DNA from: a virus
Reading direction: 5' to 3' (one strand)
DNA length: 31,488 nt
IMG/VR virus record: IMGVR_UViG_3300006802_000322
Location: 1-31,488 of that record
Shown here: one piece after another, positions 1 through 31,488 of the stretch
Numbering within the stretch: the first letter of the stretch is position 1
Layout: each line of letters opens with the position of its first letter
The notes under the pieces: generated by a model
What the model was told of the DNA's origin: nothing
Database searches by the model: none
Seen by the model: the letters and a program-made list of their open reading frames with translations, nothing else
Program-made: the position numbers and the translations under genes

Positions 1-735
1 ACGGAAGACAATAGACCCAACAAAGTAAAACTTTTCCATGAGCTATCTGTTTTGGTAAATACTGTTTTAACAGAGTCGTATTGTGCCAAGATTAGATCCA
101 GGGCGATCAAACTTGTTCCGGTGATTAGGCAGAATGCAAAAGTATTTGCCAGGGTAGTTGCCGAGGTTTTATCAAACCAAAGGGCTGGAGATCAGTTAGG
201 CACTCTGATGGCTGGTTGCTATAATTTACTATATGACGGTGTAGCTACACAGGATGAGGCAATCCTATTTATTAGACAGATTGATTTGAATGATTCTGCG
301 ACATCAAAAGAAGAGAAAGACGAAACTACTTGTTTGAATGTCATACTACAGCATCAATTGAGAACAACGACATCAGACAACAGACCTATAGACATAACCA
401 TAGGGGAGTTGATATTTATTTCTGCATCCAATAACAATGGTGAGAATATAAGACTTGAAGACGCAAATAATATATTAAGAAGATCAGGAATAATTGTAGA
501 CATTGAAGAGAATAGAATAGTTTTTGCTAAGAACAGCTATGTCATAAAAAGAATTTTACAGAATACTCCCTGGGATTCATCTTATGGTAGAATGCTTAAA
601 AGACTTCCCACAGCAAAGATTACTGGTTCGGTAAAGTTTACTACTACTCACAGAGATACTGGGGTTTCTGTTTTGCTTAGTTGGTTATTTGGAGAAGAAA
701 ACGAAGGAGAGAAAAATAATGATGGAACTAATTAG
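1..735 (+). CDS. Primase/helicase C-terminal part (5'-truncated by window edge)
   Basis: The reading frame is open from base 1, so the gene begins outside the window; a TTG at 52 is only the first start-like codon. The 244 visible residues resemble the C-terminal part of phage primase/helicase proteins of the DUF927-type family. Features matching memory of that family are the stretch around VVAEVLSNQRAGDQLGTLMA (about residues 53-72), an Ile/Trp-poor acidic linker, and the late segment with NTPWDSSYGRMLKRLP followed by a short beta-rich end. No Walker motifs are visible; they would lie upstream. Its role would be DNA unwinding or priming during phage replication, which fits the SSB gene three genes downstream. 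The family assignment is from recognition of sequence style, not from a search. Confidence 0.6.
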   Translation, partial: TEDNRPNKVKLFHELSVLVNTVLTESYCAKIRSRAIKLVPVIRQNAKVFARVVAEVLSNQRAGDQLGTLMAGCYNLLYDGVATQDEAILFIRQIDLNDSATSKEEKDETTCLNVILQHQLRTTTSDNRPIDITIGELIFISASNNNGENIRLEDANNILRRSGIIVDIEENRIVFAKNSYVIKRILQNTPWDSSYGRMLKRLPTAKITGSVKFTTTHRDTGVSVLLSWLFGEENEGEKNNDGTN

Positions 736-1114
736 TTTAGAAGACGCATATAAACAATTAGATGGAATATCGAAACAATCGATAAGAGACAATAAAAGCA
801 TAAAGCGGAAACAAGTTGGGAAAAAGATTATGTACTCCCAGGCTGATATTGATAAATACAAAGAGGAATTGGAGGAAAGAAAACGAATACGAATAAATCA
901 TAAACGTATTATAAACAATTTTATAATTGTAGATAGAAATATTTATGCAACAGCTCATGATCTCTGGAAATTAACCCAGATAAATCCAACGACTATTCAT
1001 TTAGTTTTAAAACGGAGTAAGTTGAAATTTGAAAGATGGAATAATGCAAAGTTTTACATAAAGACAGAGGCATTAAATTTATTAGAAAATCACAAGGGGA
1101 AAAAAGATGAATGA
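719..1114 (+). CDS. Small DNA-binding protein with two helix-turn-helix-like segments
   Basis: 131 residues. The start at 719 is chosen over an upstream ATG at 689 because AAGGAGA at 704-710 sits at the right distance; 722 is also an ATG. The N-terminal part (about residues 5-50: ISLEDAYKQLDGISKQSIRD, then KRKQVGKKIMYSQADIDKYK) reads like an excisionase/MerR-type winged HTH: helix, turn, recognition helix, basic wing, then a 'Y-x-x-x-D-I-D-K-Y' helix. A second similar unit spans about 78-122 (ATAHDLWKLTQINPTTIHLV, then a basic stretch and FYIKTEALNLL). The middle is very basic. It overlaps the primase gene by 17 bases and so is probably co-translated. It is probably a regulator or accessory replication DNA-binding protein; the target is unknown. 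Confidence 0.6.
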   Translation: MMELISLEDAYKQLDGISKQSIRDNKSIKRKQVGKKIMYSQADIDKYKEELEERKRIRINHKRIINNFIIVDRNIYATAHDLWKLTQINPTTIHLVLKRSKLKFERWNNAKFYIKTEALNLLENHKGKKDE

Positions 1115-1247
1115 AAAACATTTAATAAAAAGGCATATTAAAAATATGAACTTAATGAATCGACGGGTAAGAATTGAAAATAATTATGAAACATTTTTAA
1201 TTTTATTTACTATTGCATTGGCTATTTATGTGGTATTTTTCCTATGA
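1107..1247 (+). CDS. 46-aa single-pass membrane peptide
   Basis: ATG at 1107 follows AAGGGGA (1094-1100) and overlaps the end of the HTH gene; its TGA (1245-1247) overlaps the SSB start as ATGA, so the frame is held in a coupled operon. The protein has a basic N-terminal half (MNEKHLIKRH... NRRVRIENN) and a C-terminal hydrophobic helix, residues about 29-46 (TFLILFTIALAIYVVFFL), ending right at the C-terminus. This is a tail-anchored layout with a positively charged cytoplasmic side. The function is unknown; small phage membrane peptides of this size can be inhibitors, holin-like, or membrane anchors for replication, and the sequence does not distinguish these. Confidence 0.6.
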   Translation: MNEKHLIKRHIKNMNLMNRRVRIENNYETFLILFTIALAIYVVFFL

Positions 1248-1585
1248 GAAATAATTTACAATTAATAGGAAGACTCACAAAAGATCCAGAATTTAAAAAA
1301 GTTGGCGAGCATGATCTCGCTAATTGCAGTATGGCTTACAATAAAAACAAAGACCAATCGTTTTTTATTGATATTAATGCCTGGAGGGATTCTGCGGAAA
1401 AGTTAATGCAATATAAAAAAGGGGAATTGGTTATTGTTAGCGGTGAGCTAGACATTCAATCATACACGGTTGAAGGAAATTCAAAAACAAAAGCAGTTCT
1501 TGTTTTAAAATTTATTCAGCCATTGTCATACAAACAAAAACAAACTGATCCTGCAATGGATGAAAATGGAGATAAAATATTTTAA
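1244..1585 (+). CDS. ssb: Single-stranded DNA-binding protein
   Basis: 113 residues, OB-fold type. The opening MRNNLQLIGRLTKDPEFKKV (N-x-L-x-G-R-L-T-x-D-P-E) is the classic bacterial/phage SSB strand 1, followed by the F-x-x-D-I-N-A-W-R-D segment (about 45-52) and K-x-G-E-L-V-I-V-S-G-E-L (about 60-70). It would coat single-stranded DNA at the phage fork and works with the upstream primase/helicase. It is shorter than cellular SSB (about 170) because the flexible linker is almost absent. The tail ends DENGDKIF, an acidic, Phe-ending version of the DDDIPF tip that recruits partner proteins. The start overlaps the preceding stop (ATGA). Confidence 0.88.
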   Translation: MRNNLQLIGRLTKDPEFKKVGEHDLANCSMAYNKNKDQSFFIDINAWRDSAEKLMQYKKGELVIVSGELDIQSYTVEGNSKTKAVLVLKFIQPLSYKQKQTDPAMDENGDKIF

Positions 1586-1806
1586 TGGAAAGATTTTATT
1601 TAGTAAAACAAAAATCAGAGGGCAAAACAGAAAACCTTTCTTCTAGAGAACATTATAGTTTTGAACAAGCAAAAAACGAAGCCATAAGATTATCCAGAAT
1701 GAACCCAGAAAAAGATTTTTATATCTTAGAAACGGTCGTTTTAGTTCGATCGGATTTAGATACAAAAATACAAATTGTTGAAAATGAAAAAAATAATATG
1801 ATTTAA
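1585..1806 (+). CDS. Small conserved-type phage protein, unknown function
   Basis: 73 residues, starting inside the SSB stop codon (TAATG). The opening MERFYLVKQKSEGKTENLSS with a following helix (SFEQAKNEAIRLSRMNPEKD) and strand (FYILETVVLVRSDL) is a beta-alpha-beta pattern common in tiny phage proteins that carry a 'x-A-x-x-E-A-x-R-L-A' helix. No catalytic motif, cysteine cluster or membrane segment is seen. Coupling to SSB suggests an early or replication-stage role, but no function can be assigned. Confidence 0.6.
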   Translation: MERFYLVKQKSEGKTENLSSREHYSFEQAKNEAIRLSRMNPEKDFYILETVVLVRSDLDTKIQIVENEKNNMI

Positions 1807-1817
1807 TATTTTTTTAG

Positions 1818-1846
1818 TTGACAAAATAGTCCATCTCCGATATTAT
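1818..1846 (+). promoter_or_regulatory. Strong sigma70-type promoter
   Basis: TTGACA at 1818-1823, 17-bp spacer, TATTAT at 1841-1846. The predicted start of transcription (about 1852-1854) falls at the edge of the ribosome site AGGAG (1853-1857) of the gene at 1865, so the leader would be only about 10-13 bases. It lies in a 58-bp gap between two otherwise tightly packed gene clusters. Confidence 0.75.
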
Positions 1847-1864
1847 AAGTATAGGAGAAAACAA

Positions 1865-2275
1865 ATGATTAAACAGTTAGATGTAAAACAGAAAATCAAA
1901 TTCAAAAATTTTGTGCTTGCAATGGCTAAAGTACATTACAAGGAAACTCAATTTTTGGATTTGCTTAATAGCAAAGATCCCAAAGCTGACAGAGTATTAC
2001 GTCGCTACAGTTCAATCCCTAAAGCTCACGTTGAAGATTTCGACGTGAAAATTGCCATACAAGAAATCGATGGTGACAGAATCCCAGAGGAAATCCAATT
2101 GCCTGCTATGAAAAACGGTAAATTTTATTTCATGCACGTAGAAATATTGGATGAAAATACTCCTATCGATATGTTTGAATTGATGGAATTTGTACAGGAC
2201 GGGGAAAGGGATGAATTTGTGTCTCTTTACGATATGTATCAAGACAGCGAAACGGAGGAAATGGATGATTTCTAA
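1865..2275 (+). CDS. Unknown 136-aa acidic-tailed early protein
   Basis: First gene after the promoter at 1818, with AGGAG at 1853-1857 eight bases upstream. The N-terminal part is lysine-rich and helical (KQKIKFKNFVLAMAKVHYKE), followed by a beta-rich centre (HVEDFDVKIAIQEIDGDRIP, KNGKFYFMHVEIL). The tail is strongly acidic (residues about 105-136, ending SETEEMDDF). A strong own promoter and an acidic tail are features often seen in early phage proteins that bind host factors or mimic DNA, but nothing here identifies the target. The family is not recognised. Confidence 0.6.
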   Translation: MIKQLDVKQKIKFKNFVLAMAKVHYKETQFLDLLNSKDPKADRVLRRYSSIPKAHVEDFDVKIAIQEIDGDRIPEEIQLPAMKNGKFYFMHVEILDENTPIDMFELMEFVQDGERDEFVSLYDMYQDSETEEMDDF

Positions 2276-2396
2276 TGAGGATTTATACGACGAAGACGAA
2301 CAGGAACAAGATGATGACATTTACGAGCCTACCGAAAAAGAAATGCAGGATTATCTGGAGGACAAAGCGGATCGATACTGGAGAAACAAATGGTAA
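2265..2396 (+). CDS. Unknown 43-aa highly acidic protein
   Basis: ATG at 2265 is preferred because GGAGGA (2254-2259) lies five bases upstream; the frame is open back to 2190, but that longer form has no ribosome site. The start lies inside the end of the preceding gene. Residues 5-30 are dominated by Asp/Glu (EDLYDEDEQEQDDD), and the C-terminus turns basic and aromatic (DRYWRNKW). It looks disordered. Function unknown. Confidence 0.5.
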   Translation: MISNEDLYDEDEQEQDDDIYEPTEKEMQDYLEDKADRYWRNKW

Positions 2397-2590
2397 AGCC
2401 TGATTATCTAGTAAAATTTGATGAGGCGGTGGCAAAGTGTCGCCGTCTCTACAAGGGAGCTGAAGTAGATATCGGGAACTGGATTTATTCCCAGCCAAGA
2501 TGGAATAACCAGTGGGGACTTACCAAAATAGCACAGGAATGTGCAAGGAGAATAGAACGTGGTATCAGTATTAAGAACAGCGACAATTAG
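2390..2590 (+). CDS. Unknown 66-aa helical protein
   Basis: ATG at 2390 overlaps the last codons of the 43-aa gene, with GGAGAAACAA just before it. The protein is predicted helical, with aromatic clusters (NWIYSQPRWNNQWG, residues about 30-43), followed by a basic helix (IAQECARRIERGISIKN). Its pattern could be a small nucleic-acid-binding or adaptor protein, but no family is recognised. Confidence 0.5.
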   Translation: MVKPDYLVKFDEAVAKCRRLYKGAEVDIGNWIYSQPRWNNQWGLTKIAQECARRIERGISIKNSDN

Positions 2591-2738
2591 CATTTTACTC
2601 GGATGGGTTTGTGGTCATGCACTGGGTCTGCATATAAGTCGAATTTATGAAGTAAAAAACGAATGTTTTTACGAAAACATGGAACCAAAAAAATTCGGTG
2701 ATCAGATTCATTGTAGAGTTGTAGAAAAATTAAAATAA
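2559..2738 (+). CDS. 59-aa GTG-start small membrane/exported protein, overlapping
   Basis: GTG at 2559 lies eight bases after AAGGAG (2545-2550), and the frame runs to TAA at 2736, overlapping the preceding gene by 32 bases in another frame. Residues about 4-26 form a signal-anchor: Arg6, then TATISILLGWVCGHALGLHI, followed by a soluble 33-residue part with two cysteines (36 and 52) and mixed charge. The N-terminal helix plus two outside cysteines would suit a small envelope protein with a disulphide; a lysis-related role (spanin or holin type) is possible but unproved. It is the last gene of the rightward left-end block. Confidence 0.5.
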   Translation: MVSVLRTATISILLGWVCGHALGLHISRIYEVKNECFYENMEPKKFGDQIHCRVVEKLK

Positions 2739-2744
2739 ATTTTT

Positions 2745-2825
2745 GGGATTCCGATCTGCTTAATATAACTTTTCGGAATCCTGATCTGCTTAATATATTT
2801 TTCTGGATTCCGATCTGCTTAATAT
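2745..2825 (+). repeat. Three tandem ~30-bp repeats with alternating inverted arms
   Basis: The core GATCTGCTTAATAT occurs exactly at 2753-2766, 2783-2796 and 2812-2825 (periods 30 and 29 bp). The preceding arm is GGATTCCG at 2746-2753, its exact reverse complement CGGAATCC at 2774-2781, and GGATTCCG again at 2805-2812. The middle arm can therefore pair with either the first or the third. The array follows the stop of the last rightward gene and precedes the leftward terminator. Possible roles are a 3' RNA structure, a protein-binding array or replication iterons. Confidence 0.8.
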
Positions 2826-2867
2826 TCGTTCTGGTAGTTCCGGGGAGAAACCGTCCAGGGATAGGGC

Positions 2868-2894
2868 AAAAAAAAAGCAGCTCAAATGAGCTGC
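2868..2894 (-). terminator. Intrinsic terminator of the leftward operon
   Basis: A perfect hairpin, GCAGCTCA / TGAGCTGC with a two-base loop (2877-2894), is followed on the minus strand by nine consecutive T (2876 down to 2868). It sits nine bases beyond the stop of the last leftward gene. For rightward transcripts the same hairpin lacks a good U-run, so it would stop them only weakly. Confidence 0.85.
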
Positions 2895-2902
2895 ACATAT
2901 GT

Positions 2903-3043
2903 TTAGTATTTTCTTGTGTCGTATCCTATGAAAAGCTTTTTTTCATATTCAAGTCTATGGATATGTTTTTCATGTACTACACAGTACCGTCTTTTGTATC
3001 TCAAAAATGGAAGCTGCAAAAAATATAATTTTATCTTTTTCAT
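2903..3043 (-). CDS. Unknown 46-aa basic protein, last gene of leftward operon
   Basis: Starts one base after the stop of the upstream gene (TAA, A, ATG), so it is translationally coupled, and ends just before the terminator. The protein is strongly basic: MKKIKLYFLQLPFLRYKRRY, then CVVHEKHIHRLEYEKKLFIG and YDTRKY. It could be a tiny nucleic-acid-binding or host-binding protein. The family is not recognised; the case for it being real rests on the tight packing between the upstream stop and the terminator. Confidence 0.55.
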   Translation of the reverse strand: MKKIKLYFLQLPFLRYKRRYCVVHEKHIHRLEYEKKLFIGYDTRKY

Positions 3044-3044
3044 T

Positions 3045-3323
3045 TTAGTAAATTGTTAAACTAATTAAATTATTTTCATTTTCCACTTGAAAAATTTTTT
3101 CTAAAATTTCATTGAAATACAAATGACATTCCCCGCCTATGTCTTCAAAATAAATTTCAAAAACATTTTTTTCTTCTTCTTCTATCCCATATTTAAAAAA
3201 AGAATATCCTTTATTTTTTACCTTTATTTTCATTTTATAGAATTTAGATTCTATTTCCTTCAGTAAAATTAAATTATTATTTTTGATTATATAGTCTATG
3301 TTTTCGATAAGAATTCTTTTCAT
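3045..3323 (-). CDS. Unknown 92-aa protein of leftward operon
   Basis: Starts two bases beyond the stop of the 116-aa gene. It has alternating beta and charged segments: MKRILIENIDYIIKNNNLIL, then KMKIKVKNKGYSFFKYGIEE and a Glu-rich patch, then EIYFEDIGGECHLYFNEILE. It is rich in Lys/Glu/Asn/Ile like its neighbours. No motif is recognised. Its conserved placement with the ATPase operon suggests an accessory or host-interaction protein. Confidence 0.55.
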   Translation of the reverse strand: MKRILIENIDYIIKNNNLILLKEIESKFYKMKIKVKNKGYSFFKYGIEEEEKNVFEIYFEDIGGECHLYFNEILEKIFQVENENNLISLTIY

Positions 3324-3324
3324 T

Positions 3325-3675
3325 TTAGCATTTTCCTCTTAATTCTAGTTTTTCTAATAATTCCTTTTCATATTCCCTTTTATACATAACATTTTCCTCA
3401 TATTCATAGTTGTATGGAATTGTTTCAAGAAAACCTATGATTTCAATTTCTATCCCCATAATACTATCCGTCAAATAATTATAATCGTCTTGAATGTCTA
3501 TGAACCATATAATTTCTAAGTTTTCCTCATAATAGAGAGTATAATTACAAATTATATATTCTCTGTGGGTTTTATCATATATTAAAATATATGGATATTC
3601 TAAAAAATCATTTTCTTTGATTTTAGATTTTACTAAAATTCTTTCGTGCTTAATTTCATATTTAATTGTTTTCAT
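3325..3675 (-). CDS. Unknown 116-aa protein of leftward operon
   Basis: The start ATG follows AAAGGAAAAAAACA on the minus strand, giving a clear ribosome site. The sequence is rich in Tyr/Glu/Ile with many short beta-type stretches (YPYILIYDKTHREYIICNYT, LEIIWFIDIQDDY, IMGIEIEIIGFLETIPYNYE), probably a small all-beta or alpha/beta fold. It begins after the two hairpins at 3698-3753, so its expression may be separated from the ATPase genes. The family is not recognised. Confidence 0.55.
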   Translation of the reverse strand: MKTIKYEIKHERILVKSKIKENDFLEYPYILIYDKTHREYIICNYTLYYEENLEIIWFIDIQDDYNYLTDSIMGIEIEIIGFLETIPYNYEYEENVMYKREYEKELLEKLELRGKC

Positions 3676-3697
3676 TGTTTTTTTCCTTTATTTTTAA

Positions 3698-3731
3698 TTT
3701 TAATACTATAAAAAAATTTATAGTATTAAAA
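3698..3731. repeat. 15-bp perfect inverted repeat, A+T only but one base pair
   Basis: The arms TTTTAATACTATAAA (3698-3712) and TTTATAGTATTAAAA (3717-3731) are exact reverse complements around an AAAA loop. The repeat lies in the 91-bp gap between the DUF7192-like gene and the next leftward gene, directly beyond the terminator-like hairpin at 3735-3753. It could be a protein operator, a second RNA structure, or an extension of the terminator. Confidence 0.7.
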
Positions 3732-3753
3732 AATGGGATAAAATTTTTATCCC
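3728..3753 (-). terminator. Terminator or attenuator inside the leftward operon
   Basis: GGGATAAA / TTTATCCC with a three-base loop (3735-3753) is followed on the minus strand by A and six T (3734-3728). It stands 13 bases after the stop of the DUF7192-like gene. It would reduce read-through into the three small downstream genes unless relieved. Confidence 0.65.
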
Positions 3754-3766
3754 TAATCTATGGAAA

Positions 3767-4567
3767 TTATTTATACTTTTCTAAAATTGTTTTCAATTGT
3801 TCGATAAAATATTCTCTTTTCTTGTTTGCATATGGGGAAGAAATAAAAATATCCGTTTCGTTTACTTTGTTTAAGTCACAAATTGCGGTACCGTACCCCG
3901 ATAGAAAATCTTTTCTATAATTTTCCTCTAATATGTGTTCGTACATTTTAAAAAGGTTTCTTCTTAGAAATGAATTGTTAGATAGACAGTATGAAATTCT
4001 ATCCCTATCCATAGACTCAGAAAAATCTTTTAAAATTATCGATATGTTATGAATGACCCTGTTACTATCGGCCGTCCGATCAATTGTAATCAATTTTATA
4101 TTTATGTTTTTAGACTCTAAAATTTCTATCAAAGAAAGAATCATTTGACCATAGTATTTTATGGTTTCTGAGTCTATATTTCCATTGTAGCTACAATTGT
4201 AGTAAATTGTTATATTTTTATTCTCTTTTTCTGTTTCAAGTAAATTTACCATACATTCGGGATTCCCAGTACTATACTCAGATATATCAATTGAAAATCC
4301 CTCATAACTTAAAATCATTTCATTTTCTGTACTACTAAAATTTAAATCTTTTAAAAAATCCCTTATTTCTAAGGGCTTTTCTTTTTGACCGTTTTCTAAT
4401 AGATACATAGACTCTTTAAAATCCATAGTACCGAAAAATTCTTTATTACCAAAAACTTGTGACTGATAGCTTGAATTTTTTTTAGAATAGTCTATTTTTT
4501 GAATTTCCATAAATTCAGAAAAAGTAAATTCATAGATAGAATTTTCACCTTCAATTGTTTTTTTCAT
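3767..4567 (-). CDS. DUF7192-like protein with degenerate VWA/MIDAS-type segment
   Basis: 266 residues. From memory, its layout matches phage/plasmid proteins called DUF7192: an N-terminal 'F-x-G-T-x-D-F-K-E-S-M-Y-L-L-E-N-G' segment (about 44-60), a strand followed by a helix, and a late part with SESMDRDRISYCLSNNSFLR (183-202), then GYGTAI (224-229) and ETDIFI. The stretch NITIYYNCSYNG (118-129) followed by an amphipathic helix and INIKLITID occupies the place of a von Willebrand A domain metal site. The usual D-x-S-x-S reads N124-C-S126-Y-N128, so metal binding is doubtful. It overlaps the AAA+ gene by four bases, the pairing expected for a MoxR/CobS ATPase and its VWA partner. Confidence 0.5.
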   Translation of the reverse strand: MKKTIEGENSIYEFTFSEFMEIQKIDYSKKNSSYQSQVFGNKEFFGTMDFKESMYLLENGQKEKPLEIRDFLKDLNFSSTENEMILSYEGFSIDISEYSTGNPECMVNLLETEKENKNITIYYNCSYNGNIDSETIKYYGQMILSLIEILESKNINIKLITIDRTADSNRVIHNISIILKDFSESMDRDRISYCLSNNSFLRRNLFKMYEHILEENYRKDFLSGYGTAICDLNKVNETDIFISSPYANKKREYFIEQLKTILEKYK

Positions 4568-5691
4568 AGCAAACCTAAACCTTTTAATTGTGCTTTTATC
4601 AATTCTTTTTTTTCGGTCGTGTGTGTCACAAAAACTATGTTTTCATTTCCTATTGATTGCAATTTTTCTAGAGTTATTTGACCGTCAAAGTGAAGTAAGT
4701 TATTCTTTTTTTGCAATTGACTTTTATCGATGGTACATACTGAAAAACCTTTACTTTGATATTCTTGGATTTTTTCAGGGTTTCCGATCGTAAAGTTAAA
4801 TTTATTTACTTTTTTAATTTCAATCGTTTCTACTGTCTCGGATTGACTAGAAAAGGTTTCCTCGATTTCCTCTTTTTTTGGTTCATTTTCGTTTTCATCC
4901 AAGAAATTCTTTATTTCCATTTCACAAGAATTTAAAATTTTATTTCTTGTCTCTGTGGACAATTGATATTTAAAAATAGTCATTTCCAATAAATCTAAAA
5001 TGGGTATATTTTTTTGTGATTCTAAAATTTTATCACCATAAATTGAACTTCTCATCGTGCATTGAATGCCTATTCCATTTTTCTGAACTGCCATTCTAAT
5101 AGCTTGAACAAGTGAAACCCATTTCCCATTTTTACATAGACTATATTCTAAATTATTGTCGAATGTCCATTCGATAGGGATAAATCTATCTTTAAATGAA
5201 AAATCCAATTTTTGACGGCCTGAAAAACTTGAATTTCCCCCCATACCATTAGTATTCCCAGTACCCAAAAAACGAAAATTTGAATGTTTTTCTACAGTCT
5301 TATCAGGAAAAGTCAATACCGATTGACTTAAAGACTGATTTAAAGAAACCGATAGATTTTGAGAAATGTTATCCATTTCATCCAAAAGAAATGTATATCC
5401 ATTTTCATACGCTTCACGAAACGGTGTGGAAACGTACCTTGAACCGTCCACAGACATAAACCCATAAAATTCGCCTTTCGTCGACAAGGGAGTCACTGAC
5501 ATAGTTTTCACTATGTCACCGTTTCCCTTCGCTAAATTCAAAATTTTTTCAGTTTTACCCGTGCCAGCTGCCCCCCATAAATAAAAACTTATTTTTTTGT
5601 CGTATAAGTCTTTTATTTTTTGTTCATTTGTAACTGTAGAAAGATTTTTCTGAAGCTCGAGTTTTTCGATGAATGTTAGATTGTTTTCCAT
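4564..5691 (-). CDS. MoxR/CobS-like AAA+ ATPase
   Basis: 375 residues. Walker A GAAGTGKT is at 40-47, Walker B FLLDEMD at 101-107, sensor 1 GTGNT at 143-147, and the pre-arginine-finger part GGNSSFSGRQKLDFSFKDRF at 151-170 with Arg169 as likely finger. This is the pattern of MoxR/CobS AAA+ ring ATPases that remodel proteins or insert metals, usually with a VWA-domain partner. After a Glu-rich linker (about 262-290) there is an extra C-terminal domain of about 85 residues (VNKFNFTIGNPEKIQEYQSK onwards) that I do not recognise; it has two beta-alpha units and a basic end. Its start codon lies inside the 49-aa upstream gene. The substrate cannot be inferred. Confidence 0.8.
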   Translation of the reverse strand: MENNLTFIEKLELQKNLSTVTNEQKIKDLYDKKISFYLWGAAGTGKTEKILNLAKGNGDIVKTMSVTPLSTKGEFYGFMSVDGSRYVSTPFREAYENGYTFLLDEMDNISQNLSVSLNQSLSQSVLTFPDKTVEKHSNFRFLGTGNTNGMGGNSSFSGRQKLDFSFKDRFIPIEWTFDNNLEYSLCKNGKWVSLVQAIRMAVQKNGIGIQCTMRSSIYGDKILESQKNIPILDLLEMTIFKYQLSTETRNKILNSCEMEIKNFLDENENEPKKEEIEETFSSQSETVETIEIKKVNKFNFTIGNPEKIQEYQSKGFSVCTIDKSQLQKKNNLLHFDGQITLEKLQSIGNENIVFVTHTTEKKELIKAQLKGLGLL

Positions 5692-5825
5692 AGTGTTTTT
5701 TTTCCCTTTATTTTTTTTGTGTAAATTTTAGCATTTTTGTTTTTAGCATAGATTTTTAATAATTCCATTTTATCGGATTCCTTGAAAATCCGATAGAATT
5801 GACCGTCAATTAAGATATAAACCAT
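5676..5825 (-). CDS. 49-aa basic protein, first gene of leftward operon
   Basis: ATG at 5825 (minus strand) follows GAGAGAGGAAAAAAAT, an obvious ribosome site, and directly follows the promoter at 5847-5874. The stop overlaps the ATPase start by 16 bases. The sequence is MVYILIDGQFYRIFKESDKM then a Lys-rich helix; the first part is like the short phage motif 'hydrophobic strand, D-G, strand'. A nine-base-pair inverted repeat (TATCGGATT 5771-5779, AATCCGATA 5787-5795) lies within the coding region and may fold in the mRNA. Function unknown. Confidence 0.55.
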   Translation of the reverse strand: MVYILIDGQFYRIFKESDKMELLKIYAKNKNAKIYTKKIKGKKTLWKTI

Positions 5826-5846
5826 ATTTTTTTCCTCTCTCTATAT

Positions 5847-5874
5847 ACTATAATTCCATGGATTTTTTTGTCAA
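5847..5874 (-). promoter_or_regulatory. Promoter of the leftward operon
   Basis: On the minus strand TTGACA (5874-5869), a 16-bp spacer and TATAGT (5852-5847); TAGTAT two bases further gives an 18-bp alternative. The predicted start of transcription is near 5840, just ahead of the GAGAGAGG ribosome site of the 49-aa gene, so the leader is again very short. Confidence 0.7.
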
Positions 5875-6012
5875 TATAGATATCTTATTTTTTTCCGTTT
5901 TTCTTGGATTTTTTTTTGTGGAGTGGATATAGGTTTTCACCCATTTTTTTTAAAAAATCGAAAAAACCCAAAAAAAACAGTAGTTAGTAAGCAAATTTAC
6001 TATTGTATCACG

Positions 6013-6034
6013 TTTTGACACAATTTTGACACAA
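6013..6034 (+). repeat. Perfect 11-bp tandem repeat TTTTGACACAA x2
   Basis: TTTTGACACAA at 6013-6023 is followed immediately by the same word at 6024-6034. The period is one helical turn, so both copies face the same side of DNA. Each contains TTGACA, but no good -10 lies at 16-18 bp, so promoter function is unconvincing and an operator is more likely. Confidence 0.7.
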
Positions 6035-6329
6035 TACTACACACCTGTTAGCTATACATTCATATTTTTTCATCTATATTCATCTATATTCGTTAAAAAA
6101 TTTAGTAAATTTTGATAATATATTTTCATAGTTTAGAATCTATGTATATCTATAAATATTCTCTATGGACATATACATTCATATATATATATTAAATTAT
6201 ACTATATATATATATAAGCTGGCTGGGATTTTCATTTTTTTTATATATATATATATCAATTACCATAGATTAACATAGATAGATATCTATAAACATTCTC
6301 ATTCATATGTATAGATATTTATTGATATC

Positions 6330-6427
6330 TATAGATATTTATAGATATACTTTTAAACCAAAAAGGGGGCTCTATGTTTTTTTGAGATTTTTTTGCGTTT
6401 TTTAATAAATATAGATATTTATAGATA
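6330..6427 (+). repeat. 18-bp direct repeat pair in the A+T-rich island
   Basis: TATAGATATTTATAGATA occurs exactly at 6330-6347 and 6410-6427, with a shorter copy (TATAGATATTTAT) at 6310-6322. Similar words in reverse orientation lie near 6146-6160 and 6284-6300. Confidence 0.7.
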
Positions 6428-6501
6428 AACGTATAGAATGAGAATATATGAAAATAGATGAAAAACTATGTTTATATATGAATATAGAGAATGTCGTTTT
6501 T

Positions 6502-6550
6502 GTGATACATTTACCCGGGAAATCGTGATACGACCATACCCGGGGAAATC
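6502..6550 (+). repeat. Tandem pair GTGATAC-N-ACCCGGG(G)AAATC
   Basis: The two units are 6502-6524 and 6525-6550. Both begin GTGATAC and end ACCCGGGAAATC or ACCCGGGGAAATC, with a 4- or 6-base variable middle. A reverse copy of the first word, GTATCAC, is at 6005-6011, on the far side of the A+T-rich island. The two SmaI-like CCCGGG palindromes are striking in this A+T-rich genome. A protein-binding site is likely. Confidence 0.7.
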
Positions 6551-6730
6551 ATCAGATCGTTTACTATCGGAACACTGGCTATCGGTTTATTGATTGTCAG
6601 ATCGTTTATGGTAAGAGCTGCGACTATCAGATCGTTGATTGTAAGAACTGCGACTATTGGAACTTTTATAGCCAGAACTTTTATTTTAAGAACTGCGATT
6701 TTAAGAACTGAGATTATTTTGAGCTGGGGG
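6551..6730. repeat. Array of about eleven degenerate 15-bp units
   Basis: Units begin every 15 bp from 6551 to 6716 with no slippage, for example GTAAGAGCTGCGACT (6611), GTAAGAACTGCGACT (6641), TTAAGAACTGCGATT (6686) and TTAAGAACTGAGATT (6701). Fifteen bases equal five codons, and the period keeps some frames open on both strands. On the minus strand one frame reads as (N/S)-(K/R)-(S/R)-S-(D/Y) repeats but is cut by TAA three times. On the plus strand the frame joined to the cupin gene reads (I/V/L)-R-(S/T)-x-(I/T). The array looks like a repetitive protein segment, living or decayed. No ribosome site or start is convincing for either strand. Confidence 0.7.
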
Positions 6731-6735
6731 GGGGG
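6726..6735 (+). repeat. G10 homopolymer tract
   Basis: Ten consecutive G directly after the 15-bp array, in a genome with very few G runs. Tracts this long slip during replication. It could alter the frame of anything translated across it, or be a sequencing error of one or more bases. Confidence 0.8.
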
Positions 6736-6827
6736 TATGATTACTTTCACTTTCACCATTACCTTCCTAGCCTCTCCCAAACTATGGATGTTTTTTTCAA
6801 TTTTCTCCTGGAACGAGTATTTTTATT

Positions 6828-6857
6828 TTGACATAAAAATCTACATGGACATATTTG
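6828..6857 (+). promoter_or_regulatory. Possible promoter of the rightward middle block
   Basis: TTGACA at 6828-6833 has a weak -10 (TATTTG, 6852-6857) 18 bp away. The predicted start of transcription is at about 6863, the ATG of the cupin gene, which itself lacks a visible ribosome site, so the message might be leaderless. The weak -10 makes this uncertain. Confidence 0.4.
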
Positions 6858-6862
6858 TAAAT

Positions 6863-7504
6863 ATGCAGTTATATGAATTGAGAAAAACACACTACCATGA
6901 AATTTCACATACCGAAAGATTCATTGCTAATCCAAATAGCCTAGAAATCGATTCTGGTGCGATTTACGGATATCTGGAAAGTGGTCATGGGACGATTTGG
7001 AACGAGTTGCAGGCTCATATCGATTTATACCCCAAAATGTATTTTTCGTGTTGTGGGAAAACCCAGATTGTATTTAGCAGAGATAGTGTCGGGTTTATAA
7101 TTTGTTCTCGGGACGAAAAACCGTTTTTTCACCTGGGAAGGCTCGAACAGGGAGAGGGTCGGTTGAAATATATAGATGGATGTACTGATAGTCTATTGAT
7201 ATCTCCCGTGAAGCGTGGAATGCCATGCTTGAACCATTTGCATTTTCCAAAAGGGATAAAGCAGACATTTCACACTCATCCATCGTATCGTGCCGGGATC
7301 GTTGCATACGGGAAAGGGTATGCGGAGACAAAGAATGGATACTATCAGATTATGAGAGGGGATTCCTGGTATATTCCGAAAGGGGAAGTACACAGATTCA
7401 TAACCGAAGAAATGGAAATGGGAGTAATTGCATATCACCCAGATTCTGACTTCGGGCCAGTGGACGAAAACCATCCAATGATAAATAAGACGATTATTGT
7501 ATAA
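6863..7504 (+). CDS. Cupin-fold protein
   Basis: With the start at ATG 6863 the protein has 213 residues. The open frame extends upstream to about 6506, but that part is the 15-bp repeat, poly-G and hydrophobic nonsense, so it is left out; no ribosome site supports any start. The C-terminal third is a cupin barrel: motif 1 around G131-IKQTF-H137-T-H139-P, motif 2 G166-DSWYI-P172-K-G174-EV-H177, matching G-x5-P-x-G-x2-H. The usual motif 1 Glu is not at its normal place, so the metal set is probably three His. The N-terminal 110 residues have no recognised domain but carry a CC pair (63-64). Cupins bind metals and small ligands (dioxygenase, isomerase, sugar or amino-acid roles); the substrate here is unknown. 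Confidence 0.65.
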   Translation: MQLYELRKTHYHEISHTERFIANPNSLEIDSGAIYGYLESGHGTIWNELQAHIDLYPKMYFSCCGKTQIVFSRDSVGFIICSRDEKPFFHLGRLEQGEGRLKYIDGCTDSLLISPVKRGMPCLNHLHFPKGIKQTFHTHPSYRAGIVAYGKGYAETKNGYYQIMRGDSWYIPKGEVHRFITEEMEMGVIAYHPDSDFGPVDENHPMINKTIIV

Positions 7505-7812
7505 TGAAAGTAAAAGAACTGATTACAGAATTACAAAAACGAGACCCAGAAGATGAAGTGCATATTTGGGTAGACGATGAGGTTGGATGTGGTGGTGGTG
7601 AATTCCAAAAATATTATGCATCGAAAATTATGATTATGGGACATTTAGAATATTACCAAAACGAACACAACATTTTAGACCAGGAAGAAATAGAAGAACA
7701 AGCTAAAATTGATTGTGAATATAATGATGAGCATGAATGGGAAAGCTTAATTTATGAAGAAATTAATAGCAGAAATAAACTAGAAGGAACTTGGATTAAA
7801 ATACAACCATGA
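7504..7812 (+). CDS. Small acidic protein, paralogue of the gene at 9876
   Basis: 102 residues, starting in the stop of the cupin gene (TAATG). The N-terminus MKVKELITELQKRDPEDEVH, then WVDDEVGCGGGEF, is a common phage motif ('M-K-V-K-E-L-I-x-x-L-Q-K-x-x-P-x-x-x-V'), with a Glu-rich variable middle and a conserved end KLEGTWIKIQP. The gene at 9876 has exactly the same length and shares both ends, so the two are duplicates with a diverged middle. Function unknown; the tight coupling to neighbours suggests an early small-gene cluster. Confidence 0.65.
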   Translation: MKVKELITELQKRDPEDEVHIWVDDEVGCGGGEFQKYYASKIMIMGHLEYYQNEHNILDQEEIEEQAKIDCEYNDEHEWESLIYEEINSRNKLEGTWIKIQP

Positions 7813-8153
7813 TACCAGAACTAAAAGAAGAAATTAAAAAAGACATATTAGATTTTCAAGATATAAATAGGTTAGCAAAAAGCGATAACGTGGAACAGTC
7901 GCTGCATTTTAGATTGGGTGCAATAGCTGCTTTAAGCCAGGTTTTATCTAAGATGGATTATTTAGTAAAAGACGACATGGCTTTACTAAATGAAATACAG
8001 AATGAATTAAAACATCTTAAATATTCAATAAACCAATTTAAAAAATATCCGCAAAGTGATTATATAAAAATTTTAATTTTACGACACTGCGACGATTTAA
8101 AATACTACAGCGAAACTTTATTGTTTAGAATGGAAAATTGTAAAGATGAATAA
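7809..8153 (+). CDS. Unknown 114-aa helical protein (SIxxF family, copy 1)
   Basis: Overlaps the previous gene as ATGA and is almost wholly helical: PELKEEIKKDILDFQDINRL and LNEIQNELKHLKYSINQFKK. The C-terminal third (SINQFKKYP... C-D-D-L-K-Y-Y) aligns with the 58-aa gene at 10181 (SIRKFKDNP... C-N-N-F-E-Y-L) and more weakly with the gene at 8935 (SIKQFN... C-I-E-L-E). The 7504/7809 pair therefore looks like a duplicated version of the 9876/10181 pair. No catalytic motif is seen. Confidence 0.6.
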   Translation: MIPELKEEIKKDILDFQDINRLAKSDNVEQSLHFRLGAIAALSQVLSKMDYLVKDDMALLNEIQNELKHLKYSINQFKKYPQSDYIKILILRHCDDLKYYSETLLFRMENCKDE

Positions 8154-8811
8154 CACAGTGGAGTTAATTGGAGTCTATGGCAGTGATGAACTTATAGCCT
8201 GTAGTGCATGGACAAGTACATCCAGAGAACTCACAGAAGAAAAGCGTGCCAGGATTCCGAAGCTATTAAAAGACTTGTGGAATAATGGACATGAAACTCC
8301 GTTCGAAAAAGGAATCGTGCATTTTTTGGTAGATTGTGATATTGCCAGCCATATTCATCTTTTAAAACATCGTATTTCTAGTTTAAATGCTGAATCTGCC
8401 AGATATAAGGAACTAAAAGAGGACAAGTATTACATCCCAGAAGATTTTTATAACTGCGAAGTAGATTTCGTAAAACATAATGAATGGACTATACCTGAAA
8501 GACATGGTAATTGGGGCGAGGTATTGGAGGATCATACTAAAATTTCAAATTGGTTATACCATGAATGCCTTAAGGACATGGAAAAACAATATGGCCGTAA
8601 AAGAGCAAAGGAAACTGCAAGATATTTTAAAACTTATAACAGTCAAATTCAATCTGACCTAAGTTTCAATATGAGATCCTTTGCCAATTTTTTAAAATTA
8701 AGATACTCGGATCATGCTCAAAGTGAAATAGAGGATATAGCTAGACAAATGTTAGTTTATGTAAAGCAGACTCTTAAATTTGAATACACATTAAAGGCGT
8801 GGGGATATTAA
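8146..8811 (+). CDS. thyX: Flavin-dependent thymidylate synthase
   Basis: 221 residues, normal size for ThyX. The signature is at 74-87: K74-H75-R76-I-S-S-L-N-A-E-S84-A-R-Y, the R-H-R-x7-S motif with Lys in place of the first Arg, followed by KEDKYYIP. Upstream GHETPFEKGIVHFLVDCDIA (48-67) is also typical. The enzyme makes dTMP from dUMP using methylene-tetrahydrofolate and FAD/NADPH as a homotetramer, feeding phage DNA synthesis where host thymidine is limiting. The start at 8146 overlaps the previous gene by eight bases. No truncation is seen. Confidence 0.93.
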   Translation: MNNTVELIGVYGSDELIACSAWTSTSRELTEEKRARIPKLLKDLWNNGHETPFEKGIVHFLVDCDIASHIHLLKHRISSLNAESARYKELKEDKYYIPEDFYNCEVDFVKHNEWTIPERHGNWGEVLEDHTKISNWLYHECLKDMEKQYGRKRAKETARYFKTYNSQIQSDLSFNMRSFANFLKLRYSDHAQSEIEDIARQMLVYVKQTLKFEYTLKAWGY

Positions 8812-8945
8812 TGGGAAACGAAGATCATAAAAAGCTATACGATTTTTTTATATGGTTTAGAAAAAACGGAATGGAATATTTAAACCTGTCAATAGAGGAT
8901 ATGATAAGTAAATATTTACAGGAGCGTGATACTAATGGAACTTGA
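8811..8945 (+). CDS. Unknown 44-aa protein after thyX
   Basis: Begins inside the thyX stop (TAATG) and runs to TGA at 8943, overlapping the next start. Sequence MGNEDHKKLYDFFIWFRKNG then MEYLNLSIEDMISKYLQERD: two short amphipathic helices. The 'S-I-E-D-M-I-x-x-Y' helix resembles tiny phage proteins seen between replication genes. Its place in a chain of stop-start overlaps supports it as real. Function unknown. Confidence 0.55.
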   Translation: MGNEDHKKLYDFFIWFRKNGMEYLNLSIEDMISKYLQERDTNGT

Positions 8946-9231
8946 AGAAGCACTTAAAAAACATATGGAATATCATGTAGAATATTTAAAAGAAAATATA
9001 ATTTTCCCAGAAGTTTTAGAAAATTGTGCTGATGACAGAAGGAATAATTATTTTAATGAAATAGATTATTATTATTCAGAAGTTAAATTTCACTTAGGTT
9101 TATTTGAAACAAGCATAAAACAATTTAATTTAAAAATGGCTAAAAACGAACTAGAGGACGATTTAATACCAAACTGCATTGAGCTTGAAATAATACTTAG
9201 AGCTTTGAGGGATAAATTAGAAAATGGATAA
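8935..9231 (+). CDS. Unknown 98-aa helical protein (SIxxF family, copy 2)
   Basis: The start at ATG 8935 is chosen over a GTG at 8926 because CAGGAG (8919-8924) is ten bases from the former and only one from the latter. It is helical and acidic, with Tyr-rich NYFNEIDYYYSEVKFHLGLF in the middle. Residues SIKQFNLKMAKNELE followed by NCIELEIILRAL line up with the genes at 7809 and 10181, suggesting a third, more diverged paralogue. Function unknown. Confidence 0.55.
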   Translation: MELEEALKKHMEYHVEYLKENIIFPEVLENCADDRRNNYFNEIDYYYSEVKFHLGLFETSIKQFNLKMAKNELEDDLIPNCIELEIILRALRDKLENG

Positions 9232-9376
9232 AATAATAAATTGTGAATTAGTATGGACTATCGAAGATGCAAAAAAACATTATGAGCAATATTCTAAAGA
9301 GTATCTAATCGAGGAAATAATTAGATTAAGAATAGCGAATCAAAGTAGAGAAGAGAATGAACCAGAAATACTTTGA
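9224..9376 (+). CDS. Unknown 50-aa protein
   Basis: ATG at 9224 overlaps the last codons of the 98-aa gene, and the frame ends inside the next gene. MDKIINCELVWTIEDAKKHY, then EQYSKEYLIEEIIRLRIANQ: a short strand, then two helices, the second a possible leucine-type coiled coil. Supported by compact gene-to-gene coupling; no family recognised. Confidence 0.5.
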   Translation: MDKIINCELVWTIEDAKKHYEQYSKEYLIEEIIRLRIANQSREENEPEIL

Positions 9377-9608
9377 TATATGTAACCGAACAATTGCGGA
9401 TCTTATGAATACCGATCAAGGCGATTTGGAGACGGCAAATAATACGCTTTCTAAATTGCTAGTTGAAAATACCGATCTTAAAATGTTTTTGTATAGCACT
9501 GGAAAGTATTATGAGTATGCTGCATGGATAAAAAGATTTAAGGAAAAGTATAAAGGGATCGAAAATATGATAAAGGATAATTTGGAGATAGAGGAAGAAA
9601 ATGGATAA
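9357..9608 (+). CDS. Unknown 83-aa helical protein
   Basis: Start at 9357 after GAGAAGAGA, overlapping the previous gene by 20 bases. All-helical: NQKYFDICNRTIADLMNTDQ, then a polar helix, then a Lys/Tyr-rich helix (YYEYAAWIKRFKEKYKGIEN) and an acidic end. No metal or catalytic motif is visible. Confidence 0.55.
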   Translation: MNQKYFDICNRTIADLMNTDQGDLETANNTLSKLLVENTDLKMFLYSTGKYYEYAAWIKRFKEKYKGIENMIKDNLEIEEENG

Positions 9609-9879
9609 TAAATATTTTATATTGGACATCGAGGAGACCTGTATGTATTGCAAAGATTGTAAGTTTTATAAATACGATAGAACCGATGAAATAATTGATG
9701 AAGAAACAAATGAAGTCATAAAAAAAATAAAACGAGGAAAATGTCATAATAGTAATTTAAGATACGATTGGAAGCTTGAAAACACTGATCAATTAATTTA
9801 TCATGATTCAGAAGGTTATAGTGCAGCTTTCTATGTTGGTGAAATGTTTGGGTGTGTACATTTTAAGGAGAAGGAATGA
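9601..9879 (+). CDS. Small Cys-rich, probably zinc-binding phage protein
   Basis: 92 residues with cysteines at 14, 17, 20, 48 and 85 in the arrangement C-M-Y-C-K-D-C ... G-K-C-H ... M-F-G-C-V-H-F. This matches a widespread kind of tiny phage protein with 'C-K-D-C-K-x-x ... G-x-C ... F-G-C-x-H-F', presumed to bind zinc. The middle is acidic (TDEIIDEETNEVIKKIKRGK). It starts in the stop of the 83-aa gene and ends ATGA into the next gene. The precise job is unknown; nucleic-acid or protein binding is possible. Confidence 0.65.
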   Translation: MDNKYFILDIEETCMYCKDCKFYKYDRTDEIIDEETNEVIKKIKRGKCHNSNLRYDWKLENTDQLIYHDSEGYSAAFYVGEMFGCVHFKEKE

Positions 9880-10184
9880 AAGTAAAAGAGCTTATAGAAC
9901 AACTACAAAAAGAAAACCCAGAGGATGAAATACATTTTTGGGTAGACGATGAAGTAGGCTGCGGGAGTGGTTTGTTTGGAAGATACCATGCTACTGAAAT
10001 AAATGTTTTATGGCATGATAAATATTATCAATTAGAAGAGGAATTAAAAAGCCTTGAAGACTTAGAAGAAGAAGTGTATGACTATTATGATTATATAAGT
10101 GATGATGATATAAAAAAAGAAGCTTTAATTTTAGCGAGTCAATTAAAAAAACTAGAAGGATGCTGGATAAAGATACAACCATGA
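9876..10184 (+). CDS. Small acidic protein, paralogue of the gene at 7504
   Basis: 102 residues, exactly the length of the gene at 7504, sharing MKVKELI-x-x-L-Q-K, PEDE-x-H-x-WVDDEVGCG at the front and KLEG-x-WIKIQP at the end, with a diverged acidic middle (LEDLEEEVYDYYDYISDDD). It overlaps both neighbours as ATGA. The conservation of both ends suggests they form one folded core and the middle is a variable insertion. Function unknown. Confidence 0.65.
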   Translation: MKVKELIEQLQKENPEDEIHFWVDDEVGCGSGLFGRYHATEINVLWHDKYYQLEEELKSLEDLEEEVYDYYDYISDDDIKKEALILASQLKKLEGCWIKIQP

Positions 10185-10357
10185 AAGAAAGTTTTATATA
10201 TTTATTTATGGATATACAAATGTCAATTCAAATGATAGAAATTTCTATACGTAAATTTAAAGACAATCCAGAAATAAAACAATTAAATGAACTTAAAATG
10301 GAATGTAACAATTTTGAGTATTTGTGCAAGCTATTTTTAGAGGAAATGGATTTATGA
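10181..10357 (+). CDS. Unknown 58-aa helical protein (SIxxF family, copy 3)
   Basis: ATG at 10181 overlaps the preceding stop (ATGA); a longer form from 10160 has no ribosome site. MKESFIYLFMDIQMSIQMIE, then SIRKFKDNPEIKQLN and C-N-N-F-E-Y-L. It aligns with the C-terminal third of the gene at 7809, and each follows a paralogous 102-aa gene, so a two-gene unit was duplicated and this copy lost or never had the front half. Function unknown. Confidence 0.55.
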   Translation: MKESFIYLFMDIQMSIQMIEISIRKFKDNPEIKQLNELKMECNNFEYLCKLFLEEMDL

Positions 10358-10494
10358 AAAAGCTGGGAATAAAAGATAAAGAATTTTACTATGCTTTGCA
10401 ACATATTTTATATTTAGTTAGTGACGAAGAAATAAATTTAAAATTTACTGAAAAAGAATTAAATAAAATTAAAGAAATAAAAGGAAGAAAATGA
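10354..10494 (+). CDS. Unknown 46-aa protein
   Basis: ATG at 10354 follows AGAGGAAATGGA (ribosome site AGAGGA) and overlaps the previous stop. MKKLGIKDKEFYYALQHILY, then a Lys/Glu-rich helix. TGA overlaps the next start. Real by context (four-base overlaps on both sides); no family recognised. Confidence 0.5.
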   Translation: MKKLGIKDKEFYYALQHILYLVSDEEINLKFTEKELNKIKEIKGRK

Positions 10495-10622
10495 ATAAAA
10501 AATATTTTATATATGAAATTTCAGATTATGTAAAGATGAAAGAATGTTCTAGAGAAGAAGCTGTAAACAAAGCTAACCAATTAAGAAAACTTATAAATAT
10601 GATAGATAAAATAAGAAAATGA
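10491..10622 (+). CDS. Unknown 43-aa protein
   Basis: ATG at 10491 after AAAGGAAGAAA, overlapping neighbours as ATGA at both ends. MNKKYFIYEISDYVKMKECS, then a basic helix with REEAVNKANQLRKLINMIDK. This helix type ('S-R-E-E-A-x-x-K-A') is common in tiny phage proteins. Function unknown. Confidence 0.5.
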   Translation: MNKKYFIYEISDYVKMKECSREEAVNKANQLRKLINMIDKIRK

Positions 10623-11128
10623 AAATATACTATGCGGAAAATACGATTTATGAAGTTATTCAGGTAGCGTGTGAATGGGGATTTCAGGATTGTGCTTTTG
10701 TTTATAATGCCTTTACCTATCTTTCGAGAATGGGAAAAAAGACTGTAGGTAAAAAAAACATAATAAATGATTTGAAAAAAGCAAGATTTTACATACAAAA
10801 AGAAATTGAAATAACAGAACTAAGCGAAAATAATCATATTTCTTTTTTTAACAGCGTAAAACTAAAATCAATGGTATCTGAAAAAAATAAAAAACGTCAA
10901 AACGTAAAATTGATTATGGCTTTCTGGGGGTATGGTGCATGGTTTAATTATTGTTCTAAAGACAATGCAAAATTTTATGAAATACATAAAGACATAATAA
11001 TAAATTTTAAAAAATTGAATCAATACGCATACTACGGGAGACTTTTAAGCGAAAATCAAAAAAATTATTTAATATTATTAAATAAAATATTAAATAGGAT
11101 AGATTCTTTACTTGTGCTAATGAAATGA
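10619..11128 (+). CDS. Unknown 169-aa protein
   Basis: Starts ATGA-coupled to the 43-aa gene. The first 40 residues (MKIYYAENTIYEVIQVACEW, then GFQDCAFVYNAFTYLSRMGK) look globular; the rest is Lys/Asn-rich and helical, with aromatic AFWGYGAWFNYC (about 111-122) and a leucine-rich end (LILLNKILNRIDSLLVLMK). No membrane segment, Walker motif or metal site is evident. It immediately precedes the ParB/PAPS-reductase genes with a four-base overlap and so may be co-regulated with them. Confidence 0.55.
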   Translation: MKIYYAENTIYEVIQVACEWGFQDCAFVYNAFTYLSRMGKKTVGKKNIINDLKKARFYIQKEIEITELSENNHISFFNSVKLKSMVSEKNKKRQNVKLIMAFWGYGAWFNYCSKDNAKFYEIHKDIIINFKKLNQYAYYGRLLSENQKNYLILLNKILNRIDSLLVLMK

Positions 11129-11655
11129 AAACAACTACAGTAAAAATAAACATATTAAGACCACACCCCAAAAATCCAAGACATCACAATGATTTTCAAA
11201 TCAATGAACTTGCAAAATCTGTAGATAGATTTGGTCAAATAAGACCAGTAGTAATAGACGAAAACAATGTTATACTTGCTGGACATGGTTTGGTGATGGC
11301 TCTTAAATCACTTGGCTGGGAAGACTGCACTGTTATCAGAAAACATAACCTTTCAGAAGAAGAAAAAGTAAAATTGCTACTTGCAGATAATAAACTGGGA
11401 GACCTGGGAAGAGACGATAATAAATTATTATACGATTTAATAAAAGAAATTGATTCTCCTGAAATTCCTGGGTTTGATACAGAAACTTTATTGAAATTGT
11501 TTGGAGACACTAACCAGGCAATAGAAAATTTTGAAGTTCCTCAGACAGAAAGCACAGGAAAATCTATTTTTGAAGAAGAAGGAAGTAAATCGGAAACAAA
11601 ATCAGCAAACAAAGCAGTTATATGCCCAGGGTGCGGTGAAGTTATTACTCTATGA
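11125..11655 (+). CDS. ParB/Srx-fold protein with C-terminal zinc-knuckle half
   Basis: 176 residues. The opening KINILRPHPKNPRHHNDFQI-x-x-L-A-K-S-V-x-R-F-G-Q-I-R-P-V-V-I and GHGLVMALKSLG (52-63) are the phage ParB N-terminal-like domain (ParB/sulfiredoxin fold, which binds or hydrolyses nucleotides, or cuts DNA in some members). Helices with EEKVKLLLADNKLGDLGRDD follow, then a Ser/Glu linker and a C-terminal ICPGCGEVITL, the C-x2-C ending common in phage ParB-like proteins. It overlaps the PAPS-reductase-like gene by four bases. Confidence 0.75.
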   Translation: MKTTTVKINILRPHPKNPRHHNDFQINELAKSVDRFGQIRPVVIDENNVILAGHGLVMALKSLGWEDCTVIRKHNLSEEEKVKLLLADNKLGDLGRDDNKLLYDLIKEIDSPEIPGFDTETLLKLFGDTNQAIENFEVPQTESTGKSIFEEEGSKSETKSANKAVICPGCGEVITL

Positions 11656-12764
11656 TAAAGTATTCAAAAAACAAAAATGTTTTTGATGAAATGCAAAATA
11701 GAATGGAAAAGATTTTTAATTCTGGAGATGCTTACATAGCTTTTTCTGGAGGGAAAGAATCTTTGATTCTTGTAAATGCTGCGGTTCAGCTTTTAAAAAA
11801 GAAAAAGATCCCAGCAAAAAATGTTCATGTTATTTTTATAGATGAAGAGGCAATTTATCCATGCGTCGAAAGAATAGTAATGCAATGGAGAGAGATTTTT
11901 CTTCGTTTGGGATGTACTTTTGACTGGATATGTCTTCCTATAAAACACTATAACTGTTTTAACCAGCTCACAAATGACGAATCATTTATATGCTGGGATG
12001 AATCAAAGCGAGACGTATGGATAAGGCAAAAACCAGAATTTTCAATAAAATCTCATAAGAAATTTAAAAACGGGTGGTCATACCAGCAATTTATAGACTC
12101 TCTTAATATAAAAGTAGTTATGGGAATAAGAGCACATGAATCCCTACAGAGAGCAATTGGAATTTCTATGAAAAAAGAATCCAATAAACTATATCCAATT
12201 TATGACTGGAGTCTTAATGACGTTTGGCTCTATCTTTACGAAAACAATGTAGAGATCCCAGAAGCATATCTTTATATGTGGAAATCTGGAATCCATCAGA
12301 ACCGTTTAAGAATATCTCAATTTTTTTCTATTGACACTGCTGGATGTCTTGTAAAGATGGTAGAGTATTATCCTAATTTATACGAAAAGATAATCAAACG
12401 AGAGCCAAACTCCTATCTAGCGATGCACTACTGGGACTCTGAGATGTTCCGCCGAAGCACGCACCGTCGAAAACGACTAACAGGAGAAGATGACTCAAAA
12501 TCTGATTGGGAAGTATTATTTTGGGAAAAGTACAAAGAACGGGAAGAGGCAGATACTCTTTCTTTCGAAAGAAAAAAAATAAACACACTATTTTTCCAGC
12601 GTGCTGGAGACATATCCTCACTCAACCACAAAGAAAAACAAAACATATTCAAAAGGCTTTATTCCGTCATGGAATCTGGAGATCCAAAAAAAAGAACAAT
12701 AAGGTCGATCACAGTCGATATCTATAGGTATAGGGAACATGCAGGACGTTTTAGCACCGATTAA
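11652..12764 (+). CDS. PAPS-reductase-like / IbrA-like PP-loop protein
   Basis: 370 residues. The PP-loop SGGKES is at 32-37, followed by HVIFIDEEAIYP (about 69-80), MGIRAHESLQRAIG and YPIYDWSLNDVWLYLY, the hallmarks of the PAPS reductase/ATP-pyrophosphatase family members found in phages and in IbrA (regulator of eib genes in E. coli). The fold activates a substrate by adenylation; true PAPS reduction is unlikely because the catalytic Cys tail of CysH is not seen. The C-terminal 110 residues are basic (RRSTHRRKRLTGEDD) and could contact nucleic acid. It overlaps ParB-like genes on both sides, so the three form one unit. Confidence 0.8.
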   Translation: MIKYSKNKNVFDEMQNRMEKIFNSGDAYIAFSGGKESLILVNAAVQLLKKKKIPAKNVHVIFIDEEAIYPCVERIVMQWREIFLRLGCTFDWICLPIKHYNCFNQLTNDESFICWDESKRDVWIRQKPEFSIKSHKKFKNGWSYQQFIDSLNIKVVMGIRAHESLQRAIGISMKKESNKLYPIYDWSLNDVWLYLYENNVEIPEAYLYMWKSGIHQNRLRISQFFSIDTAGCLVKMVEYYPNLYEKIIKREPNSYLAMHYWDSEMFRRSTHRRKRLTGEDDSKSDWEVLFWEKYKEREEADTLSFERKKINTLFFQRAGDISSLNHKEKQNIFKRLYSVMESGDPKKRTIRSITVDIYRYREHAGRFSTD

Positions 12765-13254
12765 AAAAGTAAGAATAATTTCCAGGGATTTACTCAAGCC
12801 CAATGATTATAACCCGAACAAGGTTCTTGAGGAAAATTTAGAATTGTTAATCCAGTCTATTTTGACTAATGGATGGACATTGCCGATAGTCATTCGACCA
12901 GACTACACAATTATAGATGGATTCCATAGATGGACTGTGGCTGGAAGAGAACCACTTAAAACAATGCTTGACAACAATGTTCCGGTGGTTACAGTAGAAC
13001 ACGATTCAAACGAGAAAAATATTTATGGGACGATAACCCATAACCGAGCAAGAGGCACTCATTTACTGGAACCAATGGAAAAGATAGTAAAAACTTTGTT
13101 GGATTCTGGGAAATCAGTAAAAGAAATTAGTAAACAGTTAGGAATGAAACCAGAAGAAATATTCAGGCTTTCTCAAATGGAGAAAAAAGAGTTTTTAAAA
13201 TTGATGATAAAAGATGAAAAATACGGCAAAGCATTTGTCATGGGGATAATATGA
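12739..13254 (+). CDS. IbrB-like ParB-domain protein
   Basis: 171 residues; the start at 12739 lies 26 bases inside the preceding gene, after AGGGAAC. IIDGFHRWTVAG (58-69) and THNRARGTHLLEPMEKIV (about 99-116) match the IbrB-type ParB-like domain, whose partner is a PAPS-reductase-like IbrA. A helix-turn-helix-like end follows (GKSVKEISKQLGMKPEEIFRL). It is DNA binding or nucleotide dependent, acting with the gene upstream. In E. coli, IbrA/B affect expression of surface proteins; the biochemical reaction is not established, and the phage role is open. Confidence 0.75.
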   Translation: MQDVLAPIKKVRIISRDLLKPNDYNPNKVLEENLELLIQSILTNGWTLPIVIRPDYTIIDGFHRWTVAGREPLKTMLDNNVPVVTVEHDSNEKNIYGTITHNRARGTHLLEPMEKIVKTLLDSGKSVKEISKQLGMKPEEIFRLSQMEKKEFLKLMIKDEKYGKAFVMGII

Positions 13255-13442
13255 TTTACATAAGTGGAGCATTGGTATTTATTTCTATTTTAGTGTATGA
13301 CATAGCAAGAAGATTTTTAAAATTACAGAAAAGCCATGAATATGATTCTATTGGCGGTGATGTAATAAGTAGAATCCAAGAACTAGAAGTTCGTGTCACT
13401 TCTCTAGAGTTTAAAAAATACAATGAAAAAAATAAAATATAG
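13251..13442 (+). CDS. 63-aa membrane-anchored coiled-coil protein
   Basis: Overlaps the previous gene as ATGA, with GGGGATAAT upstream. Residues 2-18 (IYISGALVFISILVYDI) form one membrane helix, followed by Arg-Arg and a helix with heptad-like spacing (SRIQELEVRVTSLEFKKYNE). The layout (short outside N-terminus, one membrane span, cytoplasmic or periplasmic coiled coil) is that of small phage lysis-associated proteins (holin or i-spanin types), and its place before the terminase genes fits. The assignment stays tentative. Confidence 0.5.
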   Translation: MIYISGALVFISILVYDIARRFLKLQKSHEYDSIGGDVISRIQELEVRVTSLEFKKYNEKNKI

Positions 13443-13854
13443 AGTAGGAAAAAGAGCAGCAGAATCCGAAAAAAAACGGCTTCTTGAATTACTATCCAGA
13501 AATATGGGTTTGATTCATCAAACTTGTAAAATGGCAAATATTCCATACGATATTCATAAGCAATGGATGGAAAATGACCAGGTATATGCAGAACATGTAA
13601 AAAGCATAGAAAATTCTACAGTAGATTTTGCTGAAGCAATTCTTCTTTCTTTGATAAAAGAAAAAAATTTACAGGCTACTATATTTTATTTAAAAACAAA
13701 AGGTGCATCCAGGGGATATGATAAAGATACACAAGAAGCAATAAAAGATCCTTCAAGCGAAATACAGGAATTAAGCAAAGAACAAAGAAGAAATGTAATA
13801 AAGCAATTGATGCTAGGTTCAAATGGCGAAGAAAAAACAGTCTCAAGTAACTAA
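13423..13854 (+). CDS. Terminase small subunit
   Basis: 143 residues, immediately upstream of and overlapping the large subunit by 32 bases. The N-terminal half is a helix-turn-helix: RLLELLSRNMGLIHQTCKMA-x-I-P-Y-D-I-H-K-Q-W-M, then STVDFAEAILLSLIKEKNLQ-A-T-I-F-Y-L-K-T-K-G, a pattern seen in phBC6A51-type terminase small subunits, which bind packaging sites and stimulate the ATPase. The C-terminus (SSEIQELSKEQRRNVIKQLM) likely contacts TerL. The start overlaps the membrane-protein gene. Confidence 0.75.
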   Translation: MKKIKYRVGKRAAESEKKRLLELLSRNMGLIHQTCKMANIPYDIHKQWMENDQVYAEHVKSIENSTVDFAEAILLSLIKEKNLQATIFYLKTKGASRGYDKDTQEAIKDPSSEIQELSKEQRRNVIKQLMLGSNGEEKTVSSN

Positions 13855-15277
13855 AGAACAACAATCTATTTTATTAAATCAATATATAAATGAATGCTGG
13901 AATAATGGAGATTTATTTTATAAATTAAAAGATCATCAAGTCCCTTTGTATAAAGCAATAATGGAATCCAAATCAAAACGATTTGTAGTAAACTGTTCAC
14001 GTCGTTTTGGAAAATCATTTATTCTTTGTTTGATTGCCTGTGAACACGCATTGCAGAAAAAAAATGCTCATATCAGATTTGCAGCTCCTACTCAAAAACA
14101 ATTGCGTGAAATTGTGCAACCTATCTTTACTAAAATTTTTCAAGATTGTCCAGAAAAATTAAGACCAGAATTTAAAACAATGATGGGACATTATTATTTC
14201 CCATCTACTGATAGTTATATTCATGTGACTGGATGCGACAACAATAATGCTGAAAATCTAAGAGGGCATGAATCTGATCTTAATTTAATCGATGAAGCTG
14301 GGTTCGTGGAAGACTTAGAATATGTAATGAAAGATATCCTTATGCCCCAAACGCTTACTACAGGAGGACGAACAATTGTTTCAAGCACGCCATCCAGAAC
14401 CCCAGCACACTATTTCACAAGGCTCTGCCATGAAGCAAAGGCTCTTAACTTTTATTCTATATATACAATTAACGATAATACAGAAATTTCTTATGAAACG
14501 AAACTTGATTATTGCCAGGAAGCTGGAGGAGAAGACTCTACTACATGGAGAAGGGAGTATCTTTGTGAATTTGTCGTTGATGAAGAATCGGTAATTATAC
14601 CAGAATGGAAAACCCATTTACACATGGGAGAAATTGAACTAGATGGATATAGGGCTATGTATAGAAACTATGTTGGAATGGACATAGGAGGAAAACACAA
14701 AACTGCAATTTTGTTTGGTTACTATAGCTTTAAAAAAGCTACATTGCAAATAGAAGACGAAGCTATTTTTTCTGGCTCGCAAACAACTTCAGAACTAATT
14801 GCAAAAACAATTGTAGTCATAGAGAATGAATTATGGAATAAATATGATTTTGAAACTCCCATGCGGATATCCGACAATAACAATGTGATTTTTTTACAAG
14901 ATTTATCTATACTTCATAAAATTCATTTTTCACCAACTGGCAAAGATACTTTGACTGCAATGATAAACGAGATGAGAGTTTTTATAGGTCAGGGCAGATT
15001 AAAAGTACACCCAAAATGTAGAGAACTAATCGGATGCCTGGAATCTGGAGTATGGAATAATCAAAGAAACGCTTTTGATGTTTCGGACATTTACGGTCAT
15101 TATGACGCACTGGCTGCATTAATGTATATGATTAGAAATATAGATCAATATACAAATCCAGTGATACAAAATTTAGGTAAGGATAAATATAATTATTATA
15201 TAAGAAATGAAAATAAAGATGTTGAAACTTTTAACAGCATAAAAAAATTATTTAAAAGATCCAGAGGAGGATGGTAA
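13823..15277 (+). CDS. Terminase large subunit
   Basis: 484 residues, typical length. The ATPase part has a Walker A-like NCSRRFGKS at 57-65 (Arg-rich form usual in TerL), Walker B LNLIDE at 153-158 with catalytic Glu158, and coupling motif SSTPS at 187-191. The nuclease part starts near YVGMDIGGKHKTA (Asp287); a second metal ligand is the Asp in RISDNNN, and a third Asp428 in GHYDALAALM. The protein pumps DNA into the prohead and cuts the genome. It ends with a basic tail (KKLFKRSRGGW). The next gene (portal) follows with no spacing. Confidence 0.93.
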   Translation: MAKKKQSQVTKEQQSILLNQYINECWNNGDLFYKLKDHQVPLYKAIMESKSKRFVVNCSRRFGKSFILCLIACEHALQKKNAHIRFAAPTQKQLREIVQPIFTKIFQDCPEKLRPEFKTMMGHYYFPSTDSYIHVTGCDNNNAENLRGHESDLNLIDEAGFVEDLEYVMKDILMPQTLTTGGRTIVSSTPSRTPAHYFTRLCHEAKALNFYSIYTINDNTEISYETKLDYCQEAGGEDSTTWRREYLCEFVVDEESVIIPEWKTHLHMGEIELDGYRAMYRNYVGMDIGGKHKTAILFGYYSFKKATLQIEDEAIFSGSQTTSELIAKTIVVIENELWNKYDFETPMRISDNNNVIFLQDLSILHKIHFSPTGKDTLTAMINEMRVFIGQGRLKVHPKCRELIGCLESGVWNNQRNAFDVSDIYGHYDALAALMYMIRNIDQYTNPVIQNLGKDKYNYYIRNENKDVETFNSIKKLFKRSRGGW

Positions 15278-17242
15278 ATGAAAGATTCTTATTTTGCCGT
15301 AGCAGAAACAGATGAGTTAGGTTCCGAGTTAGTTAAGAAGGTTATAAATTATTATGATTTTCTTTCCGTATCTGGGTTAATGGTAATTTGGAGAAATTCA
15401 TATAACCAATATTTTAAAGCTACAAAGCATTTGGGACAAATTGTTTCTACTGGGGAAGTAGATGAATTTTCGGCTCTTTATATAAATCATTATAGGTCAA
15501 TACTACAATCAATTTTATCTATAACAGTTTCACAGCGTCCAACTTACGACGCAAGAGCAATAAACAATGATTATGAAAGTCAGGCACAAACTAAACTTTC
15601 TGTAGGTTTACTCGATTATTATATGCGAGAACATAGATTAGAAAAGTTTATAGTTGAAGCAGCCGAATTTGCTATTTACCTGGGGGAAGGATTTGTAATT
15701 CAAAACTGGAATCCATTGGCTGGAAAAGAATATGGTGTTGATGAAAATGGAAATACTATCAGAAACGGAGACATTGAATTTTCATCTTGTTCTGGAGTTG
15801 ATATTATTCGTCACCCTTATCTAAAAAAGTTTGAAGACAGGGTATGGTTAATTCATAGAGAGTATGTAAACAAATACGAACTAGCTGCAAAGTATCCAGA
15901 AAAATACGATGAAATCGTAAACTCATCCGAAGAAAGAACTAGAATAATGGATGATTTTATGGATTATTATAAAATTATAGATCAGGACGTAATTCCAGTC
16001 TACAAATTTTACCATGAAGACACAAAAGCAGTGCCTGGAGGAAGATATACAGAATTTATTATAAGCGGAACAATTTTATTTGATAGCCAACTTCCCTACT
16101 CAAAAATTCCCATTCATCCATTGTTTTACAATGGATTGTACGGCACTCCTTTTGCTTATTCTGTAGCCTTTGATATGCTTCCAATCCAAACGGCTTTGGA
16201 TTCCTTAAATAGCACAATCCAAACTAACCAGGAAAATTTTGGCGTGCAATCTATTACTTCTGCCAGGGGTAGCAATATTTCTATTTCGGAAATAATTGGT
16301 GGGATGAATCTTATTTACTACGATGGGAAATTTGCTCCTCCAGCACCATTAAATCTCTTAAGTACACCTCCAGAAATTTTCAACCAAAGAGATTCTTATA
16401 TTCAAGCAATGGAAACTATCTCTGGAGTAAACTCCGTAAACAGGGGAAACCCTGAATCCAGTTTAAAATCTGGTTCGGCTCTTGCACTTGTAGCCAGTCA
16501 ATCTTTACAGGCTTTGCAAGGATACCAAACTAGATATATTCAACTATTAGAAGACTGTGGGACTGGTATCATTGAAATACTGAAAGAATATGCTACGGTT
16601 CCACGAATAGCTACTATTGTAGGGAAAATGAATGTTCCATTTATGAGAGAATTCAAAAAAGATGATTTGAGCAATATTTCTAGAATTATTGTAGATATCG
16701 GAAATCCTTTATCTAAAACGATTGCCGGAAAAGCACAGATTGCGGATACCCTTCTTCAATATGGAATGATTTCTTCTCCAGACCAATATATTCAAGCGAT
16801 CACTACTGGAAGAATAGATAACATCACAGATCCAAAACAGCGTCAAATGATGTTAATATCACAGGAAAACGAATCAATGCAAGACGGAATCCCAGTTCAA
16901 GCATTGATGACGGATAATCATTCACTCCATGTTCAAGAACATAAAACCTTATTGGACTCTCCTGAAGCACGAAAAAACCCAATGATAGTTCAAACAGTAT
17001 TAAATCATATAATGGAACACACAAATCTTGCAGCAACAGGAAATCCGATTTTGTTCGGAATGTTAAATTATCCTCCTCCGATTGCACCTCAACAACCTCC
17101 TGATTCTAAAGGAAGTGTTCAGAATGTAAAAAATGCACAACAGGCAGAGCCAGGAAACAATACCAAAATGCCTTCAATGCCAAAAAATCCAATGAATAAA
17201 CAGCAATATGAAATTCCAAGCGGAGGGCAATTAAGTGGCTGA
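15278..17242 (+). CDS. Portal protein
   Basis: 654 residues. The length, the position directly after TerL and internal features support the dodecameric portal of short-tailed phages: SALYINHYRSILQSILSITV-x-Q-R-P-T-Y, FAIYLGEGFVIQNWNP (about 130-145), and the long helical stretch with FDMLPIQTALDSLNSTIQTN-x-E-N-F-G (about 305-330) that lines the channel. The ending (residues about 590-654) is Pro/Gln/Asn-rich and probably disordered. It serves as docking site for terminase and the gp4-like connector at 21589. The start at 15278 is directly after the TerL stop. Confidence 0.88.
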   Translation: MKDSYFAVAETDELGSELVKKVINYYDFLSVSGLMVIWRNSYNQYFKATKHLGQIVSTGEVDEFSALYINHYRSILQSILSITVSQRPTYDARAINNDYESQAQTKLSVGLLDYYMREHRLEKFIVEAAEFAIYLGEGFVIQNWNPLAGKEYGVDENGNTIRNGDIEFSSCSGVDIIRHPYLKKFEDRVWLIHREYVNKYELAAKYPEKYDEIVNSSEERTRIMDDFMDYYKIIDQDVIPVYKFYHEDTKAVPGGRYTEFIISGTILFDSQLPYSKIPIHPLFYNGLYGTPFAYSVAFDMLPIQTALDSLNSTIQTNQENFGVQSITSARGSNISISEIIGGMNLIYYDGKFAPPAPLNLLSTPPEIFNQRDSYIQAMETISGVNSVNRGNPESSLKSGSALALVASQSLQALQGYQTRYIQLLEDCGTGIIEILKEYATVPRIATIVGKMNVPFMREFKKDDLSNISRIIVDIGNPLSKTIAGKAQIADTLLQYGMISSPDQYIQAITTGRIDNITDPKQRQMMLISQENESMQDGIPVQALMTDNHSLHVQEHKTLLDSPEARKNPMIVQTVLNHIMEHTNLAATGNPILFGMLNYPPPIAPQQPPDSKGSVQNVKNAQQAEPGNNTKMPSMPKNPMNKQQYEIPSGGQLSG

Positions 17243-17411
17243 TATTTACATGTGCGAAAATGCGGATTGCATAAAATCAAATAATTGCTATAGATTTTTA
17301 GCAATCCCATCTTTGTTGCAAAATTATTCTGAGTTTAATTATAAAAAAGATAAATCCTGTTTTTACCCTGTACCAAAATATTTAAGAAAAGATTTTTACC
17401 AAGAAGGTTAA
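17235..17411 (+). CDS. 58-aa Cys-rich protein between portal and scaffold (GTG start)
   Basis: GTG at 17235 sits seven bases after GGAGGG (17222-17227) and overlaps the portal stop. MADIYMCENADCIKSNNCYR, then a middle with Phe/Tyr, then SCFYPVPKYLRKDFY: cysteines 7, 12, 18 and 42 (C-x4-C-x5-C-x23-C), likely one zinc site. It resembles tiny phage proteins with 'C-x-x-x-x-C ... C-Y-R-x-x-A-x-P ... C-x-x-F' seen near structural genes. The function could be a virion cement or assembly factor; unknown. Confidence 0.6.
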   Translation: MADIYMCENADCIKSNNCYRFLAIPSLLQNYSEFNYKKDKSCFYPVPKYLRKDFYQEG

Positions 17412-17415
17412 TAAT

Positions 17416-18366
17416 ATGCAACAAACAGAACAGCAAGAATTTGATTCTCAAGAATCTGAATCTACAGAAGTTGATGATTTTGCTACCGAAGACGATTTCG
17501 GCAGCGAAGAAGAAACTCCAGCACCAGAACCATACGTAGAAAGAAAAACAATTATTGATGTTGACGGTCATCAACTTGAAGTGTCCGAAACAATGCTAAA
17601 AAAATTCTATGGGGTAAAAGACAATGATCCAATGACCGAAAGGGAATGGAAAACTGCACTTTCCGCATACAAAACTCACAAAAAAGCAGACTTAAACACT
17701 GAAAAGTATAAAAGAAACGATAAGTTGATGTATGATTTCGTAGAGCTTTTAAAGAATAACCCAGCCGAATTGCTTAAAAGAGCTGGGCATGACCCAAAAA
17801 AGTTTAGCGAAAAGTACTTAACAGAGATCATAGAAGAAGAATTGATGCCAGAAGAACAGAGAAGAACCCTGGCACTTCAAAGAGAAAAAGAAGATTTAGA
17901 AAGGCAGCTTCAGGAAGAAAGAACAAGGCAGCAACAAATTCAAATGGATTATATGACCGAGCAGCATAAAAAGGAAATATCATCCAAGATTATAGAAGAA
18001 CTAGACGCAAACGATGTGCCTAAAACTCCAGATGTAGTTAGAAGAATTGGATACTATATGATGCGAGCTACTCAGCAAAACATAGATGTCCCAGTAAAAA
18101 GAATTGTTTCTTTGGTTAAAGCTGATCTTGAAAAAATGAACCAGGAAATTTTTGATAACTTGTCGGATGACCAACTATTTGCTTTTTTGGGTGAAAGCCG
18201 AACAAAAAGAATCAGACAGATGGAATTGCAAAAGATTAAACGACCACAACCATTTCAGTCTTCTTCAAAAAATGAACAAGTTCCTAAAAAAACTAAACTT
18301 GATGAAAAAAAATACTTGACACGGGAAGAGTTTAAAGAACTAATAAAACGTAGATCGAGAATTTAA
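17416..18366 (+). CDS. Scaffolding protein
   Basis: 316 residues, between portal and capsid, the normal place. Acidic low-complexity N-terminus (about 1-40), helical centre with KNNPAELLKRAGHDPKKFSE (113-132), strong coiled coil about 145-190 (REKEDLERQLQEERTRQQQI), and a basic helix-turn-helix end (EKKYLTREEFKELIKRRSRI) as used by P22-type scaffolds to bind the coat. It directs prohead assembly and then leaves. Start at 17416 after AAGGTTAATAAT. Confidence 0.8.
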   Translation: MQQTEQQEFDSQESESTEVDDFATEDDFGSEEETPAPEPYVERKTIIDVDGHQLEVSETMLKKFYGVKDNDPMTEREWKTALSAYKTHKKADLNTEKYKRNDKLMYDFVELLKNNPAELLKRAGHDPKKFSEKYLTEIIEEELMPEEQRRTLALQREKEDLERQLQEERTRQQQIQMDYMTEQHKKEISSKIIEELDANDVPKTPDVVRRIGYYMMRATQQNIDVPVKRIVSLVKADLEKMNQEIFDNLSDDQLFAFLGESRTKRIRQMELQKIKRPQPFQSSSKNEQVPKKTKLDEKKYLTREEFKELIKRRSRI

Positions 18367-18400
18367 TTTTTCGTTTGTTTTTTCCCTAATTTTAAAACTA

Positions 18401-18417
18401 GCCTCCACAAAGGGGGC
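18401..18417 (+). terminator. Weak hairpin between scaffold and capsid genes
   Basis: GCCTCC (18401-18406) and GGGGGC (18412-18417) pair around ACAAA with one G-U pair, followed by ATTTCCTT rather than a clean U-run. It could partly stop scaffold transcripts or protect the downstream capsid message. Its strength is doubtful. Confidence 0.4.
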
Positions 18418-18423
18418 ATTTCC

Positions 18424-18453
18424 TTAACAAAGTTCCATCGGAGCCTATATACT
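18424..18453 (+). promoter_or_regulatory. Likely capsid-gene promoter
   Basis: TTAACA at 18424-18429, 18-bp spacer, TATACT at 18448-18453. It sits in the only sizeable gap (114 bp) of the late block, and the capsid ribosome site AGAGG (18468-18472) lies about 10 bases beyond the predicted start of transcription. Extra capsid expression would be its purpose. Confidence 0.55.
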
Positions 18454-18480
18454 TAAAAATAAATAAAAGAGGTATATAAT

Positions 18481-19761
18481 ATGGCTTCAGCTCCAGGTGC
18501 GATTAACCTAGCAAACTTAGACGGTTTTTACAAAAGAATTTATGGTGATAGTTTAACCAAACTAATCCCAGACAATGCAAAAATATTAAAGAAACTCGCA
18601 TTCGAAAGACGTAAAAAGCTAGGGGATGAATTCCACATTGACGTAGCTCTCCAAAACGAACAGGGTTTTACTTACAATACCGATGGCACTGCATTTGCTT
18701 TAAATGGTGCGATCCCAATGGCAACCAAAGCTGCTAAAGTTAAAGGTGCTGAAATTCTATTACAATCTAGAATAGCTTATAAAACGGCTGCTGCTGCTAC
18801 TTCTAACAAGGAAGCCTTTGCTGACGCAACGACAACCATGTTCGAAAACATGATGGATTCTGCCAGCGATCGACTTGAAATATCTCTTCTTTACGGAAGA
18901 TCAGAAAAAGGCAAAATCAATAGCACTACTGCAATTGACTCAACTAATTGCTACATAAACATTGTGGCTGCTTCCTGGAGTGTTGGTATGTGGTCGGCAA
19001 AAACTGACGCAAAGTTGACTCTTTACACTTCCGCAGGAGTATTGATTGGATCAAAAGGTGGTTATACTGTAAAAGCTGTCGATATCGCAAACAAGCGATT
19101 AAAAGTTTCTGCAAGTGCTCCAGACATTACTTCTCTTACTGGAACTGTTTTTACTACAAATAAAGGCTTAATTCAGTTCTATGGAATGTCAGAAGATACT
19201 TTTGCGTCCAGCAATGAATTCTTGGGAATTGACAAAGTTATTACAGAAACTACTGATTTGTTTGGGATTAACCCAAGTGTTTATCCTCTCTGGAAAGGTG
19301 TAGAATATACTGCCTCTGGAGACGTAACTATTGACCATCTCCGTAAATCTGTTGATGTTGCTGTGGCTCAAGGATTGCGAGAAGATGTAACTGCTTACTG
19401 TTCTCCGAATGTTTTTACTAAGCTAACAAATGATCTTATGGCTAATAGAAGATTTGATTCTTCTTTCGGTCCCGATGCAAAGCAAGGTTTTAAAACAATT
19501 GAGATTTTTGCTTCTAATGGAGTAATTTCTTTAGAACCACACCCAATCATAAAAGAAGGTGAGATTTTCTTGTTGAATCTTAAAAACTTTATGAGAGTTG
19601 GTTCTACTGATTTTACTATGGAAACTCCAGGCATGGGAGGAAAGATTTTCTTGCAGTTGGATGGTTATGCTGGTTTTGAGGTAAGAATGTACACCGATCA
19701 AGCAATCATCTGTACTGCTCCAGCTCGATCAATCAAAATCACTGGATTTAATCTACCATAA
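18481..19761 (+). CDS. Major capsid protein
   Basis: 426 residues, HK97-fold type, directly after the scaffold and its own promoter. It begins with helix-rich FYKRIYGDSLTKLIPDNAKI-x-x-K-L-A-F (N-arm), then a beta domain (FHIDVALQNEQGFTYNTDGT, residues about 56-75), and A-domain-like helices (TIDHLRKSVDVAVAQGLRED, then YCSPNVFTKLTNDLMANRRF at about 305-325). Near the end FLQLDGYAGFEVRMYTDQAI-x-C-T-A-P follows the usual capsid C-terminal pattern. The middle (about 145-230) contains a Ser/Thr-rich beta insertion that could project from the capsid. No protease is seen, so scaffold release rather than cleavage is plausible. Confidence 0.85.
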   Translation: MASAPGAINLANLDGFYKRIYGDSLTKLIPDNAKILKKLAFERRKKLGDEFHIDVALQNEQGFTYNTDGTAFALNGAIPMATKAAKVKGAEILLQSRIAYKTAAAATSNKEAFADATTTMFENMMDSASDRLEISLLYGRSEKGKINSTTAIDSTNCYINIVAASWSVGMWSAKTDAKLTLYTSAGVLIGSKGGYTVKAVDIANKRLKVSASAPDITSLTGTVFTTNKGLIQFYGMSEDTFASSNEFLGIDKVITETTDLFGINPSVYPLWKGVEYTASGDVTIDHLRKSVDVAVAQGLREDVTAYCSPNVFTKLTNDLMANRRFDSSFGPDAKQGFKTIEIFASNGVISLEPHPIIKEGEIFLLNLKNFMRVGSTDFTMETPGMGGKIFLQLDGYAGFEVRMYTDQAIICTAPARSIKITGFNLP

Positions 19762-19764
19762 TCA

Positions 19765-20820
19765 ATGTCATTTCCATTAATAGTAGACGGTAACTCTTAC
19801 CAATATCCCAGCCAGGGTGATAAAGCTAATACTGGCTGGGGTAGTCAAACTGGAGGATGGGCTTCTGCGGTAACTTTAGCATTAACTAAACTTGGGTTAG
19901 GAGGAACTCTTAGCCCATTAGCAAATGCTGTAATCGATATAAGTAGCACATCTAAAGGTATTCTCATTCCCAGAATGACTACTGCTCAACGAAACGCAAT
20001 TACTTCTCCAGAGAATTCTTTATTGATATTTAATACTGATCTTAAAGTACTTCAATACTACGATTTATCGGTAACTCAATGGATTTCTGTTGGTGCAAAA
20101 TTGCCAGACAACGTAGTTTTCTCTGGAACTCTTACTGTAAATGGAAACATTACTGGTTTAGGAAGCATTACTGCTACATCTGGATTAAATGGTGCTACTG
20201 GAAATTTTACAGATACTACTGACGCAACAAATAGTACAGATGGAGCATTGAAGACGGCAGGTGGAGTAGGGATTGCTAAAAAGTTATTTGTCGGGACAGA
20301 TATTACTGTTGGAGGTGTCACATATTTAGACGACAACACGACAGCCAATACTCCAGTCTTATCATTTACAGGAGATACAAATACAGGCATAGGAAGAAGT
20401 GCAGCCGATACTCTTGATTTTATAACCAATGGAAATTCAAGATTTAGAATAGAACCTACTGGACAGATCAAGGCAGTTTATGAAAGCCAAGTAGGAACAG
20501 ACTACAATACCCAACTTGATAATGGATATTTATGTCGTGCGTGGGTGAATTTTAATGGTGCAGGCACGGTAGCAATTCGAGCAAGTGGAAATGTTTCTAG
20601 TATTACTGATAATGGGACTGGAGATTATACTGTAAATTTTACAACTGCTATGCCAGATACAAATTATTCCGTAGTATCAGAGTGTACTAGAGTAAATACA
20701 TTTAGTATAACAGGTGTCAGAATTTCCAGTCTTACAACTTCAAATTATACAATAAATATTTCAAATGCTAGTGGGGCATTTTATGATGAGCCTACTGTTT
20801 GTTCAATGGTGGTAAGATGA
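19765..20820 (+). CDS. Fibre-like structural protein
   Basis: 351 residues, starting three bases after the capsid stop. The N-terminal region SFPLIVDGNSYQYPSQGDKA-N-T-G-W-G-S-Q-T-G-G-W is the common virion-attachment opening of fibre proteins. Residues 60-80 (ISSTSKGILIPRMTTAQRNA) are the 'S-T-S-K-G-x-L-x-P-R-M-T-x-x-Q-R' segment of surface proteins. A triple-beta region follows (DGALKTAGGVGIAKKLFVGT). The C-terminal domain from about 260 (WVNFNGAGTVAIRASGNVSS-I) is a knob of the kind found in phage fibres. It is probably a tail or head fibre binding the host surface; the position next to the capsid favours a capsid-attached fibre. Confidence 0.7.
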   Translation: MSFPLIVDGNSYQYPSQGDKANTGWGSQTGGWASAVTLALTKLGLGGTLSPLANAVIDISSTSKGILIPRMTTAQRNAITSPENSLLIFNTDLKVLQYYDLSVTQWISVGAKLPDNVVFSGTLTVNGNITGLGSITATSGLNGATGNFTDTTDATNSTDGALKTAGGVGIAKKLFVGTDITVGGVTYLDDNTTANTPVLSFTGDTNTGIGRSAADTLDFITNGNSRFRIEPTGQIKAVYESQVGTDYNTQLDNGYLCRAWVNFNGAGTVAIRASGNVSSITDNGTGDYTVNFTTAMPDTNYSVVSECTRVNTFSITGVRISSLTTSNYTINISNASGAFYDEPTVCSMVVR

Positions 20821-21074
20821 GAATAGCATACAACGACAACGAAGGATTGAAATTTCTTATTCCTGCAATTGATATTGATATTAAAATTATAGCAGACAAA
20901 GACGTGCCTAGTGGATTATATTATAAACTAATAGAAGACTCAGAATTTCCTTCACGTGAGACAAGAAACTTTTGGACTATGGAAATCAATAAAGACAATG
21001 CAGATGGGGTAGGTCTTACAAAAGATGAATTTTATAAGAAATATCCAGAGTATAAAGGATGGGCAGTTCAATGA
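20817..21074 (+). CDS. Fibre-associated small protein
   Basis: 85 residues from ATG 20817, which overlaps the fibre stop (ATGA). A 20799 TTG start is possible but lacks support. The part IIADKDVPSGLYYKLIEDSE-F-P-S-R-E-T-R-N-F-W-T-M-E-I resembles phage proteins with 'D-V-P-x-G-x-P-Y-x-I-x-D-x-x-x-I-P-S-D-R-T-F-R-N-A-W', often next to fibre genes and thought to help fibre assembly. It is either an assembly helper or a small virion part. Confidence 0.55.
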   Translation: MRIAYNDNEGLKFLIPAIDIDIKIIADKDVPSGLYYKLIEDSEFPSRETRNFWTMEINKDNADGVGLTKDEFYKKYPEYKGWAVQ

Positions 21075-21325
21075 TTGTAGTAGATCAAAAAAGATTATCA
21101 GAATTTAAAAAACAAAACTGCAAAGACCAAGCAAAACAACTTATTGCAAATTCAGATTGGTCTGTACTGCCAGACGTAAAAATAAATAATAAATCAGAGT
21201 TTGAGTCATATAGAAGCCAATTAAGAAATCTAATCATAAACCCAGTGGAAGATCCAATATTTCCTACTGAGCCAACACCAATATGGACTATATTGCCAAA
21301 CATAACAGGAGACAACAATGGATAA
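21071..21325 (+). CDS. Tail-assembly-chaperone-like small protein
   Basis: 84 residues from ATG 21071 (ATGA overlap). IANSDWSVLPDVKINNKSEF-E-S-Y-R-S-Q-L-R-N-L-I-I-N-P-V-E-D-P-I-F-P matches the phage 'tail assembly chaperone' family (p65/APC-like: W-x-V-L-P-D-V ... W-x-x-Y-R-x-x-L-R ... P-x-x-P-x-x-P), which often sits beside fibre genes. It would hold or fold a fibre protein. Cys in KKQNCKD is not part of a site. Confidence 0.6.
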   Translation: MIVVDQKRLSEFKKQNCKDQAKQLIANSDWSVLPDVKINNKSEFESYRSQLRNLIINPVEDPIFPTEPTPIWTILPNITGDNNG

Positions 21326-21587
21326 TGAAATGAATATAAAATCTAAATTAAAAGCTATTTTAGATATTATAAATGAAATGGATGAAATGGAACTAAATGA
21401 TATGGTGTCTCCAGAAGAAGAATCAATGGAAGAAGAAGGTATGCCAAAAAAAGTAACTATGGTTTCTATTAAAGCAAAACCTATGGAAGAAGAAAGTATG
21501 TCTGAAGAAAAGGAAATTCCTGAAGAGGAAGAAGATCCAAATTCTTCTCTTGGTAGACTAAGAAAACGACTCCAGGGAAATATGTAA
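21318..21587 (+). CDS. Unknown 89-aa acidic protein
   Basis: ATG at 21318, ribosome site AGGAGA at 21307-21312. N-terminal helix (NIKSKLKAILDIINEMDEME), then a disordered run of Glu/Met/Ser repeats (EEESMEEEGMPKKVTMVSIK, EEEEDPNSSL) and a basic end (RLRKRLQGNM). Position between fibre and connector suggests a virion-assembly helper; no family recognised. Confidence 0.5.
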   Translation: MDNEMNIKSKLKAILDIINEMDEMELNDMVSPEEESMEEEGMPKKVTMVSIKAKPMEEESMSEEKEIPEEEEDPNSSLGRLRKRLQGNM

Positions 21588-21588
21588 A

Positions 21589-22461
21589 ATGGATTTTACT
21601 TGTGCTGGGTTAATTGAACAGGTTTCTAGAAAAAGTTCAATCCCAGACAATCAGACTTTATATACAAATTCTGATTTAATAAATTTCTTAAACGAGGAAT
21701 TGCAAAATAAAATAGTTCCATACATTGCATCTATTATGGAAGACTATTTCTTGGCTGAAAAATCTTATTTAGCAGATGGTAGTACAAAAGAATATTTAAT
21801 TCCTCCAGATTCAATTGGTTCTAAGATTAAATCAGTTTCCGTTTGGAATGACGGAATCCAATTAAATCAGCAACCTAGATTGGATTATAATAATTTAGTA
21901 TCTACTGTTCATGGATATTACATATTCAACAATAAAATAATTTTCTACCCAAAACCAATAATGAGCAATACGATAAAAATATCGTACTACAAAAGACCTA
22001 ATAACATAACTGATTTATATTATAAAGTTACTAGCATTTCAAGCGATTCGGTTTCAACTACTTTGACTGTGGATGTAGACCCCACTGCATTAAGCAATGG
22101 AACTTCAATTGATATTGTTAGCAAAAATTCTCCTTTTGTAATAAATCTAAATACGAATATTTCAAGCACGACAAGCACTACAATAGTCATCCCGTTAACT
22201 ACACTTGTAAGTATTGGAGATTATGTAAGCCTAGAAGGGAGTTCTGCTTTTCCTCAAATACCACAAGAAATCATTCCTTTGCTTGTGCAAGCTGTAGAAG
22301 TTCGAATAATGGAATCTATGGGCGACTATAATGCTTTCCAAGCATCGGCAGCCACATATCAACAAATGGCAATGGATAATATGCTATTAATAAGTAATAG
22401 AAATGAATACCCAGTCAGGAAAATTAAAAATGTAAATAAAATTAGAAATTGGATTATGTAA
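21589..22461 (+). CDS. Head-tail connector protein (P22 gp4-like)
   Basis: 290 residues. The helical start (DLINFLNEELQNKIVPYIAS) and the late helix (FPQIPQEIIPLLVQAVEVRI-M-E-S-M-G-D) frame a beta domain with a Ser/Thr-rich insertion (SDSVSTTLTVDVDPTALSNG, about 150-200). The arrangement, length and position just before the stabilisation protein match gp4-type adaptors that ring the portal bottom. The insertion may be host specific. Confidence 0.7.
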   Translation: MDFTCAGLIEQVSRKSSIPDNQTLYTNSDLINFLNEELQNKIVPYIASIMEDYFLAEKSYLADGSTKEYLIPPDSIGSKIKSVSVWNDGIQLNQQPRLDYNNLVSTVHGYYIFNNKIIFYPKPIMSNTIKISYYKRPNNITDLYYKVTSISSDSVSTTLTVDVDPTALSNGTSIDIVSKNSPFVINLNTNISSTTSTTIVIPLTTLVSIGDYVSLEGSSAFPQIPQEIIPLLVQAVEVRIMESMGDYNAFQASAATYQQMAMDNMLLISNRNEYPVRKIKNVNKIRNWIM

Positions 22462-24933
22462 ATGGCTCAAAAGTTAAATTTAAAAATTTCTGGGTTATAT
22501 ACAAACCCTAATCAACTTTCTGAAATTCCAGAGGGAGCTCTTATAGAAGCCAAAAATGTAGTTATAGATAGAGGCGGAGTTCTTGAGTCAAGACGTGGGC
22601 AATATATAATAAAAACATTTAATAATCCAGTAAAACAAATTTATGAATTTCAAAATAAATTGATTGTTTGGAATGGCAATAAACTTTCATATCAAACAAA
22701 CAGTAACTATGATTTTCAAGATTATACTGGAGATTATTTTGGATTTTCTGGTCTTAAAATAAAATCTACTTTTTCAAATAAAAACATATATTTTGCAACG
22801 ATAACAGGAGTAAAAAAACTTGCTTCAGTTACTGATTCAACTCTTTCTGATTCTGGTATTTTTAAAGCATTAGATGGAACTGCCGTAGCAGTATCGGCTT
22901 CTGGGACTGGATGGCTACAGCATAACGAAGCAGTAGCTTACAGAATTGTATGGGGATTCCGAGATTCTAATAATAATTTATTACTAGGTACTCCATCTGG
23001 AAGAACTGTAGTTTCTGGCTCTGGTAGTTCTGGATCATTTAATGTTTCTTTAACTTACCAAATCCCAGATGCAATTACTTCTGAGTATTTTTATCAAATA
23101 TATAGAAGTTCAATAGTAGATAAAAACATTGAACCTTCAGACGATTTACAACTTGTTTATGAAGGAATTCCTTCAGCTTTAGAAATATCTAATCTAGAAT
23201 TTACTATTACTGATATTACAGACCCAATACTAATGGGAGCATATTTATACACATCTCCAGGGCAAGAAGGGATTTTGCAGGCTAATGAACAACCACCATT
23301 ATGCAAGGATATTTGCACTTTTAAAAATATGACTTTCTTTGCAAATACAAAAACCAGACAACGATTGTTTGCTACTTTAATAGCGTCTGGATCTCCTAAC
23401 GGGGTTCAAATAGGTGATTCAATTACCATAAACAGTGAAACATTTAATGCAGTAGCATCTACAAGCCCAGGGACAAATCAATTTACTGTTTACACATCCA
23501 GCCCAGATCCAGCAGAAAATATTAGAAATACAGCCAAATCTTTAATCTATTGCGTAAATAAATATAGCTCTACAATAAATGGATTTTATCTTTCTGGATA
23601 CAATGAATTGCCTGGAAAGATATTATTTGAAACTTTATCTACAGCAGCAAATGAGTTTTCATTTTCCTGTTCTAGAGTTGGTGCTTTTACTCCAATTAAT
23701 TCTGCAAACTTAATAAACTCATCAAACGATGAATTCCCTAACAGAGTTTTCTTTTCTAAACTACAACAGCCAGAAGCAGTGCCGATTGTAAATTATTTAG
23801 ACTGTGGAAGTGCAAACGAAGAAATCATAAGAATAATTCCTTTAAAAGATTCAGTTTTTGTTTTAAAGCAATTTAGTATTTATAGAATCATAGGAGAAGA
23901 TCCATTTTCTCTCCGTGTTTCATTGTTTGATAATGCGATAAACTTTACAGGAGCTGATACAGCAGTATTAGTAGATTCTACTATTTATTGCGATACCGAT
24001 CAAGGGTTAACTTCAATATCTGATAATGGAATCCAAGTGTTATCAAGACCAATTGAAAACTTAATCTCTGATGCAAAAAACATACAAGATTTTGAAATTT
24101 CTTCTTTTGGAGTAGGTTATGATTTTGATAGAAAGTATTTATTGTTTGTAAAAAAATATGAAACCGATACTCAATGTACGAGATCATTTGTTTATAATTA
24201 CTTTACTAATGCCTGGACTGAATGGGAATTGGAAAGGTCTTGCGGATTAGTAGGAAATAATAATCTACTATACATGGGAGACGTAAACGGAAATTTATAT
24301 ATAGAAAGAAGAAACTATAATATTGCCGATTATGCGGACAATGAATTTAACATAACTATAGTTTCTTATTCTGGATTAAATGTGACTATTACAGATTCTT
24401 CTAATTTGCATGTCGGAATGATATTAGAACAAGTAGGACAATATAGTCTAATAACTGATATTGCCGGGAATGTCCTTACTGTAGAAAATGCTTATACTTG
24501 GGAAGCTGGTGCTGCAATTGTTTACGATCCAATAAATATATATGTAGAATGGTCGCAGCAATCCGCAGAAAATCCAGGCATCTTAAAACATTGGAGAGAA
24601 GTTTCAATGTTTTTTAGATTTGCAGATTTTGAAACATTTAACATTGGATTTAAAAGCAATTTTTCTAATGAGCCAGAATTCATTGAAATGGTATCAGATG
24701 AATCGTATGGAACATGGGGAGAGTTTACCTGGGGGGAATCTACTTGGGGTGAAGCTGTTATTGATAATTATGTAGTAAGAACATACGTGCCAAGAAATAT
24801 TTCTAGAGCACATATAATATATCCAATAATAAAAAGCGGGAAAGGAAGATCAAAATTTGCTTTCCAGGGAATGTCTTTAATTTTTGAAAACATGAGTGAA
24901 AGGTTTAAAAATGGCAGTACTACCAGCAACTAA
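22462..24933 (+). CDS. Tail stabilisation/nozzle protein (P22 gp10-like)
   Basis: 823 residues starting directly after the connector stop. It is a beta-rich propeller: GLYTNPNQLSEIPEGALIEA-x-N-V-V-I-D-R-G-G-V-L-E-S-R-R-G at the front, then FPNRVFFSKLQQPEAVPIVN, then IIPLKDSVFVLKQFSIYRII-G-E-D-P-F-S and TAVLVDSTIYCDTDQGLTSI in the core, which are propeller blades of gp10/gp12-like tail proteins. Residues about 753-765 carry three closely spaced W-G-E units (TWGEFTWGESTWGE) before the last strands. It closes the short tail and contacts the fibres. Confidence 0.8.
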   Translation: MAQKLNLKISGLYTNPNQLSEIPEGALIEAKNVVIDRGGVLESRRGQYIIKTFNNPVKQIYEFQNKLIVWNGNKLSYQTNSNYDFQDYTGDYFGFSGLKIKSTFSNKNIYFATITGVKKLASVTDSTLSDSGIFKALDGTAVAVSASGTGWLQHNEAVAYRIVWGFRDSNNNLLLGTPSGRTVVSGSGSSGSFNVSLTYQIPDAITSEYFYQIYRSSIVDKNIEPSDDLQLVYEGIPSALEISNLEFTITDITDPILMGAYLYTSPGQEGILQANEQPPLCKDICTFKNMTFFANTKTRQRLFATLIASGSPNGVQIGDSITINSETFNAVASTSPGTNQFTVYTSSPDPAENIRNTAKSLIYCVNKYSSTINGFYLSGYNELPGKILFETLSTAANEFSFSCSRVGAFTPINSANLINSSNDEFPNRVFFSKLQQPEAVPIVNYLDCGSANEEIIRIIPLKDSVFVLKQFSIYRIIGEDPFSLRVSLFDNAINFTGADTAVLVDSTIYCDTDQGLTSISDNGIQVLSRPIENLISDAKNIQDFEISSFGVGYDFDRKYLLFVKKYETDTQCTRSFVYNYFTNAWTEWELERSCGLVGNNNLLYMGDVNGNLYIERRNYNIADYADNEFNITIVSYSGLNVTITDSSNLHVGMILEQVGQYSLITDIAGNVLTVENAYTWEAGAAIVYDPINIYVEWSQQSAENPGILKHWREVSMFFRFADFETFNIGFKSNFSNEPEFIEMVSDESYGTWGEFTWGESTWGEAVIDNYVVRTYVPRNISRAHIIYPIIKSGKGRSKFAFQGMSLIFENMSERFKNGSTTSN

Positions 24934-25324
24934 AAAAATAACAAGAGCAGATTTGGGAGGAAATGATATTCCTGAATGGGTAGATAATTTGCTTGAACCT
25001 TTAAATAGTTTTATCGAGCAAATTTATACTTCATTTAATAGAAATATAACTTTGCCTGAAAATGTAGCAAGCCAGATTATTTCTTTGCAAATTATAACTA
25101 CAGCAAATTATAATAGTGGAGAATTCCCTTCCGTAAATTTTAAAAGAACATTAGCAAGAAAAGTAAATTTACTTATAATAGGGAAAGCAGTAGAGTCCCA
25201 AAATTCTATTTTTACAAATGGAGTTTTTCCTACTTGGGAAGACAATAATGGAACTATAAATATAAAGTATATTTCTGGATTAGAAAACTCCAAAACTTAT
25301 AATTTTACTTTTTTGCTGATATAG
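24911..25324 (+). CDS. Unknown 137-aa virion-associated protein
   Basis: Start at ATG 24911 with AAAGG (24899-24903) upstream; a GTG at 24896 is less likely. It overlaps the stabilisation gene by 23 bases. Short helix (EWVDNLLEPLNSFIEQIYTS), then beta strands with NFKRTLARKVNLLIIGKAVE and the end SKTYNFTFLLI. It resembles small beta proteins with 'L-x-P-L-N-x-F-I-E-x-x' that follow tail stabilisation genes in podoviruses. Probably a tail accessory protein. Confidence 0.55.
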   Translation: MAVLPATKKITRADLGGNDIPEWVDNLLEPLNSFIEQIYTSFNRNITLPENVASQIISLQIITTANYNSGEFPSVNFKRTLARKVNLLIIGKAVESQNSIFTNGVFPTWEDNNGTINIKYISGLENSKTYNFTFLLI

Positions 25325-25333
25325 GAGAATGAT

Positions 25334-26641
25334 ATGCCAAATATAATAGACGCATCACAAAGAAAACCAAATGAAATGGAATCTACTCCAGTTCTTGGCG
25401 GAGGACAATCTGGCATAATTTCTCCTCAATCTCCACAATCAAATGCTAAATCAGTTGGTTCTGGGCAGTTTACTAATCTGTCTGATTATATTACAGCGAA
25501 TCAAGGTGCTTCTCAAAATTTAGGAAGTGCCATAGAATCCGATGTGCAAAACAAAGCATCCACAGCTCAAAACCAATTTCAGCAAACAGTAAATCAAAAT
25601 AAACCAGTAGCACAAGAGTTTAGCCAGGCAAGAAGTCAGTTTCAAGATTATTTCAATAGACCGTCTTTATCTCAATCTGATATTCAAAATGCTACAAATT
25701 TAAGAACTGGAAATACAGATTATCAAAATAAATACAATTCAGCAATTCAAAACATAAACTCAGCAAAAACTGGGTACAATAAAGAAAAAGAAAGTTTATC
25801 AAATCTAGGACAGGGTAAAACTTTATCCTCATATTTACGTGGATTTGGAGAAAATCCTTCAGCAAAAACTATGGGAGAGGTAGGGCTTACTAGATTTTTA
25901 GTAAACCAAACACAGCCAGGACAAAAAGCATTGCAAACTGCAAACACAATTGCTCAAAATATGCAAGTAAATCCACAGCCAGATATTCAAGAAATATCAA
26001 ACGCATATAATCAGATTGCTCCGGATCAATTGCAAAGCTATTCTGATACTCAGAGACAAAATTACATAAATTCTCTCGGCAATATTGATAGGAATAGAGC
26101 AGGTCAAAAAATAGCTGGTAGGCTTGGAATATCGGACATAGAGGCAGAAAGAAATGCTTTTAATCAGGCAAATCAAAACTTTCAAAATGTTTCTCAGCAA
26201 TATCAGCAAAGGCAAGATACTTTAAATAATATTACCAATTTATCAAATGAGCAAATAAGAAAAATGCTTCAAGATGAAATAAACGCATCTGGAGGGCAAA
26301 GAAGAACTGGAGTTTTATTGCCAGGTCTAGGCGAAGCTGATCCCAATGTAGCTTATATTGGGGATACAACAATGGTCGGGGGAAGATACGTAGACGCTAA
26401 TCAAATTAACAGGCAAAATTTAATGGGGAGAATTCAATCTTCCCTTACTCCATTACAACAACAGCAAAATGAGTTGCAAAAAGCAGTAGAGTCTAATAAA
26501 TATAATCAATACCAATCGCAATTACAAAATGCAAATACTGTTAGTTCCGCTTTAGACCCAAATGAAATAGCGAGACTACAGGCTCTCCAGCAATTAAGTG
26601 GCTGGGAAGGGCTTCAAGAATTTTTAGGAGGTAGTATATGA
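25334..26641 (+). CDS. Putative internal virion (ejection) protein 1
   Basis: 435 residues, Gln/Asn/Ser-rich and mostly helical, with ribosome site TAGGAGAATGAT ahead. Repetitive Q-rich helices (AQNQFQQTVNQNKPVAQEFS, SQQYQQRQDTLNNITNLSNE) and no signal peptide or enzymatic motif. It stands where P22-like phages keep the three ejection proteins that exit the head and form the trans-envelope channel. The role is inferred from composition and position. Confidence 0.55.
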   Translation: MPNIIDASQRKPNEMESTPVLGGGQSGIISPQSPQSNAKSVGSGQFTNLSDYITANQGASQNLGSAIESDVQNKASTAQNQFQQTVNQNKPVAQEFSQARSQFQDYFNRPSLSQSDIQNATNLRTGNTDYQNKYNSAIQNINSAKTGYNKEKESLSNLGQGKTLSSYLRGFGENPSAKTMGEVGLTRFLVNQTQPGQKALQTANTIAQNMQVNPQPDIQEISNAYNQIAPDQLQSYSDTQRQNYINSLGNIDRNRAGQKIAGRLGISDIEAERNAFNQANQNFQNVSQQYQQRQDTLNNITNLSNEQIRKMLQDEINASGGQRRTGVLLPGLGEADPNVAYIGDTTMVGGRYVDANQINRQNLMGRIQSSLTPLQQQQNELQKAVESNKYNQYQSQLQNANTVSSALDPNEIARLQALQQLSGWEGLQEFLGGSI

Positions 26642-27645
26642 GCTGGCTTTCAGATAGAATAGGAAATAAATTAAATTTAAACAATTATCTAGGAACATTT
26701 TCCAACTTTGGTGGGGGTGGGAATAGTGCAGATTTAGGCTCTATGGCTACTATGGCTGGAGTTTACGGCTCACGACCTATTGATTTGCAGGATTTAAGTT
26801 TTCAACAGTATGCAGCACCCACAGCTTTTACGGCAACAAAAATGTTTGATCCAGAATCACTTTCTGATACTGAATTGCAAGCAATACTAAGCAACGATAG
26901 GCTTGGAAGTCTTTATGGCACGCAAGAAGATGTACTCTCTAAACTGGGTGATTACTCTCAAGAAGGCATGTCGGCAATAGATAGAGCAAGACTTGCAGAT
27001 GTACAAAATGAGATCAATCAGCAAAACAGAGGGAACCAGGAAGCAATTCTTCAAAACATGGCACAAAGAGGATTGGCTGGCAGTGGATCAGAATTGGCAG
27101 CGAGACTTAATGCTCAACAGGGTTCGTCTCAAGCTGGATTTTTAGCTGGTTCTAATATTGCTGGACAGGCAGCACAAAGAGCATTTGAAGCATTGCAATC
27201 AGAAGGTGCATATGCAAGCGGTTTACAAGGGCAGCAATACGGTCAATTATCTAATGCAGCACAAGCTCAAGACATTATAAATCAATACAATACTCAAATG
27301 TCAAATACTGCTGGTATGGAAGACTGGAGAAATAGACAAAATATTTCAAACATGAATACTGCTGCTACTAATCAAATTGCACAACAAAACACTGATTTGA
27401 AAAACCAAGCAACACAATACAATGTAACACAAAAACCAATGCAACAATATGCAATGCAATCTAACCAAGCTAGCATGGCTCAACAAGGTCTTGGCAATCA
27501 AGCAAATGTTGCAGCTCAAAATGCTGCTGCTAACCAACAGTTCTGGGGTGGTTTATTAGGTTCTGCAATACAGGGCGGAAGTTATTGGGGTGGTCAATAT
27601 GCTGCTGCAAATCCTAATACTAAACCAAAAGAACCAAAAATGTAA
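26638..27645 (+). CDS. Putative internal virion (ejection) protein 2
   Basis: 335 residues, overlapping the previous stop (ATGA) with GGAGG upstream. Gly/Ala/Gln/Asn-rich; central helices (NQQNRGNQEAILQNMAQRGL-A-G-S-G) and a C-terminal Gly/Ala-hydrophobic segment (FWGGLLGSAIQGGSYWGGQY). The motif 'R-G-L-A-G-S-G-S-E-L-A-A-R-L' is typical for such podovirus proteins. A membrane-active role during DNA entry fits the composition. Confidence 0.6.
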   Translation: MSWLSDRIGNKLNLNNYLGTFSNFGGGGNSADLGSMATMAGVYGSRPIDLQDLSFQQYAAPTAFTATKMFDPESLSDTELQAILSNDRLGSLYGTQEDVLSKLGDYSQEGMSAIDRARLADVQNEINQQNRGNQEAILQNMAQRGLAGSGSELAARLNAQQGSSQAGFLAGSNIAGQAAQRAFEALQSEGAYASGLQGQQYGQLSNAAQAQDIINQYNTQMSNTAGMEDWRNRQNISNMNTAATNQIAQQNTDLKNQATQYNVTQKPMQQYAMQSNQASMAQQGLGNQANVAAQNAAANQQFWGGLLGSAIQGGSYWGGQYAAANPNTKPKEPKM

Positions 27646-27660
27646 GCATAGGAGATAACA

Positions 27661-29679
27661 ATGCCAGCAATAGATATTAACAAATTACCAAGAGATCAAA
27701 CTGGACAGCCAGTATATCCAAACGATCCTGGATATCAAGCTGCATTGGATAGGCAAAATCAAGCTCTTTCTAGAATGGATGAAAGACTTGGGAAAACTCC
27801 AGTTCAATCAGATGTTCCTCTCGCTGTACCAACAGTACAACCAAATCCATTAGGAGCTGGAATTAATACTATCAATGAAGTAGAACAAAATGTTGGGAAT
27901 TTACTTGCTCCAAAAAAAGAATCAAGTGCCTTTGATTGGGTAAATGAAAAAATATTTAACCCTGCTGGAAATTTGCTTAAAACTGGAGGAGAAAAAATTT
28001 CTGATGTTGCAAGTGGTCTTGGCAAAGGAATTTCAAAAGCTGCAAGTGATGTAGGAGACTGGGCAAGTGAAAACAGAGTAGGGCTTGGGGGTTTCGGTAC
28101 TGCCATAGGTGCTGGGATAGCTGGCAGAGACGCTTCAGAAGCATTGTCAAGATATAATCAAGCAATCATTGCAAATAAAAAACAGCGACAAGAAGAGTTG
28201 CAATTTGATATGGCAACCAATCCAAACAATCCATACAATCAACAATTCAGAGATTTGTTTGCAAAAATGCTTCCAGACGTAACCGCAAAGTTAGGTGACA
28301 GTTTTGGTAAAATGACCGCACAGAACTTTCGTGATGCTGGACTTGATAAACTTTTAGAAACAGCACAAAAGCAAATTGAAATTTCTAAATTTGATCCTAA
28401 CTCATCTTTCTCTAAACAGGCAAGAGAAGCAGCCGAAAATCAATATAAAATAAAAATTCCAAAAGATGTGCCTGGAATACGTGTTCCTGATTACATAGAA
28501 GCAGAAAAATTAAAAATACAAAATCAATTTAAAGAAAGAGAAGTTGCAAATAAAGAAAATAAACTTCAGTTAGAAGTTGGAAAAGGGATGGTAGACGAAA
28601 AATATAAAGGGCAAGAACTTAAATTAAAAGAAGCGGAAGAAAAAAGAAAAGCTGAAATGTTTCCATTGCAACTTGAAGAACAAAAAGTAAAATCAGAAAT
28701 TGCAACTGAAACAAAAAATGCTCAAATAGATACAATCAAACAAAAAGAAAAAGAATTAGAATTATCAAATTCACAAAATGATCCAAATAATCCACAGGCT
28801 AAACTGGCTAGAAAAGAATTGATAAAAAGATTCCCTTCTTTTAAAAAGTTAATTCCTCCTGATATGACTTTAGCACAAGAAGCAAATGTAATAAAAGGAA
28901 TTGAGGATTTTAGGTTAGAAGCAAAAAGTTTAACTGATAGAAAATCTATTGCGGATGCACTAAGAAAAACTCAACTTAATATTGCATCTATGAATGATAA
29001 GACAAGAAGGCTTGGATTACAACAAGAGAAACAATACAGAGATGAAATAATAGAATTAAAAAAATTAGATCAAAAAAGAAAAAATATAGAATTTGCTTAT
29101 AAAAATCCATTAGGAAGGATAAACGAAAAGCAATTAGAACAGGCTGGAATATCTAAAAAAGATATATCAGAATTAGTTTCTTATTCTGGTGATGTACAAA
29201 ATGCTAAAGATCTCGTAAATGAATTTAAAGATATTTTAAGCAAAAAAGGTAGATTTAGTATATTAACTGATGCTGAAATTAGAGGTAAATTACAAACAAT
29301 GCGAACAAGGTTTGCTGGAATAATTAAAAGAAAAGATGTGCTTGGAGCATTGGATGCTGGTGTATTAACTTATGTAGATCAATTACTAGCTGACCCAACA
29401 GCATATACAAATGCTTTTAAACCTAACTCTCAAATAATATCACAAGCAAATGCAGTTTTAAGAGGATTTGATGATGAAGAAAAAAATCAATATTTAGTTA
29501 AAAAATTTGATCCAAGACTTGCTAGAGATATAGGCAGATTCCAGACTCTAGTTAAAAAAGCTGGTCAAGGTGATGCGAATTCATATTCAAAATTTAGAGA
29601 TATGGGATATTCAAAAGAACAAATAAATCAATTTTATGAAAATAGATTTGATGTAATCGGTGAAGAGGGAGACGAATAA
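27661..29679 (+). CDS. Putative internal virion (ejection) protein 3
   Basis: 672 residues; AGGAG (27651-27655) before ATG 27661. The N-terminal 140 residues are Pro/Gly-rich; GLGGFGTAIGAGIAGRDASE (about 141-160) is a Gly-zipper-type hydrophobic stretch; a very long charged coiled coil covers about 275-375 (EREVANKENKLQLEVGKGMV, KGQELKLKEAEEKRKAEMFP); the C-terminal part is globular and helical. No lysozyme motif is seen. Large size, hydrophobic Gly segment and coiled coil agree with an ejection protein that spans the envelope. Confidence 0.55.
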   Translation: MPAIDINKLPRDQTGQPVYPNDPGYQAALDRQNQALSRMDERLGKTPVQSDVPLAVPTVQPNPLGAGINTINEVEQNVGNLLAPKKESSAFDWVNEKIFNPAGNLLKTGGEKISDVASGLGKGISKAASDVGDWASENRVGLGGFGTAIGAGIAGRDASEALSRYNQAIIANKKQRQEELQFDMATNPNNPYNQQFRDLFAKMLPDVTAKLGDSFGKMTAQNFRDAGLDKLLETAQKQIEISKFDPNSSFSKQAREAAENQYKIKIPKDVPGIRVPDYIEAEKLKIQNQFKEREVANKENKLQLEVGKGMVDEKYKGQELKLKEAEEKRKAEMFPLQLEEQKVKSEIATETKNAQIDTIKQKEKELELSNSQNDPNNPQAKLARKELIKRFPSFKKLIPPDMTLAQEANVIKGIEDFRLEAKSLTDRKSIADALRKTQLNIASMNDKTRRLGLQQEKQYRDEIIELKKLDQKRKNIEFAYKNPLGRINEKQLEQAGISKKDISELVSYSGDVQNAKDLVNEFKDILSKKGRFSILTDAEIRGKLQTMRTRFAGIIKRKDVLGALDAGVLTYVDQLLADPTAYTNAFKPNSQIISQANAVLRGFDDEEKNQYLVKKFDPRLARDIGRFQTLVKKAGQGDANSYSKFRDMGYSKEQINQFYENRFDVIGEEGDE

Positions 29680-31488
29680 TGCCTGAAATTTCACAAGAAG
29701 AAAGATTAAAAAAACTGGATGAATTAGAAAATCAGTATTTAAAAAACACAAAAGTTCCTCAATCCAAAGCTGATGTTCAATTAGAAAAACCTGAAGTTGC
29801 TGCACCTGAAAATGTCTCTCCGTTTGCTTCAATGATTCTTGGAGGGACTAATGTTCTTAATGCTGGAGAATCTTTTTTTGCTCCTAAAGTTTTAAAGTAT
29901 TTATATAAAAAACAATATGCAATGGATATGTCAGACCAAGAAGCAGAAAATTTATCTAAACAATTATATGAAAAAGCACAAGAAAAAAACCCAGTAACAT
30001 ACGGAACTGCTGCTGTAGCAAGAGAAATTGGTTTGGGAACTGGCATTTCAAAAGCAGCACAGGGATTAAAAAATATACCAGCCATAACAACAGCAGCTAC
30101 AAAGTATGCAGAACCAGCTTTGTATGGCGGTGCTAATGCTTTAAAGTCAGCAATAGAAGGCGGTGATAGTGGAGACATAGCAATGAGTGGATTGATTGGT
30201 GCTGGGATGTCAAAAGCTCCAGAAGCTATTGCTGCAATCCCACAAAAAGCAGCCGATACCGCAAGAAGTGCCACAAGATTTTTTACTGGAACTACAAAAC
30301 CATTGTCTGATTTCATTCAGAAGAATCCTAATATTGCAAAAGAAATTACTAAAAAAGGATACCCAGCCAGCGAACAGTTGATTCGTGAGCAAATTTCTCA
30401 AAAGAAACCAATGATTGAGCAAATGAGATTATTTAAAGATGCTGAACTAAATAAACAGGAAGCTATAAATCATTTACTTGAAGAAGGGTATCAATACGAT
30501 CCATTAAAGGTAGCATCAAAACTTGAGCAAAGAATTAAAGACATTCCAATATCAAGCAAATCTTCAGAAGCAATAAAAGCAGAATTAAACAGTCATGTCA
30601 ATTTTTATAAAAATGCTTTTAAGGATGAAAATGAAAATATCATTCCTATGGACGGAAATCAGGTATCAAAACTAATAAAAGATTTTCAAGACATGGCAAC
30701 AAAATCTTATAAAGAAGGAACTTCTCCAGAAATAACAAAAATTTACAGAGAGATTGCAGCAGACTTACGCAAAGAAGTTGGTCAAGATGTCCCTGGATTT
30801 GATAAGTATATGAGAGAAGCTGAACGATTAGTAAATAGAGGAAAGTTTATAAAAAAATCAGTAGGAGAACCAAACTCTGGAATAAACTGGGAAACTGCAT
30901 CCGAACAAGAAATTGCTGGATCTCCAGTATCTGAATCTAAATTGCAATCTTTATTATTTGATCGTAGCAATAAAAAAGTTGGTATGTCTATGGAAAGAGA
31001 TAGAAACCTGCAAAGACTTAATACTATCCTTCCGCAAGGTGGGAAAGTAACTCCAGAAGATTTACTTAGAGTTGAGGGCAGAAAGCTAATGGAAAGTCCA
31101 AAAGATGTAGGTACTGGTTCTGCACCAATGCTCACAGGAGCTCCAGGTGGAATGTTGATAAGTGCATTAGCTAAAAGTCAAGGAGTAGATCATTTTACAG
31201 CCAATGCACTAGGGGTTGCAGGTGGAGTTTATCTTGGTCAGCAAATTAGACAAGAAGGTCCTAGGCACGCTACAAATATTTACATGAATATTCAAAGAGC
31301 AGAAGAAGCAGCTAAAAAATTTGCATCAAATTCTTCTAGTTTAGTCGAAAAAATGATAGGAACAAAATATCAAAAAATTTTAGCAGATGCTTTAAAAAAT
31401 GGAGCAAAATCTTTTGCTTCTACAGTATTTACGTTGAAAAGTACAGACCCAGAATTTAGACAGCAATATAACGAAGCAAATGGGCTGG
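29679..31488 (+). CDS. Putative internal virion protein 4 (3'-truncated by window edge)
   Basis: Starts in the stop of the previous gene (TAATG) after GAGGGAG and stays open to the end of the window (603 complete codons). Acidic start (MPEISQEERLKKLDELENQY), Gly/Ala-rich hydrophobic parts near 110-180 (NPVTYGTAAVAREIGLGTGI and ISKAAQGL, then IAMSGLIGAGMSKAPEAIAA), and a helical C-part with APMLTGAPGGMLISALAKSQ-G (about 485-505). 'N-P-V-T-Y-G-x-A-x-V-A-R-E-I-G-L-G' is a usual opening for large podovirus internal or ejection proteins. The rest of the gene lies to the right. Confidence 0.6.
   Translation, partial: MPEISQEERLKKLDELENQYLKNTKVPQSKADVQLEKPEVAAPENVSPFASMILGGTNVLNAGESFFAPKVLKYLYKKQYAMDMSDQEAENLSKQLYEKAQEKNPVTYGTAAVAREIGLGTGISKAAQGLKNIPAITTAATKYAEPALYGGANALKSAIEGGDSGDIAMSGLIGAGMSKAPEAIAAIPQKAADTARSATRFFTGTTKPLSDFIQKNPNIAKEITKKGYPASEQLIREQISQKKPMIEQMRLFKDAELNKQEAINHLLEEGYQYDPLKVASKLEQRIKDIPISSKSSEAIKAELNSHVNFYKNAFKDENENIIPMDGNQVSKLIKDFQDMATKSYKEGTSPEITKIYREIAADLRKEVGQDVPGFDKYMREAERLVNRGKFIKKSVGEPNSGINWETASEQEIAGSPVSESKLQSLLFDRSNKKVGMSMERDRNLQRLNTILPQGGKVTPEDLLRVEGRKLMESPKDVGTGSAPMLTGAPGGMLISALAKSQGVDHFTANALGVAGGVYLGQQIRQEGPRHATNIYMNIQRAEEAAKKFASNSSSLVEKMIGTKYQKILADALKNGAKSFASTVFTLKSTDPEFRQQYNEANGL

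Follow-up and report, generated by a model that had tools for sequence, protein, structure and literature searches.

A conserved phage gene pair encoding a MoxR-like ATPase and a DUF7192 protein resembles NorQ–NorD-type AAA+/VWA machines

Introduction

In NorQ–NorD and CbbQ–CbbO, a AAA+ ATPase acts together with a VWA-fold partner, on nitric oxide reductase and Rubisco, respectively. The mechanism and solved complexes of NorQ–NorD have been described (PMC13036017, PMC9976466). Tailed viruses carry CobS–CobT clusters, in which a CobS-like ATPase gene is likewise followed by that of a VWA-fold partner; these CobT-type partners are long proteins, described as keeping the MIDAS site (PMC8651126). 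Jumbo phages combine a MoxR ATPase with a VWA-metallopeptidase fusion (PMC7824862). Finally, Rea1/Midasin, a single giant eukaryotic protein acting on pre-60S ribosomes, has related AAA+ modules and an intact MIDAS/VWA domain that docks on the ring.

Here we analyzed a 31,488-nucleotide stretch of viral DNA (hereafter the window), in which a MoxR-like ATPase gene adjoins one encoding a DUF7192 protein.

Results

A leftward gene run containing the pair

The window carries a run of six minus-strand genes (2903–5825; Table 1), as the initial annotation had described, lying between primase/SSB genes on one side and thyX on the other. Every other family-matched gene in the window is on the plus strand. 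At the nucleotide level, the window DNA gave zero matches to phage records. The ATPase gene shares 4 bases (4564–4567) with the DUF7192 gene.

Table 1 Features of the leftward gene run and its regulatory sites.
Feature	Coordinates	Strand	Remarks
Sigma-70-type promoter-like site, TTGACA-16 nt-TATAGT	5847..5874	-	11/12; ~21 nt upstream of first ATG
49-aa ORF	5676..5825	-	Overlaps ATPase start by 16 bases; no detected relatives
AAA+ ATPase, 375 aa, MoxR-like (CobS/NorQ type)	4564..5691	-	Pfam AAA_5; phrog_249 'porphyrin biosynthesis'
ATPase C-terminal alpha/beta domain, ~residues 296-375	4567..4806	-	From model and N-/C-terminal lengths
DUF7192 (PF23822) protein, 266 aa, VWA-fold partner without MIDAS	3767..4567	-	
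Predicted pore finger of DUF7192 protein, residues 82-112	4232..4324	-	By analogy with NorD finger (PMC13036017)
Degenerate MIDAS N-C-S-Y-N, residues 124-128	4184..4198	-	
Two hairpins: GGGATAAAAATTTTATCCC then ATTTTTT, then 15-bp A/T-rich palindrome	3698..3753	-	
116-aa ORF	3325..3675	-	No detected relatives
92-aa ORF	3045..3323	-	No detected relatives
46-aa ORF	2903..3043	-	No detected relatives
Intrinsic terminator GCAGCTCATTTGAGCTGC + T9	2868..2894	-	7-bp stem, 4-nt loop; -12.6 kcal/mol, z -4.1

The promoter match and the terminator claimed for the run are both present, and the terminator, a hairpin followed by T9, is convincing. The promoter match scores best in the region, which holds 29 promoter-like sites versus 26.7 +/- 4.9 in shuffles, that is, no excess; consequently, the promoter call depends on position. 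Two strong hairpins that had been missed (3753–3735 and 3731–3698) separate the DUF7192 gene from the 116-aa gene, with a joint folding energy of -21.8 kcal/mol (z -5.6). They are a candidate internal terminator or processing/regulatory element. Thus, the six genes may not form one unit, and the operon may be split, leaving three small genes apart from the pair.

Relatives of the four small ORFs were absent from Pfam, PHROGs and the fetched loci, and a phage search with the 116- and 92-aa ORFs also returned none. By this comparison, the four genes appear to be private extras of this phage, outside the conserved core. The initial annotation had read the six genes as one self-contained system built around an AAA+/VWA pair. 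Its reading of the pair stands, but that of a single six-gene system does not, as the pair is widespread on its own, the small genes have no relatives and the double hairpin cuts off three of them.

A complete AAA+ module with an unusual C-terminal domain

The AAA+ core of the ATPase is complete, with Walker A at residues 40-47 (GAAGTGKT), as previously noted, Walker B (LLDEMD) at 102-107, sensor-1 at N146, the Arg finger at R169 and sensor-2 at R214. Residues G40, K46, D104, E105, N146, R169 and R214 are invariant in an alignment of 68 homologues. Also conserved is a helix-2 insert (GF.xxG.YV.T, residues 77-89) between the strand at 61-65 and Walker B. The nearest folds to the ATPase model were NorQ (Z 19.7) and CbbQ (Z 19.6), CobS and NorQ/CbbQ were the closest single-ring PDB sequences, and the Rea1/Midasin AAA+ modules are sequence relatives. 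The protein therefore belongs to the MoxR-like CobS/NorQ/CbbQ group and possesses a full AAA+ module. Although sequence identity to relatives is only 13-36%, the catalytic residues are all intact, as is the finger motif of the partner.

The extra C-terminal domain previously proposed is real and unusual: it is missing from the relatives, which carry an N-terminal region instead, and a search for its own relatives gave none. It is modelled with pLDDT mostly of 70-88, weaker near 331-340. Standing in place of the N-terminal region, this domain is a candidate for local target choice.

The DUF7192 partner has a predicted VWA fold without a MIDAS

Assignment of the partner to DUF7192 was borne out by the PF23822 profile (E 1.5e-34; 120 bits against a Pfam cut-off of 27). 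Its structural model (pLDDT 85.3, pTM 0.82) matched the VWA domain of NorD from the NorQ–NorD complex with Z 9.3 over 193 residues; the rmsd of this superposition is high, at 6.3 A, and the identity is 11%. Matches to the MIDAS domains of Rea1/MDN1 (Z 6.4-7.3) and to generic VWAs (Z <= 5.4) scored lower. Foldseek gave an E value of 2.8e-4, and in a separate structural comparison viral CobT-like VWAs ranked directly behind the DUF7192 family itself. The modelled fold is thus a VWA closest to the VWA partners of AAA+ rings. A PDB sequence search with the DUF7192 profile produced no meaningful match, and DUF7192 was not mentioned by name in the literature searched. A Pfam hit to an RNase HII-like protein (E 0.048) was ruled out, the structure being that of a VWA.

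In place of the DxSxS motif of a MIDAS, the protein reads N124-C-S126-Y-N128, exactly as the initial annotation had it. Across the family (n=66), alignment column 124 holds N in 23 sequences, S in 10, D in 9 and P in 9; MIDAS degeneration is common to the whole of DUF7192.

A conserved stretch may correspond to the NorD pore finger

The best-conserved 20-residue window of DUF7192 spans residues 87-106 (mean JSD 0.439 versus 0.276 overall), with the motif G...D[VI]...GxPE.M. In the model, the surrounding segment forms a hairpin with a helical tip (strand 83-87, helix 95-99, strand 106-110). By analogy, the conserved stretch would fall at the position of the finger with which NorD enters the pore. 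Profile-profile alignment placed GFSIDI...GNPECM onto the CbbO/NorD finger GDELDVEAAVRA...GQQPDPRIMM, and LKDFSE onto NorD's conserved KDF.E. The match is weak (score 30.0, probability 18%), compared with 16.0 for the reversed profile and a shuffle mean of 12.6; 1 of 150 shuffles reached its score. NorQ/CbbQ were absent from the first five genomes searched and were taken from a wider family.

The two genes are inherited together

Relatives of the pair are abundant in phages, with 230 phage records matched by the ATPase and 339 by DUF7192. IMG/VR relatives were found through the ATPase alignment, as a 12-sequence DUF7192 alignment was too divergent for search patterns; single-sequence IMG/VR scans with either protein as query gave no matches. 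A DUF7192 gene adjoins 79 of the 80 relatives found for the ATPase in IMG/VR, the exception lying at a contig edge. The same arrangement occurs at 33 of 36 GTDB loci; the others are a deleted ATPase-DUF7192 fusion (L127), a contig edge and one true exception, an ATPase without DUF7192 (L124). The pair occurs in phages of Staphylococcus, Listeria, Lactobacillus, Mycobacterium, Gordonia, Rhizobium and Tunturiibacter. In annotated phages the two genes are adjacent or nearly so, two small genes intervening in the Rhizobium phage. In mycobacteriophages LeBron and Lumos, another DUF7192 gene lies ~3-4 kb past the first; this and L124 indicate that pairing is not absolute. No ATPase relatives were found on plasmids at E <= 1e-3, and Mycoplasma chromosomes carry relatives of the pair beside housekeeping genes.

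The conserved core is the ATPase-DUF7192 pair only, and these genes are inherited together. The initial annotation had named dispersed homologues, or an unrelated fold for the DUF7192 protein, as outcomes that would count against it; neither was observed, given the predicted VWA fold and the pair kept at 79 of 80 viral loci.

By PHROGs and Pfam, the neighbours of relatives are mixed, with no single linked pathway and no tail enrichment; some relatives lie near terminase genes. Around one quarter of related loci add a separate gene for an SprT-like metallopeptidase. The window has none by profile, and the sole HExxH in its frames belongs to a cupin gene.

Discussion

Our model, which we consider likely, is that the pair constitutes a MIDAS-less two-protein AAA+/VWA remodelling machine of the NorQD/CobST type, with the DUF7192 finger in the ATPase pore. 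NorQ–NorD and CbbQ–CbbO are the top structural matches to both the AAA+ module and the VWA fold, and have in common with the pair the gene pairing, the KDF.E motif and, as predicted, where the finger lies. In contrast to NorD and CbbO, DUF7192 lacks the MIDAS, the large N-terminal domain and the linker, and its predicted finger is shorter; NorQ and CbbQ substrates are not known as targets of the pair. Extrapolating from the NorQ–NorD complexes, the ATPase would form a hexameric ring on which a single DUF7192 protein docks. Its finger (~82-112) would cross the pore to reach the helix-2-insert loops (77-89), while its C-terminus would rest against the ring, and ATP hydrolysis would twist the VWA domain and its held cargo. 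Ring, finger insertion and stoichiometry are proposed here by analogy. With the MIDAS lost family-wide, gripping of the target probably relies on another surface rather than on a metal ion.

The pair is present in hundreds of phage records, including Staphylococcus Kayvirus and Listeria A511-type phages, where it is annotated as 'porphyrin biosynthesis' and 'hypothetical'. A finger-in-pore reading without a MIDAS offers it a testable mechanism and, for the MoxR/VWA field, splits partner-to-ring coupling from target gripping. Two more ways in are offered by the SprT-like peptidase, which is loosely linked to the pair, and by the copies on mycoplasma chromosomes.

The machine probably acts, before virion assembly, on a complex belonging to either the host or the phage. 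For Listeria phage cka15, a 5-min peak is reported for CKA15_173/174, the genes directly upstream of the pair, and the ATPase gene has an annotated internal terminator. Extended from this one other phage and its neighbouring genes, early timing of the pair is probable.

We also asked what else the pair might do. A counter-defense or superinfection-exclusion device dismantling a host complex would suit the accessory-like position, the private flanking genes and the variable N- and C-terminal parts of the ATPase, which fit changing targets; the second VWA partner gene seen in some mycobacteriophages might serve as adaptor to a different target. However, neither the window's ATPase nor its partner matched a PADLOC model at E <= 1, and the pair's conservation across many large phages, together with its presence next to housekeeping genes on Mycoplasma chromosomes, points to a broader task, so we regard this reading as unlikely.

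A virion-assembly chaperone would have a precedent in Acidianus two-tailed virus, for which a MoxR-VWA pair of this kind is reported, and the same has been proposed for jumbo phages (PMC7824862); it would also fit the relatives near terminase genes. We find it rather improbable, since in the window the operon is flanked by primase/SSB genes and thyX and has a promoter-like site of its own pointing against the structural genes, the relatives' neighbours are mixed without tail enrichment, and the cka15 upstream genes are early. In addition, the cka15 pair (175/176) is not mentioned in the text on that phage and was not seen in excerpts of its particle-protein table. A chaperone need not be present in the particle, which weakens the particle-table argument.

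It is also conceivable, if quite doubtful, that the pair works early in infection with an SprT-like metallopeptidase, the phage's own in some cases and perhaps the host's in others, as an unfold-and-cleave machine. Such a machine would be a virus-encoded equivalent of Cdc48/p97 working with Wss1/Spartan, and would strip proteins from DNA or dismantle host complexes, the VWA adaptor gripping without metal. The jumbo-phage fusion offers the same AAA+/VWA/metallopeptidase combination, but the peptidase of the DUF7192 branch is a separate gene, found in only part of the loci and absent from the window.

Among single-ring sequences whose structure is known, CobS is the closest, the database label of the ATPase points to porphyrin biosynthesis, and viral cobST clusters have been proposed to hijack CobN (PMC8651126). 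A cobaltochelatase helper, in which the pair and host CobN insert cobalt and raise cobalamin supply, is nonetheless very improbable. The partner has no CobT-type MIDAS, is compact (266 aa versus ~430-860 aa for viral CobT/VWA proteins) and forms a separate family with its own motifs. No cobalamin gene was seen within the 31-kb window, and relatives occur in the genomes of Mycoplasma and in phages of Staphylococcus, neither host being known for aerobic cobalamin synthesis. On the reading proposed here, the pair should not be catalogued as vitamin-B12 auxiliary genes.

That these are transposed or decaying passengers without present function, as AT-richness, opposite orientation and small genes without close relatives might suggest, is hardly credible, because the catalytic residues and finger motif are all intact at 13-36% identity to relatives, and nothing is amiss in the promoter, the terminator or the spacing of the ribosome sites.

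The ATPase-DUF7192 pair is the conserved unit

The MoxR-like ATPase and DUF7192 genes form a real, widespread and mislabelled two-gene system of the MoxR/VWA kind. Searching phage records by tblastn, we found 230 matching the ATPase and 339 matching DUF7192. The two genes are neighbours in annotated Staphylococcus phages P108 and 812, Listeria phages A511 and P70, Mycobacterium phages LeBron and Lumos, Gordonia phage Kudefre, Tunturiibacter phage Tunturi_4 and Lactobacillus phage 3-521. Small genes lie between them in Rhizobium phage P106B (two), 3-521 and Lumos (one each). The gene-neighbourhood search proposed in the initial annotation was extended to IMG/VR, where a profile scan gave 288 ATPase relatives. 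Among the best 80, 79 pair the ATPase with an adjacent, co-oriented DUF7192 ORF (78 downstream, one upstream), and the remaining contig stops at the ATPase. In cellular genomes the partner adjoins the ATPase at 33 of 36 loci; the other three are a deletion joining both genes (L127), a contig edge and a locus without DUF7192 (L124).

The L127 fusion is probably a remnant. In phage 812 the split ATPase annotation perhaps reflects a frameshift or sequencing error. A second DUF7192 gene occurs in LeBron and Lumos, ~3-4 kb past the copy adjoining their single ATPase, as though two adaptors shared a motor. Pairs in Mycoplasma and Malacoplasma genomes (code 4; L113, L114, L116-L120) apparently lie outside prophages, adjoining by eye apparent housekeeping genes (purA/hpt or obg/nadE), and one more downstream gene is common to five of them.

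The proposed six-gene operon stands as regards its ORFs, its ATPase, its DUF7192 member and its signals: the promoter is the region's best promoter-like site, ~21 nt ahead of the first ATG, and the terminator is strong, with nine T. As a conserved unit it reduces to the pair; no relatives of the window's small ORFs were found. Two hairpins, absent from the initial annotation, separate DUF7192 from the 116-aa ORF. Their stability far exceeds that of shuffles (-21.8 kcal/mol, z -5.6) and the first is terminator-like; the last three small genes may therefore be expressed separately from the pair.

Features of the window and of related loci
Feature	Location	Coordinates
Leftward operon, six ORFs (-)	window	2868-5874
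Hairpin pair	window	3753-3698
Three ~27-nt direct repeats, spacing 29-30 nt, just past operon terminator	window	2740-2825
AT-rich intergenic region	window	5945-6510
ParB-like, PAPS-reductase-like, second ParB-like genes, consecutive (phrog_620, phrog_2302, phrog_2159)	window	11125-13254
Primase, SSB genes	window left end, before operon	
Cupin, ThyX, ParB-like, PAPS-reductase, terminase, portal, structural genes	window, rightward block after operon	
Two DUF7192 genes	LeBron (L005)	3758-4630, 7592-8434
Two DUF7192 genes	Lumos (L006)	3938-4765, 7600-8460
ATPase as two overlapping ORFs	phage 812 (L012)	3750-4869
In-frame fusion of ATPase to C-terminal part of DUF7192	Turneriella contig (L127)	7593-8630
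Annotated terminator inside ATPase gene CKA15_175	Listeria phage cka15 (L170)	3393-3410
SprT-like zincin gene near pair	L033, L036, L042, L046, L047, L052, L054, L059, L061, L067, L069, L072, L079, L081-L084, L086, L088, L111	

A complete ATPase and a VWA partner with a degenerate MIDAS

The ATPase, recognised earlier from its AAA+ motifs, is catalytically complete, groups with CobS/NorQ/CbbQ and has a strongly conserved insert (G77 to T89). The window's version is unusual: only 39 residues precede Walker A, against 80-161 in the 67 aligned relatives, and the part beginning at the sensor-2 arginine runs to 162 residues, compared with 37-60 in most. The extra C-terminal part is real by this length comparison and by the model, in which it closes with a compact alpha/beta domain (residues ~296-372); relatives of that domain are absent from the compared loci. 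The phage's own additions are this swapped domain and four private small genes.

DUF7192 membership is clear (120 bits). Structure prediction from window and IMG/VR sequences (mean pLDDT 85.3) indicates a VWA fold. The top solved matches are NorD VWA domains of NorQ-NorD complexes, superposed over 193 residues at rmsd 6.3 A (Z 9.3), then Rea1/MDN1 MIDAS domains (Z 6.4-7.3), both AAA+ ring partners, while integrin-type and other VWAs reach Z <=5.4. Viral models return the family itself, then CobT-like/VWFA proteins. The degenerate MIDAS noted initially is family-wide: aligning 66 sequences gives N 23, S 10, D 9 and P 9 at its first position, indicating loss across DUF7192, window copy included.

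A finger, the NorD segment entering the ATPase pore, has been predicted for every MoxR-associated VWA partner examined (PMC9976466). Ahead of the first VWA strand, the equivalent segment of DUF7192 is modelled as a hairpin tipped by a short helix (E83-87, H95-99, E106-110), containing the family's most conserved 20 residues (87-106). Profile alignment with 12 fetched CbbO/NorD-type proteins places this motif on their finger motif, LKDFSE on KDF.E, scoring 30.0 (reversed, 16.0; shuffles, mean 12.6, 1/150 as high). The correspondence is suggestive, not proof.

Function and genomic setting

Our best reading of the pair is a NorQD-like remodelling machine. What bears on its target is indirect. In relatives, the genes around the pair encode helicases, nucleases, methyltransferases and terminases rather than tail proteins, and replication and nucleotide genes surround the operon. 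In Listeria phage cka15, expression of the genes directly upstream of the pair is highest 5 min post infection, and the pair (CKA15_175/176) is unnamed in the text and was not seen in the inspected portion of the particle-protein table. On this basis we prefer a role ahead of virion assembly. A partner lacking a MIDAS makes cobalt insertion unlikely.

An SprT-like gene lies near the pair, mostly directly upstream, at ~20 of the 79 viral loci and one cellular locus; none was found in the window. Pfam SprT-like E-values (1.5e-5 to 1e-2) are at or slightly below the curated cut-off. Across 18 aligned proteins a four-cysteine zinc ribbon is invariant; HExxH is intact in most and lost in several. 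Jumbo phages are reported to carry a fused metallopeptidase-VWA together with a MoxR ATPase (PMC7824862), whereas here the SprT-like gene is separate; the combination thus recurs in two architectures.

The window record is linear (31,488 bases), with no close nucleotide-level relative among 50,697 phage records. Its ParB/PAPS-reductase trio resembles IbrA/IbrB-type or DNA-modification cassettes. The very AT-rich region between the two divergent gene blocks holds many ATAGATATCTATA-like repeats and inverted repeats, and is a possible origin or regulatory region.
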